NCBI GenBank assembly: GCA_913056215.1
Contig: CAJXMN010000003.1
Span: 1 to 64,000 of the forward strand
Direction: 5' to 3'
DNA: 64,000 nucleotides
Origin: an uncultured Flavobacteriales bacterium
GTDB taxonomy: Bacteria > Bacteroidota > Bacteroidia > Flavobacteriales_D > Crocinitomicaceae
Shown: positions 1 to 64,000 of the stretch, in pieces
Position numbering within the stretch: position 1 is the stretch's first letter
How the letters are laid out: every line of letters starts with the position of its first letter
Made by a program: the position numbers and the translations under genes
The notes under the pieces: model-generated
Database searches by the model: none
Told to the model about the DNA's origin: nothing
The model's input: the letters and a program-made list of their open reading frames with translations, nothing else

Positions 1-692
1 CTACGGCTAAAAAAATCACCGCTCAGGAAATTGGCGATCAGGCGCAAACATCAACCGTGTAGGTCCCTGAAATCGCAAAAACACCCATCGAGCAAATTGG
101 TTTTGAAGCGCGCGAATCTCCATACGTTGATGCCAACAGCGGTGTTTCAGCGCGGATGGGGATTACGATGTATGAAAACTTGATCAGCCGAGCTGAGCTG
201 CGCAGAATTATTACCGGAGAGCAAAAAACAACCGTGCGTATGTCCGATTTTGAAGGCATTCTCCCTGCAATCACAGGAAAGGTGGAGCTAGTTTATGAAG
301 GAGAACAATTAGGTGCGGAAGTCGTGGCGCGCAATTTATTGGGAGAAGCGATCAAATCGATTTTCAATCAAACGTTCAAGCAACTCAAAAAACTGAAAAA
401 AGAAGATGAGGAACAAGAGTTTGATGAGGTCATTCGCTGGTTTATGGAACACCCAGATTTTACACTCGAAGACGACTTAAAAAACAAAGACTACAGCGAT
501 AAATTAGATCAAATCGCTCCGATTCAAACAATTGTCGAAAAGTATATTCCCGACCATGATTCTAAAGACGCATCATTAATTAAGGAGTTAATTTTATGGG
601 GTATGGTCGAACATAAAAAGTTGAACAAGAAAAAAATAAACGGAGGAGTTCGATTCGAAGATGAGCTTCTGGGTTCGTTGTACGGGAAGTAA
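1..692 (+). pseudogene. ChlI/MoxR-like AAA+ ATPase, C-terminal part, with in-frame amber codon
   Basis: This is the 3' part of a gene that starts left of the window. Frame 3 reads through TAKKITAQEIGDQAQTSTV, meets TAG at 60-62, then continues without interruption as VPEIAKTPIEQIGFEARE to the stop at 692. In Bacteroidota magnesium-chelatase-like (ChlI/RomA-type) AAA+ proteins the same block reads STV, one residue, then VPE, so the stop replaces one conserved residue and no frame is lost. The longest ATG-started remnant begins at 156 and gives 178 residues, which lack the P-loop domain. It contains the family blocks around GVSAR, NLISRAE and ITGKVELVYEGEQ and a charged C-terminal tail. Either the gene is truncated, the codon is read through, or this is a sequence error. 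The family is confident; functionality is not. Confidence 0.75.
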
Positions 693-739
693 ATCACGGC
701 AGCCCGCTCTTCTTTGCGACTACTTTCGGGTTGTTTTGT

Positions 740-1927
740 TCAGTACAAAAACCCAAACAGCCATAATGGAACGGTGGTGTCATTCCCATATTCGAGATTA
801 TCAGCAGCCACAAAGCTATTTTTAGTGTTTTTAAGTTGCTTCTTACTCTTGTTTTTTCCTCCAACTTCAAACGTGTATTTTTCTTCCACAAGAAAATCAC
901 TCACAGGACTGCTTTTGACATCATATTTGTTATTCACCTGGTTGTAAAAAAAACTCTCCCGAATTGTTCCAGTCTCACAGTGCTTTTTATTAATAGCATA
1001 GGCAATATTCGGATGGTGCAAATATACTTTTTCAGGCTTTGCTAAATGGGCATCTGAAGAGCTCTTACTGTTCAAGAGATTTATAATTTTTGAGTCTTCT
1101 AAATAATTCAAGTAAAGCATCACGGTATTTCTTGCCACTTCAATATCTCCCGCTAGTTTTGATACATTGGGTTGAAACGGTACTGCGTTAGCAATAAAGT
1201 TGATCAGTTTTTTAAGTTTGTGAATGTATTTCACCTCAACGTGTCTTAAATACGGTAAGTCTATTTCCAGCATGAGGTTAATGGTATTCATTAATTTTCG
1301 ATGATAGGAAGTCTTGCTCTCCAAATAAAATGGATAATAGCCATATTCTAAGTAATCTTCAAAAAATGCTAATGGGCGAATCTCGTTTACAATCTCCTTT
1401 GTGATTTTTTCATGATTTTCGATGATTTCATTTAATGTATAAGTTGGAAAAGTTTTCCCTGTTTCGATTTGTACAAACTCCCGAAATGAAAGCCCGTTCA
1501 TTGTATAAACCACGGCTCTTCTGCTCAGGTCTGCTTTCCCTGAGTATATGTGTAAGAGAGATGACCCCGTAAAAACAACATGAAGCTTTTTGTAACGATC
1601 ATAGATGTTTTTTAACTCTTGCGACCAGTTTGGATATTTGTGAATTTCATCTAAGAAAAGGTGTGTTCCTCCACGTTTTAACCAATCTCCTGCAAACTCT
1701 ACAAGTGAATGCGAAGAAAAGTAAATATCATCCAAACTAACATAAATTGCTTTTGCTTCTTTGGAAAGTTTATTCTTGATATGATTCAATAAATAAGTGG
1801 TTTTCCCCACGCCACGAGCTCCTGTAACACCTATTAATCGGTCATTCCAATCAATGTTGGTAATGCGATCAAAACAGCAGTCTAACTCTTCGACTTGTCT
1901 CGTATGATTATCTATCAACTCATTCAT
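740..1927 (-). CDS. AAA family ATPase with DUF4143-type C-terminal domain
   Basis: This 395-residue protein has an N-terminal AAA_14-type ATPase. Its Walker A is GARGVGKT at 36-43, its Walker B LFLDEIH at 90-96, and a sensor-like VVFTGSS follows at about 117-123. The C-terminal half has the layout of DUF4143, with a winged-helix-like stretch near SKLAGDIEVARNTV, a restriction-endonuclease-like fold expected around FLVEEKYTFEVGGK, and the EVGGK-type strand near the end. These proteins are common and mobile in Bacteroidota, and their cellular role is unsettled; some are suspected of acting in defence or nucleic-acid handling. The gene stands alone, with its own likely promoter upstream and no partner gene. 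Confidence 0.8.
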   Translation of the reverse strand: MNELIDNHTRQVEELDCCFDRITNIDWNDRLIGVTGARGVGKTTYLLNHIKNKLSKEAKAIYVSLDDIYFSSHSLVEFAGDWLKRGGTHLFLDEIHKYPNWSQELKNIYDRYKKLHVVFTGSSLLHIYSGKADLSRRAVVYTMNGLSFREFVQIETGKTFPTYTLNEIIENHEKITKEIVNEIRPLAFFEDYLEYGYYPFYLESKTSYHRKLMNTINLMLEIDLPYLRHVEVKYIHKLKKLINFIANAVPFQPNVSKLAGDIEVARNTVMLYLNYLEDSKIINLLNSKSSSDAHLAKPEKVYLHHPNIAYAINKKHCETGTIRESFFYNQVNNKYDVKSSPVSDFLVEEKYTFEVGGKNKSKKQLKNTKNSFVAADNLEYGNDTTVPLWLFGFLY

Positions 1928-1944
1928 GGCATGTTCGTTTTACA

Positions 1945-1952
1945 CAAATATA
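1945..1952 (-). promoter_or_regulatory. Putative -7 promoter element (TAnnTTTG type) for the AAA ATPase gene
   Basis: Read on the minus strand the site is TATATTTG, an exact match to the Bacteroidota -7 consensus TAnnTTTG. It lies 18 bases before the ATG at 1927. A TTG lies about 22 bases further upstream and could serve as the -33 element. No transcription data are available. Confidence 0.45.
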
Positions 1953-2075
1953 CATGTTTTGATATTTATAAAAAACAATATTTGTATATTTTTGCAATGT
2001 GTAGATTACAATATCGGTGGTTTTTGATTTCTACAGGTGACAAATTTGTTTGTAATGCAGTGTAAAAACCGTTCA

Positions 2076-4763
2076 TTAATACCCCAAGTTCGGTCCCAGC
2101 CACTTTTCCATTGCGTCAAACTCCATTTCTTTTCGCTTCGCCATGCTCTCCACCTGGTCCTTTGCAATTTTACCAACACCAAAGTATTTACTTTCGGGGT
2201 GTGCAAAATACCAGCCACTTACTGAAGCCGTGGGGAACATCGCCAGACTTTCTGTTAAACTTACTCCCGTGATGTTCGTTGCATCGAGAATACGAAATAA
2301 ATCGGGTTTTTCGGTGTGGTCCGGACAAGCAGGATAACCTGGTGCCGGACGAATTCCCTGGTATTTTTCTTTGATTAAAGCATCGTTATCAAATTTTTCA
2401 TCCGCTGCATAACCCCAAAACTCTTTTCTTACCCTTTCGTGCATGCGCTCTGCAAAGGCTTCCGCTAAACGGTCGGCGAGCGCTTTCAGCATAATTGAGT
2501 TGTAATCGTCGTGGTCGGCTTCAAAGCGTTTTACATGTTCATCAATACCTAAACCAGTGGTTACGACAAATCCTCCGATGTAATCTTTGAGACCACTCTC
2601 TTTTGGCGCAATAAAATCAGAAAGCGCTATATTATTTGCCTTTGCTGACTTTTTCAGTTGTTGACGCATGGCGTGTTGTACGGAAAGCACTTCTGTTCTG
2701 GATTCGTCGGTGTAAATTTCTATGTCGTCATCGTTGACAGAGTTCGCCGGAAATAAACCAATAACAGCTCGCGCTTCTAACCATTTTTCATCGATGATTT
2801 TTTGCAGCATTTTTTTCGCGTCCTCGAAGAGCTTTGTTGCCGCTTCTCCAACTACCTCATCCTTTAAAATATTCGGATATCTACCAGCCAACTCCCAGGT
2901 TTGGAAGAAAGGTGTCCAATCAATATATTCCGCTAATTCTGCTAAATCATAGTTGACAAATTCTTTCTTTCCTAGAATATTAGGCGCATGAATATCTTCT
3001 TCTTTGAAATCAACTTTATTCTTGTTTCTCCTTGCTTCAGGTAAAGATAAATACGTTTTCCTTGCGCGACTTTTCGCATGATGTTCTCGCAGTTTATTAT
3101 AATCAAGCTTAATATTTTTGACAAACTCATCTCGTTTTTGTCCGAGTAAACTTTCCACAACAGTTACAGAGCGCGAAGCATCCAACACGTGTACAGTCTG
3201 ATTATTTTGATAATGCTCTTCAATTTTCACAGCTGTATGAACGCGAGAGGTTGTTGCCCCACCAATCAAAAGAGGAATCTTTAAACCTGCGCGCTGCATT
3301 TCTTTCGCCATGTTGACCATTTCATCGAGTGAAGGTGTAATCAAACCACTTAATCCGATGACGTCCACATTTTCTTCAATCGCTTTTGCAATGATTTTTT
3401 CTGCGGGAACCATCACGCCCATATCAATAACTTCATAGTTATTACACCCTAAAACGACACCGACAATATTCTTTCCTATATCGTGCACATCTCCCTTCAC
3501 CGTTGCCATTAGCACTTTTCCGTTGGGTTTGTCTCCCTCTCGTTTATCGGCTTCAATATAAGGTAAAAGGTAAGCTACCGCTTTTTTCATCACGCGTGCC
3601 GACTTCACAACTTGAGGCAAGAACATTTTACCACTACCAAACAAGTCGCCAACGATATTCATTCCATCCATAAGTGGGCCTTCAATTACTTGTATCGGTC
3701 GCTCATGCGCTTGTCGTGCCTCTTCTGTATCCTCTTCAATATATTCAACAATTCCTTTTACGAGTGCATGGGATAATCGTTCATTTACATCTCCCTCTCT
3801 CCAGGAAAGATCTACTACGCGTTTTTTTCCTTCACCTTTGAAGTTTTCTGCAAACTCAAGGAGTCGTTCTGTGGCGTCTTCTCTTCGATTAAGCAGTACA
3901 TCCTCTACATACTCCAGCAGCTCTTTGTCGATGTCATCATAAACTTCTAGCATTGTTGGATTTACAATACCCATATCCATCCCTTGCTGTATTGCGTGAT
4001 ATAAAAAAGAAGAGTGCATGGCCTCGCGAACGGCATTATTTCCACGAAAAGAAAAAGATACATTCGATACCCCACCAGAGACGTGTGCACCAGGCAGGTT
4101 TTCCCGAATCCACTTGGTAGCACGGAAAAAATCAACCGCATTATTGCGATGCTCTTCCATACCAGTGCCTACAGGGAAAATATTTGGATCAAAAATGATA
4201 TCCTGCGGTGGAAACTTCACCTTATCCACCAGAATGTCATAAGAGCGCTTACAAATTTCAATTCTACGCTCATAGCTGTCTGCCTGACCGTCTTCATCAA
4301 AAGCCATGACAATGACCGCTGCGCCGTAGCGTTTTACTTTTTTCGCATGCTCTATGAACTGCGCTTCTCCTTCTTTGAGTGAAATCGAGTTGACGACGCC
4401 TTTACCCTGAACACATTTCAGTCCGGCCTCAATGATTTCCCATTTGGATGAATCCACCATAACAGGCACACGGGCAATGTCTGGCTCTGAAGCAATGAGG
4501 TTCAAAAACTTGACCATCGCTTCAGCTCCATCAATCATCCCTTCATCCATATTGACGTCAATGATTTGGGCACCACCTTGCACCTGGTCCAATGCAACTT
4601 CTAACGCCTCTTCGTAATTGTCTTCTTTTATAAGGCGCAAAAACTTTTTAGATCCCGTTACATTGGTGCGCTCACCAACATTAATAAAGTTAGATTCGGG
4701 CGTCACAATTAATGGTTCAAGACCAGATAATTTTAATGGGAGGTATGTTTTGTTTTGGGTCAT
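2076..4763 (-). CDS. metH: Methionine synthase, folate/cobalamin/reactivation half (split MetH)
   Basis: This 895-residue protein carries the C-terminal three modules of cobalamin-dependent methionine synthase: the pterin-binding methyltetrahydrofolate domain (about 20-290), the cobalamin cap and Rossmann domain (about 300-550), and the AdoMet-binding reactivation domain (about 570-895). The cobalamin lower-ligand motif DVHDIG is at 425-430, with H427 as the cobalt ligand. The AdoMet motif [12 protein letters not shown] is at 805-816. The homocysteine module is missing here and is encoded by the gene just upstream at 4972-6009; this split is common in Bacteroidota. The two proteins should form one functional enzyme in the cytoplasm. 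The 208-base spacer between them carries an inverted repeat. Confidence 0.95.
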
Positions 4764-4788
4764 TTTATTAAAGTTTGTTGTTTAAAAT

Positions 4789-4940
4789 TCCTCCCCCTTG
4801 GTCCCCCTCCAAAGGGGGAAACGCGGAAAACCTTCTCAGCAAGAAAAACGTTACACCCGCGTACGAACGTTAAGTTAGATTTGTTATTACTGTTTTTGGA
4901 AGGAACCCATCTCCCCCTTTGGAGGGGGACTAAGGAGGAG
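4789..4940. repeat. Paired palindromic repeat (MITE/REP-like) between the split metH genes
   Basis: Two arms, 4789-4820 and 4911-4940, are inverted copies of each other with one small length difference and a mismatch. Both share the core TCCCCCTCCAAAGGGGGA, which is itself an imperfect hairpin. About 90 bases of unrelated sequence separate the arms. Similar G-run/C-run palindromes occur as intergenic repeats in flavobacterial genomes (from memory). The element lies in the leader of the downstream metH half, so its RNA could fold or pause transcription. Confidence 0.65.
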
Positions 4941-4971
4941 GACATGCCGTATAAACTTACATTCTTCATTT

Positions 4972-6009
4972 CTAATCAATTTTCATTTCGTCCTCAGCTT
5001 GGGGACGAATTTCATTCTGAAAATTTCTCACTTCATACTCCTTCGCCATATCAGCAATCACCTGAATGTGCTCTGGAGTTGTTCCACAACAGCCACCAAT
5101 GATATTTACTAATCCTTCTTGCAAAAACTCTTCGATTTGTTCACCCATTATTTCTGGCGTCTCGTCGTATTCACCAAATTCATTCGGCAAACCTGCATTG
5201 GGATGTGCAGAAACAAAAAACGGCGCTTTTTCGGCTAATATTTTCAAGTATTGACGCAGTTCTTTGGCTCCGAGTGCACAATTTAACCCCACACTAAACA
5301 AGGGCATGTGTGAAATTGAAATCAAAAATGATTCTGTGGTTTGTCCTGTTAATGTTCTACCTGAAGCATCCGTGATCGTTCCCGAAACCATGATAGGTAA
5401 ATCCGTTCCAAGTTCTTCCTGCACAACATCAATTGCATACAATGCTGCTTTTGCATTCAGCGTATCAAAGACCGTTTCAACCAAAAGAAGGTCTACACCA
5501 CCTTCGATTAAAGCTTTGACCTGTAATGAATAAGCTTCTACCAGCTCATCAAAAGTAATGGCGCGATAACCAGGGTCATTTACATCTGGAGAAATAGAAG
5601 CCGTTCGGTTTGTGGGTCCGATTGAACCTGCGACGTATCTTGGTTTGTCGGGCTCTCTTTCAGTAAATTCAGCAGCAACGTCTCTGGCAATTTTAGCTGA
5701 CTGATAATTAATATCATAGACAGCTTTTTCCAGTCCGTAGTCAGCTTGGGCAATCGTTGTACCCGAAAAGGTATTGGTTTCTGCAATATCTGCGCCTGCT
5801 TCAAAATACTCACGATGGATCTCTTTAATAATATCCGGTCGTGTCAATGAAAGTAAATCGTTATTCCCTTTAAGTGATTGATCGTGATTTTCAAACCAAC
5901 CTTTACGAAAGTCTTCTTCCCCGAGGTCATGGCGCTGTATCATTGTTCCCATTGCCCCGTCGAGAACGAGAATTCTTTCTTTAATGAGTTGTCTTATATC
6001 TTTTTTCAT
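4972..6009 (-). CDS. metH: Homocysteine S-methyltransferase module of methionine synthase (split MetH)
   Basis: This 345-residue protein is the N-terminal homocysteine-binding TIM barrel of MetH as a free-standing polypeptide. The zinc ligands are visible as C244 in GLNCALG and C307-C308 in [11 protein letters not shown]. The N-terminal block [12 protein letters not shown] is the standard start of the module. It transfers the methyl group from methylcobalamin, bound to the partner at 2076-4763, to homocysteine. It is first in a two-gene operon with that partner. The ORF ends shortly after the barrel, with a charged tail. Repeats, but no recognisable S-box riboswitch, lie upstream. Confidence 0.95.
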
Positions 6010-6026
6010 TTGTTTCTTTTTCTACC

Positions 6027-6082
6027 GGGAATCTCGATACGATTTTAGCTTCACTACGTTTCGCTTAAATCACTCAATTCCC
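6027..6082. repeat. Imperfect palindromic intergenic repeat upstream of metH
   Basis: The block starts with GGGAAT and ends with the inverse ATTCCC, and the flanking bases pair imperfectly further in. Its inner sequence (CTCGATACGATTTTAG, then CACTACGTTT) resembles the short repeated palindromes scattered through flavobacterial intergenic DNA. It lies 18 bases before the metH start, so it would be in the mRNA leader. Confidence 0.4.
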
Positions 6083-6120
6083 TCTCTTTACATTTCAACT
6101 TTCAATTCTTTTTGCAATTA

Positions 6121-6197
6121 TTAGGGAAGCGGACTGAGAGATCCTGACCGAAACAAAGTGAAGCGACAGGATTATATCGAAGCCCGCAGCCCGATAT
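6121..6197. repeat. Palindromic intergenic repeat with two nested inverted repeats
   Basis: Two small inverted repeats are present: ATCCTG with CAGGAT (6141-6172) and ATATCG with CGATAT (6174-6197). The whole block resembles a repeat family I recall from Flavobacteriia that contains CCTGACCGAAAC and GAAGCGACAGGA. Copy number in this genome cannot be judged from one window. Confidence 0.45.
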
Positions 6198-6438
6198 TTT
6201 TATAAAGAAGTTAATGAAGAAACAAACTTTTAGTTAAAAAAGTTGAATACACCACTTATCATTTCCGTTTTTTATCGTAAAGGATTTGGCACCGAAATCA
6301 GCATTGAACTTGAAAGGTTGCCAAGGTTTCGCAGGGCCTGTCCCTCCACCTTTCTCTATAAGTACATCGATCTATTAAGAACGTGGGACAAATGTAGGAG
6401 AAAATTTTCTTATTTTACCCTCAAATTCAAAATACCCA

Positions 6439-9294
6439 ATGAGCTATTTTATTGACCGTATTGCTGAGTATATTTACGAAGAGGAGCTGTCCCTTGAACA
6501 CTTAACGATCATTCTCCCTTCGCAGCGGGCCAAAAAATATCTGCAGCGAGCGCTTTTCAATAGTTATGAAAAACCCATCTTTTCACCTGAAATTGTCACG
6601 ATGAATCGCTGGGTTCAAGATCTTTCTCCATTACCCGTTATTGATCCAACCCGAGCACTTTTTAAATTATATGATGTGCATTTAACGGTAGATAAAGAAG
6701 AAACGCAATCGCTTGATGAGTTTTTGAATTGGGGAAAAACACTACTGAGTGACTTCGATGAAATGGATCGCTATCTTATAAACAGCAAAGATCTCTTTAA
6801 AAATTTAGCTGACATCAAGGAAATTGAAAACTGGAGTTTTAACACGGAGGAGGAACTCACCGAAGGCCAAAAACGGTTTATGCGTTTTTGGGATTTACTT
6901 CCTGAATATTACAAGGTGTTTAATGAACGGTTACGTCAAGACGGAGAATGTTATATGGGGCAAACCTATAAATCATTGGCCCATCATATCGATCGTGTGT
7001 TTGAGAAAGATGAGCAACGCCATTTTATCTTTGCTGGTTTCAATGCGTTGTCACCAGCAGAAAAGTCCATTATAAAACAACTAGATAAAATGGGCCGCGC
7101 TTCAATATTTATTGATGCTGACCCCTACTATTTAAACAATAAAGACCATGAAGCCGGGTTATTTCTCCGCGATCTAATGAATCGTTTGAATACGCAATCA
7201 CTGCCGTTTACTGAAAATCGACTGGCAACAGAGTCGAAAGCTATTAAAATCATTAATTGTGCTCAACGAACGGGTCAAGCTCAGGTCAGCGCTACATTGC
7301 TTCACCAAACAATTCCCAGCAACGAACTATCAGAAACACTACTCGTCTTGGCGGATGAGTCGATGATCGTTCCGGTGATCAAAAATATTCCTGCCTCTGT
7401 TGAAAAAACAAATATCACGCTCGGCTTACCTTTAAAAAATACAGCTATTCGTTCTTGGGTGGATTTGCTTTTTTCTGTCCAGGAACACCACCGTCACTTT
7501 CAAACTCAGGCAGTCTATCACAAGGATTTTATTCGCTTTATCAAACATCCTTTTATTGTCTCTATAAGCAGTTTAGCTGACAAGGATACTTTCCAGAAGA
7601 TTGAACGTCACATTCTTGAAAACAACTGGTTATTCATTTCTCTCAAAAAACTAAACTTGAGTCCACTGCTCGATAAAATTGCGACCCAATTCTTCGAAAA
7701 ATGGAGCCTTCAAAATGCGACCAATACTCTTGCTATTATTCGTTCCATAAATCGACTGATTTTTGATCAGATTGATCCCGAAAAAGATACGATTGAAAAG
7801 GCTATTCTTTTCCATTTCGACAATGCTTTACGACAGTTGGATAATATTTTTGAAGAATTTCAACCCTCTTTAAACTTGGGTACGTTTAAGAAACTGTTCA
7901 ATCAACATTGGATAAACGCAACCATTGCCTACTACGGGAATCCACTTGAAGGCCTACAAGTTATGGGCGTACTAGAAACGCGTTTACTCGACTTCAAAAA
8001 CGTGATTATCGTGGGACTTAATGACGGAAGTATGCCCCCCACCAATGCAATACAAACCTTTGTTCCCATGGATCTACGCCAACATCGTGGACTACCTACT
8101 CCTCGAGAGAAACAAGGTTTATTTGCTCACCATTTTTATCGATTGTTACACGCTGCTGAACGCGTTTGGATTACCTACTCTACGGCAGAAGGAAATATGG
8201 GGGTGGATGAACCATCGCGCTATATACAACAGGTTGAGTTGGAGCTAGCGCGTATCAACCCCAACATAAACCTCACACGCGAAGATTATACGCTCACAAA
8301 TGAAGAAGAACAAAGTGATCCGCTTATCATTCAAAAAAGTCCTGAACTGCTCGAACGTATTCGCACTTATTTAAAGAAAGGAACTTCTGCATCTGCCATC
8401 AAAACACACCTCAACTGTTCGCTTGACTTTTATTATAAATACCTGCTTGGATTTGGGGAGGAAGGCGAAGTGGAAGAAGAAATAGAGGCGAGTTCTTTCG
8501 GTAGCTTTATTCACGATACTTTAGAAAGTATTTATACTCCTTTTGCACGAATGAAAAAAAATAAACAAGGAGAAATTGTCAGTACCCGTGCGGGAAAAAA
8601 CATGGTTCATTCGGATGTCCAAAAGATGATCTCCCAATTTAAACCCGTCTTGCAGCGTTTCTTTGAGGCCCACTTTTCATATAATAAAAAAGCCGTACTC
8701 GACGGTAAAAACTATTTGAGCTTAGAGGTTGCCGAACATTTGGTAAGGCGCTTTTTAGAACATGAATGCGAATTACTGAAAGCATCGAAAAACGACCTCA
8801 CTATTGATGGTTTAGAAATTCGCCTGACGACAACATTAGAATATATGATTGGCGCCAAATCTCAAGCCGTAAAGTTAGTAGGTATTATAGACCGTATCGA
8901 TCAATTCAATGGTGAACAACGTATTATTGATTACAAATCAGGAACCTGTAGTGAAAAAGATGTTCGCGTTGACTCTTTTCCGCGAACAAAAGAATTGGAT
9001 GACTGCGAAAGGTTAATTAAAAACATCAAAGAGAAAAAATATGTATTTCAATTACTCCTCTACAATCTGATGTTTCACGATCACTTTGGGTATTACCCTG
9101 ATAAAGTTGGCGTTATTTCTATGGTCAATTTAAAAGAGGGTCCTTTCTATCTTAGCAACAACCTCACTGCCGATACAGATTCACTGATGGAGTTGTTTCA
9201 TGAAAGCATGGTTCATATTGTTTCAAAAATGTTAGATGAAAACGTTACGATCGAACACAATGTGGAAGCCCCTTATTGCGAATATTGTCAATAA
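6439..9294 (+). CDS. AddB/RexB-like PD-(D/E)XK nuclease family protein
   Basis: This 951-residue protein has an inactive-helicase-like N-terminal region (ILPSQRAKKYL near the start) and a C-terminal RecB-type nuclease. The nuclease shows GIIDRID at about 814-820 and IDYK at about 830-833, the usual catalytic Asp and Lys pair. A cysteine in LNCSLDFYYKYLL near 660 together with the terminal CEYC could be an iron-sulphur staple as in AddB. One expected cysteine is not obvious. The family repairs double-strand breaks together with an AddA/RecB-like helicase, which is not next to it here. The ATG at 6439 gives the expected N-terminus. Confidence 0.85.
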   Translation: MSYFIDRIAEYIYEEELSLEHLTIILPSQRAKKYLQRALFNSYEKPIFSPEIVTMNRWVQDLSPLPVIDPTRALFKLYDVHLTVDKEETQSLDEFLNWGKTLLSDFDEMDRYLINSKDLFKNLADIKEIENWSFNTEEELTEGQKRFMRFWDLLPEYYKVFNERLRQDGECYMGQTYKSLAHHIDRVFEKDEQRHFIFAGFNALSPAEKSIIKQLDKMGRASIFIDADPYYLNNKDHEAGLFLRDLMNRLNTQSLPFTENRLATESKAIKIINCAQRTGQAQVSATLLHQTIPSNELSETLLVLADESMIVPVIKNIPASVEKTNITLGLPLKNTAIRSWVDLLFSVQEHHRHFQTQAVYHKDFIRFIKHPFIVSISSLADKDTFQKIERHILENNWLFISLKKLNLSPLLDKIATQFFEKWSLQNATNTLAIIRSINRLIFDQIDPEKDTIEKAILFHFDNALRQLDNIFEEFQPSLNLGTFKKLFNQHWINATIAYYGNPLEGLQVMGVLETRLLDFKNVIIVGLNDGSMPPTNAIQTFVPMDLRQHRGLPTPREKQGLFAHHFYRLLHAAERVWITYSTAEGNMGVDEPSRYIQQVELELARINPNINLTREDYTLTNEEEQSDPLIIQKSPELLERIRTYLKKGTSASAIKTHLNCSLDFYYKYLLGFGEEGEVEEEIEASSFGSFIHDTLESIYTPFARMKKNKQGEIVSTRAGKNMVHSDVQKMISQFKPVLQRFFEAHFSYNKKAVLDGKNYLSLEVAEHLVRRFLEHECELLKASKNDLTIDGLEIRLTTTLEYMIGAKSQAVKLVGIIDRIDQFNGEQRIIDYKSGTCSEKDVRVDSFPRTKELDDCERLIKNIKEKKYVFQLLLYNLMFHDHFGYYPDKVGVISMVNLKEGPFYLSNNLTADTDSLMELFHESMVHIVSKMLDENVTIEHNVEAPYCEYCQ

Positions 9295-9369
9295 CTCCCT
9301 TGTCATCAAGGACCCGAATTTTGATAAACCAACTTTAGTTCGTAATTTCACTTCTACTAAACACTAATT

Positions 9370-10920
9370 ATGAAATATTTAACTGCATTTGCGTCTCTTG
9401 TTTTTATCTGTACATCTTTTGCTCAAACTTTTTCAGATGACGTTGCTGAGATCATCTTTGAGAATTGCACCAACTGTCATAATCCGAACGGGATCGGCCC
9501 TTTTAATTTAATGGATTATCAAGATGTCACATCCAATGCAGCTATTATTTACGACGCTATTGCCCAAGACCGTATGCCTCCTTGGCCGCCAAATGAGTCG
9601 TACAAATCTTTTGCACACTCGCGCGCTTTGCCAAGCAATGAAAAAACGTTAGTCTTAAACTGGTTGAGCAACGGAATGCCTGAAGGTGATCCAGCAAACA
9701 CACCTGCTCCACCCGTTTTCAATGCTGGTCCTGCTCTCGGTTCAGGCGACCTTGAACTACAGATGCCTACCTATACTTCCAAAGCAACCACTAACGACGA
9801 CTATGTTTGTTTTGCTCTTCCAACCGGGCTTTTACAAGATCGCAAGATTAAAGCAATGGAGGTTGTCCCTGGAAATGCTCCGATTGTTCACCATGCTCTG
9901 GTTTATATTGATGAAAACGCCACTTACCAAACTGATACAGTGGGCGGTGATTGTGCCGGCCCTGCTGATGCAAAGCTGGTAGGCGGGTTTACACCGGGAG
10001 CCTCTCCACTCGTGCTTCCTAATAGCTCTGACTTAAAACTAGGGATGAATATTCCAGCCAACTCTAATATTGTATTTGCTATGCATTATCCAGCCGGGAG
10101 TAATGGAATGAAGGACAGCACCAAAGTTATTTTTCATTTTTATGACGAACCTTCAAACGACGTTCGGGAAATCAATGCCGATCCTATTTTACAAAACTGG
10201 AACTTTGTTTTACCTCCTGAAGAGGTTACAGAGGTTACTGCGTCTTTTAACGATGTACTTTATGATGCCTCTATCTTAAGTATTTTTCCACATATGCACC
10301 TCCTTGGTGATCGCATTCGAACCTATGGATTAACCCCTACGAACGATACTATTCGTATGATTGATATCCCTCACTGGGACTTCGAATGGCAGGACTTTTA
10401 TATGTTTAAAAACATGGTAAAAGTTCCAACGGGAAGCAGTCTTCACGCCGATGGTGCTTTCAACAACACCGCGGCGAATGATCATAATCCCAATGACCCG
10501 GCTATTACTGTTTATCCTGGGTTAAATACTACCGATGAGATGTTTCTCGTTTATTTCCATCACCTTCCCTATCAACAAGGTGATGAAAACTACAACATTG
10601 AAGAAATGACTTCGCTTTCAGTGGAAGAAATGCTAGTAAACCCAACAGACCCCAACCTGACGGTATATCCCAACCCAATGAATAATCAAGTGACCGTTGA
10701 TGTAAAAGGGTCAGTAAATGAAAATAGGGTTTCAGCAGCGGTTTACGACCTCAGTGGTCGTAAAGTCTGTGACTTAGCACGAGGAAAGAAATTCACTGGT
10801 TCGACTTCCTTAAAATGGAATGGGGAAAACGAACAGAAAGCTGTAGTTGATAACGGTGTCTATATTGTATCGGCAGTACTGAACGGAGAACGTCATCATC
10901 TTAAAATAGTGAAGCGCTAA
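9370..10920 (+). CDS. Secreted haem/copper monooxygenase-like protein with T9SS type A sorting domain
   Basis: This 516-residue exported protein begins with a signal peptide (about 1-19, ending SFA-Q). A cytochrome-c-type motif CTNCH at 33-37 covalently binds one haem, and M69 in RMPPWPP is a candidate second ligand. The middle resembles the copper type II ascorbate-dependent monooxygenase (PHM) fold: HH at 174-175, the MHY histidine at 239 and FPHMH at 306-310. The last 80 residues form a T9SS type A C-terminal domain (LTVYPNP, then GVYIVSAVLNG and a basic end). It should be exported through the inner membrane by Sec and then across the outer membrane by T9SS. The substrate is unknown. Confidence 0.85.
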   Translation: MKYLTAFASLVFICTSFAQTFSDDVAEIIFENCTNCHNPNGIGPFNLMDYQDVTSNAAIIYDAIAQDRMPPWPPNESYKSFAHSRALPSNEKTLVLNWLSNGMPEGDPANTPAPPVFNAGPALGSGDLELQMPTYTSKATTNDDYVCFALPTGLLQDRKIKAMEVVPGNAPIVHHALVYIDENATYQTDTVGGDCAGPADAKLVGGFTPGASPLVLPNSSDLKLGMNIPANSNIVFAMHYPAGSNGMKDSTKVIFHFYDEPSNDVREINADPILQNWNFVLPPEEVTEVTASFNDVLYDASILSIFPHMHLLGDRIRTYGLTPTNDTIRMIDIPHWDFEWQDFYMFKNMVKVPTGSSLHADGAFNNTAANDHNPNDPAITVYPGLNTTDEMFLVYFHHLPYQQGDENYNIEEMTSLSVEEMLVNPTDPNLTVYPNPMNNQVTVDVKGSVNENRVSAAVYDLSGRKVCDLARGKKFTGSTSLKWNGENEQKAVVDNGVYIVSAVLNGERHHLKIVKR

Positions 10921-10963
10921 AATCTTTTCACGCTGTGAGGAACAACTTGTTTTCTATCCCGTT

Positions 10964-12553
10964 TTACTTACTAGCCGTTAGCAGTTTTTTAGCGCGTTGA
11001 ATTTCGTTGTCTTTTTGGTTTAATATAAAAAACGCACCTTCTTCCAACCATATTTGTCGAGCAAACTCTGCTTTAAGCTGTGTTTTTATTCGCTTTTTAG
11101 AATGCTTGAAGTCTTCTTTTATAAAGCGAATATTTTTTTCTTCATCAGCATAATCTACAAAACTGTCTAACATTTGTTGATTGATATCAAAGGTTTGATC
11201 AAAAGACGACAGGTCGTTAAAATCACCAATGTCATTAAATCGCATGTACTCGTAACTGAAATCTGTAAAAGCTCCCGAATACCGCAATCTTCTGAAATAA
11301 GGAGAACTACCTGTTGTATCGAGCGGCACGAAAATATCGGGCATAATTCCACCACCTCCATAAACGACTTTACCTTCAGGCGTTGTGTATTTTAGGGAAT
11401 CATTGAGTGCAGCACTGTCCACACTGTACATTTCTCCGCGTTCATAACGGTTGACCTCATCCATCATATAGGCTTCGTAATCATCTGTATAAGGTTTTTG
11501 AATACAACGTCCCGTCGGTGTATAGTAACGCGAAACAGTCAATCTTAATTTACTACCATCTTTGAGGTCTGTATCTTGTTGCACGAGTCCTTTACCAAAT
11601 GATCGTCTTCCTATAATTGTTCCTCTATCATTATCTTGAATCGCTCCTGCTACAATCTCACTCGCGGAGGCAGAACTTTCATTAATCAGCACAGCTAATG
11701 CAACATCTCCCAGAAAGGGTTCGTTTTCTGAATAAAACGTTTCTTCGGGGGTCGTTCGTCCCTTAGTGGACACAATTGGTTTTCCCTTAGTAAGCATAGC
11801 ATCGGCAATTCCGATAGCACTACCCATTACTCCTCCGCCATTATAACGCAAATCAAAGATGAGTTTTTTCATGCCTTTACTTCTAAGCTCGAGCGCAGCC
11901 TGATAAAATTCACTTACGGATGTCATGCTGAACTGATTGAGTCGTATGTATCCAATGTTTGCATTCATCATGTAAGCAGCAGAGATCGATTCGATTGGAA
12001 CGCTTCCCCGCGTAATTGATTTTTGCAAGGTGTCTTTTTTTCGGAGAATAGAAACATTGACATCTGTGCTTTCCGGTCCTTTCAGGAGTTCCTGAACACG
12101 TTTATTCGTTAATCCTATATTTGCAATTGTAGAGTCGTTTACAGCTATAATTTGATCAAATTTTTGAATGCCTGCTTGACTCGCCGGGGCACCATCGATA
12201 ACATGAGATACATTTAACGTATCATCCATGATAGCAAAACGAACACCTACACCACCAAACTTCCCTTCAATTGATTCCGTAAATCGCGAAGCATCCTTTG
12301 CGCTAATATAATTAGAGTGAGGATCCAGACTGTGGAGCAAATCTGCAATTGTTTCTTCAAAAAGCTTTTCAGTATTTACGGAATCTACATATTTCTTTTC
12401 AACCGTTTCAATAATATCGGCCAGTTTTCGTTCAAATTGTCCGCCTTCGTTGTTATTGGATATGACTTCATTGCGGGAAAGCCCGATTCCCATTACTACT
12501 CCTATAATAATCAATATCGCCCCGATGATGGGATAAATTGTTTTATTTCTCAT
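10964..12553 (-). CDS. S41 family C-terminal processing peptidase (CtpA/Tsp-like)
   Basis: This 529-residue protease has one N-terminal membrane anchor (about 7-26), a PDZ domain (about 90-175), and the S41 catalytic domain. The nucleophile is S296 in SSASASEI and the general base K321 in FGKGLVQQ, 25 residues apart as in Tsp. It should act in the periplasm on C-termini of envelope proteins. Its start overlaps the end of the dCMP deaminase gene by 11 bases, so it is the third gene of a translationally coupled operon headed by a response regulator. Confidence 0.92.
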   Translation of the reverse strand: MRNKTIYPIIGAILIIIGVVMGIGLSRNEVISNNNEGGQFERKLADIIETVEKKYVDSVNTEKLFEETIADLLHSLDPHSNYISAKDASRFTESIEGKFGGVGVRFAIMDDTLNVSHVIDGAPASQAGIQKFDQIIAVNDSTIANIGLTNKRVQELLKGPESTDVNVSILRKKDTLQKSITRGSVPIESISAAYMMNANIGYIRLNQFSMTSVSEFYQAALELRSKGMKKLIFDLRYNGGGVMGSAIGIADAMLTKGKPIVSTKGRTTPEETFYSENEPFLGDVALAVLINESSASASEIVAGAIQDNDRGTIIGRRSFGKGLVQQDTDLKDGSKLRLTVSRYYTPTGRCIQKPYTDDYEAYMMDEVNRYERGEMYSVDSAALNDSLKYTTPEGKVVYGGGGIMPDIFVPLDTTGSSPYFRRLRYSGAFTDFSYEYMRFNDIGDFNDLSSFDQTFDINQQMLDSFVDYADEEKNIRFIKEDFKHSKKRIKTQLKAEFARQIWLEEGAFFILNQKDNEIQRAKKLLTASK

Positions 12554-12980
12554 TTTTAATCTCCTTTATCTGCTCTATTTCCACTCCCGCAGCACTCAAA
12601 AAGTCGACGCCTGCACTATCCTTGTATTGAAATACATAAACGACGCGTTTTATACCCGCCTGAAGGATGAGCTTACTACAGTCCTTACACGGCGATAACG
12701 TTAAATATAACGTTGCTCCGCGCGCATTGTTTGTGGATTTCGCCACTTTAAGTATCGCATTTGCTTCAGCGTGTAACACATACCAGTGCGTTTCACCATC
12801 TTCATTTTCACAGCAGTTATCGAACCCAGATGGAGTCCCGTTATATCCATCCGAAATAATCATATCGTCTTTTACTATTAGGGCTCCAACCTGCTTGCGT
12901 TTACAGTGTGATAATTCCGCCCAGCTCGACGCCATTCGCAAATAAGCTCTATCGTAGCGTAATTGTTTAGCTCTACTCAT
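12543..12980 (-). CDS. dCMP deaminase (ComEB-like cytidine/deoxycytidylate deaminase)
   Basis: This 145-residue zinc deaminase has HAE at 70-72 (zinc ligand and proton shuttle) and PCKDC at 97-101 (two cysteine ligands). A Cys/His-rich insert (HCKRK, NCCEN) matches the ComEB/DCTD branch, which binds an additional zinc. It would convert dCMP to dUMP for thymidylate synthesis. It overlaps the response regulator by 4 bases (ATGA) and the protease gene by 11 bases. Confidence 0.9.
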   Translation of the reverse strand: MSRAKQLRYDRAYLRMASSWAELSHCKRKQVGALIVKDDMIISDGYNGTPSGFDNCCENEDGETHWYVLHAEANAILKVAKSTNNARGATLYLTLSPCKDCSKLILQAGIKRVVYVFQYKDSAGVDFLSAAGVEIEQIKEIKNEK

Positions 12981-13705
12981 TTTATTTGCTTTTGAGAACT
13001 TTTTCCTTTGTTTATAAATTTGTATCCTACACCTCTCACACTGTGAAAGAATCGCGGTTTCTTGGCGTCTTCTTCAAACAGCTTACGAAAAGAAAGAATA
13101 TAATTGTCGATGGTTCGCGTTGTAGGAAAATGGTCTTTCCCCCAAAGCTCATCGAGTATGAAATTTCGTGAAACAACTTCCCCTTCGTGTTGCACAAATA
13201 AACTCAGTAGCTCCACCTCGCGCTTTGTTAGATCTGTAACCTTTTCCTGATCTTTGAATACTTCGTACGTTTTAGTATTCACCACTAAATCTCCAATGAA
13301 AATTTGATTGACATTCGCGTGATCCTTTTCATTCGTACGCAGGATGAGCACTTTTACGCGCAACAACAGCTCTTCTAAATCAAATGGTTTAGACAGGTAA
13401 TCATCCGCTCCTAGCTTTAACCCTTTAATTCTATCGGAGGAAGACCCTTTTGCCGAAATAAACAAAATTGGTGTATTGGCGCTATTTTTATAGGTTGTAC
13501 AAATATCCCATCCGCTAACTTCTGGCAACATAACGTCCAAGATTACCAGATCATACTGACTAACCTCTTCTTTTTGCTCAATGGCCTCGCGCCCGTTCGT
13601 AACTGTAGTCACCACAAAACCTTCTAGCTCTAAGTTCATAGCCACTACATTACTCAGACTCTCCTCGTCCTCAATCAATAATATTTTGTGTTTATCTACA
13701 CCCAT
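12977..13705 (-). CDS. OmpR-type response regulator
   Basis: This 242-residue protein has a receiver domain (about 6-120) with acidic pocket E12-D13, phosphoacceptor D57 in LVILDVMLP, and the conserved Lys in LSKPFD. A winged-helix Trans_reg_C domain follows (about 135-235; TKREVELLSLF, then NYILSFRKLF). No histidine kinase gene is adjacent. The gene heads an operon with dCMP deaminase and the CtpA-like protease. The start ATG at 13705 gives MGVDKHKILLIEDEE. Confidence 0.9.
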   Translation of the reverse strand: MGVDKHKILLIEDEESLSNVVAMNLELEGFVVTTVTNGREAIEQKEEVSQYDLVILDVMLPEVSGWDICTTYKNSANTPILFISAKGSSSDRIKGLKLGADDYLSKPFDLEELLLRVKVLILRTNEKDHANVNQIFIGDLVVNTKTYEVFKDQEKVTDLTKREVELLSLFVQHEGEVVSRNFILDELWGKDHFPTTRTIDNYILSFRKLFEEDAKKPRFFHSVRGVGYKFINKGKSSQKQIK

Positions 13706-14033
13706 CTTTTGATCATCGCTGCATACATGAAATTCTTAAGCAACTGCACTTCTCGTTGCCCAATCGTTGGAAAAGTATACAAATTTATCAAAATATACCA
13801 CACCACTGAATCACCCCATGTAGGTAAATTACGAAAAAATCAAATGATCACGAGGCATGTTACTTATGCTTTAGTGAGTTCTTTCATAAACCGCTCAACT
13901 CAGTGGCTCACTCACCCCATACTTTTTTCAGAAATGTATAGCCAAATGACGTTGTTTCCCAATTTTTCATTTATTTTACAATCGTTTATGAAACAAATAA
14001 CAAACGTTTGAGTAGAACTGAGAAAATTCCGAC
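13706..14033. other. 328-base divergent spacer, no gene seen
   Basis: This spacer separates the response regulator (minus) and the isomerase (plus). A perfect 10-base palindrome CAAACGTTTG lies at about 14001-14010, 24 bases before the isomerase start, and could be an operator. A plus-strand frame (13688-14011) and a 46-codon minus frame ending at the regulator start show no family features. Confidence 0.4.
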
Positions 14034-15020
14034 ATGGATAAATTAATAGCCCAATTTCCTAAACAGATTGCCGACGCCATGGAAATTGCTCAATCGGCGC
14101 TACTAGAATCCCTCGATGGAACCCGCTTTGACCATGTCGTTATTTGCGGAATGGGGGGTTCAGGAATAGGAGGAAAAATGGTTTCTCAGTGGTTTAAAGA
14201 TACGGCAAACATTCCCATTACACTGGTACAAAGTTATTCAATACCTGGCTTTGTCAATACTCATACGCTGGTCATAGGTTCTTCTTATTCGGGCAATACA
14301 GAAGAAACATTGAATGCTATTCACCAGGCACATGACTCAGGAGCTACAGTTGTTGGGGTTGGTTCGGGAGGAATGCTCCATAAGTTTTGTCAAGAACACA
14401 AATACGATTTTATACGTGTTCCTGGGGGAAACCCACCGCGCAGTATGTTAGCTTTTTCAGTTGTTCAACTTGTTCAAATACTCGCTTCAGCTGGAGTTAT
14501 TCCTGATAACACTTTAAAATCCATAAGTAGTTGTCGTCATTTACTGAATGATGAACTGATCACCATCAAAAAGGAAGCGCGTAATTTGGCCGAACACGTT
14601 TTTAAAAAACAATGTATTCTATACGGAAGTACGGCGTTAGAATCAGTTGTCATTCGTGCTCGACAACAGTTCAACGAAAATGCAAAACAATTGTGTTGGC
14701 ACCATGTCATACCAGAAATGAATCATAACGAACTCGTTGGTTGGGGAGGAGGATTGCCGAATATGGCACCCGTATTCTTTGAATCTCAGTTTTTATCGGA
14801 GAGAAATCAACTTCGGTTTAAATTAAGTAAAGAAATTATTGGAGAAAAAACCGAGCACCTATTTGTTGTTAAGGGTAAAGGAAAGAATCCTATTGAAGAA
14901 TCATTCTTCTTCATACACCTCATCGATTGGGCTTCCATTTACTTAGCAGAGCTCAAAAACGTAGACCCCGTCGAGATTCGCGTAATCGATTACTTAAAAT
15001 CTTCATTAAGTAAAGCTTAA
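14034..15020 (+). CDS. Bifunctional phosphoglucose/phosphomannose isomerase
   Basis: This 328-residue protein has an SIS fold. The signature blocks are GMGGSGIGG (39-47), SSYSGNTEET (83-92) and, in the C-terminal half, QQFNENAK and PEMNHNELVGW, all typical of the archaeal-type bifunctional PGI/PMI found in many Bacteroidota. It interconverts glucose-6-P or mannose-6-P with fructose-6-P in the cytoplasm. The next gene, lipB, starts 3 bases after its stop, so the two are probably co-transcribed. Confidence 0.9.
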   Translation: MDKLIAQFPKQIADAMEIAQSALLESLDGTRFDHVVICGMGGSGIGGKMVSQWFKDTANIPITLVQSYSIPGFVNTHTLVIGSSYSGNTEETLNAIHQAHDSGATVVGVGSGGMLHKFCQEHKYDFIRVPGGNPPRSMLAFSVVQLVQILASAGVIPDNTLKSISSCRHLLNDELITIKKEARNLAEHVFKKQCILYGSTALESVVIRARQQFNENAKQLCWHHVIPEMNHNELVGWGGGLPNMAPVFFESQFLSERNQLRFKLSKEIIGEKTEHLFVVKGKGKNPIEESFFFIHLIDWASIYLAELKNVDPVEIRVIDYLKSSLSKA

Positions 15021-15023
15021 TTT

Positions 15024-15731
15024 ATGTCAGCCGTCGCATTGTTTGAAGATCTTGGAACCATTGATTATAAAGAAGCCTGGGATTACCAGGAAAGACTTTT
15101 TAAACGCAATATTGACCTCAAAATACTACAACGAAAGGATCAAACTGATCAACCAACTACGAATCACTTATTGTTTTGCGAACATCCACACGTTTATACG
15201 CTCGGAAAAAGCGGTAAACAACAGCACTTATTACTTACTGAAGATCGGTTGAAAGAAGTTAACGCTACGTACTACAAAATCAATCGTGGAGGAGATATCA
15301 CCTATCACGGTCCAGGTCAGCTTGTCGCGTACCCCATTTTTGACCTCGAATCTTATTTTTTTACCGATATCCACAAATACATGCGGTTGTTGGAGGAAGC
15401 TGTTATCCTAACTTTAGATGAATTTGGTGTAAAAGCTGGACGTGTAGAGGGCTTGACAGGCGTATGGATTGATGGTGACACATCGAATGCTCGAAAAATA
15501 TGTGCGATGGGGGTAAAGTCATCGCGCTGGGTGACAATGCACGGCATTGGGTTCAACATCAATACAGATCTCAATTATTTTAATTACATTGTTCCTTGTG
15601 GGATCGAAGACAAAAGCGTAACTTCCCTTGAAAAAGAATTGGGTCACCCAGTAGCTATGGGTCTTGTCAAGAAAAAATTAAAAAATCATATCTCAGCGCT
15701 TTTCAATGTCGAAATCAAAAACGCAGAATAA
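15024..15731 (+). CDS. lipB: Octanoyl-[acyl-carrier-protein] transferase LipB
   Basis: This 235-residue protein transfers octanoate from acyl carrier protein to lipoyl domains. The signature RGGDITYHGPGQLVAYP is at 88-104, the catalytic lysine is K158 in RKICAMG, and the acyl-enzyme cysteine is C192 in VPCGIED. Length and motif order match the family. The 3' end overlaps the next gene by 26 bases in another frame. Confidence 0.95.
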   Translation: MSAVALFEDLGTIDYKEAWDYQERLFKRNIDLKILQRKDQTDQPTTNHLLFCEHPHVYTLGKSGKQQHLLLTEDRLKEVNATYYKINRGGDITYHGPGQLVAYPIFDLESYFFTDIHKYMRLLEEAVILTLDEFGVKAGRVEGLTGVWIDGDTSNARKICAMGVKSSRWVTMHGIGFNINTDLNYFNYIVPCGIEDKSVTSLEKELGHPVAMGLVKKKLKNHISALFNVEIKNAE

Positions 15732-16953
15732 CAGCAAGAAACGGTTAAAAAGATTCCTCTTAGGGGTGTTGATCGTGCTCGTTGTTGCAAATTTACTGAT
15801 CATTTTTTCAGGAAAAACTTACCTCTATAAAGGCGTTGCTTCAACTTATTTGGTAGGTAAAACGGGGCCATCAATCTATGATTCTCTTACATTTCCCACT
15901 CGAAATGCCACACCATCTGATGCGCCCGAAAATTGGGCGATTCAGCAACCTATAGGGTCTCTTTCGACAAGTGAAGTTAATCAATTAGACAGTATTAGAA
16001 CGACTTCATTTCTTCTCGTTCGTAACGATTCTATTATACTGGAAAAATATTTTAACACCCATGACCGGAAAACAAAAAGCAATACGTTTTCAGCAGCAAA
16101 AAGCCTTATTGGGTTGGGAGTTGGTATTGCAATTGATCAAGGTTATATTTCAAGCTTCGATGCTACAATCAATAACTATTTACCGTTCGAACTCGAAAAC
16201 AGTAAAAATATTACCATTCGCGATTTGCTGGGAATGTCTAGCGGTTTAAACTGGTCAGAAAGCAGCGGTAACCCATTTTCAGACAACGCCGCTGCATATT
16301 ATGGCAGTGATCTACTAACCCTTATGAAGGGTCAATCTTTTCAACCTCATGATACCGATACTTTTGATTACGCAAGTGGCAATACGCAACTACTGGGATA
16401 TATCCTAAAATCAGCAACACAACAAAACCCAACTGATTTTATAGCTCAAAACATCTGGAAAAAAATTGGAACGGAAAATGGATTCATGTGGAGCCTAGAC
16501 AAAAAGAATGGAATGGAAAAATCATTTTGTTGTTTTTACGCTACTTCGCGCGACTTTGCCAAAGTTGGTCAGCTGATACTTCAAGATGGTATCTGGAAAA
16601 AAGATACTATCATACAGCCCTCTACATTGCGTGAATTGACAGCGCCTCATCATTCGGCATCTTCAGAATATGGCTTGCATTTCTGGCGATTAGACGATCC
16701 GGAGACACCTGCTATGTATGCGCGTGGTATTCTAGGACAATACATTATTGCTATTCCTAAGCTTAACATGGTGGTAGTGCGCACGGGGCACGAAAGAAAA
16801 GATAAATTCTTTCTGCCTCAAAATAAACCCGGTTCATCAAAAAATGCATACAAAGAAAACCATCCTTTAGATCTTTTTACATACATTTCGATCGCTAAAA
16901 AAAGAGGAATTAAAGCCAATGAAAAAGGATATTCAAATACCAAAGGTAAATGA
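15706..16953 (+). CDS. Membrane-anchored serine hydrolase (beta-lactamase/NylB-like)
   Basis: This 415-residue protein has an N-terminal anchor (about 15-35) and a class C beta-lactamase-like domain. The catalytic S129-A-A-K132 lies in FSAAKS. The second motif is YASGNT at 222-227, the pattern of 6-aminohexanoate-dimer-hydrolase-like (NylB-like) proteins rather than true YxN beta-lactamases. The substrate is unknown; it is likely a periplasmic esterase or amidase. It overlaps lipB upstream by 26 bases and the next gene by 35 bases, which implies coupled expression. Confidence 0.85.
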   Translation: MSKSKTQNNSKKRLKRFLLGVLIVLVVANLLIIFSGKTYLYKGVASTYLVGKTGPSIYDSLTFPTRNATPSDAPENWAIQQPIGSLSTSEVNQLDSIRTTSFLLVRNDSIILEKYFNTHDRKTKSNTFSAAKSLIGLGVGIAIDQGYISSFDATINNYLPFELENSKNITIRDLLGMSSGLNWSESSGNPFSDNAAAYYGSDLLTLMKGQSFQPHDTDTFDYASGNTQLLGYILKSATQQNPTDFIAQNIWKKIGTENGFMWSLDKKNGMEKSFCCFYATSRDFAKVGQLILQDGIWKKDTIIQPSTLRELTAPHHSASSEYGLHFWRLDDPETPAMYARGILGQYIIAIPKLNMVVVRTGHERKDKFFLPQNKPGSSKNAYKENHPLDLFTYISIAKKRGIKANEKGYSNTKGK

Positions 16954-17329
16954 CGTATCTGTTGCAGTCGTCAAGGAAATGGGTGAGAATAACACCCCTG
17001 TTTATAATGTTTATTTGATTAATCAACGATCAGAGCTGTTAGAAAAAGTCTTAGTTGTTTCTAGAGGCTATGCAACAGCGAAGAAAACACAACAAAAAGT
17101 GGAAACTTCAACGCTACGCAAGTCACTAGGAAATATTCCCGGTAAGAGTGTCCAAAAAATAGAACCTATTATGGAAGATTTGTTTGGGTTGAATAATGAA
17201 TACTGGGTGAGCTTTTGGATCGGTAATAAAATGTTTGATAAGAAGTTCGTCTTTTTATCAGAATCAATTAAGGAAGACTATTTTACGAAAATACCACTGC
17301 TCGAAAAACCAGGAGTTATCATTGAGTGA
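16919..17329 (+). CDS. Conserved hypothetical cytoplasmic protein
   Basis: This 136-residue soluble protein has no signal peptide or membrane segment. The pattern (MKKDIQIPKV, then VYNVYLINQ, then EYWVSFWIG) recalls a small Bacteroidota family of unknown function that is sometimes mislabelled as a phenylalanyl-tRNA synthetase alpha subunit. I see no synthetase motif. It overlaps the serine hydrolase by 35 bases and ends 8 bases from a converging gene. Coding potential looks real; function unknown. Confidence 0.7.
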   Translation: MKKDIQIPKVNDVSVAVVKEMGENNTPVYNVYLINQRSELLEKVLVVSRGYATAKKTQQKVETSTLRKSLGNIPGKSVQKIEPIMEDLFGLNNEYWVSFWIGNKMFDKKFVFLSESIKEDYFTKIPLLEKPGVIIE

Positions 17330-17337
17330 CTGTACCT

Positions 17338-18192
17338 TTACCAGTCTGGACAAGTGTTGCACTTCGAACCAGACGATAGTGAAAAAGTGACGCCTGCGCT
17401 CAATTCTGCTGCAAAATAAAACGGATTTTGCGCAGCCGTATATTTTCCGTTGTTCGTCAAACGTATTTCATTCTGTGCTGTGTGACCCGCCGAAAAACGA
17501 GTGAGTAAATAAATCCGTTGAAAAAAAGTAATTCGCATTCCTGCGGCAAACGTTGCGCTCCACCCAGTGAACGAGGTTATGCTTTCGTATTGCCTGTTCC
17601 CAAAAGAGTAATCCGCTTCAGTCAACACAGGTCCCAGCTTTCCTCCCAATACTGAATGGATACTTACATTCTTATCACGTGTTTTAAATAGTTGATCCAT
17701 TCGTTGCACACCCAATGTAATGAGGTGCATCCCATTTTGTTGAAACAGGTGAATTTGGTCGCGATTTATCAACATGGATGAGCTATTGATGTTTCCCGAA
17801 AAGTCAGGGTGGGCATCTGGAGCCACGTTGCCATAAATTCCCACTTCTTGATCATCAATAAAAAACGTGTTGTATCGGTGAAAATCTGCAATCACAGCCC
17901 ATTTATCGGCGACGAAATAGCCACCTTGAAAAGAAAACTGAGGAGCGTCACTTCCAAAAAAATTTAAAAACTTAACCTCTTCTGGGTTATCCACGAGTGC
18001 AACACCTTCCAGTGTGATTGTGTGGTCACTGCCGCGTAAATCGACATTGGTAGAAGAGTAAACAGACCTGTTGTAACCTCCACTTACAAAAAAAGAACCT
18101 TCTTTGTTATCCTTAAGGGAACGACTATTCCGCTGTGCAAATCCCTCGATTGAACATACACTTAAAATCACAATGATTAATGCCTTGTACAT
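17338..18192 (-). CDS. Putative outer-membrane beta-barrel protein
   Basis: This 284-residue protein has a signal peptide (about 1-19, ending GFA-Q) followed by alternating aromatic/polar strands such as SFFVSGGYNRSVY, FSFQGGYFV and FYFAAELSAGVTFSL, as expected for an 8- to 10-stranded outer-membrane barrel. The C-terminus has a CNTC pair (SGSKCNTCPDW), which could be a disulphide or a metal site. No named family is recognised. Confidence 0.65.
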   Translation of the reverse strand: MYKALIIVILSVCSIEGFAQRNSRSLKDNKEGSFFVSGGYNRSVYSSTNVDLRGSDHTITLEGVALVDNPEEVKFLNFFGSDAPQFSFQGGYFVADKWAVIADFHRYNTFFIDDQEVGIYGNVAPDAHPDFSGNINSSSMLINRDQIHLFQQNGMHLITLGVQRMDQLFKTRDKNVSIHSVLGGKLGPVLTEADYSFGNRQYESITSFTGWSATFAAGMRITFFQRIYLLTRFSAGHTAQNEIRLTNNGKYTAAQNPFYFAAELSAGVTFSLSSGSKCNTCPDW

Positions 18193-18247
18193 AACTTTTG
18201 GCTCTTTATGGTTGAAAACAGATATCTTATCCGTCTAAAAGCTTAAC

Positions 18248-18255
18248 CAAAAATA
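18248..18255 (-). promoter_or_regulatory. Putative -7 promoter element for the beta-barrel gene
   Basis: On the minus strand the site reads TATTTTTG, a match to TAnnTTTG, 56 bases before the start at 18192. No convincing -33 TTG is at the expected distance. Confidence 0.35.
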
Positions 18256-18330
18256 CAATTAATTCAACGGTTTTACGCGTTCAATCAACCTATTTTTAAA
18301 ACGAACCTCGGTCGACTGACTCTAACAAGT

Positions 18331-18627
18331 TTATGATCCGAAAAAGTTAATTATCAAAATAATGACATCAATAATAATTGTTATCGCGGCAAGATTCATA
18401 ACGTATTTCAACGGAGCTACAGCGAGTAAAAGCGATAGTGTAGCCATTGTAGGAACCACGATTGCAATTAATTGAAAAGTGCTATGTATGGCTCCGTAAC
18501 CCACTGTCAACCCTCCAAGGCAGCCAACAATAAGCAGTACTGCACTAATGATAGCATAGCGATTATGCTCCATACCTTCCTTAAAAAAGGAGTTCCAAAA
18601 ACTTGATTCTGTGTTTGTTGTGCTCAT
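18331..18627 (-). CDS. Small integral membrane protein
   Basis: This 98-residue protein has a polar N-terminus (about 1-24) and three hydrophobic segments (about 25-48, 50-70 and 75-96). No family is recognised. It is a single gene between the barrel gene and the STAS-like gene. Residue composition and the ATG start support coding. Confidence 0.55.
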   Translation of the reverse strand: MSTTNTESSFWNSFFKEGMEHNRYAIISAVLLIVGCLGGLTVGYGAIHSTFQLIAIVVPTMATLSLLLAVAPLKYVMNLAAITIIIDVIILIINFFGS

Positions 18628-18763
18628 AACGTTCTGTTTCTTATATTTGTTACGAAAATAGGTGGGTTGATTTAAATAGCAACTGACCTCTTCTAGCTTC
18701 GTGGGTGACTTTTGTCATTTTTACAGCTATCAATCAATCTACTTCCATAAAAAATATTTTGTT

Positions 18764-19162
18764 TTGAGTGAGTTAGTATCAATAGAATCAACGGAAGTGG
18801 ATGCAGCAGAAATCAATATCTGCACAAACGGTATCATGCACATTCACGTAAAAGTGAAAGGGGTTTTTTCCATAGAACACTCAAAAGAAATTGTAGCCGC
18901 AAGAACGTCACTCGCTGGTAACAGGAAATACCCTGTTTTATACACCTTAGAAGATGCTTTTCTTACGCCTTCAAAAGAAGTTTCTCAATACGTCGCGAGT
19001 GATGAACGCAGTACATTAATTATCGCAGATGCTTTTATTGTTGAGAGTTTTCCACAACGTTTAGCGGCTCGAGCATACCGTCTTTTTTCAAAACCTGTAC
19101 GACCTACGGCCTTTTTTTCCACTAAAGGGAAAGCCATTCAATGGCTTCAGTCGTTTATTTAA
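18764..19162 (+). CDS. STAS/SEC14-like (DUF7793-type) small protein, start uncertain
   Basis: This protein of about 133 residues has the alternating pattern of a small regulatory fold. It resembles the Bacteroidota family labelled STAS/SEC14 domain: GIMHIHVKVKGVFS, then YPVLYTLEDAF, then a C-terminal FFSTKGKAIQWLQSFI. The frame is open back to a GTG at 18701, but that extension looks non-coding. A TTG at 18764 or the ATG at 18836 are the other options. I chose TTG because the family has residues before MHIHV. Function unknown. Confidence 0.55.
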   Translation: MSELVSIESTEVDAAEINICTNGIMHIHVKVKGVFSIEHSKEIVAARTSLAGNRKYPVLYTLEDAFLTPSKEVSQYVASDERSTLIIADAFIVESFPQRLAARAYRLFSKPVRPTAFFSTKGKAIQWLQSFI

Positions 19163-19205
19163 TTCAGTTAGAGGAACCTTTAGAAAGAAACAAATTTTTC
19201 CCTAT

Positions 19206-20324
19206 TTAAGCGCGGTGGATATAGCGCATCACCTCAAAAGTTACATTCGTAAACAGTAATTTAGCGTGAGCATTACGCTCCACACTGTAATGAGCATCGT
19301 TCAATAATTGATGAAAATCCATAACGTTATTACCTGTTATAAAACGTGCAAACTTTTGCAAAAAGGCTTTCTCTTCCGGTGATGTTCGCAACAGTTGCTC
19401 TTGGGTATAATTTTTCATGAGACTCTGACGAATCATATAGAGGGCATATTGTAAAAATGTTTTTTGCTCTTCCCTTCCGTTTTTTGCCATTTTTTCTGCC
19501 CATGAAAACATCTCGTAAACTTGTTTTTTATAACAAGCCCGCATCAATTCAATAAAGTCCTCACGGTGTTGATTATTACTTCCTTCCTGAGCCAACAATT
19601 CATAGACCTTTGCCACATCTCCTTCGGCCCGCGATACGATGCTTTTCAAAGCATCGCTTTCAACGTTTGTTTTATTCTCAAGGCCTTTAACAATTGAATT
19701 ATTCTCGACCTGTTTGATCTTTACGAGTTGTGTTCGACTCAAGATCGTCGGCATCACATTTTCAGGAGAATCAGTAATCAATAGAAAGAGTGTGTCTTTC
19801 GGAGGTTCTTCAATGATCTTCAATAATTTATTGGCACAAACGACGTTCATTTCGTCAGCCATCCATATAATACTCACTTTATAACCACCCTCATAAGACT
19901 TGAGTGATAGTTTTTTAACAATGGCTTCGCTTTGGTACTTTGAAATTATCGGTTTTCTACCACTTGGATCAGAAACTTGCACCCATTGGTGGAGGTTTGC
20001 ATAGGGATTGTTCAGCAACATCTTCCTCCATTCCGAAAATTGTCCATCTGATGTCTTTGATAACGCTTGAACAGTGGGAAAAGTAAAATGCACATCCGGG
20101 TGTTGCATTTGAGATACTTTTTTACATGAAGCGCATGCTCCACAACTATCATGTTCTTTTTTATCCTGACACATCACAAACTGTACAAAAGCTAGTGTCA
20201 ATGGTAGGCCCCCATAACCAAGTTTTCCCAGGAACAATTGTGCATGTGCTATGCGGTCTTCTCGCACTTCATTCACTAACCGTTTCTTTAATTCAGTATG
20301 TCCTATTACGTCACGAAAAAGCAT
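19206..20324 (-). CDS. holB: DNA polymerase III subunit delta'
   Basis: This 372-residue clamp-loader subunit belongs to the cytoplasmic replisome. The N-terminal AAA+ domain has a degenerate P-loop (LGKLGYGG), a zinc cluster C52/C61/C64/C67, the IWMADEMN Walker B region, and the LSRTQ arginine-finger region corresponding to SRC. This pattern is expected for delta', which does not hydrolyse ATP. The C-terminal collar domain follows. The gene is monocistronic. Confidence 0.9.
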   Translation of the reverse strand: MLFRDVIGHTELKKRLVNEVREDRIAHAQLFLGKLGYGGLPLTLAFVQFVMCQDKKEHDSCGACASCKKVSQMQHPDVHFTFPTVQALSKTSDGQFSEWRKMLLNNPYANLHQWVQVSDPSGRKPIISKYQSEAIVKKLSLKSYEGGYKVSIIWMADEMNVVCANKLLKIIEEPPKDTLFLLITDSPENVMPTILSRTQLVKIKQVENNSIVKGLENKTNVESDALKSIVSRAEGDVAKVYELLAQEGSNNQHREDFIELMRACYKKQVYEMFSWAEKMAKNGREEQKTFLQYALYMIRQSLMKNYTQEQLLRTSPEEKAFLQKFARFITGNNVMDFHQLLNDAHYSVERNAHAKLLFTNVTFEVMRYIHRA

Positions 20325-20452
20325 ACGATAAAGATAATTAATAATGTCTTTTCATCATAAAACTTCCGATAAATTGCACTTTATCTTTTCATAGCCTCTT
20401 AATATGGAGAGATTTTTGTAAATTGCTTCAAAAATTAATTGATCTTAATATT

Positions 20453-21676
20453 ATGCAACAGTTGAAACACCTTTTTACTTCCCTTTTGGGAATAAGTATA
20501 TTCTCCCTTTTACTTCTGCCAACTTCTCATTTAAATAGTGCTCCTGAGATAGGATCCACTACTCTTTTACCTGGAGAAAATGTTTCGATGAAGGTTACTG
20601 TTAATTATCTGGGTAAGCCTTTAGCAGATGTTATGGTTTCTTTAATGAAAGACGGAAAAACGGTTACTCAAGGGACTTCAGACAAAAATGGAGAAGCTGA
20701 ACTAACGCTCAACGACTATAATCAAAAGCCCCTTACACTCAGAGTTATGAGCAAAGGGTACAAAACACAGCTATTAGTTGGTTTAATTGTTAAGGATGGG
20801 AGTTCTTATGAATTTTCTATGGTAAAAGGATCAGGAACAATAACTACTGATGTTAAAACTGGTATCAAAAAGATTAATAAAAAAGCGGATCAGAAAGTAG
20901 AAAAGTTCGAAAACCAGGAAGAAAAAGCCATTAAGAAAACCGAAAAAAATCAAGAAAAAGCTGAAGCGTACCGCGAAGATGTAAAGGAAGAAAAGAAAGA
21001 AGCTGAGCAGGTAATGTCTGAGGCTGAAAAGATTGAGCAAGAAAAGGAAAAAATTGCCAAAAAGAATGAAAAGCTAGACAAAGAGAGAAAAGATCCCGAG
21101 GCACTCAAAAAAGAACGTGAGCAAGCAGCCAAAGAACGCGAAAAAAAGCTTCAGCAATTAGAAAAAGAGCGAGCTCAGGAAGAAGCTGAAAAAGCGGCAA
21201 AAAAAGCTGAAAAACAAGCCGAAAAAGATGCCAAAAAAGCTGAAAAGAAAGCGAAAAAAGAAGCAAAAGCACGGAAAAAGGCAGCTAAAGAAAAAGCGAA
21301 AAAAGAAAAAGAAGCTAAGAAAGCTGCTAAAGAAAAGAAGAAAGCTGAAAAGAAAGCTGCCAAAGCCGCAAAGAAAAAACGAAAAGCTGCAGAAAAAGCA
21401 AAGAAAAAGGCTGAAAAAGCCAAAAAGCGTGAAAAAAAGTATCAGAAAAAGCTAAAGAAGTGGAACAAAAAGCAAGCAAAAGTCGAAAAGAAACGAAAGA
21501 AGTTAAATAAAAAGCAAAAGAAACTCGACAAAAAAATTGAAAAGGGCAGAATTGATGCGGATAAAGCGCGCAAAAAACAAGAAAAAATTACTGATAAACA
21601 CGAAGATCTGGATGATGATCTCGAAAAAATCAATAAGAAAGTAAGAAAATTAAAGAAGAAATACGATAAAGATTAG
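20453..21676 (+). CDS. Secreted Lys/Glu/Ala-rich coiled-coil protein with N-terminal Ig/CarboxypepD-like domain
   Basis: Starting at the ATG at 20453 rather than the TTG at 20423 gives a 407-residue protein with a clean signal peptide (about 1-30). A short beta-sandwich domain of the carboxypeptidase-regulatory type follows (VTVNYLGKPLADVMVSLMKDG, about 42-115). The remaining ~270 residues are almost entirely K, E, A, Q, R and D in heptad-like runs, predicted to be one long highly charged coiled coil. No lipobox or T9SS domain is seen. It is probably a periplasmic structural protein; the repetitive region also opens spurious antisense frames. A strong terminator follows. Confidence 0.7.
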   Translation: MQQLKHLFTSLLGISIFSLLLLPTSHLNSAPEIGSTTLLPGENVSMKVTVNYLGKPLADVMVSLMKDGKTVTQGTSDKNGEAELTLNDYNQKPLTLRVMSKGYKTQLLVGLIVKDGSSYEFSMVKGSGTITTDVKTGIKKINKKADQKVEKFENQEEKAIKKTEKNQEKAEAYREDVKEEKKEAEQVMSEAEKIEQEKEKIAKKNEKLDKERKDPEALKKEREQAAKEREKKLQQLEKERAQEEAEKAAKKAEKQAEKDAKKAEKKAKKEAKARKKAAKEKAKKEKEAKKAAKEKKKAEKKAAKAAKKKRKAAEKAKKKAEKAKKREKKYQKKLKKWNKKQAKVEKKRKKLNKKQKKLDKKIEKGRIDADKARKKQEKITDKHEDLDDDLEKINKKVRKLKKKYDKD

Positions 21677-21702
21677 TTTTTTGCGCACTTTACACTAAGC
21701 GA

Positions 21703-21730
21703 CCCCAGCTACATCAGCTGGGGTTTTTTT
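21703..21730 (+). terminator. Intrinsic terminator after the coiled-coil gene
   Basis: The perfect 8-base stem CCCCAGCT/AGCTGGGG has a 5-base loop and is followed directly by seven T residues. It ends transcription of the gene finishing at 21676. Confidence 0.9.
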
Positions 21731-22015
21731 GTTACCATTAAAACACTCTCTTTAATCCTTTAAGTGTTTTACCTCTTTTGCTTCTAATCATCGTCCATGA
21801 AAGAAAATAAAGCGCTTCATTAAACAGCGTGCATTCAAGTGGATTTTTCGGCCTGTAAACAGATTAATATTTCAATACCCACGTTCGTCAAAGTACTTTT
21901 CCTTTTCAATCTATTTCGTATAGTTCACGAATAGTTAGCGTTTTATGCTTATTTTAAAAAAATAATTACTAATATTAAATCGCTAAAAAAATGTGGCTGC
22001 AACTAAACAAATGTT

Positions 22016-22023
22016 TACTTTTG
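22016..22023 (+). promoter_or_regulatory. Putative -7 promoter element for the universal stress protein gene
   Basis: TACTTTTG matches TAnnTTTG exactly. It lies 29 bases before the ATG at 22053, leaving a leader of about 20 bases. The -33 region is A-rich with no clear TTG. Confidence 0.5.
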
Positions 22024-22052
22024 CGGCTTGACTATAAAAACCAAAACTAATT

Positions 22053-22874
22053 ATGTCTGACAAGAGTTTTATTGTTCCGCACGATTTTTCTGAGGTTGCG
22101 AATTGTGCATTAAATCATGCCATAGCAACTGCTAAGGTCGTTGGAGCAGAAATTTATGTACTGCATGTCGTAGCCCGCGAAAAAGCCATTAAAGATGCTG
22201 AAAAAAAGCTGAAAAACGTCATCAATGAAAAAGAAACGGGTGGAGTTCAGTTAACACCGAAAATTCGGGTCGGTAACATATTCGAAGATATTGGTGATTT
22301 TGCCGCTGAACATCATGCAGAACTTATTTTTATGGGTACACACGGTGCTTCAGGTTGGCAACATATTGCTGGTTCTCACGCTTTAAAGGTTGTTACACAT
22401 TCTTCCGTGCCCTTTATTATTGTGCAACAAAAAGAAGTGGGGGAAAATGGATATGATGATATTGTTGTTCCTCTAGACCTCAATAAAGAAACAAAACAAA
22501 AATTAGCGATCGTTGCTTCAATGGCGAAATATTTTAAATCGCGCGTACACGTTATTACACCAGATGAATCCGATGAGTTTCTCAAACACAAGGTACAGGC
22601 TAACGTTAAGTTTGCCAAAAAATTCTTCTCTGAACGTGATATTGAAATGACAGCAACGTTAGCTCCTTCAGGTGGGTTTGATAAGGAAGTTGTAAAACTG
22701 GCTATCAATAAAGATGCTGACTTGATTGCAATTATGAATCAGAATAAAAGCAATTATTTGGGTGCATTTGGTTCAAATTATGAACAATACATGATCACAA
22801 ACGACGCTCAGATTCCAACGCTCATTGTCAATCCTATTGAAACACCTTACGGTAGTAGTGTGCTTTTCCAGTAA
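22053..22874 (+). CDS. Universal stress protein (two USP domains)
   Basis: This 273-residue cytoplasmic protein has tandem UspA folds: domain 1 at about 1-128 (FIVPHDFSEVA start, FMGTHGASG ATP-loop-like motif) and domain 2 at about 148-273. Domain 2 has a weaker nucleotide loop (MNQNKSNYLGAFG). Its role is stress adaptation; no specific partner is indicated. It is monocistronic, with its own promoter and terminator. Confidence 0.88.
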   Translation: MSDKSFIVPHDFSEVANCALNHAIATAKVVGAEIYVLHVVAREKAIKDAEKKLKNVINEKETGGVQLTPKIRVGNIFEDIGDFAAEHHAELIFMGTHGASGWQHIAGSHALKVVTHSSVPFIIVQQKEVGENGYDDIVVPLDLNKETKQKLAIVASMAKYFKSRVHVITPDESDEFLKHKVQANVKFAKKFFSERDIEMTATLAPSGGFDKEVVKLAINKDADLIAIMNQNKSNYLGAFGSNYEQYMITNDAQIPTLIVNPIETPYGSSVLFQ

Positions 22875-22909
22875 AAGGTCGTATAAAACATACCGCTTTT
22901 ATAATTATC

Positions 22910-22937
22910 AAGCTGTTTCTCAAGAAGCAGCTTTTTT
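22910..22937 (+). terminator. Intrinsic terminator after the universal stress protein gene
   Basis: The arms AAGCTGTTTCT and AGAAGCAGCTT form a long hairpin with one G-T pair and a tight apex, followed by a T-run. It lies 36 bases after the stop at 22874. Confidence 0.8.
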
Positions 22938-23045
22938 GTGTTTTTTTGTAATCATGGAACAATAAGTTGTTTCAAGGGCTTCAACCTTAAGAAGTAAGTA
23001 GCTCCTTTACTTCTAGTTCATTTTTAGGCATCACTTTTTTTGCTG

Positions 23046-26000
23046 CTAATCTTTGTAATTATCCTTCTTCAGACGCAATTCAATCTCTGTCAGATTTTGC
23101 ATCTTTTTAGGTTTACGCGTTTTAATAGACGTTCTTGTAAAATAGCGATGCTGCTTTAAAAAGCTCACCTGTATTTCGTCCCATTGCCGGTCGCTGTCAA
23201 TTTTTCCATGCTCGCGTAATTCCCTTCTCAGACGGTCTGCAATTTCATGAAAATCATCGCGCCCGAGGTAATCAAGGTCTGCATCACAGATGATTTCCTC
23301 TAGTTTGTTTTTAGGTTGGTGGGGGATTTGAGTCACATAAATCAACTCCTTGATACGTTCAATATGTGCTTTTGTGTAACCAAAGCTCGGTAATATTTCC
23401 GCCGCCATTCGGGCGCCAATAGGTTCATTTTTATCATACTGTTCTACAAAACCTGCGTCGTGATAGGAAGCGGCAGATTTTAATAAAAACAAGTCCTCAT
23501 CTGTAATTCCTTCACCTATCGCAATACGTTCAGCTTGACGAGTTACATCTTTTGAGTGATCATAAGAATGATAATGGAGCTTTGGACTTAGTTCTTCTTG
23601 CAGTTTGTTTAAAATATAGCGTTCAGCTTTGTAGTAATTAATTGTACTGTAATGATGAAGGTTGACTAACTTGTGAAAAGCATCGTTAGGTTCTATTCCC
23701 TTATCATCCTTTGAAAGCTCCGGTTTTATATTCATGACTTCATACATCATGATTTTTAAACCACTTTTACTCAGCACTTTTCCTATTTTTTTACACTCAA
23801 AATAAGGTTCAATATGTTCAAAGGTCTCAGCAGTGATTGCAATTTTTTCCGGCTCGCACATCTGCTCCATGCGCTGAGCACGATTTACAGTACTTCCCCA
23901 AACATCGTAAGCGTATCGTTTCGTTCCAATAACTCCTGCAGAAACAGCTCCCGTATTGATTCCAATACGTAGCTTCCAGTACTGTTCGCCGTTTTGAATC
24001 ATTATTTCTTTTTGATCCAACATATACTGTTTGATTTGAACAGCGGCCAACACCGTGTTAATTGGATTGGTCTTATTTCTTATTGGAACACCCCCAGCAC
24101 ACATGTAAGCATCACCAATTGTTTTAATTTTTTCCAAATCATTTTTTTCAATGATTTCATCAAACTTTCGGAAATGTTTATCCAGAATCGTAACCAAGTC
24201 TTTGGCCTTCATGTTTTCGGAAATATTCGTGAAGCCCACAAAATCAGTAAACATAATGGAGACCATGCTAAAATCCCTCGCGGCTGATCGTCCATCTTTC
24301 TTCAGTTGACTTGCCGTTTCTTTCGGCAGAATATTATTGAGTAATCGTTCCGACTTTTCTTTTTCCTGTTCAAGTTCTTCCGTTTGTGCTTCAAGGCGGG
24401 TCTTCTGCTGTTCAATTTTATCTGTTTTCCTTCTTAGCTCTCGTGTCCTTTCAGCTATTTTCATTTCCAGCCGAACTTGTAACCTTCTCTCTTTGTCAAT
24501 GCTTTTACGTACTAGAAATATGACAATTATAACAAACAATAAGAGCATGAGTATGATGAACCACCAATGCAGCCAAAATGGTTTTTCTACTGATATTGTT
24601 AATTCTGCGGGGGCACTATTCCATTCGCCATTCGCCGTTCTGGCATAGACAGAAAGTTTATACTTACCAGGAGCAATACTCGCAAACCGTAGTTCATTGG
24701 AGGAGCCTAAAATTTCTTCCACCTCATCATCTCCTCGCATAATATATTTATACTCAATGCGGTCAGGGTTACTCAAATCATTGGCAAAAAAATTGAGCTT
24801 AAGGCTACGCTGATTATAGGGTAATACAATCTTATCCGTATAAGCAATACTTTCATCAAGTATTGCTCCTTTTCCGGGAAAAACTTTTTTATTTTCTACC
24901 TCTATTCCTGAGAAAAACACACGCAAATCAGCTTTCTTATCAAACGCATCCTGCGGAGGTATGTAATTATAACCTTGGATGCCGCCAAAATAAACGTTTC
25001 CTTTTTTTGAAACGTAGCTCGCCCCCAGATTGAGCTCGTTACTCATAAGCCCATCTTTCTCTGTAAAATTATTGAACTGTTTCGTTTTTAAGTTCATTGC
25101 TACTACTCCGCGGTTTGTAGACAACCATAAATGATTGGGGTCAGCTGCTGTCCATTCCACTCCGTAAATAACATTGTTGGGCAGACCTTCAGACTTACCG
25201 TAGTTTTTCACAGATTGCGTCTTCGTATTAAAGAAAAATAACCCGTCTCCCAGAGTCCCCAGCCAAAATTCATGGTCTTTTAACTGGCAAAAGCTAGTAA
25301 AATAGTCGTTCGTCGCATTATGCAATGCATCAAATGTTTTGGGACGATGTACGCTAATAGCATCACCCTTTCGCTCAAATTGATAAAGACCTCCTGAACT
25401 CGGTGCTACATAATAATGTCCCGCTTTAGTTGAAAAAATAAGTCGACATGGACCAGGACCTATAGATTTTGGTACATCTGGTTGATTATATATGTACTGA
25501 AACGTTTTGCTTGTATAATCTAAAACAGCAACACCTGCTCGCGTACCTACAAGATAGGTAGAATCTTCATAAGGTACAATAGTATACGTTTTATCAAACC
25601 CTCGTTGATTATCAATACTGTGGGTGATCTTTTTAAATTCATAAGAGGCGAGGTTATCTTTATCAATGGTCAATTCAAATAAACCATCAACAGAACCCAC
25701 CAATATTTTTTTTGGACTTAAGACGTACAAACAGAGTGTTGTATGATCTTCATTGTTACGAGCTTCACGCATGTAGTGATAATAATTGCGTGTGTTTCGA
25801 TCATACATACTGATTCCATGATCAGCAGCAACAAATAAAAATTGACCCGTACGATCTTCACTAAATCCCCAAATATTTTGTGAAGGAAGGCCTTTATCTA
25901 AGTTTCCTGAAAAACCAACCCCTCTAAATCCGAGGTGATCCGGATCAAAGCTGCTCAGTCCACGCTGTGATGCAATCCAGATGATCCCTTGATTGTCGCG

Positions 26001-26939
26001 ATATAGTCCACTAATTTTATTTGATATTAGTGAGCCTTTTTGGAAAAAATCTGCTGTATAATTCAGTACGTTAATACTATCTGACTCATAACTAGCTACT
26101 TGAAAGAGACCACTATTTTCGGTAGCTATAAGTACTTTTTGTTCATTGAGGTAGAGCGCATCGACAATATTAACAGCACCGATTTCGCCAAACATTTTCG
26201 TGTAGGAAAGAAATTTTTTTTGTTTTTGGTCAAAGTAAAAAACACCTTGATTCGTCGCTACAACAATAGAACGCGAAGGATGGTCTATTAGTCCGTTGAT
26301 TACAAAGTCGTCTGGGTCATTCACCTGAGGTTTATACGTACGTTTCTCTTTAAAATCCCGACTGGCGATCAATACTCCTTCAAATTCACTAACAATAATA
26401 AGTTGATCACCCTTGATTTCAATATCTACGATACGCGAATCAAAAGACGTTTGATCAATAAGCTTGAATGTCTCCTTTTGTGTGTCAAAATAATAGATCT
26501 TACCAAAACCCGTTCCTAACCATAAATTTCCAGTATCATCTTCAGCAATTGCATGAATTTCCAACCGCTCTCTTCTAGTACTTTTATATGCAGTAAACTC
26601 AACAGATTTCGGATTATACTTCGTTAATCCATTGTAGGTTCCAAACCACAAATTCCCTTGCTGATCTGCCGTGGAAACATGTATGTATTCATTGGATATT
26701 TCATATCCTTTATCTGCCGAAAAAACTTCAAAATTTTTTCCGTTAAATCGATTAATACCATCTTGAGTTCCCAACCATAACGCACCCAGATCATCTTGAA
26801 TAATGCTGGATACTACACTTTGTGAAAGTCCATCATTAATCGTGTAGTTTTTAAATTGAATATGGTCTTGAGCGTTGATGTTTCCAACAACACTCAAGAT
26901 CAAACAACATAAATAAAAGTATGTAGTAGTTGTACGCAT
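23046..26939 (-). CDS. Beta-propeller sensor / adenylate cyclase / HD-domain receptor
   Basis: This 1297-residue inner-membrane receptor has, in order: a signal peptide (1-23); a periplasmic two-component-regulator beta-propeller (about 30-690, repeated GxLWxGT/Y-type blades); a Y_Y_Y domain (about 710-780); one membrane span (about 788-810); a coiled coil (about 815-875); a class III nucleotidyl cyclase (about 885-1075); and an HD domain (about 1105-1235). Cyclase metal aspartates are in FTDFVGF (about 896) and TIGDAYM. The Lys in EKIKTIGD and the Asp in YDVWGS predict ATP rather than GTP. Asn and Arg in VNRAQRM are the transition-state residues. The HD site has His in YDHSKDV, HD in SYHDAGF and Asp in CDADLD. 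This front end normally drives histidine kinases. It probably makes cAMP; the HD substrate is unknown. Confidence 0.85.
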   Translation of the reverse strand: MRTTTTYFYLCCLILSVVGNINAQDHIQFKNYTINDGLSQSVVSSIIQDDLGALWLGTQDGINRFNGKNFEVFSADKGYEISNEYIHVSTADQQGNLWFGTYNGLTKYNPKSVEFTAYKSTRRERLEIHAIAEDDTGNLWLGTGFGKIYYFDTQKETFKLIDQTSFDSRIVDIEIKGDQLIIVSEFEGVLIASRDFKEKRTYKPQVNDPDDFVINGLIDHPSRSIVVATNQGVFYFDQKQKKFLSYTKMFGEIGAVNIVDALYLNEQKVLIATENSGLFQVASYESDSINVLNYTADFFQKGSLISNKISGLYRDNQGIIWIASQRGLSSFDPDHLGFRGVGFSGNLDKGLPSQNIWGFSEDRTGQFLFVAADHGISMYDRNTRNYYHYMREARNNEDHTTLCLYVLSPKKILVGSVDGLFELTIDKDNLASYEFKKITHSIDNQRGFDKTYTIVPYEDSTYLVGTRAGVAVLDYTSKTFQYIYNQPDVPKSIGPGPCRLIFSTKAGHYYVAPSSGGLYQFERKGDAISVHRPKTFDALHNATNDYFTSFCQLKDHEFWLGTLGDGLFFFNTKTQSVKNYGKSEGLPNNVIYGVEWTAADPNHLWLSTNRGVVAMNLKTKQFNNFTEKDGLMSNELNLGASYVSKKGNVYFGGIQGYNYIPPQDAFDKKADLRVFFSGIEVENKKVFPGKGAILDESIAYTDKIVLPYNQRSLKLNFFANDLSNPDRIEYKYIMRGDDEVEEILGSSNELRFASIAPGKYKLSVYARTANGEWNSAPAELTISVEKPFWLHWWFIILMLLLFVIIVIFLVRKSIDKERRLQVRLEMKIAERTRELRRKTDKIEQQKTRLEAQTEELEQEKEKSERLLNNILPKETASQLKKDGRSAARDFSMVSIMFTDFVGFTNISENMKAKDLVTILDKHFRKFDEIIEKNDLEKIKTIGDAYMCAGGVPIRNKTNPINTVLAAVQIKQYMLDQKEIMIQNGEQYWKLRIGINTGAVSAGVIGTKRYAYDVWGSTVNRAQRMEQMCEPEKIAITAETFEHIEPYFECKKIGKVLSKSGLKIMMYEVMNIKPELSKDDKGIEPNDAFHKLVNLHHYSTINYYKAERYILNKLQEELSPKLHYHSYDHSKDVTRQAERIAIGEGITDEDLFLLKSAASYHDAGFVEQYDKNEPIGARMAAEILPSFGYTKAHIERIKELIYVTQIPHQPKNKLEEIICDADLDYLGRDDFHEIADRLRRELREHGKIDSDRQWDEIQVSFLKQHRYFTRTSIKTRKPKKMQNLTEIELRLKKDNYKD

Positions 26940-26944
26940 GTTAA

Positions 26945-27463
26945 TTACTGCCCCTGATCTTTGACAGTATCTGCACCTATTGCGGAATTTTCCATATCGC
27001 GATCAAATAGGTACAGCCCACCTTTATCGCTTCCAATCAATTGCAACTTATCCAAAATTGTTCGAGCCAGTGCCTCTTCTTCTAATTGCTCAGATACATA
27101 CCATTGAATAAAGTTATGTGTGGTGTAGTCTTTTTCCTGAAGACACACATCAACAACGTTGTTAATACTTTCTGTTACTACGATCTCATGCTCCAGTAAT
27201 GATTTGAATATTTTAATCATAGAATCAAAACTAATCGGTGGTTTTTCGATCGCAGGAATTTTTGCAACACCTCCGCGTTCATTAATGAATTTAATCAACT
27301 TCAACATGTGGAAACGCTCTTCGTCACTGTGCTGGTATAAAAACTGAGCCGTTCCATTATACCCTTGATTTTCAGCCCAAGATGCCATTGACAAATACAA
27401 GTGACTCGATGATGCCTCCTTAACAATTTGCTCGTTTAAAACTTCTTCTACTCGTTCATTCAT
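26945..27463 (-). CDS. Non-haem ferritin (FtnA-like)
   Basis: This 172-residue iron-storage protein has a four-helix bundle and ferroxidase ligands in ASSSHLYLSMASWAE (helix A), DEERFHM (helix B) and the EQLEEE region (helix D). I chose the ATG at 27463 over the in-frame TTG at 27484, because a purine-rich AAAGGAA sits 7 bases before it and the family begins MNERVEEVLN. The gene lies 6 bases downstream of the start of the cyclase-receptor gene on the same strand, so ferritin may be co-transcribed ahead of that receptor. The tail (about 150-172) is acidic. Confidence 0.92.
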   Translation of the reverse strand: MNERVEEVLNEQIVKEASSSHLYLSMASWAENQGYNGTAQFLYQHSDEERFHMLKLIKFINERGGVAKIPAIEKPPISFDSMIKIFKSLLEHEIVVTESINNVVDVCLQEKDYTTHNFIQWYVSEQLEEEALARTILDKLQLIGSDKGGLYLFDRDMENSAIGADTVKDQGQ

Positions 27464-27481
27464 AATTGATTCCTTTTTAAA

Positions 27482-27489
27482 CAAAAATA
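27482..27489 (-). promoter_or_regulatory. Putative -7 promoter element for ferritin (and perhaps the cyclase receptor)
   Basis: On the minus strand the site reads TATTTTTG, matching TAnnTTTG, 18 bases before the chosen ferritin start. The predicted leader of about 12 bases contains the AAAGGAA ribosome-binding-like sequence. Confidence 0.5.
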
Positions 27490-27693
27490 CGAAATATACG
27501 GGAGGATGAAAACCTGTTAGTAAAGTATAGAAGTTTTCTACGTTTTAGATTTCGTTAATCATTAGAATAAAGTACAACCCTTTCAATCCGACATTTTTTT
27601 AGAATAAATATCAATCTCTTTATGTCAGCTATGCTTCTACGTGTTTTTAATTAGATAAGATGGTTTTTGCCTTCAACGTCAGTTTATTCAGAA

Positions 27694-27701
27694 TATATTT
27701 G
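27694..27701 (+). promoter_or_regulatory. Putative -7 promoter element for the histidine kinase gene
   Basis: TATATTTG matches TAnnTTTG. TTTTTG lies about 24 bases upstream as a loose -33 candidate. The TTG start at 27750 is 48 bases downstream. Confidence 0.4.
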
Positions 27702-27749
27702 ACTATTTTGGCATATTTATAATTAAGCTCTTGCGTAAACTTAAGCGTT

Positions 27750-28976
27750 TTGTCTTTTATTACTACTATTCTAAATATTGGTATTCATACCGAAATTGGT
27801 GAAACCGAACAAAAGGTTCGTAAATTGTTTAATGCCATTACCTTTTTTGGTTGTATAGCAGGGTTGCTGCAAGTTTTTATTTTTATTTTTGTTGACAAGT
27901 ACGCTGTCCTTTTCCATGCAACGTGGACTGTTTTTTGCGTCATTGCACTATTGTTGCATCATTACGGTTATTATCAACTGGCAAAAATAACCTCAGTATA
28001 CATTATTTTGTCTTTTGGATCATTGGCCTCTGCACGAATAGGTAGTGAATACTATCCGCACATAGCGTCATTCGGTATTGTAGTGGGTACTTTTATTTTT
28101 TTCGACCTCAAAAAAGAATGGGGTTATATCGTAGCCTTTCTTTTATTACACGCAGGGTTTATCGTCCTTATTGAATCTAATATTCTTCAGAATGAAACAA
28201 TATTAATTGCTTATCCCGTCGCCTTGCGATCTACGATAATTGTTGGTACAGCGATCTTTATTGCCCTTGAAGTATATTTTATTATTCAAGTTACGGCAGA
28301 AGCACAACTCGAAAAAAATAAAAAACTAAGAGTAAAGAATATGGTTCTTCAAGAAAGAGAAGAAGAAAAGACAGTTCTTTTACAAGAATTACATCACCGC
28401 GTAAAAAACAATCTACAAATGGTGGTAAGCCTAATTCAATTACAAAAGGAAAATATTGCTGATGCTGAAATTCATCAACTCTTTAATGAATTAAAAGAAC
28501 GCATCATTGCTATGGCGCGCATGCACGAAATGATGTACGTTTCACAAAAAATACACAAAGTTGATATCAAGAATTATATAGAAGAACTCACAACAACACT
28601 CATTTCTTCTTCCGAAAACCAGCACCCTGTTGAATTAAAGGTTCATTCACAAGTAAAATATGTCTCAGCGCGAGAAGTTGTTCCTATAGCCCTCATATTA
28701 AATGAATTAATTACCAATTCTATCAAGCATGCTTTTACAGCAAAAAACAACCTTATTGAAGTCAATATTGATCCTTTGGACGATCATCGAATTGCTTTCT
28801 ATTATTCTGACAATGGTACATGGAAAGACCCATCAGAAGAAAATAGTGGTTTTGGGCTCGAATTGATCCAGCTACTCACTGAACAAATGGATGGTTTTTT
28901 TAAACGTGAAAATTTGGAAGCAGGTACGCGATACGAATTTGTTTTTAATCTGAGCAGCAAGGTATCTGATAAATAA
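27750..28976 (+). CDS. Membrane histidine kinase, HisKA_2 family
   Basis: This 408-residue sensor kinase has an N-terminal hydrophobic half with about six membrane spans (about 27-190), a short coiled coil (about 193-210), then the HisKA_2 dimerisation block. The phosphoacceptor histidine is in ELHHRVKNNLQMVVSLIQLQ (about 213-232). A HATPase_c domain follows (LILNELITNSIKHAF N-box, then SGFGLELIQLL G-box). The frame opens at 27723 and has no ATG before the conserved region; TTG at 27750 is the best start. No response regulator is adjacent, but a LytTR regulator lies 3.4 kb to the right. Confidence 0.85.
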   Translation: MSFITTILNIGIHTEIGETEQKVRKLFNAITFFGCIAGLLQVFIFIFVDKYAVLFHATWTVFCVIALLLHHYGYYQLAKITSVYIILSFGSLASARIGSEYYPHIASFGIVVGTFIFFDLKKEWGYIVAFLLLHAGFIVLIESNILQNETILIAYPVALRSTIIVGTAIFIALEVYFIIQVTAEAQLEKNKKLRVKNMVLQEREEEKTVLLQELHHRVKNNLQMVVSLIQLQKENIADAEIHQLFNELKERIIAMARMHEMMYVSQKIHKVDIKNYIEELTTTLISSSENQHPVELKVHSQVKYVSAREVVPIALILNELITNSIKHAFTAKNNLIEVNIDPLDDHRIAFYYSDNGTWKDPSEENSGFGLELIQLLTEQMDGFFKRENLEAGTRYEFVFNLSSKVSDK

Positions 28977-29044
28977 GCACTACTTCTTTGTTACACCCCA
29001 TTTATTTGAATTATATTTAAAGAAATTATAGTTTAAAACAACGC

Positions 29045-31186
29045 ATGTCAAGAAAAAACAGTAAGGTCAAGAAAAAAAACAAAAAACATTTAGCATCGGC
29101 GATACGCGCTATATTTAAACAGCAGCCAGATCAACAATTCAATTATAAACAAATAAGTGGATTGCTTTCCATTAGCGATAAAAACACACGAAAACTTATA
29201 TTAAGCATACTCAACGATCTTAAAAACGAATCTTTCCTCAATGAATTTTCGCGAGGATCATTTATACTCAACGATACGTTTCAAAATAGCTTAACAGGAA
29301 AACTGGATGCAACAAGTCGCGGTGCCGGTTATGTCATTAGTGAAGATAGTGAACAAGATATTTACATTGCCCCCAAACATATTAATCATGCTTTGCATGG
29401 CGATGAAGTTGAAGTAGAAATAATTGCGCGAAGGAAAAATAAAATTGAGGGAACGATTACAAAAATTATTGAGCGAAAGACTTCTCATTTCGTCGGAACG
29501 CTAGACGTACAAAAAAAGTTTGCTTTTCTGCAATTGGATAATCAAAAAATAAATCAAGATATATTTATACCATTAGATAAGCTTAAAGGTGGAAAAGATG
29601 GTCAAAAGGCTTTGGTACGAATGACTTCCTGGCCAAAAGGTGTTGACAGTCCTTACGGTGAGGTAACAGAAATACTAGGTAACCCTGGTAATAATGATAC
29701 CGAAATGCTCTCCATTCTCATGAAAAATGAGTTTGAAATAAAGTTTCCGCAAGAAGTAGTAGAAGAAGCAGAAAATGTAGGTATTGAACTTGATCCTTCC
29801 GAAATTAAAAACCGAAAAGATTTACGCAATACGCTTACGTTTACAATCGATCCCTTTGACGCCAAAGATTTCGATGATGCTATTTCGTATAATCAATTAA
29901 AAAATGGCAATATTGAACTTGGTGTTCACATCGCTGACGTCAGCCATTACGTTCGTCCCGATACAGCCATGGATCAAGAAGCGTTGAAGAGAGGAAATTC
30001 TGTCTATCTGGAAGATCGTGTTATTCCGATGTTACCAGAGCAATTATCTAATGTTGCTTGTTCACTGCGACCTCACGAAGATAAATATACGTTCTCAGCT
30101 ATTTTTGAAATTGATAAGAACGATAAAGTAGTAAGTGAATGGTTTGGTAAAGGTGTTATTCACAGTGATTTTCGTTTTGCTTATGAAGATGCACAAGCCA
30201 TCATTGAAGGAGATAAACACGAAATTGATGAAGAAATTAAGGTCTTGGACGGTATTGCTAAACGTTTGCGTAAAAAACGCTTAACAAATGGTGCTCTTTC
30301 TATTAATTCTGAAGAAGTTAGTTTTATACTCGACGACGACGGTGAACCCATTCGCGTTGTAAACAAAGTACAAAAAGATGCGAACAAACTCATTGAAGAA
30401 TTTATGTTGTTGGCCAATCGCCGAGCCGCAACTTTTGCAGGTAAATTACCTGAAAATAAAGGATCTGATAAAAACTTTATTTATCGTTGTCACGATAAAC
30501 CTGATCTAGGAAAAATAGAAACGTTTAAGGTCTTTATTGATAAATTCGGATACGATTTTACATTTAGAGATTATAACGATATTGCCAAAAATCTTAATAA
30601 ACTTTTTGATAAAGTTAAAGATACGCCCGAAAGTGGACTTATTCAATCTATGGCTATCAGATCTATGGCTAAAGCTTCTTATGAAACCAACAATATCGGT
30701 CACTTTGGTTTAGCTTTTGATTATTATACGCATTTCACCTCGCCCATTCGCCGTTATGCAGATTTGGTGGTTCACCGCATCATGATGGATAAATTGCACG
30801 AAAAGCAGGTGAATTACGGTAATCAACTCAATGAAATATGTAAACATATCTCAGCGCAGGAACGCAAAGCTATTGATGCTGAGCGCGAGTCTAATAAATT
30901 CTTTCAAGTGAAGTTTCTCAAAGACCAGGTGGGTGAAATTTTTCATGGTACCGTTTCAGGGCTAGCTGATTTCGGCCTTTTTATAAAAATTGATGAAAAC
31001 TACTGCGAAGGGATGGCAACAATTAATTCACTGCCTGGTGATCATTTTTATTTTGATGCCAATAAATTTCGTATTGTCGGTAAAAACACAAAACAAGAAT
31101 ATAATTTCGGCGACCACATTAAAGTTCAAGTAAAAGGCGTTGATTTATTGAAAAAACAAATTGACCTCGAAGTTCTTGAAGATTAG
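29045..31186 (+). CDS. rnr: Ribonuclease R
   Basis: This 713-residue 3'-5' exoribonuclease has a basic N-terminus (KNSKVKKKNKK), a winged-helix region, cold-shock domains (about 70-230), and the RNB catalytic domain with metal aspartates in DPFDAKDFDDA (about 269-279). The C-terminal S1 domain has GTVSGLADFGLFIKI. At 713 residues it is shorter than the E. coli enzyme, as usual in this phylum. It is monocistronic. Confidence 0.95.
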   Translation: MSRKNSKVKKKNKKHLASAIRAIFKQQPDQQFNYKQISGLLSISDKNTRKLILSILNDLKNESFLNEFSRGSFILNDTFQNSLTGKLDATSRGAGYVISEDSEQDIYIAPKHINHALHGDEVEVEIIARRKNKIEGTITKIIERKTSHFVGTLDVQKKFAFLQLDNQKINQDIFIPLDKLKGGKDGQKALVRMTSWPKGVDSPYGEVTEILGNPGNNDTEMLSILMKNEFEIKFPQEVVEEAENVGIELDPSEIKNRKDLRNTLTFTIDPFDAKDFDDAISYNQLKNGNIELGVHIADVSHYVRPDTAMDQEALKRGNSVYLEDRVIPMLPEQLSNVACSLRPHEDKYTFSAIFEIDKNDKVVSEWFGKGVIHSDFRFAYEDAQAIIEGDKHEIDEEIKVLDGIAKRLRKKRLTNGALSINSEEVSFILDDDGEPIRVVNKVQKDANKLIEEFMLLANRRAATFAGKLPENKGSDKNFIYRCHDKPDLGKIETFKVFIDKFGYDFTFRDYNDIAKNLNKLFDKVKDTPESGLIQSMAIRSMAKASYETNNIGHFGLAFDYYTHFTSPIRRYADLVVHRIMMDKLHEKQVNYGNQLNEICKHISAQERKAIDAERESNKFFQVKFLKDQVGEIFHGTVSGLADFGLFIKIDENYCEGMATINSLPGDHFYFDANKFRIVGKNTKQEYNFGDHIKVQVKGVDLLKKQIDLEVLED

Positions 31187-31256
31187 CTTTCGCTATTCAC
31201 CGACCTTTTTTTATTTAAAAACACACTTCTAATAACTGGTTTACTCACATTTAGAT

Positions 31257-31700
31257 TTAAGAACAGGCAATTTTATTGACACGTCGACTATGACGTCCTC
31301 CTTCAAAGGTGGTTGTTAAAAACACTTCCACCATCGCTTTTGCTGTAGGAAGATCAATAAATCGCGCTGGTAATGCTATAATATTTGCATTATTATGTTG
31401 ACGTGCTAATTCAGCGATTTCTTTATTCCAACATAGAGCACTACGAATATCTTGATGTTTGTTCACTGTCATGTTAATTCCGTTGCCACTTCCACAAATA
31501 ACAATACCTAATGTATCCGTATGTCCTTCAACATGATTAGCAACAGGATGGCCATAGTCGGGATAATCAATACTTTCTGTGGAATAACAACCGTAATCCT
31601 TAAACGTGTAGCCCTGCTCTTCAAAATGAGCTATCAATCGCTCTTTGAGGTCATATCCTGCATGATCTGCGCCGATCGGAATAATTTTATCTTTGTTCAT
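31257..31700 (-). CDS. rpiB: Ribose-5-phosphate isomerase B
   Basis: This 147-residue enzyme interconverts ribose-5-P and ribulose-5-P. It has GADHAGYDLKE at 7-17, the active-site cysteine in IVICGSGNG, and the phosphate-binding histidine/arginine region at RQHNNANI and GGRHSRRV. Its start faces the long AT-rich spacer to the right. Confidence 0.95.
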   Translation of the reverse strand: MNKDKIIPIGADHAGYDLKERLIAHFEEQGYTFKDYGCYSTESIDYPDYGHPVANHVEGHTDTLGIVICGSGNGINMTVNKHQDIRSALCWNKEIAELARQHNNANIIALPARFIDLPTAKAMVEVFLTTTFEGGRHSRRVNKIACS

Positions 31701-31716
31701 GGCAATAACTTTTTTA

Positions 31717-31724
31717 CAAAACTA
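31717..31724 (-). promoter_or_regulatory. Putative -7 promoter element for rpiB
   Basis: On the minus strand the site reads TAGTTTTG, matching TAnnTTTG, 17 bases before the rpiB ATG. The transcription start would fall about 10 bases before the ATG. Confidence 0.45.
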
Positions 31725-32075
31725 ATGAATTAACAAAAAGGAGTACTTATAAACATTTGATCTATTTAAGTTTTTAAACGTGCAGCAATACGGCATTTCT
31801 TGAATGTATTTTTCGACATGTTTTTAAACAATTCTTTGAATTATTGTTTATAGTATTTAAAAAGTAAACCTTGTTTTTTACGATAATTATTCCAAACCAA
31901 AATAGTATTGAAATAAACAAGTTAAAGTTTTGCTTTTTTCTGAGCAGATATGAACAGGTTTCCACAAAAATAAATATGATAATCAATAGAAAGTTATTCA
32001 AATACTTTACTACTTTGTATTTGTTAATAAGTCATTAATTAATTTGAATAACAACGTTTTAATAGTTTAAGAACA

Positions 32076-32105
32076 TGTGAATAAAGCACCATTTTTTGTG
32101 AATAA
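32076..32105 (+). promoter_or_regulatory. Two perfect DnaA boxes
   Basis: The exact 9-mers TGTGAATAA (complement of TTATTCACA) occur at 32076-32084 and 32097-32105. The 21-base spacing puts them on the same face of the helix. Confidence 0.6.
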
Positions 32106-32378
32106 TGACAAATCCAACCCTTTTTTAAAAAAGTTACGCGCAATATGAACAGCTTAATAGTAATAGTAAATCGTTTTTAAAATTTTTCTTTTCTATATTT
32201 ATTTATGAAGACAGTGAACACTAAATGGGTGTATATACTTATTTCTTCTACGAATTTTCCTGTATTTTTACGCTAATACGTTGATAATCTTTTTATTTAG
32301 TCTATTTTATTGAGTAGTTTGTCGAAGATTTTATTAAATTCATGGTTTAAAGAGCAACTGCGTTTTTAAAAGTTTCAT

Positions 32379-32386
32379 TATGTTTG
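32379..32386 (+). promoter_or_regulatory. Putative -7 promoter element for the LytTR regulator gene
   Basis: TATGTTTG matches TAnnTTTG and lies 19 bases before the ATG at 32406. Confidence 0.45.
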
Positions 32387-32405
32387 TTGAACATTAATTT
32401 GATTT

Positions 32406-33158
32406 ATGTCAAAAGTAAAAGTACTTGTTGTAGAAGACGAATCTATAGTTTCGAAGGATATTCAGCACAGTTTGAAGCGATTGGGATATATTGTATCGGG
32501 TGCTACGGCAACAGGTGAAAAATCGGTAGATTTAGCAGCCAATGAAAAACCACATATCGTTCTCATGGATATCATGTTGAAAGGAGATATGAATGGCATT
32601 GAAGCAGCTGAGATTATCAAAAGAGAGCACAATATTCCAGTGATTTTTCTGACTGCTTATGCAGATGAAGCAACATTGGAGAAGGCCAAAATAACGGAAC
32701 CCTACGGTTATATCATCAAACCGTTCAAAGAAATTGATTTGCACACTTCGATTGAAATGGCGCTTTATAAGCACAAGAAAGAAAAAGAGGTGGAGAAAGA
32801 ACGTGATATACTATATTCTCTGGTAGATGGAAAAGAATCGCGCGATTTTATTTTCGTAAAATCGAACTCGAGATTAGTTAAATTAAATACCAAGGATATA
32901 TATTTTGTGGAAGCGCTCAAAGATTATGTTGTAATCAATACTTTAGATAAGCGTTACACGATCCATTCTACAATGAAAGATATAGAAAGAAAACTCGGCG
33001 ATGACGAATTCATAAGAGTACACCGTTCTTTCATTGTAAGGCTCGATAAAATTGCTTCGATAGAATATCCTAATCTTCAGCTTGAAAAGGATAAAAAGTT
33101 GATACCAATTGGCGGATCATACAAAGAACAGTTAGTGAAGAAAATTAATCTTGTATAG
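32406..33158 (+). CDS. LytTR-family response regulator
   Basis: This 250-residue regulator has a receiver domain (about 4-120; acidic pair E10-D11, phosphoacceptor D55 in VLMDIMLKG, IIKPF lysine), a charged helical linker (about 120-140) and a LytTR DNA-binding domain (about 148-248; FIFVKSNSRLVKLN, then IHSTMKDIE, then FIRVHRSFIV). HisKA_2 kinases often pair with receivers of this class, and one is encoded at 27750. It is followed after 21 bases by an M23 peptidase gene. Confidence 0.9.
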   Translation: MSKVKVLVVEDESIVSKDIQHSLKRLGYIVSGATATGEKSVDLAANEKPHIVLMDIMLKGDMNGIEAAEIIKREHNIPVIFLTAYADEATLEKAKITEPYGYIIKPFKEIDLHTSIEMALYKHKKEKEVEKERDILYSLVDGKESRDFIFVKSNSRLVKLNTKDIYFVEALKDYVVINTLDKRYTIHSTMKDIERKLGDDEFIRVHRSFIVRLDKIASIEYPNLQLEKDKKLIPIGGSYKEQLVKKINLV

Positions 33159-33179
33159 CACGCTTGACTATTATAGTTG

Positions 33180-33830
33180 ATGAATAAATTTTCTTTTGTA
33201 CCTCTTATCCAGGGAACTGAAACAACGGACTATGTTCATATATGCCTCTCTTTATCAAATGGGGAACTATCAACAGAGGCTATGGACGAACCCCAACTCA
33301 TGCATGAACACATCAAAACCTTTCTTTCTGATCAAGGTAAATCAATCGCTTATGGTGGATACCTTGAGGAACGTTCATTGTATAACCGGAGTAGTCATTT
33401 CCAGTCACAACATCACAAACGCAATATACATCTAGGTATTGATTTTTGGTGTGATGAAAATCGTGGTGTTTGCTGTCCGATAAATGGCGTGGTACACAGT
33501 TTTAAAGATAATGAAAATTTTGGTGATTATGGTCCGACAATTATTCTAGAACATACGTATAAGAAGAGTAGATTTTATACGTTATATGGTCATTTAACAC
33601 GTGAAAGTTTAAAGGATAAGAATAAGGGGCAACAGATTAAAAAGGGAGCCGTTTTTGCACGGATTGGTGAAGCTGCAGTGAATGGTAATTATGCACCTCA
33701 TCTACACTTTCAAGTGATTAAAGATTTAGAGGGTAAGCAGGGAGATTATCCTGGAGTCTGCAGCGCTGAAGAACTGAGTTTTTATAAAAAAAATTGCCCG
33801 GATCCACTACTTTTTAAAGCATTAGAATAA
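33180..33830 (+). CDS. M23 family metallopeptidase
   Basis: Starting at ATG 33180 rather than the in-frame TTG at 33177 gives 216 residues. The LytM fold has zinc ligands H84 and D88 (HLGIDF), the YGH histidine, and HLHF at 174-177. The catalytic set is complete. I see no signal peptide or lipobox, so it either stays cytoplasmic or uses an unrecognised route, which is odd for a peptidoglycan hydrolase. It may be co-transcribed with the LytTR regulator. Confidence 0.82.
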   Translation: MNKFSFVPLIQGTETTDYVHICLSLSNGELSTEAMDEPQLMHEHIKTFLSDQGKSIAYGGYLEERSLYNRSSHFQSQHHKRNIHLGIDFWCDENRGVCCPINGVVHSFKDNENFGDYGPTIILEHTYKKSRFYTLYGHLTRESLKDKNKGQQIKKGAVFARIGEAAVNGNYAPHLHFQVIKDLEGKQGDYPGVCSAEELSFYKKNCPDPLLFKALE

Positions 33831-33831
33831 T

Positions 33832-35082
33832 CTATTCTTGTAATAATGATTCAATAAAGAAGCGCGTTTCTTTGGTATACTTTTCATATACCTGTCCAGT
33901 TCCTGGACCATTAAAACCAGTGTGAATACGCACTATATTCCCGCTACGATCAATAAATATGGAAGTCGGAAACGAAGATATAGTATTAAGCATATTAAAA
34001 TCGTTACTTGCAGATTGCTTACTTGCTTCTCCTCCTACAAGTATGGGATAAGGTACTGATTTGTTCATCCTAAATCGTTTGATACGTTCCACTTGATGGT
34101 GAAATGACGTCGGGTTTTCGTACGCAATACCTATAATTTTTAGTCCTTGGTCATGGTAATCGGTATAAAGTTCTTTATAAAACTGTGTTTCGTCCAGACA
34201 GTTAGGGCACCATGTTCCCAGAATTTGAAAGATGATCACATGATCTTTAAGTGAATCTGTTGGATATAGAAATGTACTACTGTCTTTGGTAAGAAAAGAT
34301 AAGCTCATGTGGTCTTCGGTCATATAAGTGAGTTTTTTCGGATCGCGCAGTACGGTACTGTCACTTTTCGTTGCGACCCAGTCTGTCTTCCAGTGTGATC
34401 CAGAATAAAATCTTCCCGATAACGTATCGTTATTGAGTTTGGCAGTAAATAAAAAAGCATGTGCGCCATCAAATGTAGACATGACTAATGAATCATTGTA
34501 CAATGTACCCTGCAGAAAACGATAATCTCCCGTCTCTGTCATGAAAGTACCCGTAACTTTTCCATTCATAGATTGATAAAACTTACCGATGGCGGGATAG
34601 GCATTACTTGTACCTATTTGAAAAGTTGTTTTCCACTGACCTTCTATCTTTTTTTCTGATCCATTAGAATTATTCCAAATAGCACTATCTGTTGTGCGAA
34701 CCGCCGTAAATGGAATACGTCGATCTTCTGAACGATCGGGCTGAACAAAATAACCCTTCAGTTTTTGCTGCGTTGATTCGACGATTAAATAATTTGAATA
34801 GGCGGGGAAATGGAGTAAAAGGCTATCTCCTATGCGTTCTTGCTGTAAAATGATTGTTTCCTTATCATTGATAACTTTGAATTGGTGCTTGCTGTCTGAC
34901 TGCAATAGAAAAGGTAATTGAAGATGTTTTTTTATCTGGAGTTTTCCTTTCCAAAATTGGTGTTTATCATTACCGGAACTATTCATGTTAGAATGAGAAC
35001 TAGCTTCATTTTTTTCAGAATATGAACAAGATGTTAAGAACAGTGTGACGATGAAAAAATAAAGTAGTTTATCGTAGCGCAT
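33832..35082 (-). CDS. TlpA-like thioredoxin-fold lipoprotein
   Basis: This 416-residue lipoprotein has the lipobox LTSC (mature cysteine at about 19). A roughly 220-residue N-terminal domain of beta character (repeated GTF, DSLVMS, LSGRFYSG) is followed by an AhpC/TSA-type thioredoxin domain. The redox motif is WCPNC at about 289-293, with the cis-proline region SFPTSIFID. It probably reduces periplasmic disulphides. It converges with the M23 gene, with one base between the stops. Confidence 0.85.
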   Translation of the reverse strand: MRYDKLLYFFIVTLFLTSCSYSEKNEASSHSNMNSSGNDKHQFWKGKLQIKKHLQLPFLLQSDSKHQFKVINDKETIILQQERIGDSLLLHFPAYSNYLIVESTQQKLKGYFVQPDRSEDRRIPFTAVRTTDSAIWNNSNGSEKKIEGQWKTTFQIGTSNAYPAIGKFYQSMNGKVTGTFMTETGDYRFLQGTLYNDSLVMSTFDGAHAFLFTAKLNNDTLSGRFYSGSHWKTDWVATKSDSTVLRDPKKLTYMTEDHMSLSFLTKDSSTFLYPTDSLKDHVIIFQILGTWCPNCLDETQFYKELYTDYHDQGLKIIGIAYENPTSFHHQVERIKRFRMNKSVPYPILVGGEASKQSASNDFNMLNTISSFPTSIFIDRSGNIVRIHTGFNGPGTGQVYEKYTKETRFFIESLLQE

Positions 35083-35155
35083 TGCGTATTATTTTTATCA
35101 AAAGTACAATCTTCCCGTTATTTGCGTGCAACCTTTTATTTAATATTGTAGTCTA

Positions 35156-35163
35156 TACTTTTG
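35156..35163 (+). promoter_or_regulatory. Putative -7 promoter element for the ECF sigma gene
   Basis: TACTTTTG matches TAnnTTTG. It is 10 bases before the ATG at 35174, which leaves a very short leader. Confidence 0.45.
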
Positions 35164-35173
35164 AAAGATTAAA

Positions 35174-35710
35174 ATGGATGACGAAACGCTCGTAAAAAAA
35201 TGTATGGCTGGTGACGCGATTGCACAACGCATGCTGTTTGATCGTCACGCTTCAAAAATGTTGGGAGTTACCATGCGATACATTAACGACAAAGAACGAG
35301 CGGAAGACGTTTTGCAAGATGCCTTTATTAAGGTGTTTAAAAATTTAAAGCGTTTTCAACATGCAGGTTCTTTGGAAGGTTGGATTAGACGCATTGTTGT
35401 TAATACTGCACTTGATCAATTACGAAAAAACAAGAAGCGTCATCGTGATGTGGCACTTGATGATTCGTTTATTGAAATTACGACGAACCATTTCATAGAA
35501 GAACGAATGGAAGCGGATAGCTTAATGAAAATTGTTCAGCAATTACCAGATGGCTACCGGATGGTGTTTAACATGTTTGCGATTGAAGGATACAGCCATA
35601 AGGAAATTGCAAAGGAATTGGGAATTTCAGAGAATACCTCTAAATCTCAGTATTCCCGGGCAAAAACAGTTTTAAAAGAAATATTAAAAAAATTGAATAT
35701 TGAACGATAA
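35174..35710 (+). CDS. ECF-type RNA polymerase sigma factor
   Basis: This 178-residue sigma-70-family protein has region 2 at about 20-90 (RAEDVLQDAFIKVFKNL, then GSLEGWIRRIVVNTALDQLR) and region 4 at about 118-172 (LPDGYRMVFNMFAIEGYSH, then ELGISENTSKSQYSRAK). Region 3 is absent, as in ECF factors. The stop overlaps the start of the next gene by 11 bases, the usual arrangement for sigma/anti-sigma pairs. Confidence 0.92.
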   Translation: MDDETLVKKCMAGDAIAQRMLFDRHASKMLGVTMRYINDKERAEDVLQDAFIKVFKNLKRFQHAGSLEGWIRRIVVNTALDQLRKNKKRHRDVALDDSFIEITTNHFIEERMEADSLMKIVQQLPDGYRMVFNMFAIEGYSHKEIAKELGISENTSKSQYSRAKTVLKEILKKLNIER

Positions 35711-36797
35711 AGATGAAATAAAAGAATTATTCCAGGAAAAACTGGGAAATTACCAGTCTAAAGTAGACCCTAAGATTTGGCAGGGTGTACAGTCTGGATT
35801 ATCATCGGGTGCTGCAGCTGGTACTTCGCTTAGTATCGCTACCAAGCTTGGTATTGGTGTATTGAGCACCGCTGTTATTACGGCTGCGTCCATATTTATC
35901 TATAATCAATTGGATCATAAAGATGAAGTGCCAACTACAACGGCGAAAACAGAAAATAGTATAGAAACAAATACAGAAGAGTTAGATAGAGAAGAAACAC
36001 CGATTGAACTATCACCCATCCAGGAAACCGGTGAAGATGATATAAACACTGTTTCAGAGGAGTCAGATCAATCTGTTGTCCATCCCAAGGTGAATCAAGC
36101 GTCAGATCATGATCAAAAGACTAAGGTGGAAGAAAGTTTTTCTGAAAGCGATAGATCTTACGTACCACCAACGAATTTACCAGAGACTAAACCAAAGTTA
36201 GTAGAGTCGAACAAATCGTCTGTGACGAATGATGAGCAATCGAAAGAAAAATCTTCTAAAGAAGTGGATGGTAAGAGGACAGTCGATTGGAATCTTGAGC
36301 CGTCAATTGTGGAACAAAAAAATCAATATATTCAATTTCAATTAACTGGTAATGAATATATTGAAAAAATTCAGTGGGATTTTGGTGATGGACACTTTTC
36401 TGATCAATTGAATCCTGAGCATTTCTATACTGAAACAGGAACTTATGAAGTAAGTGTTCAAGCAACTATGAATAATCAGGTCAAAGAGCGTACAATTGAG
36501 GTAAGGATTGAAATAGAAGGTGAGATTACCCGCTTACCTAATACGTTTACCCCAAATAGTGACGGCCAGAATGATCAATTTTTTGTTGAATCAAAAGGAT
36601 TAAAAGAGTTCCAAATTAATATTATGAATGATGAACGAAAAATTGTTTATCAAAGTAATAAGAAAGATTTTCGTTGGGACGGTACCGCTTTAAATGGACA
36701 GCCTGTTCCCGAAGGACGTTATGTCTATATCATCATGGCACGGGATGAGAAAGGAAATACCATTAATAAATATAAACAATTACATATTCTGAGATAA
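35700..36797 (+). CDS. Anti-sigma-positioned membrane protein with PKD and T9SS type B (CHU_C) domains
   Basis: This 365-residue protein has a soluble N-terminus (1-45), one membrane span (about 49-68), an acidic Ser/Thr/Glu linker (about 72-200), a PKD domain (about 215-275; WDFGDGHFSD) and a gliding-motility C-terminal domain (281-365; LPNTFTPNSDGQND, then FRWDGTALNGQPVPEGRYVYII). The start is TTG at 35700; no ATG is near. It overlaps the sigma gene by 11 bases, so the N-terminal tail may bind the sigma factor. The combination of an internal anchor without a signal peptide and a T9SS C-terminus is odd. Anti-sigma function is inferred from position only. Confidence 0.75.
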   Translation: MNDKDEIKELFQEKLGNYQSKVDPKIWQGVQSGLSSGAAAGTSLSIATKLGIGVLSTAVITAASIFIYNQLDHKDEVPTTTAKTENSIETNTEELDREETPIELSPIQETGEDDINTVSEESDQSVVHPKVNQASDHDQKTKVEESFSESDRSYVPPTNLPETKPKLVESNKSSVTNDEQSKEKSSKEVDGKRTVDWNLEPSIVEQKNQYIQFQLTGNEYIEKIQWDFGDGHFSDQLNPEHFYTETGTYEVSVQATMNNQVKERTIEVRIEIEGEITRLPNTFTPNSDGQNDQFFVESKGLKEFQINIMNDERKIVYQSNKKDFRWDGTALNGQPVPEGRYVYIIMARDEKGNTINKYKQLHILR

Positions 36798-36882
36798 TTC
36801 CATTCTCTTCCTGTTGACTTTCCGATAATTATATTTCACAGACATTTAGCGTTTTTAAAAGCGTGATCCTACTATTTTTATT

Positions 36883-36889
36883 TACTTTG
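36883..36889 (+). promoter_or_regulatory. Possible -7 promoter element for the barrel protein gene
   Basis: TACTTTG is a one-base-shorter form of TAnnTTTG and lies 17 bases before the ATG at 36907. It could also be read by the sigma factor encoded upstream; the sequence does not decide. Confidence 0.3.
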
Positions 36890-36906
36890 TATGGGAGTTG
36901 GCTGAA

Positions 36907-37599
36907 ATGAAAAGCAGATTATTTAAAATAGCAATTATTGTTGTTGTGCTAGGAGTATTATTTCCTACGTACGGAATAACACAGAATTATAAAAAGGTGA
37001 AGCCTTATACTTGGATGTTAGGTATCTCCTGGAATGCTATGGAAGATGATGGCTATCGATACGCTCACTTATTTAATTTAAAAGACTCGTGGAATCTACC
37101 AGTATTTCCAACTTCATTAAACCTTGATTTTTATATGCAAAAAGGTATGAGTATCGATGTAATGGCCTCCTACAATAAGTATACTCAAGGAAAGATAATT
37201 AATCTTGATACAACACGCTCTGGTAAAGCTGGTGCGCTTTCCGTTCATTTTAAATATAGTTTTGGTTTTCTCATGCGCCAACAACGGGTAGATCCTTTTG
37301 TATTCGGTGGTTTAGGATATACTGGGAGAGAAGCTATCTGGCCCCAAAACATGTTAAGCGGTAACCTCGGAGCTGGTGTGAATGTGATGATTTGGAAAGG
37401 ACTTGGAATTCAAATAAGAACAACGGGAAAAGTAGGAGTGATTCCCAAACTTTATGATCCAGAATTTGATTATTTGCATCACCATTTTGGTCTAATCTAT
37501 AAATTTCCTGAGATGTCTGGTGGATACACCAATTTTCATAAACGGAAATATAAATGGGGACATAAAAATTATCGTTACCGCAAACCGAAAGGGATGTAA
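36907..37599 (+). CDS. Putative outer-membrane beta-barrel protein
   Basis: From the ATG at 36907 (a TTG at 36898 is also in frame), this protein of about 230 residues has a signal peptide (about 1-26, ending GIT-Q). Amphipathic strands follow (LNLDFYMQKGMSIDVMASYN, then LSVHFKYSFGFLM, then VFGGLGYTG), typical of OmpA-like or OMP_b-brl barrels. The C-terminus ends in a basic, tyrosine-rich tail (HKRKYKWGHKNYRYRKPKG) and not in the usual aromatic residue. It sits downstream of the sigma cluster. Confidence 0.65.
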   Translation: MKSRLFKIAIIVVVLGVLFPTYGITQNYKKVKPYTWMLGISWNAMEDDGYRYAHLFNLKDSWNLPVFPTSLNLDFYMQKGMSIDVMASYNKYTQGKIINLDTTRSGKAGALSVHFKYSFGFLMRQQRVDPFVFGGLGYTGREAIWPQNMLSGNLGAGVNVMIWKGLGIQIRTTGKVGVIPKLYDPEFDYLHHHFGLIYKFPEMSGGYTNFHKRKYKWGHKNYRYRKPKGM

Positions 37600-37637
37600 T
37601 TGCGCAGTATGGAATAAATTTTGATTTATTCTTCAAT

Positions 37638-38324
37638 ATGAAGGGATTATTATTCATGTTACTTTTGATTTTAGCAGTGATATCGTGCGAAAACGAAATT
37701 ACTGAACAATCAATGCAAGGTGATGTAGATCCTTTAGATACTGCTGTTATCGACCAGGAAACCATTAACGAATTGGTGGAAAAAGACTCATTGAATCATG
37801 AGAAGCATAAAAATAAGGAAGAAATCACTCAAAAAAGAAGTGACAAGACTGTAGAATCTAAGTTAAAAAATAAGAAAGCGCCTTTAACAAAACAACCGCC
37901 GGCCGAAGCTATAGTAGAAATAGCGAGTGAATCAAGGAAGGCACCGTTGGTGAAACACGAGATTGTTTGGGGTGATACAATTTTGTCGTTAAACTATAAA
38001 AAGAAAATATATCCAGATCCAACTGTGGGGTGCAGTGCTTCGAGTGAAGTGTTTTCTATTCATATACCTATTAATGAAAAGAGCGAGAAGATGCTCATCG
38101 AAAAAGGTGAATTACAAAAATGTGAATACACTTACAGTTATACTGGCGGATTATACGGCGAGAATAGTTCAGGTGTTCCAACATCAGGTATTATAAAATT
38201 AAATCAGATCAGTGACGAAAAATGGAAGGTGGATATAAAAATCCAGTTTATGGTTGATGTGATGGGAGATATAGAGAAGAATAAAAAGATAAAAGCGTTT
38301 GATTTATCAGGTGTGTTTCAATAA
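37638..38324 (+). CDS. Putative lipoprotein, unknown function
   Basis: This 228-residue protein has a lipoprotein signal (lipobox VISC, cysteine at about 17). A charged disordered segment (about 25-100) is followed by a beta-rich C-terminal domain (VGCSASSEVFSIHIP, then KCEYTYSYTGG). No family is recognised. It follows the barrel gene by 38 bases on the same strand and ends at a terminator-like hairpin. Confidence 0.6.
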   Translation: MKGLLFMLLLILAVISCENEITEQSMQGDVDPLDTAVIDQETINELVEKDSLNHEKHKNKEEITQKRSDKTVESKLKNKKAPLTKQPPAEAIVEIASESRKAPLVKHEIVWGDTILSLNYKKKIYPDPTVGCSASSEVFSIHIPINEKSEKMLIEKGELQKCEYTYSYTGGLYGENSSGVPTSGIIKLNQISDEKWKVDIKIQFMVDVMGDIEKNKKIKAFDLSGVFQ

Positions 38325-38325
38325 A

Positions 38326-38358
38326 AAACCCCTAACTACTTAGTAATTAGAGGTTTTT
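38326..38358. terminator. Likely bidirectional terminator between the lipoprotein gene and tRNA-Cys
   Basis: AAAAACC and GGTTTTT arms form a roughly 13-base stem with two mismatches. A-run and T-run tails on both sides would allow termination from either direction. Confidence 0.6.
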
Positions 38359-38360
38359 AG

Positions 38361-38431
38361 AGGTCCCGAGCGGATTCGAACCGCTGTACGAGGTTTTGCA
38401 GACCTCTGCCTAGCCACTCGGCCACAGGACC
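38361..38431 (-). tRNA. tRNA-Cys (anticodon GCA)
   Basis: This is a 71-base cloverleaf on the minus strand. The acceptor stem GGTCCTG/CGGGACC has one G-U pair, and discriminator U73 is characteristic of cysteine tRNAs. The D arm contains GGCCGAGTGGCTAGG, and the anticodon stem-loop GAGGT-CTGCAAA-ACCTC gives GCA. The T arm is GCGGTTCGAATCCGC. CCA is not encoded. Confidence 0.96.
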
Positions 38432-38520
38432 ATTTTTTTAAAGAAACCGTCCAGCTATTGCTATAACGGGGAACAAATTTACAAATATTATTTGAATGGA
38501 GCTACATTCAGTTTTCAAAA

Positions 38521-38883
38521 TCAATCAAACTGTTCTTCGATAATCACTGCAACGTCATCAACGTCTCCTTCGATCGGTGGACAATGCTTAGTCACTTTTA
38601 TCCGGGCCCAGTGTATTTTATCTATTTCAGATTTAAAACGATTGATTATACGCTTTGCAACGTGTTCAATGAGTTTAGAACGTTGGTGCATCTCATCCTT
38701 GACAATTTGATTGATGATAACATAGTCCACTGTGTCATTCAGATCATCTGTCTCAAAAGAAGCAGTAAAATCTGTAGTTACGGCTACGTCAATCGTGTAA
38801 TGACCACCTATTTTACCTTCTTCGGGTAAGCAACCATGATATGCATAAAGCTTAATTCCATTAACCTCTACTGTATGCTTCAT
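38521..38883 (-). CDS. folB: Dihydroneopterin aldolase
   Basis: This 120-residue folate-pathway enzyme cleaves 7,8-dihydroneopterin. Typical family blocks are visible: IKLYAYHGCLPEE with the substrate-region Tyr/His, DTVDYVIINQIV, LIEHVAKRI, and the C-terminal KHCPPIEGDVDDVAV. It overlaps the gltX stop by 4 bases (ATGA), so it is translationally coupled to gltX. Confidence 0.93.
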   Translation of the reverse strand: MKHTVEVNGIKLYAYHGCLPEEGKIGGHYTIDVAVTTDFTASFETDDLNDTVDYVIINQIVKDEMHQRSKLIEHVAKRIINRFKSEIDKIHWARIKVTKHCPPIEGDVDDVAVIIEEQFD

Positions 38884-40409
38884 GCTTCTGCTTTCTGTGC
38901 TTTAACAATAGGTACATTTTTCTCCAATCGCGACAACGTTTTTTCTTTACCGAGAAGTGCAGCAATCTCAAACATGCTAGGCCCCATTCCCTTTCCAGTG
39001 ATTAATACGCGGAACGCTGGTAATACAGCTCCTATGCCTTTTTCAATTTCTTGAAGATATGATTTAAATGCGTTTTCAATATTTTCTGGTGTGAATTCTT
39101 CAATATTCTGTAAACGATTAGTCCATTCTGAAATAATTTCTTCCGATTCATCTTTCCATTTTTTACGTACTGTTTTAGCATCGAATTCCGTCGGTGCTTC
39201 AAAGAAATATGTTCCTTCTGTTCGGATGTCTTCAATAAAAGTCGCGCGCTCCTTCATTAAACCGCAAACTTTTACGAGATAAGATGTATTAACATTGAGG
39301 TCATCGTATTTCATTAACAACATATTTGCCAACTCCTCATTGGATTTAGCTCTTAAATATTGTTGCTGATACCATTTTGTTTTATTTGCATCGAATTTTG
39401 CTCCAGCCTTACTAACGCGACTAAGAGAGAAAGCTTCCGTCATTTCTGCTAATGAAAAGATTTCTTGTGGAGTACCTGGATTCCATCCCAAAAAAGCCAA
39501 CATATTGATGAATGCTCCAGGCAGATACCCCTGTTCGCGATAACCAGAATATTTTTCGCCATCTGATGTGATCCAATCGGTAGGAAATACGGGAAAACCT
39601 AAGCGATCACCATCGCGTTTGGAAAGTTTGCCGTTCCCATCGGGACGCAATAGCAGCGGACAATGAGCAAATTTAGGAGCTTCCCATTCGAAAGCTTCGT
39701 AGAGCAATACATGAAGTGGTGCAGATGGTAGCCACTCCTCTCCTCTTATTACGTGTGAAATAGCCATGGTATGGTCATCTACTATGTTAGCGAGGTGATA
39801 TGTGGGCATTCCGTCACTTTTAAACAAGATTTTATCATCGAGGTTATTGGTATTGACCACAACCCAACCACGAATAACATCTTCAAAACGGACATCTTCA
39901 TTGCGTGGCATTTTAAAACGGATCACATAAGGATCTCCATTTTCCAACCGTTGCTTCACTTCATCTTCGGGTAACGTTAATGAATTTTTCATCGATGTTC
40001 GTGTCACCGCATTGTATTGCCAATTAGGCATTTTCATCTTTTGCGCTTGTTGACGCATTTCTTCGAGTTCCTCTGAGGTATCAAACGCATAGTAGGCTTT
40101 ACCAGACTCCACGAGTTGTTCGGCGTAAGGACGATACATCTCTTGTCGCTGTGATTGGCGATATGGACCATATTCTCCTCCAATTCCGGGACCTTCATCT
40201 GGAGTGATACCACACCAATCCAGGGCGTCTTTTATATACTCTTCTGCTCCTTCTACAAATCGCTTTTGATCGGTATCTTCTATACGAAGAATGAATGTAC
40301 CTCCTTCTTTTTTAGCGAATAAATAGTTGTAAAGAGCAGTACGTACACCACCCATATGTAATGGCCCTGTTGGTGACGGAGCAAAACGAACGCGTATCTT
40401 TGAAGACAT
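38880..40409 (-). CDS. gltX: Glutamate--tRNA ligase
   Basis: I chose the ATG at 40409 (509 residues) instead of the TTG at 40430, because the family begins just before the conserved RVRFAPSPTG. The HIGH-type motif is PSPTGPLHMGG at 11-21 and the KMSKS-type motif is KLSKRDG at about 260. No zinc cluster is seen in the connective peptide. It charges tRNA-Glu and is followed in the operon by folB and perhaps tRNA-Cys. Confidence 0.95.
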   Translation of the reverse strand: MSSKIRVRFAPSPTGPLHMGGVRTALYNYLFAKKEGGTFILRIEDTDQKRFVEGAEEYIKDALDWCGITPDEGPGIGGEYGPYRQSQRQEMYRPYAEQLVESGKAYYAFDTSEELEEMRQQAQKMKMPNWQYNAVTRTSMKNSLTLPEDEVKQRLENGDPYVIRFKMPRNEDVRFEDVIRGWVVVNTNNLDDKILFKSDGMPTYHLANIVDDHTMAISHVIRGEEWLPSAPLHVLLYEAFEWEAPKFAHCPLLLRPDGNGKLSKRDGDRLGFPVFPTDWITSDGEKYSGYREQGYLPGAFINMLAFLGWNPGTPQEIFSLAEMTEAFSLSRVSKAGAKFDANKTKWYQQQYLRAKSNEELANMLLMKYDDLNVNTSYLVKVCGLMKERATFIEDIRTEGTYFFEAPTEFDAKTVRKKWKDESEEIISEWTNRLQNIEEFTPENIENAFKSYLQEIEKGIGAVLPAFRVLITGKGMGPSMFEIAALLGKEKTLSRLEKNVPIVKAQKAEA

Positions 40410-40609
40410 AAATATTAAATTTTTACGCAAAGATAATTGATTCCAACGCGATCACCGTAAATCTTTGATGGAAATGCCTTTTTGGAGTAGATAATTGTGG
40501 ATGTTGATTATTTCACCCTTATATTCGACGAATTAACATCTTTTTTGAAGAAACAAGGAGTGTATTTCGTAACTTTATTTGGTTAGAGCTGTACATCACA
40601 ATACAATAA

Positions 40610-43600
40610 ATGGGAACATTCGAAAAATTAATTGACCAAGTAGATGCTTTTATTAAAAAGTATTACAAGAATTTAATGATCCGGGGAGGGTTGTTATTTG
40701 TTGTCATTTTTCTTATTTCATTCTTATTGGTGGCGACGCTAGAGTATTTTGGCAGGTTCAATACTTTTGTACGCGCGTTCTTATTGTTTTCGTTTGTCGC
40801 AATAAACACCTATGTACTTATACGGTATTTCGCTATTCCTGCTGGTAAATTACTTTCTTTCGGTAAACGCATCAATCGCCATCAAGCGGCTCAAATTATT
40901 GGTAAATTTTTTCCGGATGTGAATGATCGATTGCTCATTACACTGCAGTTGCACGATTCAGAAAAAAACTATGAAGGGAATACTGAATTATTACGTGCGA
41001 GTATCCAACAAAATGCAAAACGGTTGAATGCTTTTAGTTTTACCGATGCAGTCGATTATGGTGAAAACCGCAAATATCTCAAATACGTTTTACCTGTAGT
41101 TTTAGTGGTTGTATTATTAGGTATTACTCTGCCAGAGTTGTTTTCTGATGGTTCGAAACGATTGATGCGTTATACAGAAACGTTCAGACCAACTCCCAAC
41201 TTTGAATTTGAATTATTGAATGAATCTTTAGTGCTAGAGGAAGGATCAAGTATTAAATTAGAGGTTTTACTGCATCCGCGACCAGGAAAATCCTTACCTG
41301 AGCGCGTATACTTAGAAACCAATCAAGGTACTTTCGCAATGAAAAATGAAGCAAAAAATAAGGTTTCATTTAAATTGGAAAACGTAAATGATGATATTGA
41401 TTTTAGATTTAAAGGAAATGATCAACATTCTACCTATCGATCGTTAGAAGTTGTTAAACGCACGTCTCTTGGAAATGTTGTAGTGAATATTGAATATCCC
41501 GATTATACAGAACGAATGGACGAGAAAATTGAGAATCCAGGAGATCTTGTAGTACCTTATGGTTCAAAGTTGGTTTGGAATGGTCGTACTAAACATACTG
41601 AAACGTTAAATGTAGCATATAGTGATACATTGTGGCGATTTAATGAACCAGGTTTTCGATTTGAACAACTGGCGGTAGCAAGTGACATGGTTACATTTAC
41701 TTTGGAAAATCAACGCTTGGATAAAACAGATTCTATTTTTTACAATATAAATGTGATTGAAGATGAATATCCATCGATAGTGGTGAACGAACGTACAGAT
41801 AGTACGCATGAAAAGAGAAAACATTTTAGAGGGAATGCAAGTGATGATTATGGTTTATCAAGTGTGAAATTTGTATACGAGATTAATAAGAAAAATGGGG
41901 AATCAAAGCAATTCGAAAAAGTTGTACCTGGTGTAGTTGGTAAGGATAGTCCCTTTTCGATGACTTTAGATATACGAAAATTAGGTTTAGAGCTTGAAGA
42001 TGAATTGATTTATTATTTCTTGGTTTACGATAATGATCGTATCCAGGGCCCGAAGGTGACCAAATCAAAAATTTATCAATATCAGGCACCGACAAAACGT
42101 GAACTCGATAGCGACCGAAATGAAACGAAGGAAGATGTACAACGTGAAATGCAGGAAGTAACTGAACGAACGAAAGAATTTCAATCCAAGGTGAAGCGGT
42201 TGAAAAAAGAAATGATGAATTCTAAAAGCTCTTCGTTTCAGCAGTCCAAACAAATGCAAAATCTTCAGAAAGAACGCGAATCATTAGAGCGAAAAATGAA
42301 AGAATTGCGCTCGAAAATGCAAGAATCATTTAATGAGAAAGAGGAATTATCCGAAGTCGATCAGTCGCTTAAAGAAAAGCAGAAATTATTAGATGAACTC
42401 ATGGAAGAAGTTATGGACGAGGAGCTCAAAGAATTATTGGATGAACTCCAAAAGTTATTAGAAGAGGAAAGTGGTGAGGATGTCATGGAAAAATTGGAAG
42501 AAACGGAAATGACATCGGAAGAGATGGAGCGTCAAATGGATCGTACCATGGAAATGTTGAAGAAGATGGATGTGGAGGAACGTGCAAAAGATCTCCAAGA
42601 AAACCTTGAGTCTTTAGCGAAAGAGCAAAAAACACTTAAGGAGAAATTGGATGAGCATCCTGATGATAGCACTATTAAAGATGAGCAAACTGAGTTAAAT
42701 CAAAAATTTGATAAAATCTCTAAGGATTTGGAGGATATTCTTAAGAAGAATACAGAGCTGAAACGTCCTATGGATTTTGAATCTTTAAAAGAGGATTCAA
42801 AATCAACTAAAAAAGATATGGAAGAAGCTTCTGAAAATCTCCAGCAACAAGACCAAAATGCGGCTGGAGAGAAACAAAAATCTGCCCAAAAGAAGATGGA
42901 AGAAATGGCATCTAAATTGTCTGCACAATTAGCTAAGAGTAAGCAGAAAGAGAAAGGGGAGGACATTAAAGCAATGCGCTCTTTATTAGAAAATTTGGTA
43001 GCGTTGAGTTTCAAACAAGAACGAAACATGGATGGATTTGGAGAGGTTAGCACGAACGACCCATATTTTGTTCAATTGGGGCGTGAACAACGAGAAATCA
43101 TCGATAATTTTGGTCCTGTAAAGGATAGTTTACTTGCCTTAGCAGATCGTGTCCCTAAAGCCGCTTCATACATTGAAGAGGAACTGAGGGCGATTAATAA
43201 GAGTTACAAGTATATTCCAGATCATATTGATGAACGAGAAAAAAGGCAATTACGTACGAAACAACAGAAAGGTATGACTCACCTTAATAACTTGTCTTTA
43301 TTTATCAACGAAGCCTTGGAATCTGCACAAAAGGACATGCAGGGTATGAAATCAGGAAAGGGGAGCTGTAGTAAACCGGGTGGTAAATCTGGTAAGGGTT
43401 CCAAAGGTGAAATTCAAAATATGAAGGAGATGGTAAAGAAGCAATTAGAACAGATGAAAAAGGGAAAACAGCAGGGCGGAGATAAAAAAGGAAAACAACC
43501 TGGTAAGAAAAACGCTGGAGGCGTTTTACCGATGAATGCAAAGGGAGCCGCGAAGATGGCCGCTGAACAAGATGCGATGCGAAGAAAACTCCAAAAACTG

Positions 43601-43957
43601 AGAGAAGAAATGAATAAGGATGGAAGTGGTGATGGTAATAAATTGAACGAACTGATTGAAGAACTGGAGCAACAACAGGAGAATTTGATTAATAAAAAGT
43701 GGGATGGAGAACTTATAGAACGTCAGAATTCTATTATGACACGTTTACTGGAGAGTGAAAAGGCCTTGCGCGAACGTGGTTTCAAGGAAGAACGTGAAAG
43801 TAATTCTGGAAAAAAGGATGAATTTGGTAACCAAATTGAATTTTTAGAGTATAAGAAAGAAAAAGAAAAACAGATTGAGTTGTTACGAACATTAGATCCG
43901 TCATTTAGTAGGTATTATAAAGATAAAGCGAATGCTTACTTTTTAGATATCAATTAA
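40610..43957 (+). CDS. DUF4175-family large membrane coiled-coil protein
   Basis: This 1115-residue protein has membrane spans at about 23-44, 50-70 and 147-168 and a beta-rich extracytoplasmic region (about 180-500). A very long charged coiled coil (about 510-830) is rich in E, K, M and Q. A Gly/Lys-rich linker (about 910-985; GKGSCSKPGGKSGKGSKG) precedes a helical C-terminus ending SRYYKDKANAYF. This is the layout of the DUF4175 proteins found across Bacteroidota. Function is unknown; a structural or gliding-related envelope role is a guess. It lies upstream of the anti-sigma kinase/ybeY/mnmG cluster. Confidence 0.8.
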   Translation: MGTFEKLIDQVDAFIKKYYKNLMIRGGLLFVVIFLISFLLVATLEYFGRFNTFVRAFLLFSFVAINTYVLIRYFAIPAGKLLSFGKRINRHQAAQIIGKFFPDVNDRLLITLQLHDSEKNYEGNTELLRASIQQNAKRLNAFSFTDAVDYGENRKYLKYVLPVVLVVVLLGITLPELFSDGSKRLMRYTETFRPTPNFEFELLNESLVLEEGSSIKLEVLLHPRPGKSLPERVYLETNQGTFAMKNEAKNKVSFKLENVNDDIDFRFKGNDQHSTYRSLEVVKRTSLGNVVVNIEYPDYTERMDEKIENPGDLVVPYGSKLVWNGRTKHTETLNVAYSDTLWRFNEPGFRFEQLAVASDMVTFTLENQRLDKTDSIFYNINVIEDEYPSIVVNERTDSTHEKRKHFRGNASDDYGLSSVKFVYEINKKNGESKQFEKVVPGVVGKDSPFSMTLDIRKLGLELEDELIYYFLVYDNDRIQGPKVTKSKIYQYQAPTKRELDSDRNETKEDVQREMQEVTERTKEFQSKVKRLKKEMMNSKSSSFQQSKQMQNLQKERESLERKMKELRSKMQESFNEKEELSEVDQSLKEKQKLLDELMEEVMDEELKELLDELQKLLEEESGEDVMEKLEETEMTSEEMERQMDRTMEMLKKMDVEERAKDLQENLESLAKEQKTLKEKLDEHPDDSTIKDEQTELNQKFDKISKDLEDILKKNTELKRPMDFESLKEDSKSTKKDMEEASENLQQQDQNAAGEKQKSAQKKMEEMASKLSAQLAKSKQKEKGEDIKAMRSLLENLVALSFKQERNMDGFGEVSTNDPYFVQLGREQREIIDNFGPVKDSLLALADRVPKAASYIEEELRAINKSYKYIPDHIDEREKRQLRTKQQKGMTHLNNLSLFINEALESAQKDMQGMKSGKGSCSKPGGKSGKGSKGEIQNMKEMVKKQLEQMKKGKQQGGDKKGKQPGKKNAGGVLPMNAKGAAKMAAEQDAMRRKLQKLREEMNKDGSGDGNKLNELIEELEQQQENLINKKWDGELIERQNSIMTRLLESEKALRERGFKEERESNSGKKDEFGNQIEFLEYKKEKEKQIELLRTLDPSFSRYYKDKANAYFLDIN

Positions 43958-43993
43958 CCTGGTAGCACTCAGTTTTTGTAAAATATAGAATAG

Positions 43994-44410
43994 ATGAAAA
44001 CGGATTACAAAGAAATTGAAACGCTTATAGTTCCATCGGACTTGGATCATCTGAAACGTGTCGAGAATTTGGTGGATGATGTGTGTCGGACGAATGAGGT
44101 GCACGAAGATCATTTTGGTAATGTTTTAATTGCTGTGACGGAGGCTGTAAATAATGCCGTGCAACATGGAAATAATAGCGATACTTCGAAGGAGGTCAGT
44201 ATTAAGGTTGCACAAAACAATGAGGAAATTAAGTTTTCTGTGAGTGATCAAGGAGTTGGTTTTGATTTTACGAACCTACCTGATCCAACTGCCCCGGAAA
44301 ATATAGAGAAGGAACATGGTCGCGGAATTTTCTTAATGAAATCCTTGGCCGACGACGTCTCTTTTTTAAATAATGGGAGTACTGTTGAAATCGTATTTAG
44401 CGTTAATTGA
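43994..44410 (+). CDS. Anti-sigma regulatory kinase-like ATP-binding protein (RsbW/SpoIIAB type)
   Basis: This 138-residue GHKL ATPase has the N-box IAVTEAVNNAVQHGN, G1-box DQGVGFDF and G2-box HGRGIFLMKSLADDV. Proteins of this class bind or phosphorylate anti-anti-sigma factors. No STAS partner is adjacent (one STAS-like gene lies at 18764). It overlaps ybeY by 4 bases. Confidence 0.88.
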   Translation: MKTDYKEIETLIVPSDLDHLKRVENLVDDVCRTNEVHEDHFGNVLIAVTEAVNNAVQHGNNSDTSKEVSIKVAQNNEEIKFSVSDQGVGFDFTNLPDPTAPENIEKEHGRGIFLMKSLADDVSFLNNGSTVEIVFSVN

Positions 44411-44817
44411 TGGTAACGTTTGAGTATCATGTAAACCAAGCTAAGTTTAACGAAGGTTTAATAATTAAGTGGTTAAATGAGGTTGTAAACAAAGAAAACC
44501 GAGAGTTAGGACCTTTAAGCGTTATATTAGGATCTGATGAGTGGTTGTTATATTACAATAAGCATTACCTAAAACATGATTTTTATACGGACATTATTAC
44601 GTTTGATTATTCAATTAACGCATTAGTTAGCGGAGACCTCCTTATCAGTTATGAACGTGTTATTGATAATGCGCACCGGTTGAATGTTTCACGTGAAACA
44701 GAATTGTATCGTGTTATTGTACACGGTGTGCTACATCTTTGTGGGTATAAAGACGAATTACCGAGCGATAAAGAAATCATGCGTAATAAGGAGGATTACT
44801 ATCTAAAGCTGTTGTAG
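44407..44817 (+). CDS. ybeY: Endoribonuclease YbeY
   Basis: This 136-residue rRNA-maturation RNase has the metal-site motif HGVLHLCGYKDE near 106-117. The third histidine of the classical HxxxHxxxxxH motif is replaced by a GYKDE segment, as I recall for Bacteroidota YbeY proteins. A perfect parS palindrome lies inside the coding sequence at 44685-44700 and encodes VSRET. It overlaps the anti-sigma kinase gene by 4 bases. Confidence 0.92.
   Translation: MMVTFEYHVNQAKFNEGLIIKWLNEVVNKENRELGPLSVILGSDEWLLYYNKHYLKHDFYTDIITFDYSINALVSGDLLISYERVIDNAHRLNVSRETELYRVIVHGVLHLCGYKDELPSDKEIMRNKEDYYLKLL
44685..44700. promoter_or_regulatory. parS site (perfect 16-mer) inside ybeY
   Basis: TGTTTCACGTGAAACA matches the ParB-binding consensus at all 16 positions and is a perfect palindrome. 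It lies within the ybeY coding sequence. Confidence 0.9.
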
Positions 44818-44820
44818 TTT

Positions 44821-44836
44821 TGTTCCACGTGAAACA
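44821..44836. promoter_or_regulatory. parS-like site between ybeY and mnmG
   Basis: TGTTCCACGTGAAACA differs from consensus at position 5 only. It occupies most of the 26-base gap before mnmG. Confidence 0.82.
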
Positions 44837-44843
44837 ATAAGTT

Positions 44844-46706
44844 ATGCTAAAAGAATATGATGTAGTTGTAGTGGGAGCGGGTCACGCTGGCTGTGAGGCT
44901 GCTAATGCGGCTGCCAAGCTTGGTGCCTCTACCTTACTGGTAACAATGAATATGAATACCATTGCTCAGATGAGTTGTAACCCTGCTATGGGAGGTGTCG
45001 CTAAAGGTCAGATCTTAAGAGAAATTGATGCTTTAGGTGGTGGATCTGCCATAGTCGCTGATAAAAGTGCCATTCAATTTAGGATGCTAAATATGAGTAA
45101 GGGTCCTGCGATGTGGTCTCCGCGAACTCAAAATGACCGAATGCGTTTTGCTGAGGAATGGAGGTTATTACTTGAACGTAATTCAAATGTGGATTTTTGG
45201 CAGGATATGGTGACGGGTTTGCTTACTGAAGGTAATAAAATTGTTGGTGTAAAAACGGGTATTGGAATTGATATAAAAGCGAAGAGTGTTGTTATTACGA
45301 GTGGTACTTTCTTGAACGGTACGATCCATTTAGGTGACAAGCAATTCGGAGGTGGTCGTGCTGGTGAACGTGCTTCTACTGGTATAACTGCTGATTTGAT
45401 TGACTTGGGCTTTGAAAGTGGTCGTATGAAAACGGGAACCCCGCCTAGAGTTGATGGAAGGTCGTTAGATTATTCTGTGATGGAACTCCAACCTGGTGAT
45501 GATGATCCACAAAAATTTAGTTTTACCAATACAGAAATTGCTTCTGATCAACGACCATGTCATATTACATATACCAACCCTGAAACCCATTCCATTCTGG
45601 AAAGTGGATTTGATCGTTCCCCAATGTTTAATGGAGCGATAGAATCTGCGGGCCCACGATATTGTCCGAGTATAGAAGAAAAAATTAGTCGTTTCGCTGA
45701 GCGTGAACGCCACCAAGTTTTTGTTGAACCAGAAGGGTGGAATACAGTAGAAATATATGTGAACGGTTTTAGTACTTCGTTACCTGAGGAAATTCAATTA
45801 CGTGCGATGCGAACAATTCCTGGCTTTGCTGATGTGAAAATGTTTCGCCCTGGATATGCGATAGAATACGATTATTTTCCTCCCATTCAATTGAAACATT
45901 CGCTGGAAACAAAAAAGGTGAATGGGTTGTTTTTTGCTGGACAGATTAATGGAACGACGGGTTACGAAGAAGCCGGTTGCCAGGGATTAATGGCTGGAAT
46001 TAATGCGGGAAGAAAGGCACTGGATAAGGAACCGATAATTTTGAACCGTTCTGACGCTTATATAGGTGTATTGATAGATGATTTGATAACCAAAGGAACC
46101 AAAGAGCCTTATCGGATGTTCACGTCTCGTGCTGAGTATCGAATTTTGTTGAGACAAGACAATGCTGATCAACGCTTGTCCCCTATTGGTCATGCGATAG
46201 GTATGATTGATGATGAACGTATGAAGCTAGTAAACTCTAAAATAGAAGCGACTAAGCATCTAAAAAAGTTTTTACGTAAACAAGGAGTTACCCCAGATGA
46301 AGCAAATCATCAATTAGCTGAAAAGAATAGTTCTCCTATTAAACAGCAAGTTAAATTGACTCAATTGATTATTCGTCCAAATGTAACTATGAATGATTTG
46401 TTAGCGATGAGTAGTGAATTGAGAGATTATATAACTACCGTGGATGAAGCTGTTTTAGAGCAAGCGGAAATCCAATTAAAATATGAAGGATATATTTCAC
46501 GCGAACAAGATGTTGCTGATAAATTAAGTCGCCTTGAAGATGTTAAGATTCCTGGTGATATGGTTTTTGATAAATTGGAGAGTCTTAGTTCCGAGGCTGT
46601 GGAAAAGTTAAGTGAAATAAGACCTGCAAATATTGGACAAGCTTCGAGGATTAGCGGTGTATCCCCTAGTGATATTAATGTACTATTGATCTATTTGGGT
46701 CGTTAG
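44844..46706 (+). CDS. mnmG: tRNA uridine-5-carboxymethylaminomethyl modification enzyme MnmG (GidA)
   Basis: This 620-residue FAD enzyme works with MnmE to modify wobble uridine. It has the dinucleotide-binding motif GAGHAGCEAA at 11-20, SCNPAMGGVAKGQ, and GRMKTGTPPRVDGRS. The C-terminal helical domain ends in DINVLLIYLGR. Two flanking parS-like sites bracket the gene almost exactly. mnmG is origin-proximal in many bacteria. Confidence 0.97.
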   Translation: MLKEYDVVVVGAGHAGCEAANAAAKLGASTLLVTMNMNTIAQMSCNPAMGGVAKGQILREIDALGGGSAIVADKSAIQFRMLNMSKGPAMWSPRTQNDRMRFAEEWRLLLERNSNVDFWQDMVTGLLTEGNKIVGVKTGIGIDIKAKSVVITSGTFLNGTIHLGDKQFGGGRAGERASTGITADLIDLGFESGRMKTGTPPRVDGRSLDYSVMELQPGDDDPQKFSFTNTEIASDQRPCHITYTNPETHSILESGFDRSPMFNGAIESAGPRYCPSIEEKISRFAERERHQVFVEPEGWNTVEIYVNGFSTSLPEEIQLRAMRTIPGFADVKMFRPGYAIEYDYFPPIQLKHSLETKKVNGLFFAGQINGTTGYEEAGCQGLMAGINAGRKALDKEPIILNRSDAYIGVLIDDLITKGTKEPYRMFTSRAEYRILLRQDNADQRLSPIGHAIGMIDDERMKLVNSKIEATKHLKKFLRKQGVTPDEANHQLAEKNSSPIKQQVKLTQLIIRPNVTMNDLLAMSSELRDYITTVDEAVLEQAEIQLKYEGYISREQDVADKLSRLEDVKIPGDMVFDKLESLSSEAVEKLSEIRPANIGQASRISGVSPSDINVLLIYLGR

Positions 46707-46720
46707 TTTCACGTGAAACA
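46705..46720. promoter_or_regulatory. parS-like site at the mnmG stop
   Basis: AGTTTCACGTGAAACA differs from consensus at position 1 only. It begins at the last bases of the mnmG stop codon and lies 10 bases before the methyltransferase start. Confidence 0.82.
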
Positions 46721-46729
46721 AAACAAGAA

Positions 46730-47602
46730 ATGAATACCATAGAAAAATGCGTAGTGTGTGGTTCGACATCACACCACCCCTTTTTAGAATTAAAGGATCA
46801 CATGATAACACAGGAACTATTTACAATTGTAGAATGTGAGAATTGTGGTTTTCATTTTACAAATCCAATACCAAGTATTGATAAAATAGGTCATTACTAT
46901 CAATCGGAAGAATATATTTCACATAGTTCCTCGCGTAAAGGATTGATCAATTGGTTATATAATGTTGTCCGCAATCGTACGCTCCAACAAAAGGTTTCGT
47001 GGATTAATAATGCTGTCCACGGTAAACGGTTATTGGATGTTGGATCAGGTACGGGCCATTTTCTGCGTGTGGCTCAAAAAAAAGGTTTTGAAGGTTATGG
47101 TATAGAACCAGATGATGAAGCCCGACGATTCGCTCACAAAGTCAATCATGTGAGAAGTTGTGATCAGGCGGAGCTCTACAGTTTAGAAAATAATAGTGTA
47201 GATGTGATTACCATGTGGCACGTGTTAGAACATATTTACGATTTACGAAAAGACCTAGCACGAATGCGGGAAATTTTAAGTCCTGGTGGGAAAATGTTTG
47301 TCGCGGTTCCAAATATGAATGCCTACGATGCTCGGTACTATGAAAAATTTTGGGCGGCCTACGATGTTCCTCGTCACCTCTATCACTTCCGGCAACAGGA
47401 TATTGCGAAATTATTTCTTGATATGGGCTTTCAGTTGGAGAAAGTCATACCGATGAAGTATGATGCTTTTTATGTTTCAATGTTGTCTGAAAAATATAAA
47501 GGTCGTTTTTCATTATTTGGTGGTGTTATTGGATTTATCTCTAATATCCGCGCAAAGAAATATGGTTATTCGAGTCAAGTATATGTTTTCCGAAATGATT
47601 AA
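46730..47602 (+). CDS. Class I SAM-dependent methyltransferase with N-terminal zinc-ribbon-like motif
   Basis: This 290-residue protein has C7/C10 (CVVC) and C36/C39 (CENC), which form a probable zinc ribbon. The Rossmann methyltransferase follows, with motif I LLDVGSGTGHFL at about 101-112, acidic E/D residues at YGIEPDDEA, and the MWHVLEHIYD block. This pattern is common in cell-surface saccharide or quinone-type methyltransferases; the substrate is unknown. It follows mnmG by 23 bases and is probably co-transcribed. Confidence 0.8.
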   Translation: MNTIEKCVVCGSTSHHPFLELKDHMITQELFTIVECENCGFHFTNPIPSIDKIGHYYQSEEYISHSSSRKGLINWLYNVVRNRTLQQKVSWINNAVHGKRLLDVGSGTGHFLRVAQKKGFEGYGIEPDDEARRFAHKVNHVRSCDQAELYSLENNSVDVITMWHVLEHIYDLRKDLARMREILSPGGKMFVAVPNMNAYDARYYEKFWAAYDVPRHLYHFRQQDIAKLFLDMGFQLEKVIPMKYDAFYVSMLSEKYKGRFSLFGGVIGFISNIRAKKYGYSSQVYVFRND

Positions 47603-48164
47603 CCGTTACTAGGGCGCTTCGGTATATGATTCTTTCTTGTGATCATCACGGGTGAACTTATTAAAAAACTTGAATTCTGTATTTTTGCTATTTAATTGCC
47701 TGCTGTTAACCTCAAATAGTTTCCTTGGACCTTGGCCTTGATAAAAATGAGATCTTGCAACTCTAAGTGTTAATTAAAAAACAAATATACTATTTTTAGT
47801 TCTGAATGTTAAAAAAATAGAAATAAGAGGTGTTAATATATAGTAGACGCTCTATCTGGAAAGTTTATAAGTTCAGTTGGATGAAAAGCAAGTTATTGAA
47901 ATGGACCTTTTTCGGATAGGGATTGTGTAAGACTTTTTTGAAGATGAATAAAATAGGTCGATAGATATATCTATTTTCCGTTTTAACTAACTAATTAGAC
48001 TATCTCTAGGGAATTGTTTACTTATAACTTTTAAAGGATTAAAAACTACCTATAGTTGTTATAGGGTGTCGTGTAATAACCGTTGTATGATGTTCCGATA
48101 AAAAAAGAGGTTGCCCATATAGGACAACCTCGTTACGAGTAGTGCAATAAAAACGGCACAATTA
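47603..48164. other. 562-base convergent spacer, mostly empty
   Basis: The spacer lies between the methyltransferase (plus) and nrdA (minus). It holds the nrdA terminator at its right end and otherwise about 500 AT-rich bases with no convincing gene, RNA or repeat. A 74-codon minus-strand frame overlaps nrdA and is rejected. It is long for a convergent spacer in this otherwise compact window, so it may contain a degraded gene. Confidence 0.4.
48101..48132 (-). terminator. Intrinsic terminator of nrdBA
   Basis: On the minus strand GAGGTTG pairs with CAACCTC, with a further CC/GG pair past a mismatch, and six T residues follow. It lies 33 bases after the nrdA stop. Confidence 0.82.
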
Positions 48165-50540
48165 TTAACCACTACACATTTCGCAATTATCAGGATCGTC
48201 TGTGGAGCATGATGCTTGCGCCTGCGATTGTATTTCTTCAGTCGACATGGATTGACCAGCAGTGTTATCCTTCTCTGTAACACTTTTATCTACTGTAAAT
48301 TTAATAGCGTTAGTGGCTGCCTTTGTTCGCAGATAGTACATACCTGTCTTCAAACCGCGTTCCCAACCGTAGAAATGCATCGAAGTCAATTTTTTGAAGT
48401 CGGCATTTTCCATAAATATGTTGAGCGACTGCGACTGGCAAATATATGCACCGCGATCAGCAGCTTGTTCAATGATGCTTTTTTGTGAAAGTTCCCAAGC
48501 TGTTTTATAAAGATCCTTCAGATGTTGTGGAATTTCAGGGATATCCTGAACTGAACCATTCGCAGCCATCAATTTTTGACGCATTGTGTTGTCCCACAAT
48601 CCTTCTTTCACGAGATCGCGCAATAGATGCTTATTGACGATGATAAATTCACCAGACAATACACGACGTGTATAGATGTTAGAAGTGTAAGGTTCAAAAC
48701 ATTCGTTATTACCGAGGATCTGAGCTGTAGATGCTGTTGGCATTGGAGCAAGTAGTAATGAATTGCGAACGCCGTGTTCTTGAACTTCTTCGCGAAGGAC
48801 ATCCCACTCCCAACGGTCGCTAGGTTTAGTATCCCACATATCGAACTGGAATATACCTTTAGAAACCGGTGAACCTTCAAATGTTTCGTATGGTCCTTCT
48901 TTCTTTGCTAAATCCTTTGATGCCGTCATTGCAGCGTAGTAAATCGTCTCGAAAATCGCTTTATTCAGTGCTTTAGCTTCGTCTGAATCAAAAGGCATAC
49001 GCAATTTGATGTAAGTGTCCGCTAAGCCTTGTACGCCTAAACCGATGGGGCGATGACGCATATTTGAATTTCGTGCTTCATCTACAGGGTAATAATTTCC
49101 GTCAATGATACGATTGAGATTAATGGTAGCCTCATAAGTTACTTCAAATAATTTGTCGTGATCAAAACCATCCTTTGTAACGTACTTTGGAAGAGCAAGC
49201 GAGGCGAGATTACAAACTGCGACCTCGTCAGGTGCCGTGTATTCCATAATTTCAGTACAAAGGTTTGAAGATTTGATTGTACCTAAGTTCTGCTGGTTTG
49301 ACTTCTTATTAGCAGCATCTTTATAGAGCATGTAAGGTGTACCCGTCTCAATTTGAGATTCTAATATTTTAAACCAAAGCTCCTGAGCTTTAATTGTTTT
49401 TCGTCCTTTACCTTCGTTTTCATACTTTAGATAAAGTTCTTCAAATTCTGCTCCATATGTATCTGAAAGGCCTGGACATTCATTAGGACACATCAGTGTC
49501 CACTCACCATTCGACTGAACGCGCTCCATAAATAAATCTGGAATCCAGAGGGCATAGAATAAGTCACGTGCACGATTCTCTTCTTTACCGTGATTCTTTT
49601 TCATTTCTAAGAAATCGAATACATCGGCATGCCAAGGTTCAAGATACATGGCAAAAGAACCTTTTCGCTTACCACCTCCTTGATCGACATAGCGAGCGGT
49701 GTCGTTAAATACGCGAAGCATAGGAACTATTCCGTTAGATGTACCGTTTGTTCCTCGGATATACGACCCTTTAGCGCGGACATCGTGGATAGAAAGTCCG
49801 ATACCACCTGCAGATTGCGAAATCTGTGCACAGTTTTGAAGTGTTTCGTAAATTCCCTGAATGCTGTCTTCTTTCATCGTCAACAAGAAGCATGAAGACA
49901 TCTGTGGTTTTGGAGTGCCAGCATTGAAAAGCGTTGGTGTTGCATGAGTAAACCAACCTTCCGACATTAGGTTATACGTGCGTATAGCCGCATCAATGTC
50001 ACTTTTGTGGATACCAACAGCAACACGCATCAACATGTGTTGGGGACGTTCAGCTATTTCTCCGTTAAGTTTTAAAAGGTATGAACGCTCCAACGTTTTA
50101 AACCCAAAGTAATCGTAACGAAAATCGCGATCGTAGATAATGCTGGAGTCCAATTTTTCTTTGTTATCCATGATCACTTTATAAACGTCATCAGCAAGTA
50201 ATGAGGCATTTAATCCGGTTTTAGGATCGACATAAGTATGGAGATCCTCCATGGTCTCGGAGAATGTTTTTTTGGTGTTTTTATGTAAGTTAGATACGGA
50301 AATACGTGAAGCAAGCAAGGCGTAATCGGGGTGTTCGATTGTTTTGGAAGCAGCTGTTTCTGCAGCGAGATTATCTAAAACAATTGTCGTAACACCATCG
50401 TAAATACCTTCAATTACTTTCATGGCTACACTTTCCGGTGACACGAGCGGATCGAGTCCGTAGCACATTTTTACAATGCGAGCTGTTATTTTGTCAAACT
50501 TGACGGGTTCTTTTCTTCCGTCTCTTTTAATTACGTACAT
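48165..50540 (-). CDS. nrdA: Ribonucleoside-diphosphate reductase class Ia, alpha subunit
   Basis: This 791-residue enzyme has an N-terminal ATP-cone (about 1-90), active-site cysteines in SSCFLLT and [15 protein letters not shown] in the loop region, and a C-terminal redox pair in CEMCSG. It reduces ribonucleotides together with NrdB, encoded 33 bases upstream in the same operon. The ATP-cone predicts dATP feedback inhibition. Confidence 0.97.
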
Positions 50541-50573
50541 ACTGGTTTATTTATAATGGGTTAAAAAATAATT

Positions 50574-51548
50574 TTAAAAGTCTGCGTCAGTGCTGAAAGA
50601 TTGGTCTTCGTTTCCACCCATCACATTTGCTTTTTGGTATTCAGCAACGCGTTTTTCAAAGAAGTTGGTTTTACCTTCAATAGAAATCATGTCCATAAAG
50701 TCGAAAGGGTTGGTAGCATTAAACTCTTTCTCACATTCAAGTTCCGCGAGAAGACGGTCAGCTACGAACTCAATATATTGTGACATCAAGTCAGAATTCA
50801 TACCGATTAAGCGTACTGGAAGGGCTTCAAGGATAAATTCTTTTTCAATTTTAACTGCATCAAGAATGATTTCTCGTACCTTGTTTTTTGAAAGTTTATC
50901 TACGATGTGGTTATTATAAAGAAGACAGGCAAAATCACAATGCAGTCCTTCGTCTCTCGAAATCAATTCGTTTGAAAAAGAAAGACCAGGCATTAAACCA
51001 CGCTTCTTCAACCAGAAAATTGAACAGAACGAACCAGAAAAGAAAATACCTTCTACAGCAGCAAAAGCGATTAAGCGTTCCGCAAAGTTTCCTTCATCGA
51101 TCCATCGCAACGCCCAGTCGGCCTTTTTCTTAACGCACTCCATTGTTTCAATGGCGTTAAATAAACCATCCTTCTCTTTATCGTCTTTGATGTAAGTATC
51201 AATTAAAAGCGAGTACGTTTCGGAGTGTATATTTTCCATGGCGATTTGAAAACCATAGAAGAATTTGGCCTCAGTATACTGAACTTCAGCGACAAAGTTT
51301 TCAGCGAGATTTTCGTTAACGATTCCGTCAGACGCCGCGAAGAAGGCGAGCACATGTTTGATAAAGTAACGTTCGTCTTCATTGAGTTTGTTTTCCCAAT
51401 CGACTAAGTCGGGAGATAAGTCTATTTCCTCTGCTGTCCAAAAGCTCGCTTCAGCTTTTTTGTAGAACGCCCAGATGTCGTCGTGTTTAATTGGAAATAA
51501 AACAAAGCGATCTTTGTTTTCTTGCAAAATTGGTTCTTCTTGTGCCAT
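50574..51548 (-). CDS. nrdB: Ribonucleoside-diphosphate reductase class Ia, beta subunit
   Basis: This 324-residue radical subunit has carboxylate/histidine iron ligands across [15 protein letters not shown]-type helices (here [15 protein letters not shown]), ENIHSE and [11 protein letters not shown] radical-tyrosine candidate is in [12 protein letters not shown]. It is first in the nrdBA operon. The upstream 465-base spacer has a DnaA box. Confidence 0.95.
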
Positions 51549-51729
51549 TTGTTAACCGTTTTTAATGTGTAAATATGTTGTGCGTGCGATCCTTTTTACC
51601 GCACGGTGCTTTAATTTTCTGTTTTTTATCAGTGCATTTCTCTTCCAGAACTGGGTACAAAAACAAGTACATTTTCTCTGCAAAGAGCGATACAAAAATT
51701 GACAATAATTTCCGGTCCTACAACTAAAG

Positions 51730-51762
51730 AAATCCACAAAAAAAAGTTTGAATTGTGGATAA
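51730..51762. promoter_or_regulatory. DnaA box pair upstream of nrdBA
   Basis: TGTGGATAA at 51754-51762 is a perfect DnaA box. AAATCCACA at 51730-51738 is an inverted copy with two mismatches, so the pair forms an inverted repeat (ATCCACAA and TTGTGGAT) around about 14 bases. DnaA is known to control nrdAB in E. coli; the role here is inferred. Confidence 0.5.
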
Positions 51763-51998
51763 AATATTTAACTCCTTGATTGATGCATGAAGCCAACATT
51801 ATTAACATTGAATTAAAAGATATTCACATAAAGATTATCTTGTTTATCGACTATTTATGTTATTTTATCTCTTTAGATTCAATATTTATCGCCCAAACCC
51901 TTTGTCCAAGAACGCTCTATAAAATTAAATCAAAGTTTTCCAATGAGAAACTAATTGAGGGTGTGTTTAATAACAACTTTATGTTGATTAAAATTCAT

Positions 51999-52006
51999 TA
52001 TTTTTG
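51999..52006 (+). promoter_or_regulatory. Putative -7 promoter element for the ComF-family gene
   Basis: TATTTTTG matches TAnnTTTG and ends 7 bases before the ATG at 52014, which predicts a leaderless or near-leaderless mRNA. Confidence 0.4.
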
Positions 52007-52013
52007 AAACAGC

Positions 52014-52730
52014 ATGATCAACAAGGCTTATAAAATTTTTCACACTGCCGCAACTGGATTCTTATCTTTAGTGTATCCGAATAATTGTACTGTTTGTGAC
52101 AAAGAGCTCCCAGATGGCATGCAACATCTATGTTTTTCCTGTCGAGACGAACTTGAACATACGTATTTCGAAAAATTCAAAGAACCTTCTCCAGCAGATG
52201 AGCTTTTTTGGGGTCGTATAGATGTTAAACAAGTGTTCCCTCTACTCTATTTTCAAAAAGGAGGTGCCGTACAGAAAATACTGCACAAAATCAAATATGG
52301 CGAAGGCCAACAAATCGGTAGATTTATGGGGGAAATGATTGGTGACCACATGAATCAGCATGAAAAGTTTCGCGATATCGAAGCCCTGATTCCCATTCCG
52401 CTGCATTCTAAAAAAGGCTTCAAGCGAGGGTACAATCAAAGCCTTATGATAGCCCAGGGAATAGAAAAAACAACAGAAACCCCTATCGTGGAGGGACTCG
52501 TACGCAGCGTGCATCGCGCTTCTCAAACCACCAAAAGCAAAGAAGAAAGGTGGCAAAATGTTCAATCCATTTTTGAAATACGCGCTGAAGCCTTAAAAAA
52601 TAAAAATCACGTTGCGATCGTGGATGACGTCTTAACCACAGGTTCAACCTTGGAATCAGCGGCAAAAACTATTAAAGCATTTGATCCAGAGATAAAAGTC
52701 AGTTTTGTTACAGTTGCTATTGCCGAGTAA
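52014..52730 (+). CDS. ComF family protein (phosphoribosyltransferase-like)
   Basis: This 238-residue protein has an N-terminal zinc ribbon (CTVC, about 23-26, and CFSC, about 42-45). A C-terminal PRTase fold carries the PRPP loop VAIVDDVLTTGSTLES at about 200-215 and the QTTKSKEERWQNV block. ComF proteins take part in DNA uptake or late recombination; the enzyme activity is unproven. Confidence 0.9.
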   Translation: MINKAYKIFHTAATGFLSLVYPNNCTVCDKELPDGMQHLCFSCRDELEHTYFEKFKEPSPADELFWGRIDVKQVFPLLYFQKGGAVQKILHKIKYGEGQQIGRFMGEMIGDHMNQHEKFRDIEALIPIPLHSKKGFKRGYNQSLMIAQGIEKTTETPIVEGLVRSVHRASQTTKSKEERWQNVQSIFEIRAEALKNKNHVAIVDDVLTTGSTLESAAKTIKAFDPEIKVSFVTVAIAE

Positions 52731-52782
52731 TGTTTTTTCTGTAAGAGCGGAATAAACTTAAAATAGCATGAATAGTTTTTCT

Positions 52783-54210
52783 TTATTTAGATTCTGTTTT
52801 AACACCAGCTGCAGTTAGCATCATGTTGTGTAAGAATGTATTTTCAATGTAGGGAGGAAGTAATTCACTACCAGGACCATAAGTACCGACCTCAACATAA
52901 TCAGATGAATGATGCATGTCTGCCCAGCCCACAGAAGTATGTTTCTTTTGAATTCTTGCAAGTTCAGCAAAAGGTTTTTTGTAATCATCATACATTTCTT
53001 CTTCATCAAGCGGTTTAAAAAGACTGATAAGATGCTTTGCATCATCATTTGAAATTTGATAACCCTGAGCAAAGTCAATAAGATCTTTGAGCATTTTTGG
53101 AGTAGTGTCTTTCGTTACGCCATCCATGATCCACTTGTTGGAGTGCTTGAAGATTTTTAAACGATCAAAGTTTTCGTCAGCATTTTTACCATAGAACAAA
53201 CCAGGATTGGCATTACCGTGATCGGTTGTGACGATGACTAACGTTTCTTCGTCTTTCTGGGCAAAATCTAGTGCTATCCTCACCGCTTCATCAAAAGCAA
53301 TTTGATCGTATATCAAACCTCCAGTATCGTTTGAGTGAGCTGCCCAATCCACTTTTCCTCCTTCAACCTGAAGCACAAATCCACCACTGTTCTTTTTCAT
53401 TTTCTCAATGGCAACAGCAGTCATTTCCGGAAGTGTAGGAATTGTTTTTTGCAGTTTTTGATCATCGATCTGATCAACCGTGTAAGGAAGTGCTGATTCG
53501 TTGAATACTCCTAATAGAGGTTTCTCAGTATCTAATAGACCTCTTAGTTCTTCTTTACTTTTAGCTACTGCAAACCCTGCCTCTTCAAAAGCACCGTAAA
53601 CATCTTTCTTATCGTCTCGCTTAATCGAGGAAAAATACTCATGACCGCCACCCATCATAACATCAAATTTAAGGTCGAGGTATTTTAAAGCAATACCTGG
53701 TTGATTCCTTCTGGATTTTTCATTCACACAAAATGAAGCTGGTGTAGCGTGAGTGATTGGAACAGTTGTAACACATCCAACAGATTTACCAAGCGCTTTA
53801 AACTTTTGCAAGATCGGTGTGTAGTTTTCTCCATTCGAACCCACATTTAACGAGCCATTTGGAACCCTGTAACCCCCACCCCAGGCAGAGCCTCCAGCAG
53901 CGGAATCAGTGACTAGAGAACTGGCTGAAGCCGTATCCATCATTGATCGTTTAAACGTACCATCCATAATGTTTTTAATCCAGTTAGTACGACGACCGTT
54001 CATACGTTGAGCAAATAGATCAGCCATGTTGAGTGTCCCAGAACTCATACCGTCAGAAACGAGAAAGATGATGTTTTTAGCCTCACCGTTTTCCAGTGCC
54101 CCGTAAAGCGCTTCTTGATTTGTGTTTTTATTCGAGGCAAATAGTAAAGGAGAAACAGCAACTCCTGCTGCGGTCAAAGAGCTATTTCTAAAAAAGTCGC
54201 GTCTCTTCAT
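52783..54210 (-). CDS. Alkaline phosphatase (PhoA superfamily) with Tat signal
   Basis: I chose the ATG at 54210 (475 residues) over the TTG at 54228. It gives MKRRDFFRNSS, a twin-arginine signal, so the enzyme is exported folded to the periplasm. The first metal site is in FLVSDGMSSGT, the nucleophile serine in TDSAAGGSAWGGG at about 102, and further ligands are VEGGKVDWAAHSND, VTTDHGN and the late GWADMHHSSD. All catalytic elements are present. It releases phosphate from organic esters. No pho-box was identified. Confidence 0.92.
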   Translation of the reverse strand: MKRRDFFRNSSLTAAGVAVSPLLFASNKNTNQEALYGALENGEAKNIIFLVSDGMSSGTLNMADLFAQRMNGRRTNWIKNIMDGTFKRSMMDTASASSLVTDSAAGGSAWGGGYRVPNGSLNVGSNGENYTPILQKFKALGKSVGCVTTVPITHATPASFCVNEKSRRNQPGIALKYLDLKFDVMMGGGHEYFSSIKRDDKKDVYGAFEEAGFAVAKSKEELRGLLDTEKPLLGVFNESALPYTVDQIDDQKLQKTIPTLPEMTAVAIEKMKKNSGGFVLQVEGGKVDWAAHSNDTGGLIYDQIAFDEAVRIALDFAQKDEETLVIVTTDHGNANPGLFYGKNADENFDRLKIFKHSNKWIMDGVTKDTTPKMLKDLIDFAQGYQISNDDAKHLISLFKPLDEEEMYDDYKKPFAELARIQKKHTSVGWADMHHSSDYVEVGTYGPGSELLPPYIENTFLHNMMLTAAGVKTESK

Positions 54211-54309
54211 AATCAATGCTTTTAGCAAATATAAGGTTCTGTCAAAAAACCCGTGTTAATGAATCGTGAAATTGTGAGCTCCGTTTGGTCGATATTACAC
54301 AGGAACCGA

Positions 54310-54543
54310 TTAATTACAGACTCCTTCCGTGTATTCATTAATTCCTGCACACTCGGCTTCACAACTGTTACCGTAAGTTTTTTCATTACAGCCACAAACT
54401 GGTTCATAAACTGCAAGGCATGCACAATCAGGATTTTTGTTTTCACTGCAACTGTCTTTTTTACAAGAAAAGGAAAAGAAAACGACTATACTAAAAAGGG
54501 TCGTGACCAATGAATTTATAAATGTTAATTTTCTCATAGTCAT
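54310..54543 (-). CDS. Kazal-type protease inhibitor lipoprotein
   Basis: This 77-residue protein has the lipobox FSFSC (cysteine at about 27) followed by a short linker and a compact Kazal fold. The pattern is CACLAVYEPVCGC, then KTYGNSCEAECAG, then a terminal Cys, with six core cysteines and the YxPVCG and TYxNxC signatures. It should be an envelope-anchored serine-protease inhibitor. ATG at 54537 is an equally good start. It sits just upstream of the phosphatase, with about 100 bases between. Confidence 0.8.
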   Translation of the reverse strand: MTMRKLTFINSLVTTLFSIVVFFSFSCKKDSCSENKNPDCACLAVYEPVCGCNEKTYGNSCEAECAGINEYTEGVCN

Positions 54544-54645
54544 ATTTTTATGTGTTGAAAGCGGTCTTAAAGTGCATCAGGGAGTGTTCAAAAAACTGTA
54601 TTACTTGAAATTTTTAAAACAAATTTAAATTCTTTACTAAACAGA

Positions 54646-55587
54646 TTACAGCTTGTCTCCTCGTGCCTTCCGTTTGCGTTGAATATAAGAAGAGCGTGAG
54701 ATGAGGTATACGCCCAAGAAGATCATTAACATGTAAACCGCTTTTTCAATGGTGATTGCTCCCACATAATCTGCCGTCCATCCAAAGTAAGTGAAAACAA
54801 CCGTAAAAACCATGACCAGCATGGGTTGTGTGTAAATATAGCTACCACTGACACTGGGAGAAACATGTTTGAGCGCAAAAACATTGAGCAGGTAGGTAAA
54901 GAACGTTGCTCCAAACACAACAAATGCTATTTTCCACCAAATAACCGCTGGAAAAACACTAAATTCAGCTGCACTTATGTCTGACCATACTTCTGGGTAA
55001 CAAGAAATAAAGACTATACCGAATAAGAAATTATAGGTAATTACGGTAATTGGCCTGTATTTGTTCATTAATGGTTTAGCGATAATTAGGTAAATACTGA
55101 AAGAGAGGGCGTTGATAAAAATGAACAGGTCACCGAGGGGCGAGTCAAAACCGGGCTGTTTACCAAATGTTGTCAAGGCAATGGCACCAACAGCTCCTAT
55201 AAAAACACCTATGGCCTTCAATAATGTAATTTTTTCCTTCCGGATAAAATAGGAAAGGATAACGACTAAAATAGGTGCCGAAGTCATAATAATTCCTACG
55301 TTGATGGGGGAAGTTATTTCAAGACCATTAAAAAAAAATAACTGATTAACAGCCACACCAAAAAAACCCGTTATCGCCAGCCGGGGAAGATCCCGAACAG
55401 CTACTCTTTCTCTGATAAACAATAAGAAAATTGTGATAAAAAGTACCGTTGTGGTTAATGCTCTTAAAAAGATAAAAGCATTTGGTCCTAGATACTTGGG
55501 CATAACACCTTTTGCAAGAAGGTGATTTGCTCCATAAAGCATGTTCAGAGCGAAAAGCGCAAAGTGTGCGAGTATTGTCTTATTCAT
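54646..55587 (-). CDS. EamA/DMT family transporter
   Basis: This 313-residue inner-membrane protein has ten hydrophobic segments in two EamA repeats (about 8-140 and 150-295). The conserved P-x-F-hydrophobic and SAPILVVILSYFIRKEK blocks of the drug/metabolite exporter superfamily are visible. A basic C-terminus (RKRKARG) is predicted cytoplasmic. The substrate is unknown. It overlaps the ArsC-like gene upstream by 8 bases. Confidence 0.88.
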   Translation of the reverse strand: MNKTILAHFALFALNMLYGANHLLAKGVMPKYLGPNAFIFLRALTTTVLFITIFLLFIRERVAVRDLPRLAITGFFGVAVNQLFFFNGLEITSPINVGIIMTSAPILVVILSYFIRKEKITLLKAIGVFIGAVGAIALTTFGKQPGFDSPLGDLFIFINALSFSIYLIIAKPLMNKYRPITVITYNFLFGIVFISCYPEVWSDISAAEFSVFPAVIWWKIAFVVFGATFFTYLLNVFALKHVSPSVSGSYIYTQPMLVMVFTVVFTYFGWTADYVGAITIEKAVYMLMIFLGVYLISRSSYIQRKRKARGDKL

Positions 55588-55942
55588 GAAGCGATGCGTA
55601 AGCCTCTTTAGCTGCTTCTATCGTTTTTTTGGCATTACCAACAAACACCTGATCGTCAAAAATAATGAATGGTCGTTTAAGAAATGTATACTCTTCAAGC
55701 ATATATTTTTTGTAATCGCTTTCAGACAAATCCATTTCGTTAAGCCCCATGGATCGATATTTCATGGCACGTTTACTAAACATTTTTTCATAAGAGCCGA
55801 CTTTCTCTTTGATAAAGTCGAGTGTCTTTTCATCAATGTTATTCTGTTTAATGTCTTGAAGATCAACATCATCAGAGATATTGAGCTCTTTTAATATTCG
55901 CTGGTTTGTATTACAGCTTGATAAATGAAAGATCTTTCTCAT
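55580..55942 (-). CDS. ArsC/Spx-like thioredoxin-fold protein
   Basis: This 120-residue protein belongs to the arsenate-reductase/Spx/YffB family, with C10 in SSCNTNQR and the late block FLKRPFIIFDDQVFVGN. The second cysteine of the usual CxxC is Asn here, so a single-cysteine mechanism or no reductase activity is likely. It is translationally coupled to the EamA transporter and lies just downstream of fbp. Confidence 0.8.
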   Translation of the reverse strand: MRKIFHLSSCNTNQRILKELNISDDVDLQDIKQNNIDEKTLDFIKEKVGSYEKMFSKRAMKYRSMGLNEMDLSESDYKKYMLEEYTFLKRPFIIFDDQVFVGNAKKTIEAAKEAYASLHE

Positions 55943-55953
55943 GATTCAAATCT

Positions 55954-56970
55954 TTAAACAGTTGCTGGACTCTCTTTTAGACAGCTCATCGCTTTTTCTA
56001 CCATTTGAGATGAGCCCACGAAGTATCCACAACGCTGGTGCAGTTTTTTTGGTTCGATTTCCATAATACGCTGGTGTCCATCTGTAGCAATACCACCTGA
56101 TTGCTCAGCAATAAACGCTAATGGGTTACATTCATATAATAAACGCAGGCGTCCTTCTTTCCAATTATGTGTGGTTGGGTAAATATAGATACCACCTTTT
56201 AATAAGTTTCGGTGAAAATCTGCGACTAAAGAGCCAATATAGCGTCCCGAATAAGGACGGTTTGTAGAAGGATCGTTTTCACGACAATATTGTACGTAAT
56301 CTTTTAAACCTGGGTCACAGCGATCGAGGTTACCTTCATTCATGGAATATGTTTTTCCAGTTTCTGGCATTTTAACATCCGCATGAGAGAGACAAAACTC
56401 TCCGATCGAAGGGTCTAATGTAAATCCATTTACTCCTTTACCAGTGGTATACACTAACATTGCAGAAGATCCATAAAGAACATATCCGGCAGCTACTTGC
56501 TCTGTTCCTTTTTGCAACATATCTTCTTTTGTAGCCAACGTTCCAACTTCAGACTTTCTTCTGTAGATCGAAAAAATAGTTCCAATTGATACGTTTACAT
56601 CAATATTTGATGAACCGTCCAAAGGATCAAAAAGTACGACGTATTTCCCGTTTTTAGCTTCGTCAGAATCAAACGCCACAAAGTCATCATTTTCCTCAGA
56701 GGCAATACCACAGACTTCGCCGCCCGACTTAAAAGCGTTAATAAAAGCATCATCGGCAATAACATCTAATTTTTGCTGTTCTTCACCTTGAACGTTCGTA
56801 GCCCCCTTAGCTCCTAGAATATCGACTAATCCAGCGCGATTTACATCGCGATTCACAATTTTAGAAGCGATTGAAATATCTGTCAATAAACTGGTTAACT
56901 CCCCCGTAGCATAGGGGAAATCCTTTTGCCGCTGCATGATGAATTCATTGAGCGTGGTAATTTTTGCCAT
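55954..56970 (-). CDS. fbp: Fructose-1,6-bisphosphatase class I
   Basis: This 338-residue gluconeogenic enzyme has the metal/phosphate site [17 protein letters not shown] at about 113-129, the EENDD region, and [19 protein letters not shown] with the catalytic arginine/lysine later. Length is normal. It stands ahead of the ArsC-like gene by 11 bases. Confidence 0.95.
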
Positions 56971-57201
56971 GTCTACAAATTTTCTACAAATATCGTGATT
57001 TGTTACGACATGCCCGTCAAGGAAACGAATTTATGTAATGGGAAAATGTAAAAGCAGAAGTCGTCGTTTCCCGCAACAGCAAATTGAATTCAACAACACT
57101 GGAAATGATAGCACAAAACCAGCGTGGGCAAGTACAAAAATAGGCATTAAAATTCGTGATAGAAAACCATAAAATGAAAGGAAAATTGTATAAAAATAGA
57201 T

Positions 57202-57209
57202 TATTTTTG
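57202..57209 (+). promoter_or_regulatory. Putative -7 promoter element for the Crp/Fnr gene
   Basis: TATTTTTG matches TAnnTTTG and ends 4 bases before the ATG at 57214, which predicts a leaderless transcript. Confidence 0.4.
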
Positions 57210-57213
57210 AAGT

Positions 57214-57864
57214 ATGAAAGCATTGGATAAATTTAGAGTCATTTTTGAACCAAAGTTGTTGGAAGAATTTGAAGAGAAAGCAACAGAAGTTTCTGTCAAA
57301 GCAGGTGATACTATTTTAGATTATGGACAGATCGTCAGAAGTATGCCGATTATTGCTTCAGGAACTGTGAAAGTATCACGACGCGATGAAGATGGCAAGG
57401 AAATACTCCTGTATTATGTGAATGCTCAGGAGAGTTGCGCAATGACTTTTACTTGCTGTATGGAACAGTTTCCAAGTGAAATCAAGGCTGTGGCAGAAGA
57501 TGATGTGGAAATGCTAACCGTACCCATCACCGTTATGGATCAGTGGTTGCAAAAATATACGACGTGGAAAAGTTTTGTGATGGGAACGATTCGCAACCGA
57601 TTTAATGAAATGTTGCATACAATTGATCAAATAGCCTTTCAGAAGCTGGATGAACGACTCAACTATTACTTGCAGCAAAAAGTAAAACATACGGGGTCGC
57701 GATTATTGAACCTTTCGCATGAACAAATAGCAACTGATTTAGCGACTTCACGTGTCGTTATTTCGCGGTTGTTGAAAAAAATGGAAAATGACGAATTGCT
57801 GTTGCTTTATAGAAATCAGATAAAACTGTTGAGCGCTTTTGAAATAGAAGAAACACACTCTTAA
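57214..57864 (+). CDS. Crp/Fnr family transcriptional regulator
   Basis: This 216-residue regulator has a cyclic-nucleotide-binding-fold sensor (about 15-125) and a C-terminal HTH (about 155-195; LSHEQIATDLATSRVVISRLL). The sensor has the Cys-rich ESCAMTFTCCM block typical of one Bacteroidota branch and lacks a clear phosphate-binding-cassette arginine, so the ligand may not be cAMP. It heads a compact operon with an ABC exporter and a Ppx/GppA phosphatase. Confidence 0.88.
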   Translation: MKALDKFRVIFEPKLLEEFEEKATEVSVKAGDTILDYGQIVRSMPIIASGTVKVSRRDEDGKEILLYYVNAQESCAMTFTCCMEQFPSEIKAVAEDDVEMLTVPITVMDQWLQKYTTWKSFVMGTIRNRFNEMLHTIDQIAFQKLDERLNYYLQQKVKHTGSRLLNLSHEQIATDLATSRVVISRLLKKMENDELLLLYRNQIKLLSAFEIEETHS

Positions 57865-57866
57865 AA

Positions 57867-58796
57867 ATGTTAGAAGTCAACGAAATTTCGAAAAATTTTC
57901 AACGACAGAAGGTCTTGAGCGATATTTCGTTTTACGCCCGCGAAGGTGAGATTTTGGGGTTACTCGGTCCAAATGGTGCTGGTAAAACCACACTCATGCG
58001 CATTCTTAATCAAATTGTGAAACCTACGCGAGGGCACATTTCGTTTGGTGAAGAATTACTCAGCGAAAAACACATTTCGAAAATTGGTTATTTACCTGAA
58101 GAAAGAGGGCTATACAAAACGATGGCTGTAGAAGAACATCTTGTTTTTTTAGGGCGCCTCCGAGGTTTGAACAAGAAAGCTGCGATTCAACAAACGCAAC
58201 ACTGGCTTGAAAAGCTAGGTATTCTTTCGTGGAAGCACAAAAGAATTGAAGAGCTATCAAAAGGAATGGCTCAGAAAGTCCAATTCATTGCTGCAGTGCT
58301 TCATGAACCTGATTTATTAATTTTAGATGAACCGTTTAGTGGTTTTGACCCTGTCAATCTCAGGGTGATGCGTCATGAAATAGAACACTTTAAAAATGAA
58401 GGAAAAGCAATCATTATCTCGACGCATAACATGAACAGTGTAGAAGAATTGTGCGATCGCGTTTTATTGATCAACAAAGGGGAAAAAGTACTTGAAGGAA
58501 ATGTTCTAGAACTTCAGGAGGCACAGACAGAGTTGCTTTTTGCAGTCACTTTTCAAGGAAACATGTTAGCTTTTGCAAATGCCCTATGGGTCGGTTTTGA
58601 AATTACAGAAAAAAAAGAAGTTTCAGAAGGAATATATGAGGTCACGTTACAAATGCGCCATGACAACGATATCAATAATTTACTTCAAACAATCATGAAT
58701 GTTGTGAAAATTATAGAAGTAACAACAGTTAAACCCAGTATGGAAGCCATATTTACAGCGCATGTAGAACCCCAAAAAGAGGAGCGAAGTGAGTAA
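57867..58796 (+). CDS. ABC-2 type exporter, ATP-binding subunit
   Basis: This 309-residue ATPase has Walker A GPNGAGKT at 34-41, the signature LSKGMAQK at about 131-138 and Walker B LLILDEPF at about 150-157. A C-terminal DUF4162-like extension follows (about 225-309). It starts 2 bases after the regulator's stop and overlaps the permease gene by 8 bases. It resembles the NatA (sodium-export) class. Confidence 0.93.
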   Translation: MLEVNEISKNFQRQKVLSDISFYAREGEILGLLGPNGAGKTTLMRILNQIVKPTRGHISFGEELLSEKHISKIGYLPEERGLYKTMAVEEHLVFLGRLRGLNKKAAIQQTQHWLEKLGILSWKHKRIEELSKGMAQKVQFIAAVLHEPDLLILDEPFSGFDPVNLRVMRHEIEHFKNEGKAIIISTHNMNSVEELCDRVLLINKGEKVLEGNVLELQEAQTELLFAVTFQGNMLAFANALWVGFEITEKKEVSEGIYEVTLQMRHDNDINNLLQTIMNVVKIIEVTTVKPSMEAIFTAHVEPQKEERSE

Positions 58797-60102
58797 AACT
58801 GCGATTATAACATTTAGGGAACTGAAAGAACGTTTATCATCGCGCTCGTTTATAGGAATGACCGTTCTTGGGCCACTAGTAGTGTTGGCGGTCATCTATT
58901 TGTTCTTATCCATGACAGCAACGGAAAAATCGACCTGGAACGTCTTGATCATGGATAAAAATGAACTGTTTGAGAATAAGCTACAACCTAAAGAAGATCC
59001 ATTGTTCGCTGTAGATTTTATTAATGCTTTTGTAGATTACGACGAATTTGCTCAAAACCCACAGTTTGAAGATTATGATTTGAGTGTCTGGATCAATGAA
59101 AAGGTTGTTTCTAATAAAAACGTCATTGTTTCCTACCGGGAAAAACCGTCCGAACATGTCCAGCGGAGGCTGCAGTACATTGTTGAGCGAAGATTGGAGG
59201 AAATAATGGTCCAGGAGTTTACTGATTTAAAGCTACAAGAATTCCGCGCTGTAAAACAGCCGCTGCAATTTACATTGAAAGATGCAAACGACCCTAAAAA
59301 TAAGAAGGCTACGCAAAATGGGTGGGTAGGTTTTTCTTTTGGAAGCCTGATAGTGTTGTTTTTACTAACGTTTGGAATGACAATTTTACGCGGTGTTGCA
59401 CGAGAAAAATCGAATCGAATTGTGGAATTATTACTCGCAAGCGTTAACCCACGACAACTTTTGACTGGAAAAGTTTTCGGAATTGGTATCGCCGCAATTA
59501 TTCAGTTTACAATCTGGTCGTTCATTATTGCTGTAGGGCTTTGGGTCATGAGAACGACACTTTTTCCAGACCTTAGTGATGCTTCTTTAGTTGCTGAAGC
59601 GGCACGCCAGGGAGTGAGTGAGGTGGACGTTTATGCGAATCAAAGCCCTTTTGTCGAACTCCTTTTTGATCAGATTCAATATACGAATATGATTGTGTTT
59701 TTCGTGTTGTTTTTTCTAGGAGGCTACCTTTTTTATGGCGCGTTCTTTGCCATGATAGGTGCGAGTGTTGGATCTGAATCGGACGGTCAGCAATTTGTCA
59801 TTCCCATGGTTTTCCTTTTGTTGCTGGCACTAGCCAGTGGTTATTATGCGGTGTTGTTTCCAGGAAGTACAGCGGTTGAAATACTCAGTTTTGTACCATT
59901 CACTTCTCCTGTGGTATTGATGGTTGACTTGGCATATGGCTTTGGAGAAGGAGAATCCTGGAAACTTTATTTTTCGCTATTTTTGCTTCTATTGTCCGCG
60001 CTGGGAGTTTTTGCACTTGCTGCTAGGATTTACAAAAACGGGTTGCTCCATTTTGGGCACCGTTTGCGTCTTGGACAAATTATGAGGTGGTTAAAAAATT
60101 AA
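58789..60102 (+). CDS. ABC-2 type exporter, permease subunit (NatB-like)
   Basis: This 437-residue permease starts at GTG 58789. It has one N-terminal membrane span (about 19-41), a large extracytoplasmic domain (about 42-180) and about five to six C-terminal spans (about 185-420). The block between the first and second C-terminal spans (GVAREKSNRIVELLLASVNP) is characteristic of NatB-like proteins. It pairs with the preceding ATPase. Confidence 0.9.
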   Translation: MSKTAIITFRELKERLSSRSFIGMTVLGPLVVLAVIYLFLSMTATEKSTWNVLIMDKNELFENKLQPKEDPLFAVDFINAFVDYDEFAQNPQFEDYDLSVWINEKVVSNKNVIVSYREKPSEHVQRRLQYIVERRLEEIMVQEFTDLKLQEFRAVKQPLQFTLKDANDPKNKKATQNGWVGFSFGSLIVLFLLTFGMTILRGVAREKSNRIVELLLASVNPRQLLTGKVFGIGIAAIIQFTIWSFIIAVGLWVMRTTLFPDLSDASLVAEAARQGVSEVDVYANQSPFVELLFDQIQYTNMIVFFVLFFLGGYLFYGAFFAMIGASVGSESDGQQFVIPMVFLLLLALASGYYAVLFPGSTAVEILSFVPFTSPVVLMVDLAYGFGEGESWKLYFSLFLLLLSALGVFALAARIYKNGLLHFGHRLRLGQIMRWLKN

Positions 60103-60103
60103 T

Positions 60104-61009
60104 ATGCGCACTGCTGTACTTGACCTGGGCACCAATACGTTTGATTTGATTATTGTTGAGCATGATCAAGCAAGAGGTCGTTTTAAAGTGCTCTACACCG
60201 ATAAGTCCTTTGTACACCTTGGTGAACGAGGAAGTACAATGAATCAGATAACACTCGCGGCGAAAAAAAGAGCTTTTTTCGCCCTTGAACACTTTTTACA
60301 GGCTTGTTTCGATTATCATGTTAACATCGAGCATATTCGTGCTTTTGGAACATCTGCTTTACGAGATGCTGAAAATCGCGCTGAAATAAAAGCAGAGTTA
60401 AAGCAAAAGCTGGGAATTGACATCATGATTATTCGAGGAGATCAAGAAGCGCAATGGGTTTATGAGGGAATTAAAGGCATCCATCCGTTTCAACAAAAGT
60501 CTTGTATCATGGATATTGGCGGTGGAAGTACTGAATTTATTTTTGCGGATCAACAGGGTGTAAGCTATAAAGAAAGTCTAGATATTGGTGTTTCGAGGAT
60601 ATTGCAATTGTTTGACTCACCAGGAAAACTAAACAAAGAAAAGCAGGAACAAATGATCCAGTTTATGGAGCAGGCATCGCCTCAAGTTTTCGAAAGTCGC
60701 CAAACGAGGGTTCTTATCGGTGCCGCTGGGAGTTTTGAAACATATTACCAGTTGATCACAAAATCTGCTTCCTATGATACGTTTAAAACTCATGAACTAC
60801 CAATTAATGCATTAAAACATACCTTAAACCAATTGATTGCTAGCAGTTTTGAAGAGCGTTGCGACAATTTTTGGATCCCCAATTACAGAAGGAAAATGAT
60901 ACACATTGCAGCACTTCAGACTAAGTGGGTCCTTGAACGTCTGGATATTAAGCAGTGTTACTTTTCACCAGCGGCCTTAAAAGAAGGTGTTTTATTTGCT
61001 CAAAAATAG
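60104..61009 (+). CDS. Ppx/GppA family phosphatase, short form
   Basis: This 301-residue protein of the actin-like fold has N-terminal LDLGTNTFDLIIVE, mid MDIGGGSTEFIF and late GAAGSFETY. It is the two-domain core without the C-terminal HD and helical domains of E. coli Ppx, a form common in Bacteroidota. It may degrade polyphosphate or pppGpp; activity is unassigned. It starts one base after the permease gene ends and converges with metG, with 5 bases between the stops. Confidence 0.88.
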   Translation: MRTAVLDLGTNTFDLIIVEHDQARGRFKVLYTDKSFVHLGERGSTMNQITLAAKKRAFFALEHFLQACFDYHVNIEHIRAFGTSALRDAENRAEIKAELKQKLGIDIMIIRGDQEAQWVYEGIKGIHPFQQKSCIMDIGGGSTEFIFADQQGVSYKESLDIGVSRILQLFDSPGKLNKEKQEQMIQFMEQASPQVFESRQTRVLIGAAGSFETYYQLITKSASYDTFKTHELPINALKHTLNQLIASSFEERCDNFWIPNYRRKMIHIAALQTKWVLERLDIKQCYFSPAALKEGVLFAQK

Positions 61010-61014
61010 AGACG

Positions 61015-63072
61015 TTACCGAATGGTAGCTCCATTTTCTAAATCACATTCTGGACTCATAAAAGTGAGTTTTCCATCTTTGTCTTCTCCCATCAACAGCA
61101 TTCCATTAGATACAACTCCACGAATTTTACGGGGAGGTAAATTCATAAGCACGCTCACTTTTTTACCAATAATATCTTCCGGAGCGAAATGTTGTGCTAT
61201 TCCAGAAACAATAGTTCGCTGATCAAGACCAGTGTCAACGTTCAATTCGAGTAATTTATCTGCTTTTTTTACCTTTTTTGCGCTGAGAATTTCTCCTACG
61301 CGAATATCGAGTTTTAAAAAATCGTCGAACGCAACCGTTTCTTTTTGTGTTTCATGGTTGCTTTCTTCTACTTGTTGGGATGCGCGCAATAAATCCTGCT
61401 CTTTTTCGACAAAAGCATCATCTATCTTTTCGAATAAAATCGAGGGCTTATTCGTATGATGACCTGCAGGAAGGATATCTTTTTTGCCGCATTGTGACCA
61501 ATTGAACGCTTCAAGATCTAGGAAAGTACGCATTTTACGCGCTGTTGAAGGAAGAAAAGGGTCGAGCAAAATGGATAAGTTAGCTGTGATTTGTAGGGCA
61601 ATATTAAGAATTGTTTTAACCCTTTCCTTATCCGTTTTAATGAGTTTCCAGGGCTCTGTTTCGGCTAAATAACGGTTGCCGATGCGTGCCAAACTCATTA
61701 CTTCTCCCTGTGCTTCGCGGATCTTGTAGTTGTAGAGCTTTTCTTCTACTAATGGGGAAACCTCACCAATAGCTTTGATGACACGTTGATCTTCTGGCTC
61801 AACAGTACCTAATTCGGGAACAGCGCCGTCAAAGTACTTATTGGTTAAAACGAGCGCACGATTGACAAAGTTACCGAGAACATCTGCCAATTCATTATTA
61901 ACGCGCGATTGAAAGCCATTCCAGGTAAACTCGCTATCTCTGCTCTCTGGAGCAATCGCTGTTAGAGTGTATTTGAGTTCATCCGTTTTGTTGGGATGGC
62001 GCTCCAGGTATTCGTGTAACCAAACCGCCCAGTTTCGCGATGTGGAGAACTTGTCACCTTCTAAGTTCAAAAACTCCGATGCAGGAACATTTTTGGGCAA
62101 AATAAAATCACCATGTTCTTTCAGGAGAATAGGGAAAATCAATGCGTGAAAAACGATGTTGTCTTTTCCAATAAAATGGACGAGTTCTGTATCGCCAGTC
62201 CAGTAATTTTTCCAGTTTTTTTGTTGTTCTACTGCCCAGGCTTTGGTTGCGGAAATATATCCAATGGGTGCATCTAACCAGACGTAAAGGACTTTCCCTT
62301 CAGCATTTTCTAATGGTACGGGAATCCCCCAGTCCAGATCACGTGTCATGGCTCTTGGTTGTAAACCACCATCAATCCAGCTCATACATTGACCAACCAC
62401 CTGTTTGCGCCATTTCTTGGGGTCATGAATTTGCTTTTCTTCTAGTTTTCCATTTTGAATCCAGTCTTTAAGCCAGTCTTCATGGCGTTCCATGGGAAGA
62501 AACCAATGGGTTGTCTCTCGGAGTACGGGTGCATCACCGCTTAATTTCGAAATGGGTCGAATTAGATCGTTCGGACTTAGAGCACTACCGCATTTTTCAC
62601 ATTGATCACCATAAGCTTCAGCAAAACCACACTTAGGGCATTCGCCCGTAATATAGCGATCGGCTAAAAACTGTTCGTACTTTTCGTCAAAATACTGTTG
62701 GTTGGTTTTTTGAGTGAAAACACCTTTGTTATGTAACGTTTTAAAAAAGTCTTGTGCTGTTTCCCGATGAATAGGTTCAGATGTGCGGTGGAAAATATCG
62801 AAACTAACATCGAATTTTTTGAAAGAGTCCGCTAAGATGGTATAATATTTATCAACGATTTCTTGAGGTGTTACACCTTCCTTTTTAGCGCGCAAAGTAA
62901 TTGCTGCCCCATGTTCGTCACTACCACAAATGAAAGCAACATCATGACCCTTGTGGCGTAAAAACCGAACAAAAATATCAGCAGGCAAATAAACGCCAGC
63001 AACATGCCCCAGATGAAGAGGTCCGTTGGCGTATGGTAATGCGGCAGTAACAGTATATCTTTTCTTATCCAT
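61015..63072 (-). CDS. metG: Methionine--tRNA ligase with C-terminal EMAP-like tRNA-binding domain
   Basis: This 685-residue enzyme has PYANGPLHLGH at 13-23 (HIGH motif), a zinc knuckle CPKC...CEKC (about 141-158) and KFSTSRNWAV (about 340), a variant KMSKS motif common in this branch. An anticodon-binding helical domain is followed by a Trbp111/EMAP-type domain (about 580-685; LDIRVGEILSAKKVKKADKL). Length matches fused MetG. Confidence 0.95.
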   Translation of the reverse strand: MDKKRYTVTAALPYANGPLHLGHVAGVYLPADIFVRFLRHKGHDVAFICGSDEHGAAITLRAKKEGVTPQEIVDKYYTILADSFKKFDVSFDIFHRTSEPIHRETAQDFFKTLHNKGVFTQKTNQQYFDEKYEQFLADRYITGECPKCGFAEAYGDQCEKCGSALSPNDLIRPISKLSGDAPVLRETTHWFLPMERHEDWLKDWIQNGKLEEKQIHDPKKWRKQVVGQCMSWIDGGLQPRAMTRDLDWGIPVPLENAEGKVLYVWLDAPIGYISATKAWAVEQQKNWKNYWTGDTELVHFIGKDNIVFHALIFPILLKEHGDFILPKNVPASEFLNLEGDKFSTSRNWAVWLHEYLERHPNKTDELKYTLTAIAPESRDSEFTWNGFQSRVNNELADVLGNFVNRALVLTNKYFDGAVPELGTVEPEDQRVIKAIGEVSPLVEEKLYNYKIREAQGEVMSLARIGNRYLAETEPWKLIKTDKERVKTILNIALQITANLSILLDPFLPSTARKMRTFLDLEAFNWSQCGKKDILPAGHHTNKPSILFEKIDDAFVEKEQDLLRASQQVEESNHETQKETVAFDDFLKLDIRVGEILSAKKVKKADKLLELNVDTGLDQRTIVSGIAQHFAPEDIIGKKVSVLMNLPPRKIRGVVSNGMLLMGEDKDGKLTFMSPECDLENGATIR

Positions 63073-63224
63073 GCACCTATATTTATCGTGGGGTCAAAGA
63101 TAATGGAAAGGAATGATTGATGAGCAACGATGATTACAATCTTATCATTGAAAAGCAGACCAAGCGAGTTTCCATGGCACGTGTCATAAAGTTTTGGGGT
63201 TTATTGTTCCTAGATCTAGAACCA

Positions 63225-64000
63225 TTAATCAGCTTTATACTCCTCAAGACCATAGTTTTCACCTTTTTCAATTGCAGGAACACCAACCTTTAGCCATTCG
63301 GGTGGGGGCTCATTTTGCAGAAAATAATCAAAAAACTGACGCATACGTATTGATAAATCAACGCGGTTGGCATTTTGCATTAAATTGTGCTGATCACCGT
63401 TATAATTCAACATCCAAACGGGTTTATTGAGTCGCTTCATTGCAGTAAAAAGTTCTATGCCCTGATACCATGGAACAGCACCGTCGCCATCGTTGTGCAT
63501 TATAAGTAAGGGGGTTTCGATATGAGGCACTCCGAATAAAGGAGAATTTTCAATATATAACTCGGGTGCTTCCCAGATCGTTTTACCAATTCTACTTTGT
63601 GTATATTCATATTGAAAAGCACGATTCAAACCACTTCCCCAGCGAATACCTCCATAAGCAGAAAACATATTGCTGACTGGTGCACCAGCCATTGCTGCAG
63701 CGTAGCGATCTGTCATCGTGATGAGTTGTGCAGTTTGATATCCACCCCATGATTGTCCTTGCAACCCGAGTCGTGTGCTATCAATAGCTGGATACAAATC
63801 CAAAACATGATCCGTACCGCTCATAATACTATTGTACGCACCTTCCGCAGGATGACCAGGTTCGTATCGAATGTTAGGGATAAAGACCACGTAACCGGCA
63901 GAGGTATATTCTGTCGGGTATATAATCGATGCAGTGGGCTTCGGTATGTAGTGATAGTGTTTGCGATGTGATAACATTTCGTAAAAATATACGAGCATCG
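63225..64000 (-). CDS. S9 prolyl oligopeptidase family protein, C-terminal part (5' end outside window)
   Basis: This frame runs off the right edge of the window, so the start is not visible; the ATG at 63998 is internal. It contains the C-terminal alpha/beta-hydrolase domain with nucleophile serine in GQSWGGYQTAQ, Asp in MHNDGDGAVPW and His in GDQHNL, a complete triad. A hydrolytic role on peptides in the envelope is typical. The missing N-terminal part normally holds a signal peptide and beta-propeller. Confidence 0.88.
   Translation of the reverse strand, partial: MLVYFYEMLSHRKHYHYIPKPTASIIYPTEYTSAGYVVFIPNIRYEPGHPAEGAYNSIMSGTDHVLDLYPAIDSTRLGLQGQSWGGYQTAQLITMTDRYAAAMAGAPVSNMFSAYGGIRWGSGLNRAFQYEYTQSRIGKTIWEAPELYIENSPLFGVPHIETPLLIMHNDGDGAVPWYQGIELFTAMKRLNKPVWMLNYNGDQHNLMQNANRVDLSIRMRQFFDYFLQNEPPPEWLKVGVPAIEKGENYGLEEYKAD

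Follow-up and report, generated by a model that had tools for sequence, protein, structure and literature searches.

Bacteroidota of the family Crocinitomicaceae encode a receptor that combines a periplasmic β-propeller sensor, a class III cyclase and an HD domain on a single chain, and we lean, if only slightly, towards the view that this transmembrane protein is responsible for the synthesis as well as the breakdown of its second messenger, cAMP. The propeller would sense a ligand, and the signal would pass through the Y_Y_Y domain, the membrane helix and the coiled coil to the class III cyclase, which would act as a homodimer and make cAMP; the C-terminal HD domain, as a small bacterial relative of the class I phosphodiesterases (PDEs), would convert cAMP to 5'-AMP. 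If the HD domain does hydrolyse cAMP, the receptor would therefore set up a pulse or a steady state in its vicinity rather than merely switch on, and the two activities may be under opposite control. The first-pass annotation had raised the idea of a single protein that might produce a nucleotide signal and also remove it, and the analysis supports this idea. The HD domain resembles the enzymes by which human cells destroy cAMP, and one protein may raise and lower the same signal.

Domain architecture and distribution of the receptor

In the window (the whole stretch of 64,000 nucleotides analysed here, from an uncultured marine Flavobacteriales bacterium) the receptor gene is a single uninterrupted open reading frame that begins at an ATG (Table 1). 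Its Reg_prop, Y_Y_Y, Guanylate_cyc and HD matches all exceed the Pfam cut-offs (for HD, residues 1126–1221, 7.2e-6), which bears out the domain order, propeller and Y_Y_Y followed by cyclase and HD on one chain, that had been read from the sequence in the first pass. The propeller region is akin to the ectodomains of the hybrid two-component sensors 4a2l/4a2m (PDB match 4a2l_A, 4e-73). The Bacteroidota hybrid two-component systems (4a2l, 3v9f and relatives) have the periplasmic propeller and Y_Y_Y sensor in common with the receptor but a histidine kinase as output, whereas the receptor has a cyclase and an HD domain; the Pfam scan of the receptor found no kinase domain.

Table 1. Position of the receptor gene, its domains and its neighbours in the window
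Feature	Position	Strand	Basis or remark
Whole receptor gene	23046..26939	minus	1,297 aa; signal region, propellers, Y_Y_Y, TM, coil, cyclase, HD
Periplasmic β-propeller region, residues 25–700	24840..26867	minus	Pfam Reg_prop 1e-22
Y_Y_Y domain, residues 723–784	24588..24773	minus	Pfam 2.8e-11
Putative transmembrane helix, residues ~790–812	24504..24572	minus	Hydrophobic run in the translation, by eye
Coiled-coil/signalling helix ahead of cyclase, residues 813–885	24285..24503	minus	Sequence; HNOBA 832–879 below cut-off
Class III cyclase catalytic domain, residues 889–1068	23736..24275	minus	Pfam Guanylate_cyc (PF00211) 1.8e-45; ATP-type residues
HD domain and C-terminal helices, residues 1094–1290	23070..23660	minus	Class I PDE-like predicted fold
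Ferritin gene, directly upstream of receptor	26945..27463	minus	Pfam Ferritin 7.8e-41
Universal stress protein gene, convergent neighbour	22053..22874	plus	Pfam; match in 21/80 loci

Alignment of 35 full-length proteins (the window protein and 34 others) showed six cyclase residues to be identical in every row: D899 and D943 (metal), K939 and D1012 (adenine-type) and N1019 and R1023 (transition state), the roles of these residues, as of the PDE residues below, being what we take to be textbook assignments. The metal, transition-state and ATP-type specificity residues are thus intact, as first annotated, and since the family orthologues are only 40–74% identical overall, identity in 35 of 35 rows exceeds chance. 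These residues suggest that the cyclase forms cAMP from ATP; with a single cyclase domain per chain, the receptor must dimerise. Identity as a pyrimidine cyclase of a Pycsar system seems unlikely, the Lys/Asp pair being ATP-type despite matches of PADLOC PycC models to the cyclase (best 1.3e-13). No Pycsar-type PycTM or PycTIR receptor was recognised by eye among the 13 open reading frames around the gene.

Counted by eye, a version of the receptor is present in 59 of the 60 Crocinitomicaceae genomes, which led us to reject a recent one-off fusion; the remaining genome is 59% complete. In 50 of these genomes one match spans 1,210 residues or more, five have partial or broken versions with some propeller, and four versions are propeller-less. 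Within the genus, all 10 genomes have two PF00211 matches each and all 20 class III cyclases carry the HD domain, which is complete in 19; the second copy of the source genome is cut by the contig end after its HD domain has begun.

One premise of the first pass is weaker than it was put, since a propeller front end that feeds a cyclase is not unique to this receptor: a second family of the order also has propeller-cyclase proteins, though without an HD domain (L039 and L040). The cyclase therefore does not need the HD domain, as would be expected of an ordinary receptor cyclase with the HD domain as a dimerisation or structural tail only. That explanation is very improbable, given that the HD domain is the best conserved region of the receptor (mean identity 80%, against 66% for the cyclase and 41% for the propeller), that its checked residues are invariant in the 35 rows and that the genomes with the HD-less proteins (G060 and G071) have retained the HD as a separate gene.

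The HD domain and its relation to class I phosphodiesterases

The AF2 model of the HD domain (pLDDT 96.4) was compared with the PDB by VIA. The 50 matches listed were cyclic-nucleotide PDE entries with Z of 16.9–18.1 and rmsd of 2.4–2.7, and the alignments, to class I PDEs of eukaryotes, take in 191–193 of the model's 197 residues; the titles of two of the entries, 5vp1 and 5vp0, name no enzyme, and their residue range is that of PDE2A entries. YedJ- and YpgQ-type chains are absent among the 50 matches listed, an absence that does not exclude them; because the lowest Z among these matches is 16.9, the Z of YpgQ or 2pq7 against the model is at most 16.9. A control HD family of YedJ type from the same genus had Z of 15.1–18.9 with its own family and at best 9.9 (rmsd 4.2) with a PDE, from a less confident model (pLDDT 80, built from 9 sequences). 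It is the class I PDEs specifically that the predicted HD fold resembles, and on this model the initial label 'HD phosphohydrolase' can be narrowed accordingly.

Thirteen HD residues are identical in all 35 rows: Y1123, H1124, H1128, H1160, D1161, E1172, T1203, D1219, D1221, E1240, Q1257, F1260 and H1264. They include the complete H...HD...D set that had been reported, as well as counterparts of the class I first-metal His/His/Asp/Asp (H1128, H1160, D1161 and D1221), the acid His (H1124) and the Tyr (Y1123), all six of which pair with the same letters when aligned to PDE4D. The profile alignment with PDE4D has an E of 0.0042 but a probability of 8%, with a single sequence as template. Same letters are found (HD numbering; add 1093 for the receptor) at Y30, H31, H35, V39, H67, D68, T110, D128, E147, Q164, F167 and H171, and mismatches at the conserved E79 (Leu in PDE4D), G70 (Asp) and D126 (Cys); W160, T175, K186 and P116 also pair with differing letters. 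All five C-terminal test residues match, as in none of 150 C-terminal shuffles (0/150). A global alignment with PDE4D (hhalign -glob) gave nothing useful. The Gln with a Phe three residues on (Q1257 and F1260, 35/35) would correspond to the purine-binding Gln and clamp Phe of PDE4D, a pairing taken from this weak profile alignment; a purine-binding role of the Gln in class I PDEs is described in the accessible parts of PMC8115329 and PMC13095499.

A different enzymatic assignment, in which the HD domain is another nucleotide hydrolase (YpgQ-like, alarmone or 5'-nucleotide) that clears a by-product or a different signal, is unlikely, though sequence comparison favours it: by profile the nearest solved relatives are 2pq7, Lin1889 and YedJ- and YpgQ-type HD proteins, ahead of the PDEs, and in Foldseek YpgQ, which we take to be a nucleotide pyrophosphohydrolase, ties with PDE4D at E of about 2e-3, with nothing below 1e-3. 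Foldseek alone was set aside as a classifier, as it did not separate the two. Against this assignment, the whole predicted HD fold, C-terminal helices included, fits the PDEs, whereas the YedJ-type control lacks this high-Z fit and in its PDE4D alignment matches at the HD motif but at neither the YHNxxH nor the CADL motif. The HD family is also linked to cyclases and, in L153 and L155, to cNMP-binding proteins.

When its sequence (HDAGFVEQYDKNE) is set against the class I PDE signature in the accessible part of PMC1431542, the HD domain lacks the second His and the Asn. This absence would suit a non-enzymatic role as a sensor of cyclic nucleotides or an allosteric brake, in which the product cAMP would bind to the HD domain and so feed back on the cyclase, as would the fusion of the HD family elsewhere in Bacteroidota to PycTM and YitT membrane modules and to a TIR-like/TPR protein. 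We consider such a role quite unlikely, as all 35 rows are identical at the first-metal ligands, at the acid His and at the Thr, presumably more than a binding pocket usually needs. Cleavage of cAMP by the HD domain, as in the preferred reading, is what these residues and the predicted fold would suggest.

PF00233 (PDEase_I) is absent from the matches listed for the window protein and for the HD domain alone; at E up to 10 it matches two of 25 members of the HD family (best 0.0088), and in 148 Bacteroidota genomes it found none over the cut-off (0/148) and a single match below it, inside an HD-PycTM protein. The HD-CE model of Pfam matches 18 of the 25 members (best 1.2e-4), the window member scoring 21.9 bits, short of the cut-off of 27; the term HD-CE is absent from the texts of PMC8195603 and PMC7159879.

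The HD family in Bacteroidota and the gene neighbourhood

Fusions of this HD domain to class III cyclases were found in Crocinitomicaceae, in their order, in L050 and in a kinase-AAA-GAF-cyclase-HD protein (L146). Elsewhere in Bacteroidota, members of this family are joined to PycTM or YitT membrane modules or occur in a TIR-like/TPR protein. Around non-fused or otherwise fused HD domains, a cyclase gene was present in 9 of 19 stretches with the Gln versus 2 of 25 without it, the stretches being of unequal length, and all 13 HD-PycTM proteins (PF18967) examined have N, S or T where the Gln would be. When linkage to cyclase, PycTM and YitT was compared with the residue at the Gln position by Fisher tests, p was 3e-7 to 0.005 in 62 rows; L133–L142 (ten repeats of genes present elsewhere) had been dropped beforehand, and the Crocinitomicaceae cyclase-HD fusions are not among the rows. 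Because all 38 non-Gln rows fall into one clade of the HD tree (support 99/99), the difference counts as one change and these p-values are set aside. A search of a phage collection with a second HD domain found no match.

A tentative picture, somewhat short of even, is that Bacteroidota have an unrecognised bacterial sister lineage of class I PDEs, in which Gln members are coupled to cyclases, in Crocinitomicaceae as a one-chain receptor co-transcribed with ferritin, and members of the N/S/T clade, often fused to PycTM, would have different cyclic nucleotides, perhaps those of pyrimidines, as substrates. A bacterial PDE-like HD domain of 200 residues that travels with cyclases could provide an off-switch for cAMP signalling in these Bacteroidota. 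In the source genome the PDEase_I, PDEase_II and CpdA models were all without a match; four cNMP-binding proteins are encoded, three with a Crp-type HTH.

The ferritin stop codon lies 5 bases from the receptor ATG on the same strand (the ferritin reading frame was called from a TTG at 27484, with an ATG at 27463), and of the 70 loci with an upstream gene, 34 have ferritin immediately ahead of the receptor. Genes for a histidine kinase and RNase R were recognised by eye near the receptor. Glycans had initially been proposed as ligands; this was not borne out, as ferritin, universal stress protein, histidine kinase and RNase R genes are unlike a polysaccharide locus, and a glycan-sensing locus was set aside on these neighbours. 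The best reading is that receptor and ferritin genes form a conserved pair, and that this is not a glycan locus. A link to iron storage may follow, and ferritin is a concrete physiological lead for a type of sensor earlier linked to glycans.

Comparison with known systems

The closest parallel is CAPE (COMBINED AC with PDE) of plants, with CAPE-like proteins in some stramenopiles; domains of the Marchantia protein are reported to have AC and PDE activity (accessible parts of PMC5159850 and PMC8115329). As described there, CAPE likewise unites a class III adenylyl cyclase with a cyclic-nucleotide PDE (here a PDE-like HD domain) on one, probably membrane-bound, protein. Its layout is an N-terminal class I PDE, two predicted transmembrane helices in mid-protein and a C-terminal AC, whereas the receptor is bacterial, has an N-terminal periplasmic sensor, one apparent transmembrane helix between sensor and cyclase and the HD domain after the cyclase, and is without the class I PDE signature. 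By analogy, the best reading is that the receptor would work like plant CAPE.

Class I PDEs are placed in eukaryotes, and other PDE classes assigned to bacteria, in the accessible text of PMC8115329 and PMC1431542. Our literature search, in which subscription papers were thinly covered, found no bacterial cyclase-HD protein of this kind and no bacterial class I PDE. The description of the system as little-described thus stands for bacteria in the literature searched, but not beyond them, the plant AC-PDE fusions having been described in the accessible sources. As a minimal relative, the PDE-like HD domain could shed light on how eukaryotic PDEs arose.

Mammalian adenylate cyclases and receptor guanylyl cyclases (matches to AC5, AC9 and GC-A) have the class III catalytic domain in common with the receptor, and the receptor guanylyl cyclases also a coiled coil ahead of it; to our knowledge, neither carries a PDE-like domain on the chain. 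A synthase and a hydrolase of one second messenger stand on one chain in the bifunctional GGDEF-EAL proteins, where the messenger is cyclic di-GMP and the hydrolase families are others. HD-PycTM proteins of Bacteroidota share the HD family, theirs being fused to a Pycsar-type membrane module that belongs to a defence-effector family, and the HD family could give a testable handle on these proteins.

Domain architecture and conservation of the receptor

The first-pass annotation had placed a propeller sensor, an adenylate cyclase and an HD phosphohydrolase on one chain. This observation is right: the domain order is borne out by a single 1,297-residue frame and by the Pfam matches over cut-offs, namely Reg_prop repeats, Y_Y_Y (residues 723–784), class III cyclase (889–1068) and HD (1126–1221). 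A putative hydrophobic helix (∼790–812) and a coiled coil, both read from the sequence, lie between sensor and cyclase. The nearest solved structures of the ectodomain are hybrid two-component sensors (4a2l_A, 4e-73), and structure-database comparison placed the cyclase domain nearest to mammalian adenylate cyclases.

A database search for the same architecture, which that annotation had suggested, found a version of the receptor in 59 of the 60 Crocinitomicaceae genomes (counted by eye), the sole exception being a genome that is 59% complete. In 50 of the 59 a single match spans 1,210 residues or more, five have partial or broken versions with some propeller and four have versions without a propeller. 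Identity is 40–74% within the family. The receptor also occurs in further families of the order, e.g. f3, f10 and f11 with ∼38–41% identity. The window protein was compared with 34 other full-length proteins (29 from the family, five from elsewhere in the order); identity averaged 0.41 in the propeller region, 0.66 in the cyclase and 0.80 in the HD domain. The ATP-type cyclase residues and the HD set, previously described as intact and complete, proved to be so throughout: the six cyclase residues and the thirteen HD residues that were checked do not vary among the proteins (35/35), the window protein included. The Lys/Asp pair of the cyclase is presumably the adenine-recognising pair and, since it is kept, the expected product is cAMP. 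Twelve further propeller-less cyclase-HD proteins also keep the checked residues, apart from one metal Asp replaced by Ser, one adenine Asp replaced by Asn, the clamp Phe replaced by Tyr in three proteins and one protein ended by the contig end.

Features of the window and of fetched loci (L145–L241)
Source	Coordinates	Strand	Feature
Window	20423–21676	+	417-aa protein
Window	23046–26939	−	receptor gene, single open frame, 1,297 residues
Window	∼57211–57861	+	Crp-type regulator, cNMP-binding domain and HTH; candidate cAMP receptor
L145	875–3463		TPR-HD fusion
L146	3666–9263		kinase-AAA-GAF-cyclase-HD protein, 1,866 residues
L155	1382–5211	one strand	HD gene, 917-residue protein, cyclic-nucleotide-binding protein, in this order
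L160	4102–6741		TPR-HD fusion
L240	1501–2142		213-aa phage 'putative hydrolase' related to HD
L241	1696–2238		viral-contig HD relative

Relationship of the HD domain to cyclic-nucleotide phosphodiesterases

A profile of 31 diverse HD members was aligned by hhalign with -mact 0 (confidence cut off) to the catalytic domain of PDE4D, a single-sequence template. Within this match, which is weak overall (probability 8%, E 0.0042), Y30, H31, H35 and V39 (HD numbering; protein numbering is 1093 higher) pair as identical letters with the PDE motif YHNxxHxxxV, H67-D68 with the HD motif of PDE4D, T110 with the Thr of LATDM, D128 with the Asp of CADL and E147 with a Glu. Q164 and F167 (Q1257 and F1260 of the receptor) pair with the SQVGF residues Gln and Phe, taken here as the purine-binding Gln and the clamp Phe. 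The five C-terminal test positions, E147, G152, Q164, F167 and H171, all match PDE4D, G152 pairing with another Gly than expected; when the PDE C-terminus was shuffled 150 times, the full set of five was never matched, and four were matched in five shuffles. G70, P116, D126, W160, T175 and K186 are mismatched, and E79, invariant in HD, faces a Leu. An invariant Gln and a hydrophobic clamp are described in PMC13095499. The register with PDE4D supports, short of proof, a PDE-like HD domain.

The 197-residue HD region, modelled with AF2 (pLDDT 96.4; alignment of 25 sequences), gave no Foldseek match below 1e-3 among PDB chains, with YpgQ and PDE4D tied, and profile searches placed 2pq7, Lin1889, YedJ and others ahead of PDE8A. 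When Foldseek's 1,000 best PDB chains were re-aligned to the model with VIA-align, the best 50 were cyclic-nucleotide PDE entries (PDE10A, 7A, 2A, 5 and 6; two carry titles without an enzyme name), with Z of 16.9–18.1 at 2.4–2.7 Å over 191–193 residues; YpgQ reached at most 16.9, as bounded by the best 50 of the 1,000. A PDE match of such quality was not given by the control, one other HD family of the same genus (YedJ type, nine proteins; a less confident model, pLDDT 80), as its best PDE match had a Z of 9.9 at 4.2 Å and its top matches (Z 15.1–18.9) were to its own family.

The first-pass interpretation pointed in the right direction, and its label 'phosphohydrolase' can be made more precise. 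The class I PDE signature, as given in PMC1431542, is absent from the HD sequence HDAGFVEQYDKNE, and PF00233 is not among the listed Pfam matches of the protein; because of this we use the label class I PDE-like and do not count the domain among the class I PDEs. Class I PDEs are described as eukaryotic, other classes being assigned to bacteria, in PMC8115329 and PMC1431542. In plant CAPE a single protein carries both a class III adenylate cyclase and a class I PDE, and both activities are reported for the domains of Marchantia CAPE (PMC5159850 and PMC8115329). Like CAPE, the receptor has a cyclase and a putative PDE-like domain on one chain, but in the opposite order and lacking the PDE class signature. 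If the assignment holds, it would work like CAPE without being a member.

In such a scheme, and by analogy with receptor cyclases, ligand binding outside would alter both the coiled coil and the dimer of cyclase domains; the cyclase would make cAMP and the tethered HD would remove it. GGDEF-EAL proteins have two activities that are alternately regulated, and the same might apply to the cyclase and HD. Alternatively, both might run together and produce a sharp local gradient.

The HD family across Bacteroidota

Matches to the HD family at E ≤0.001 were found in 159 of the 395 sampled Bacteroidota genomes; the weakest of these could belong to other HD proteins. For several standalone HD genes the fetched stretch also contains class III cyclase genes (including receiver-cyclase) or genes of YitT type, and the family includes YitT-HD and TPR-HD fusions as well as another cyclase-HD architecture, in L146. 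The TPR-HD protein of L160 starts with a TIR-like region, judged by eye, and matches bSEFIR weakly; its gene adjoins a receiver-cyclase gene. The 917-residue protein of L155 has no Pfam match.

We examined 13 HD-PycTM fusions (L143, L147, L148, L169, L200–L207 and L228), PycTM being called by PF18967 in L143 and L148 and by a three-sequence profile made here in the other eleven; the role of PycTM in Pycsar is covered in PMC11224242. All 13 have N, S or T at position 164, where cyclase-linked HDs have Gln. Among HDs unfused to cyclase or YitT, a cyclase gene lies in the fetched stretch, of unequal length, for 9/19 with Gln vs. 2/25 without.

In the HD tree (79 sequences, three of them the outgroup; bootstrap not fully settled), all 38 sequences without Gln at this position form one clade (99/99), which includes all 13 PycTM fusions, so the difference at this position counts as a single evolutionary change. 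The cyclase-fused L050 and L146 sit among standalone HDs, away from the Crocinitomicaceae fusions, at forks that are not strongly supported (81/82 and 94/69). HD may therefore have been fused to a cyclase three or more times, always after the cyclase; losses could also explain the pattern.

The L240 protein of the 265-kb Pseudomonas phage pPa_SNUABM_DT01 (MW735835.1; 30% over 90%) is possibly a cyclic-nucleotide hydrolase. Its YHNxxH and HDWDHSGG motifs supply two residues of the class I PDE signature that the window protein lacks, the second His and the Gly; position 164 has His in place of Gln, and its gene adjoins a tRNA nucleotidyltransferase gene. The L241 relative (IMGVR_UViG_3300012006_000604; 41%) has Gln there. 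Genes 70–76% identical to the window's HD occur in L060, L064, L066 and L078, from MAGs whose titles (Chitinophaga pinensis, Candidatus Kuenenia, Candidatus Planktophila) look misassigned.

cAMP-related genes and the linkage to ferritin

In each of ten genomes of the genus PF00211 matches two proteins, and HD is present in all 20; 19 of these HDs are complete, and the second copy of the window organism ends at the contig end with HD already begun. PDEase_I, PDEase_II and CpdA-type models had no match in its genome. If cAMP is enzymatically degraded there, the HDs are the leading candidates among the PDEase_I, PDEase_II, CpdA-type and HD searches. The same genome encodes four cNMP-binding proteins, three with a Crp-type HTH, among them the regulator encoded in the window at ∼57211–57861.

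Directly upstream of the receptor gene, on the same strand, is a ferritin gene (Pfam 7.8e-41), whose stop is separated from the receptor ATG by five bases. Of 80 loci, 70 include an upstream gene, which is ferritin in 34; the gap is −41 to 56 bases in 30 of the 34 (first-start rule). One combination of outer neighbours is common to 11 of the 34 loci, and there are 21 different combinations (three run off the locus end), so the pair is not only inherited block synteny. From this linkage we infer a role of the receptor in iron or redox homeostasis. In the other 36 loci the upstream gene differs from ferritin; nine of these genes, directly before the cyclase-HD gene, form one BLAST cluster, whose scanned member (L081) is HAMP-SpoIIE. 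A genome with a separate HD gene (G060) has a same-strand run of HD, HAMP-SpoIIE, TPR-like, YfiR-like and ferritin genes, with stress-protein and RNase R genes at its flanks, as in the window (ferritin, stress protein and RNase R recognised by eye). The 417-aa protein encoded in the window is extremely Lys/Glu-rich beyond its N-terminal part, judging by sequence only.
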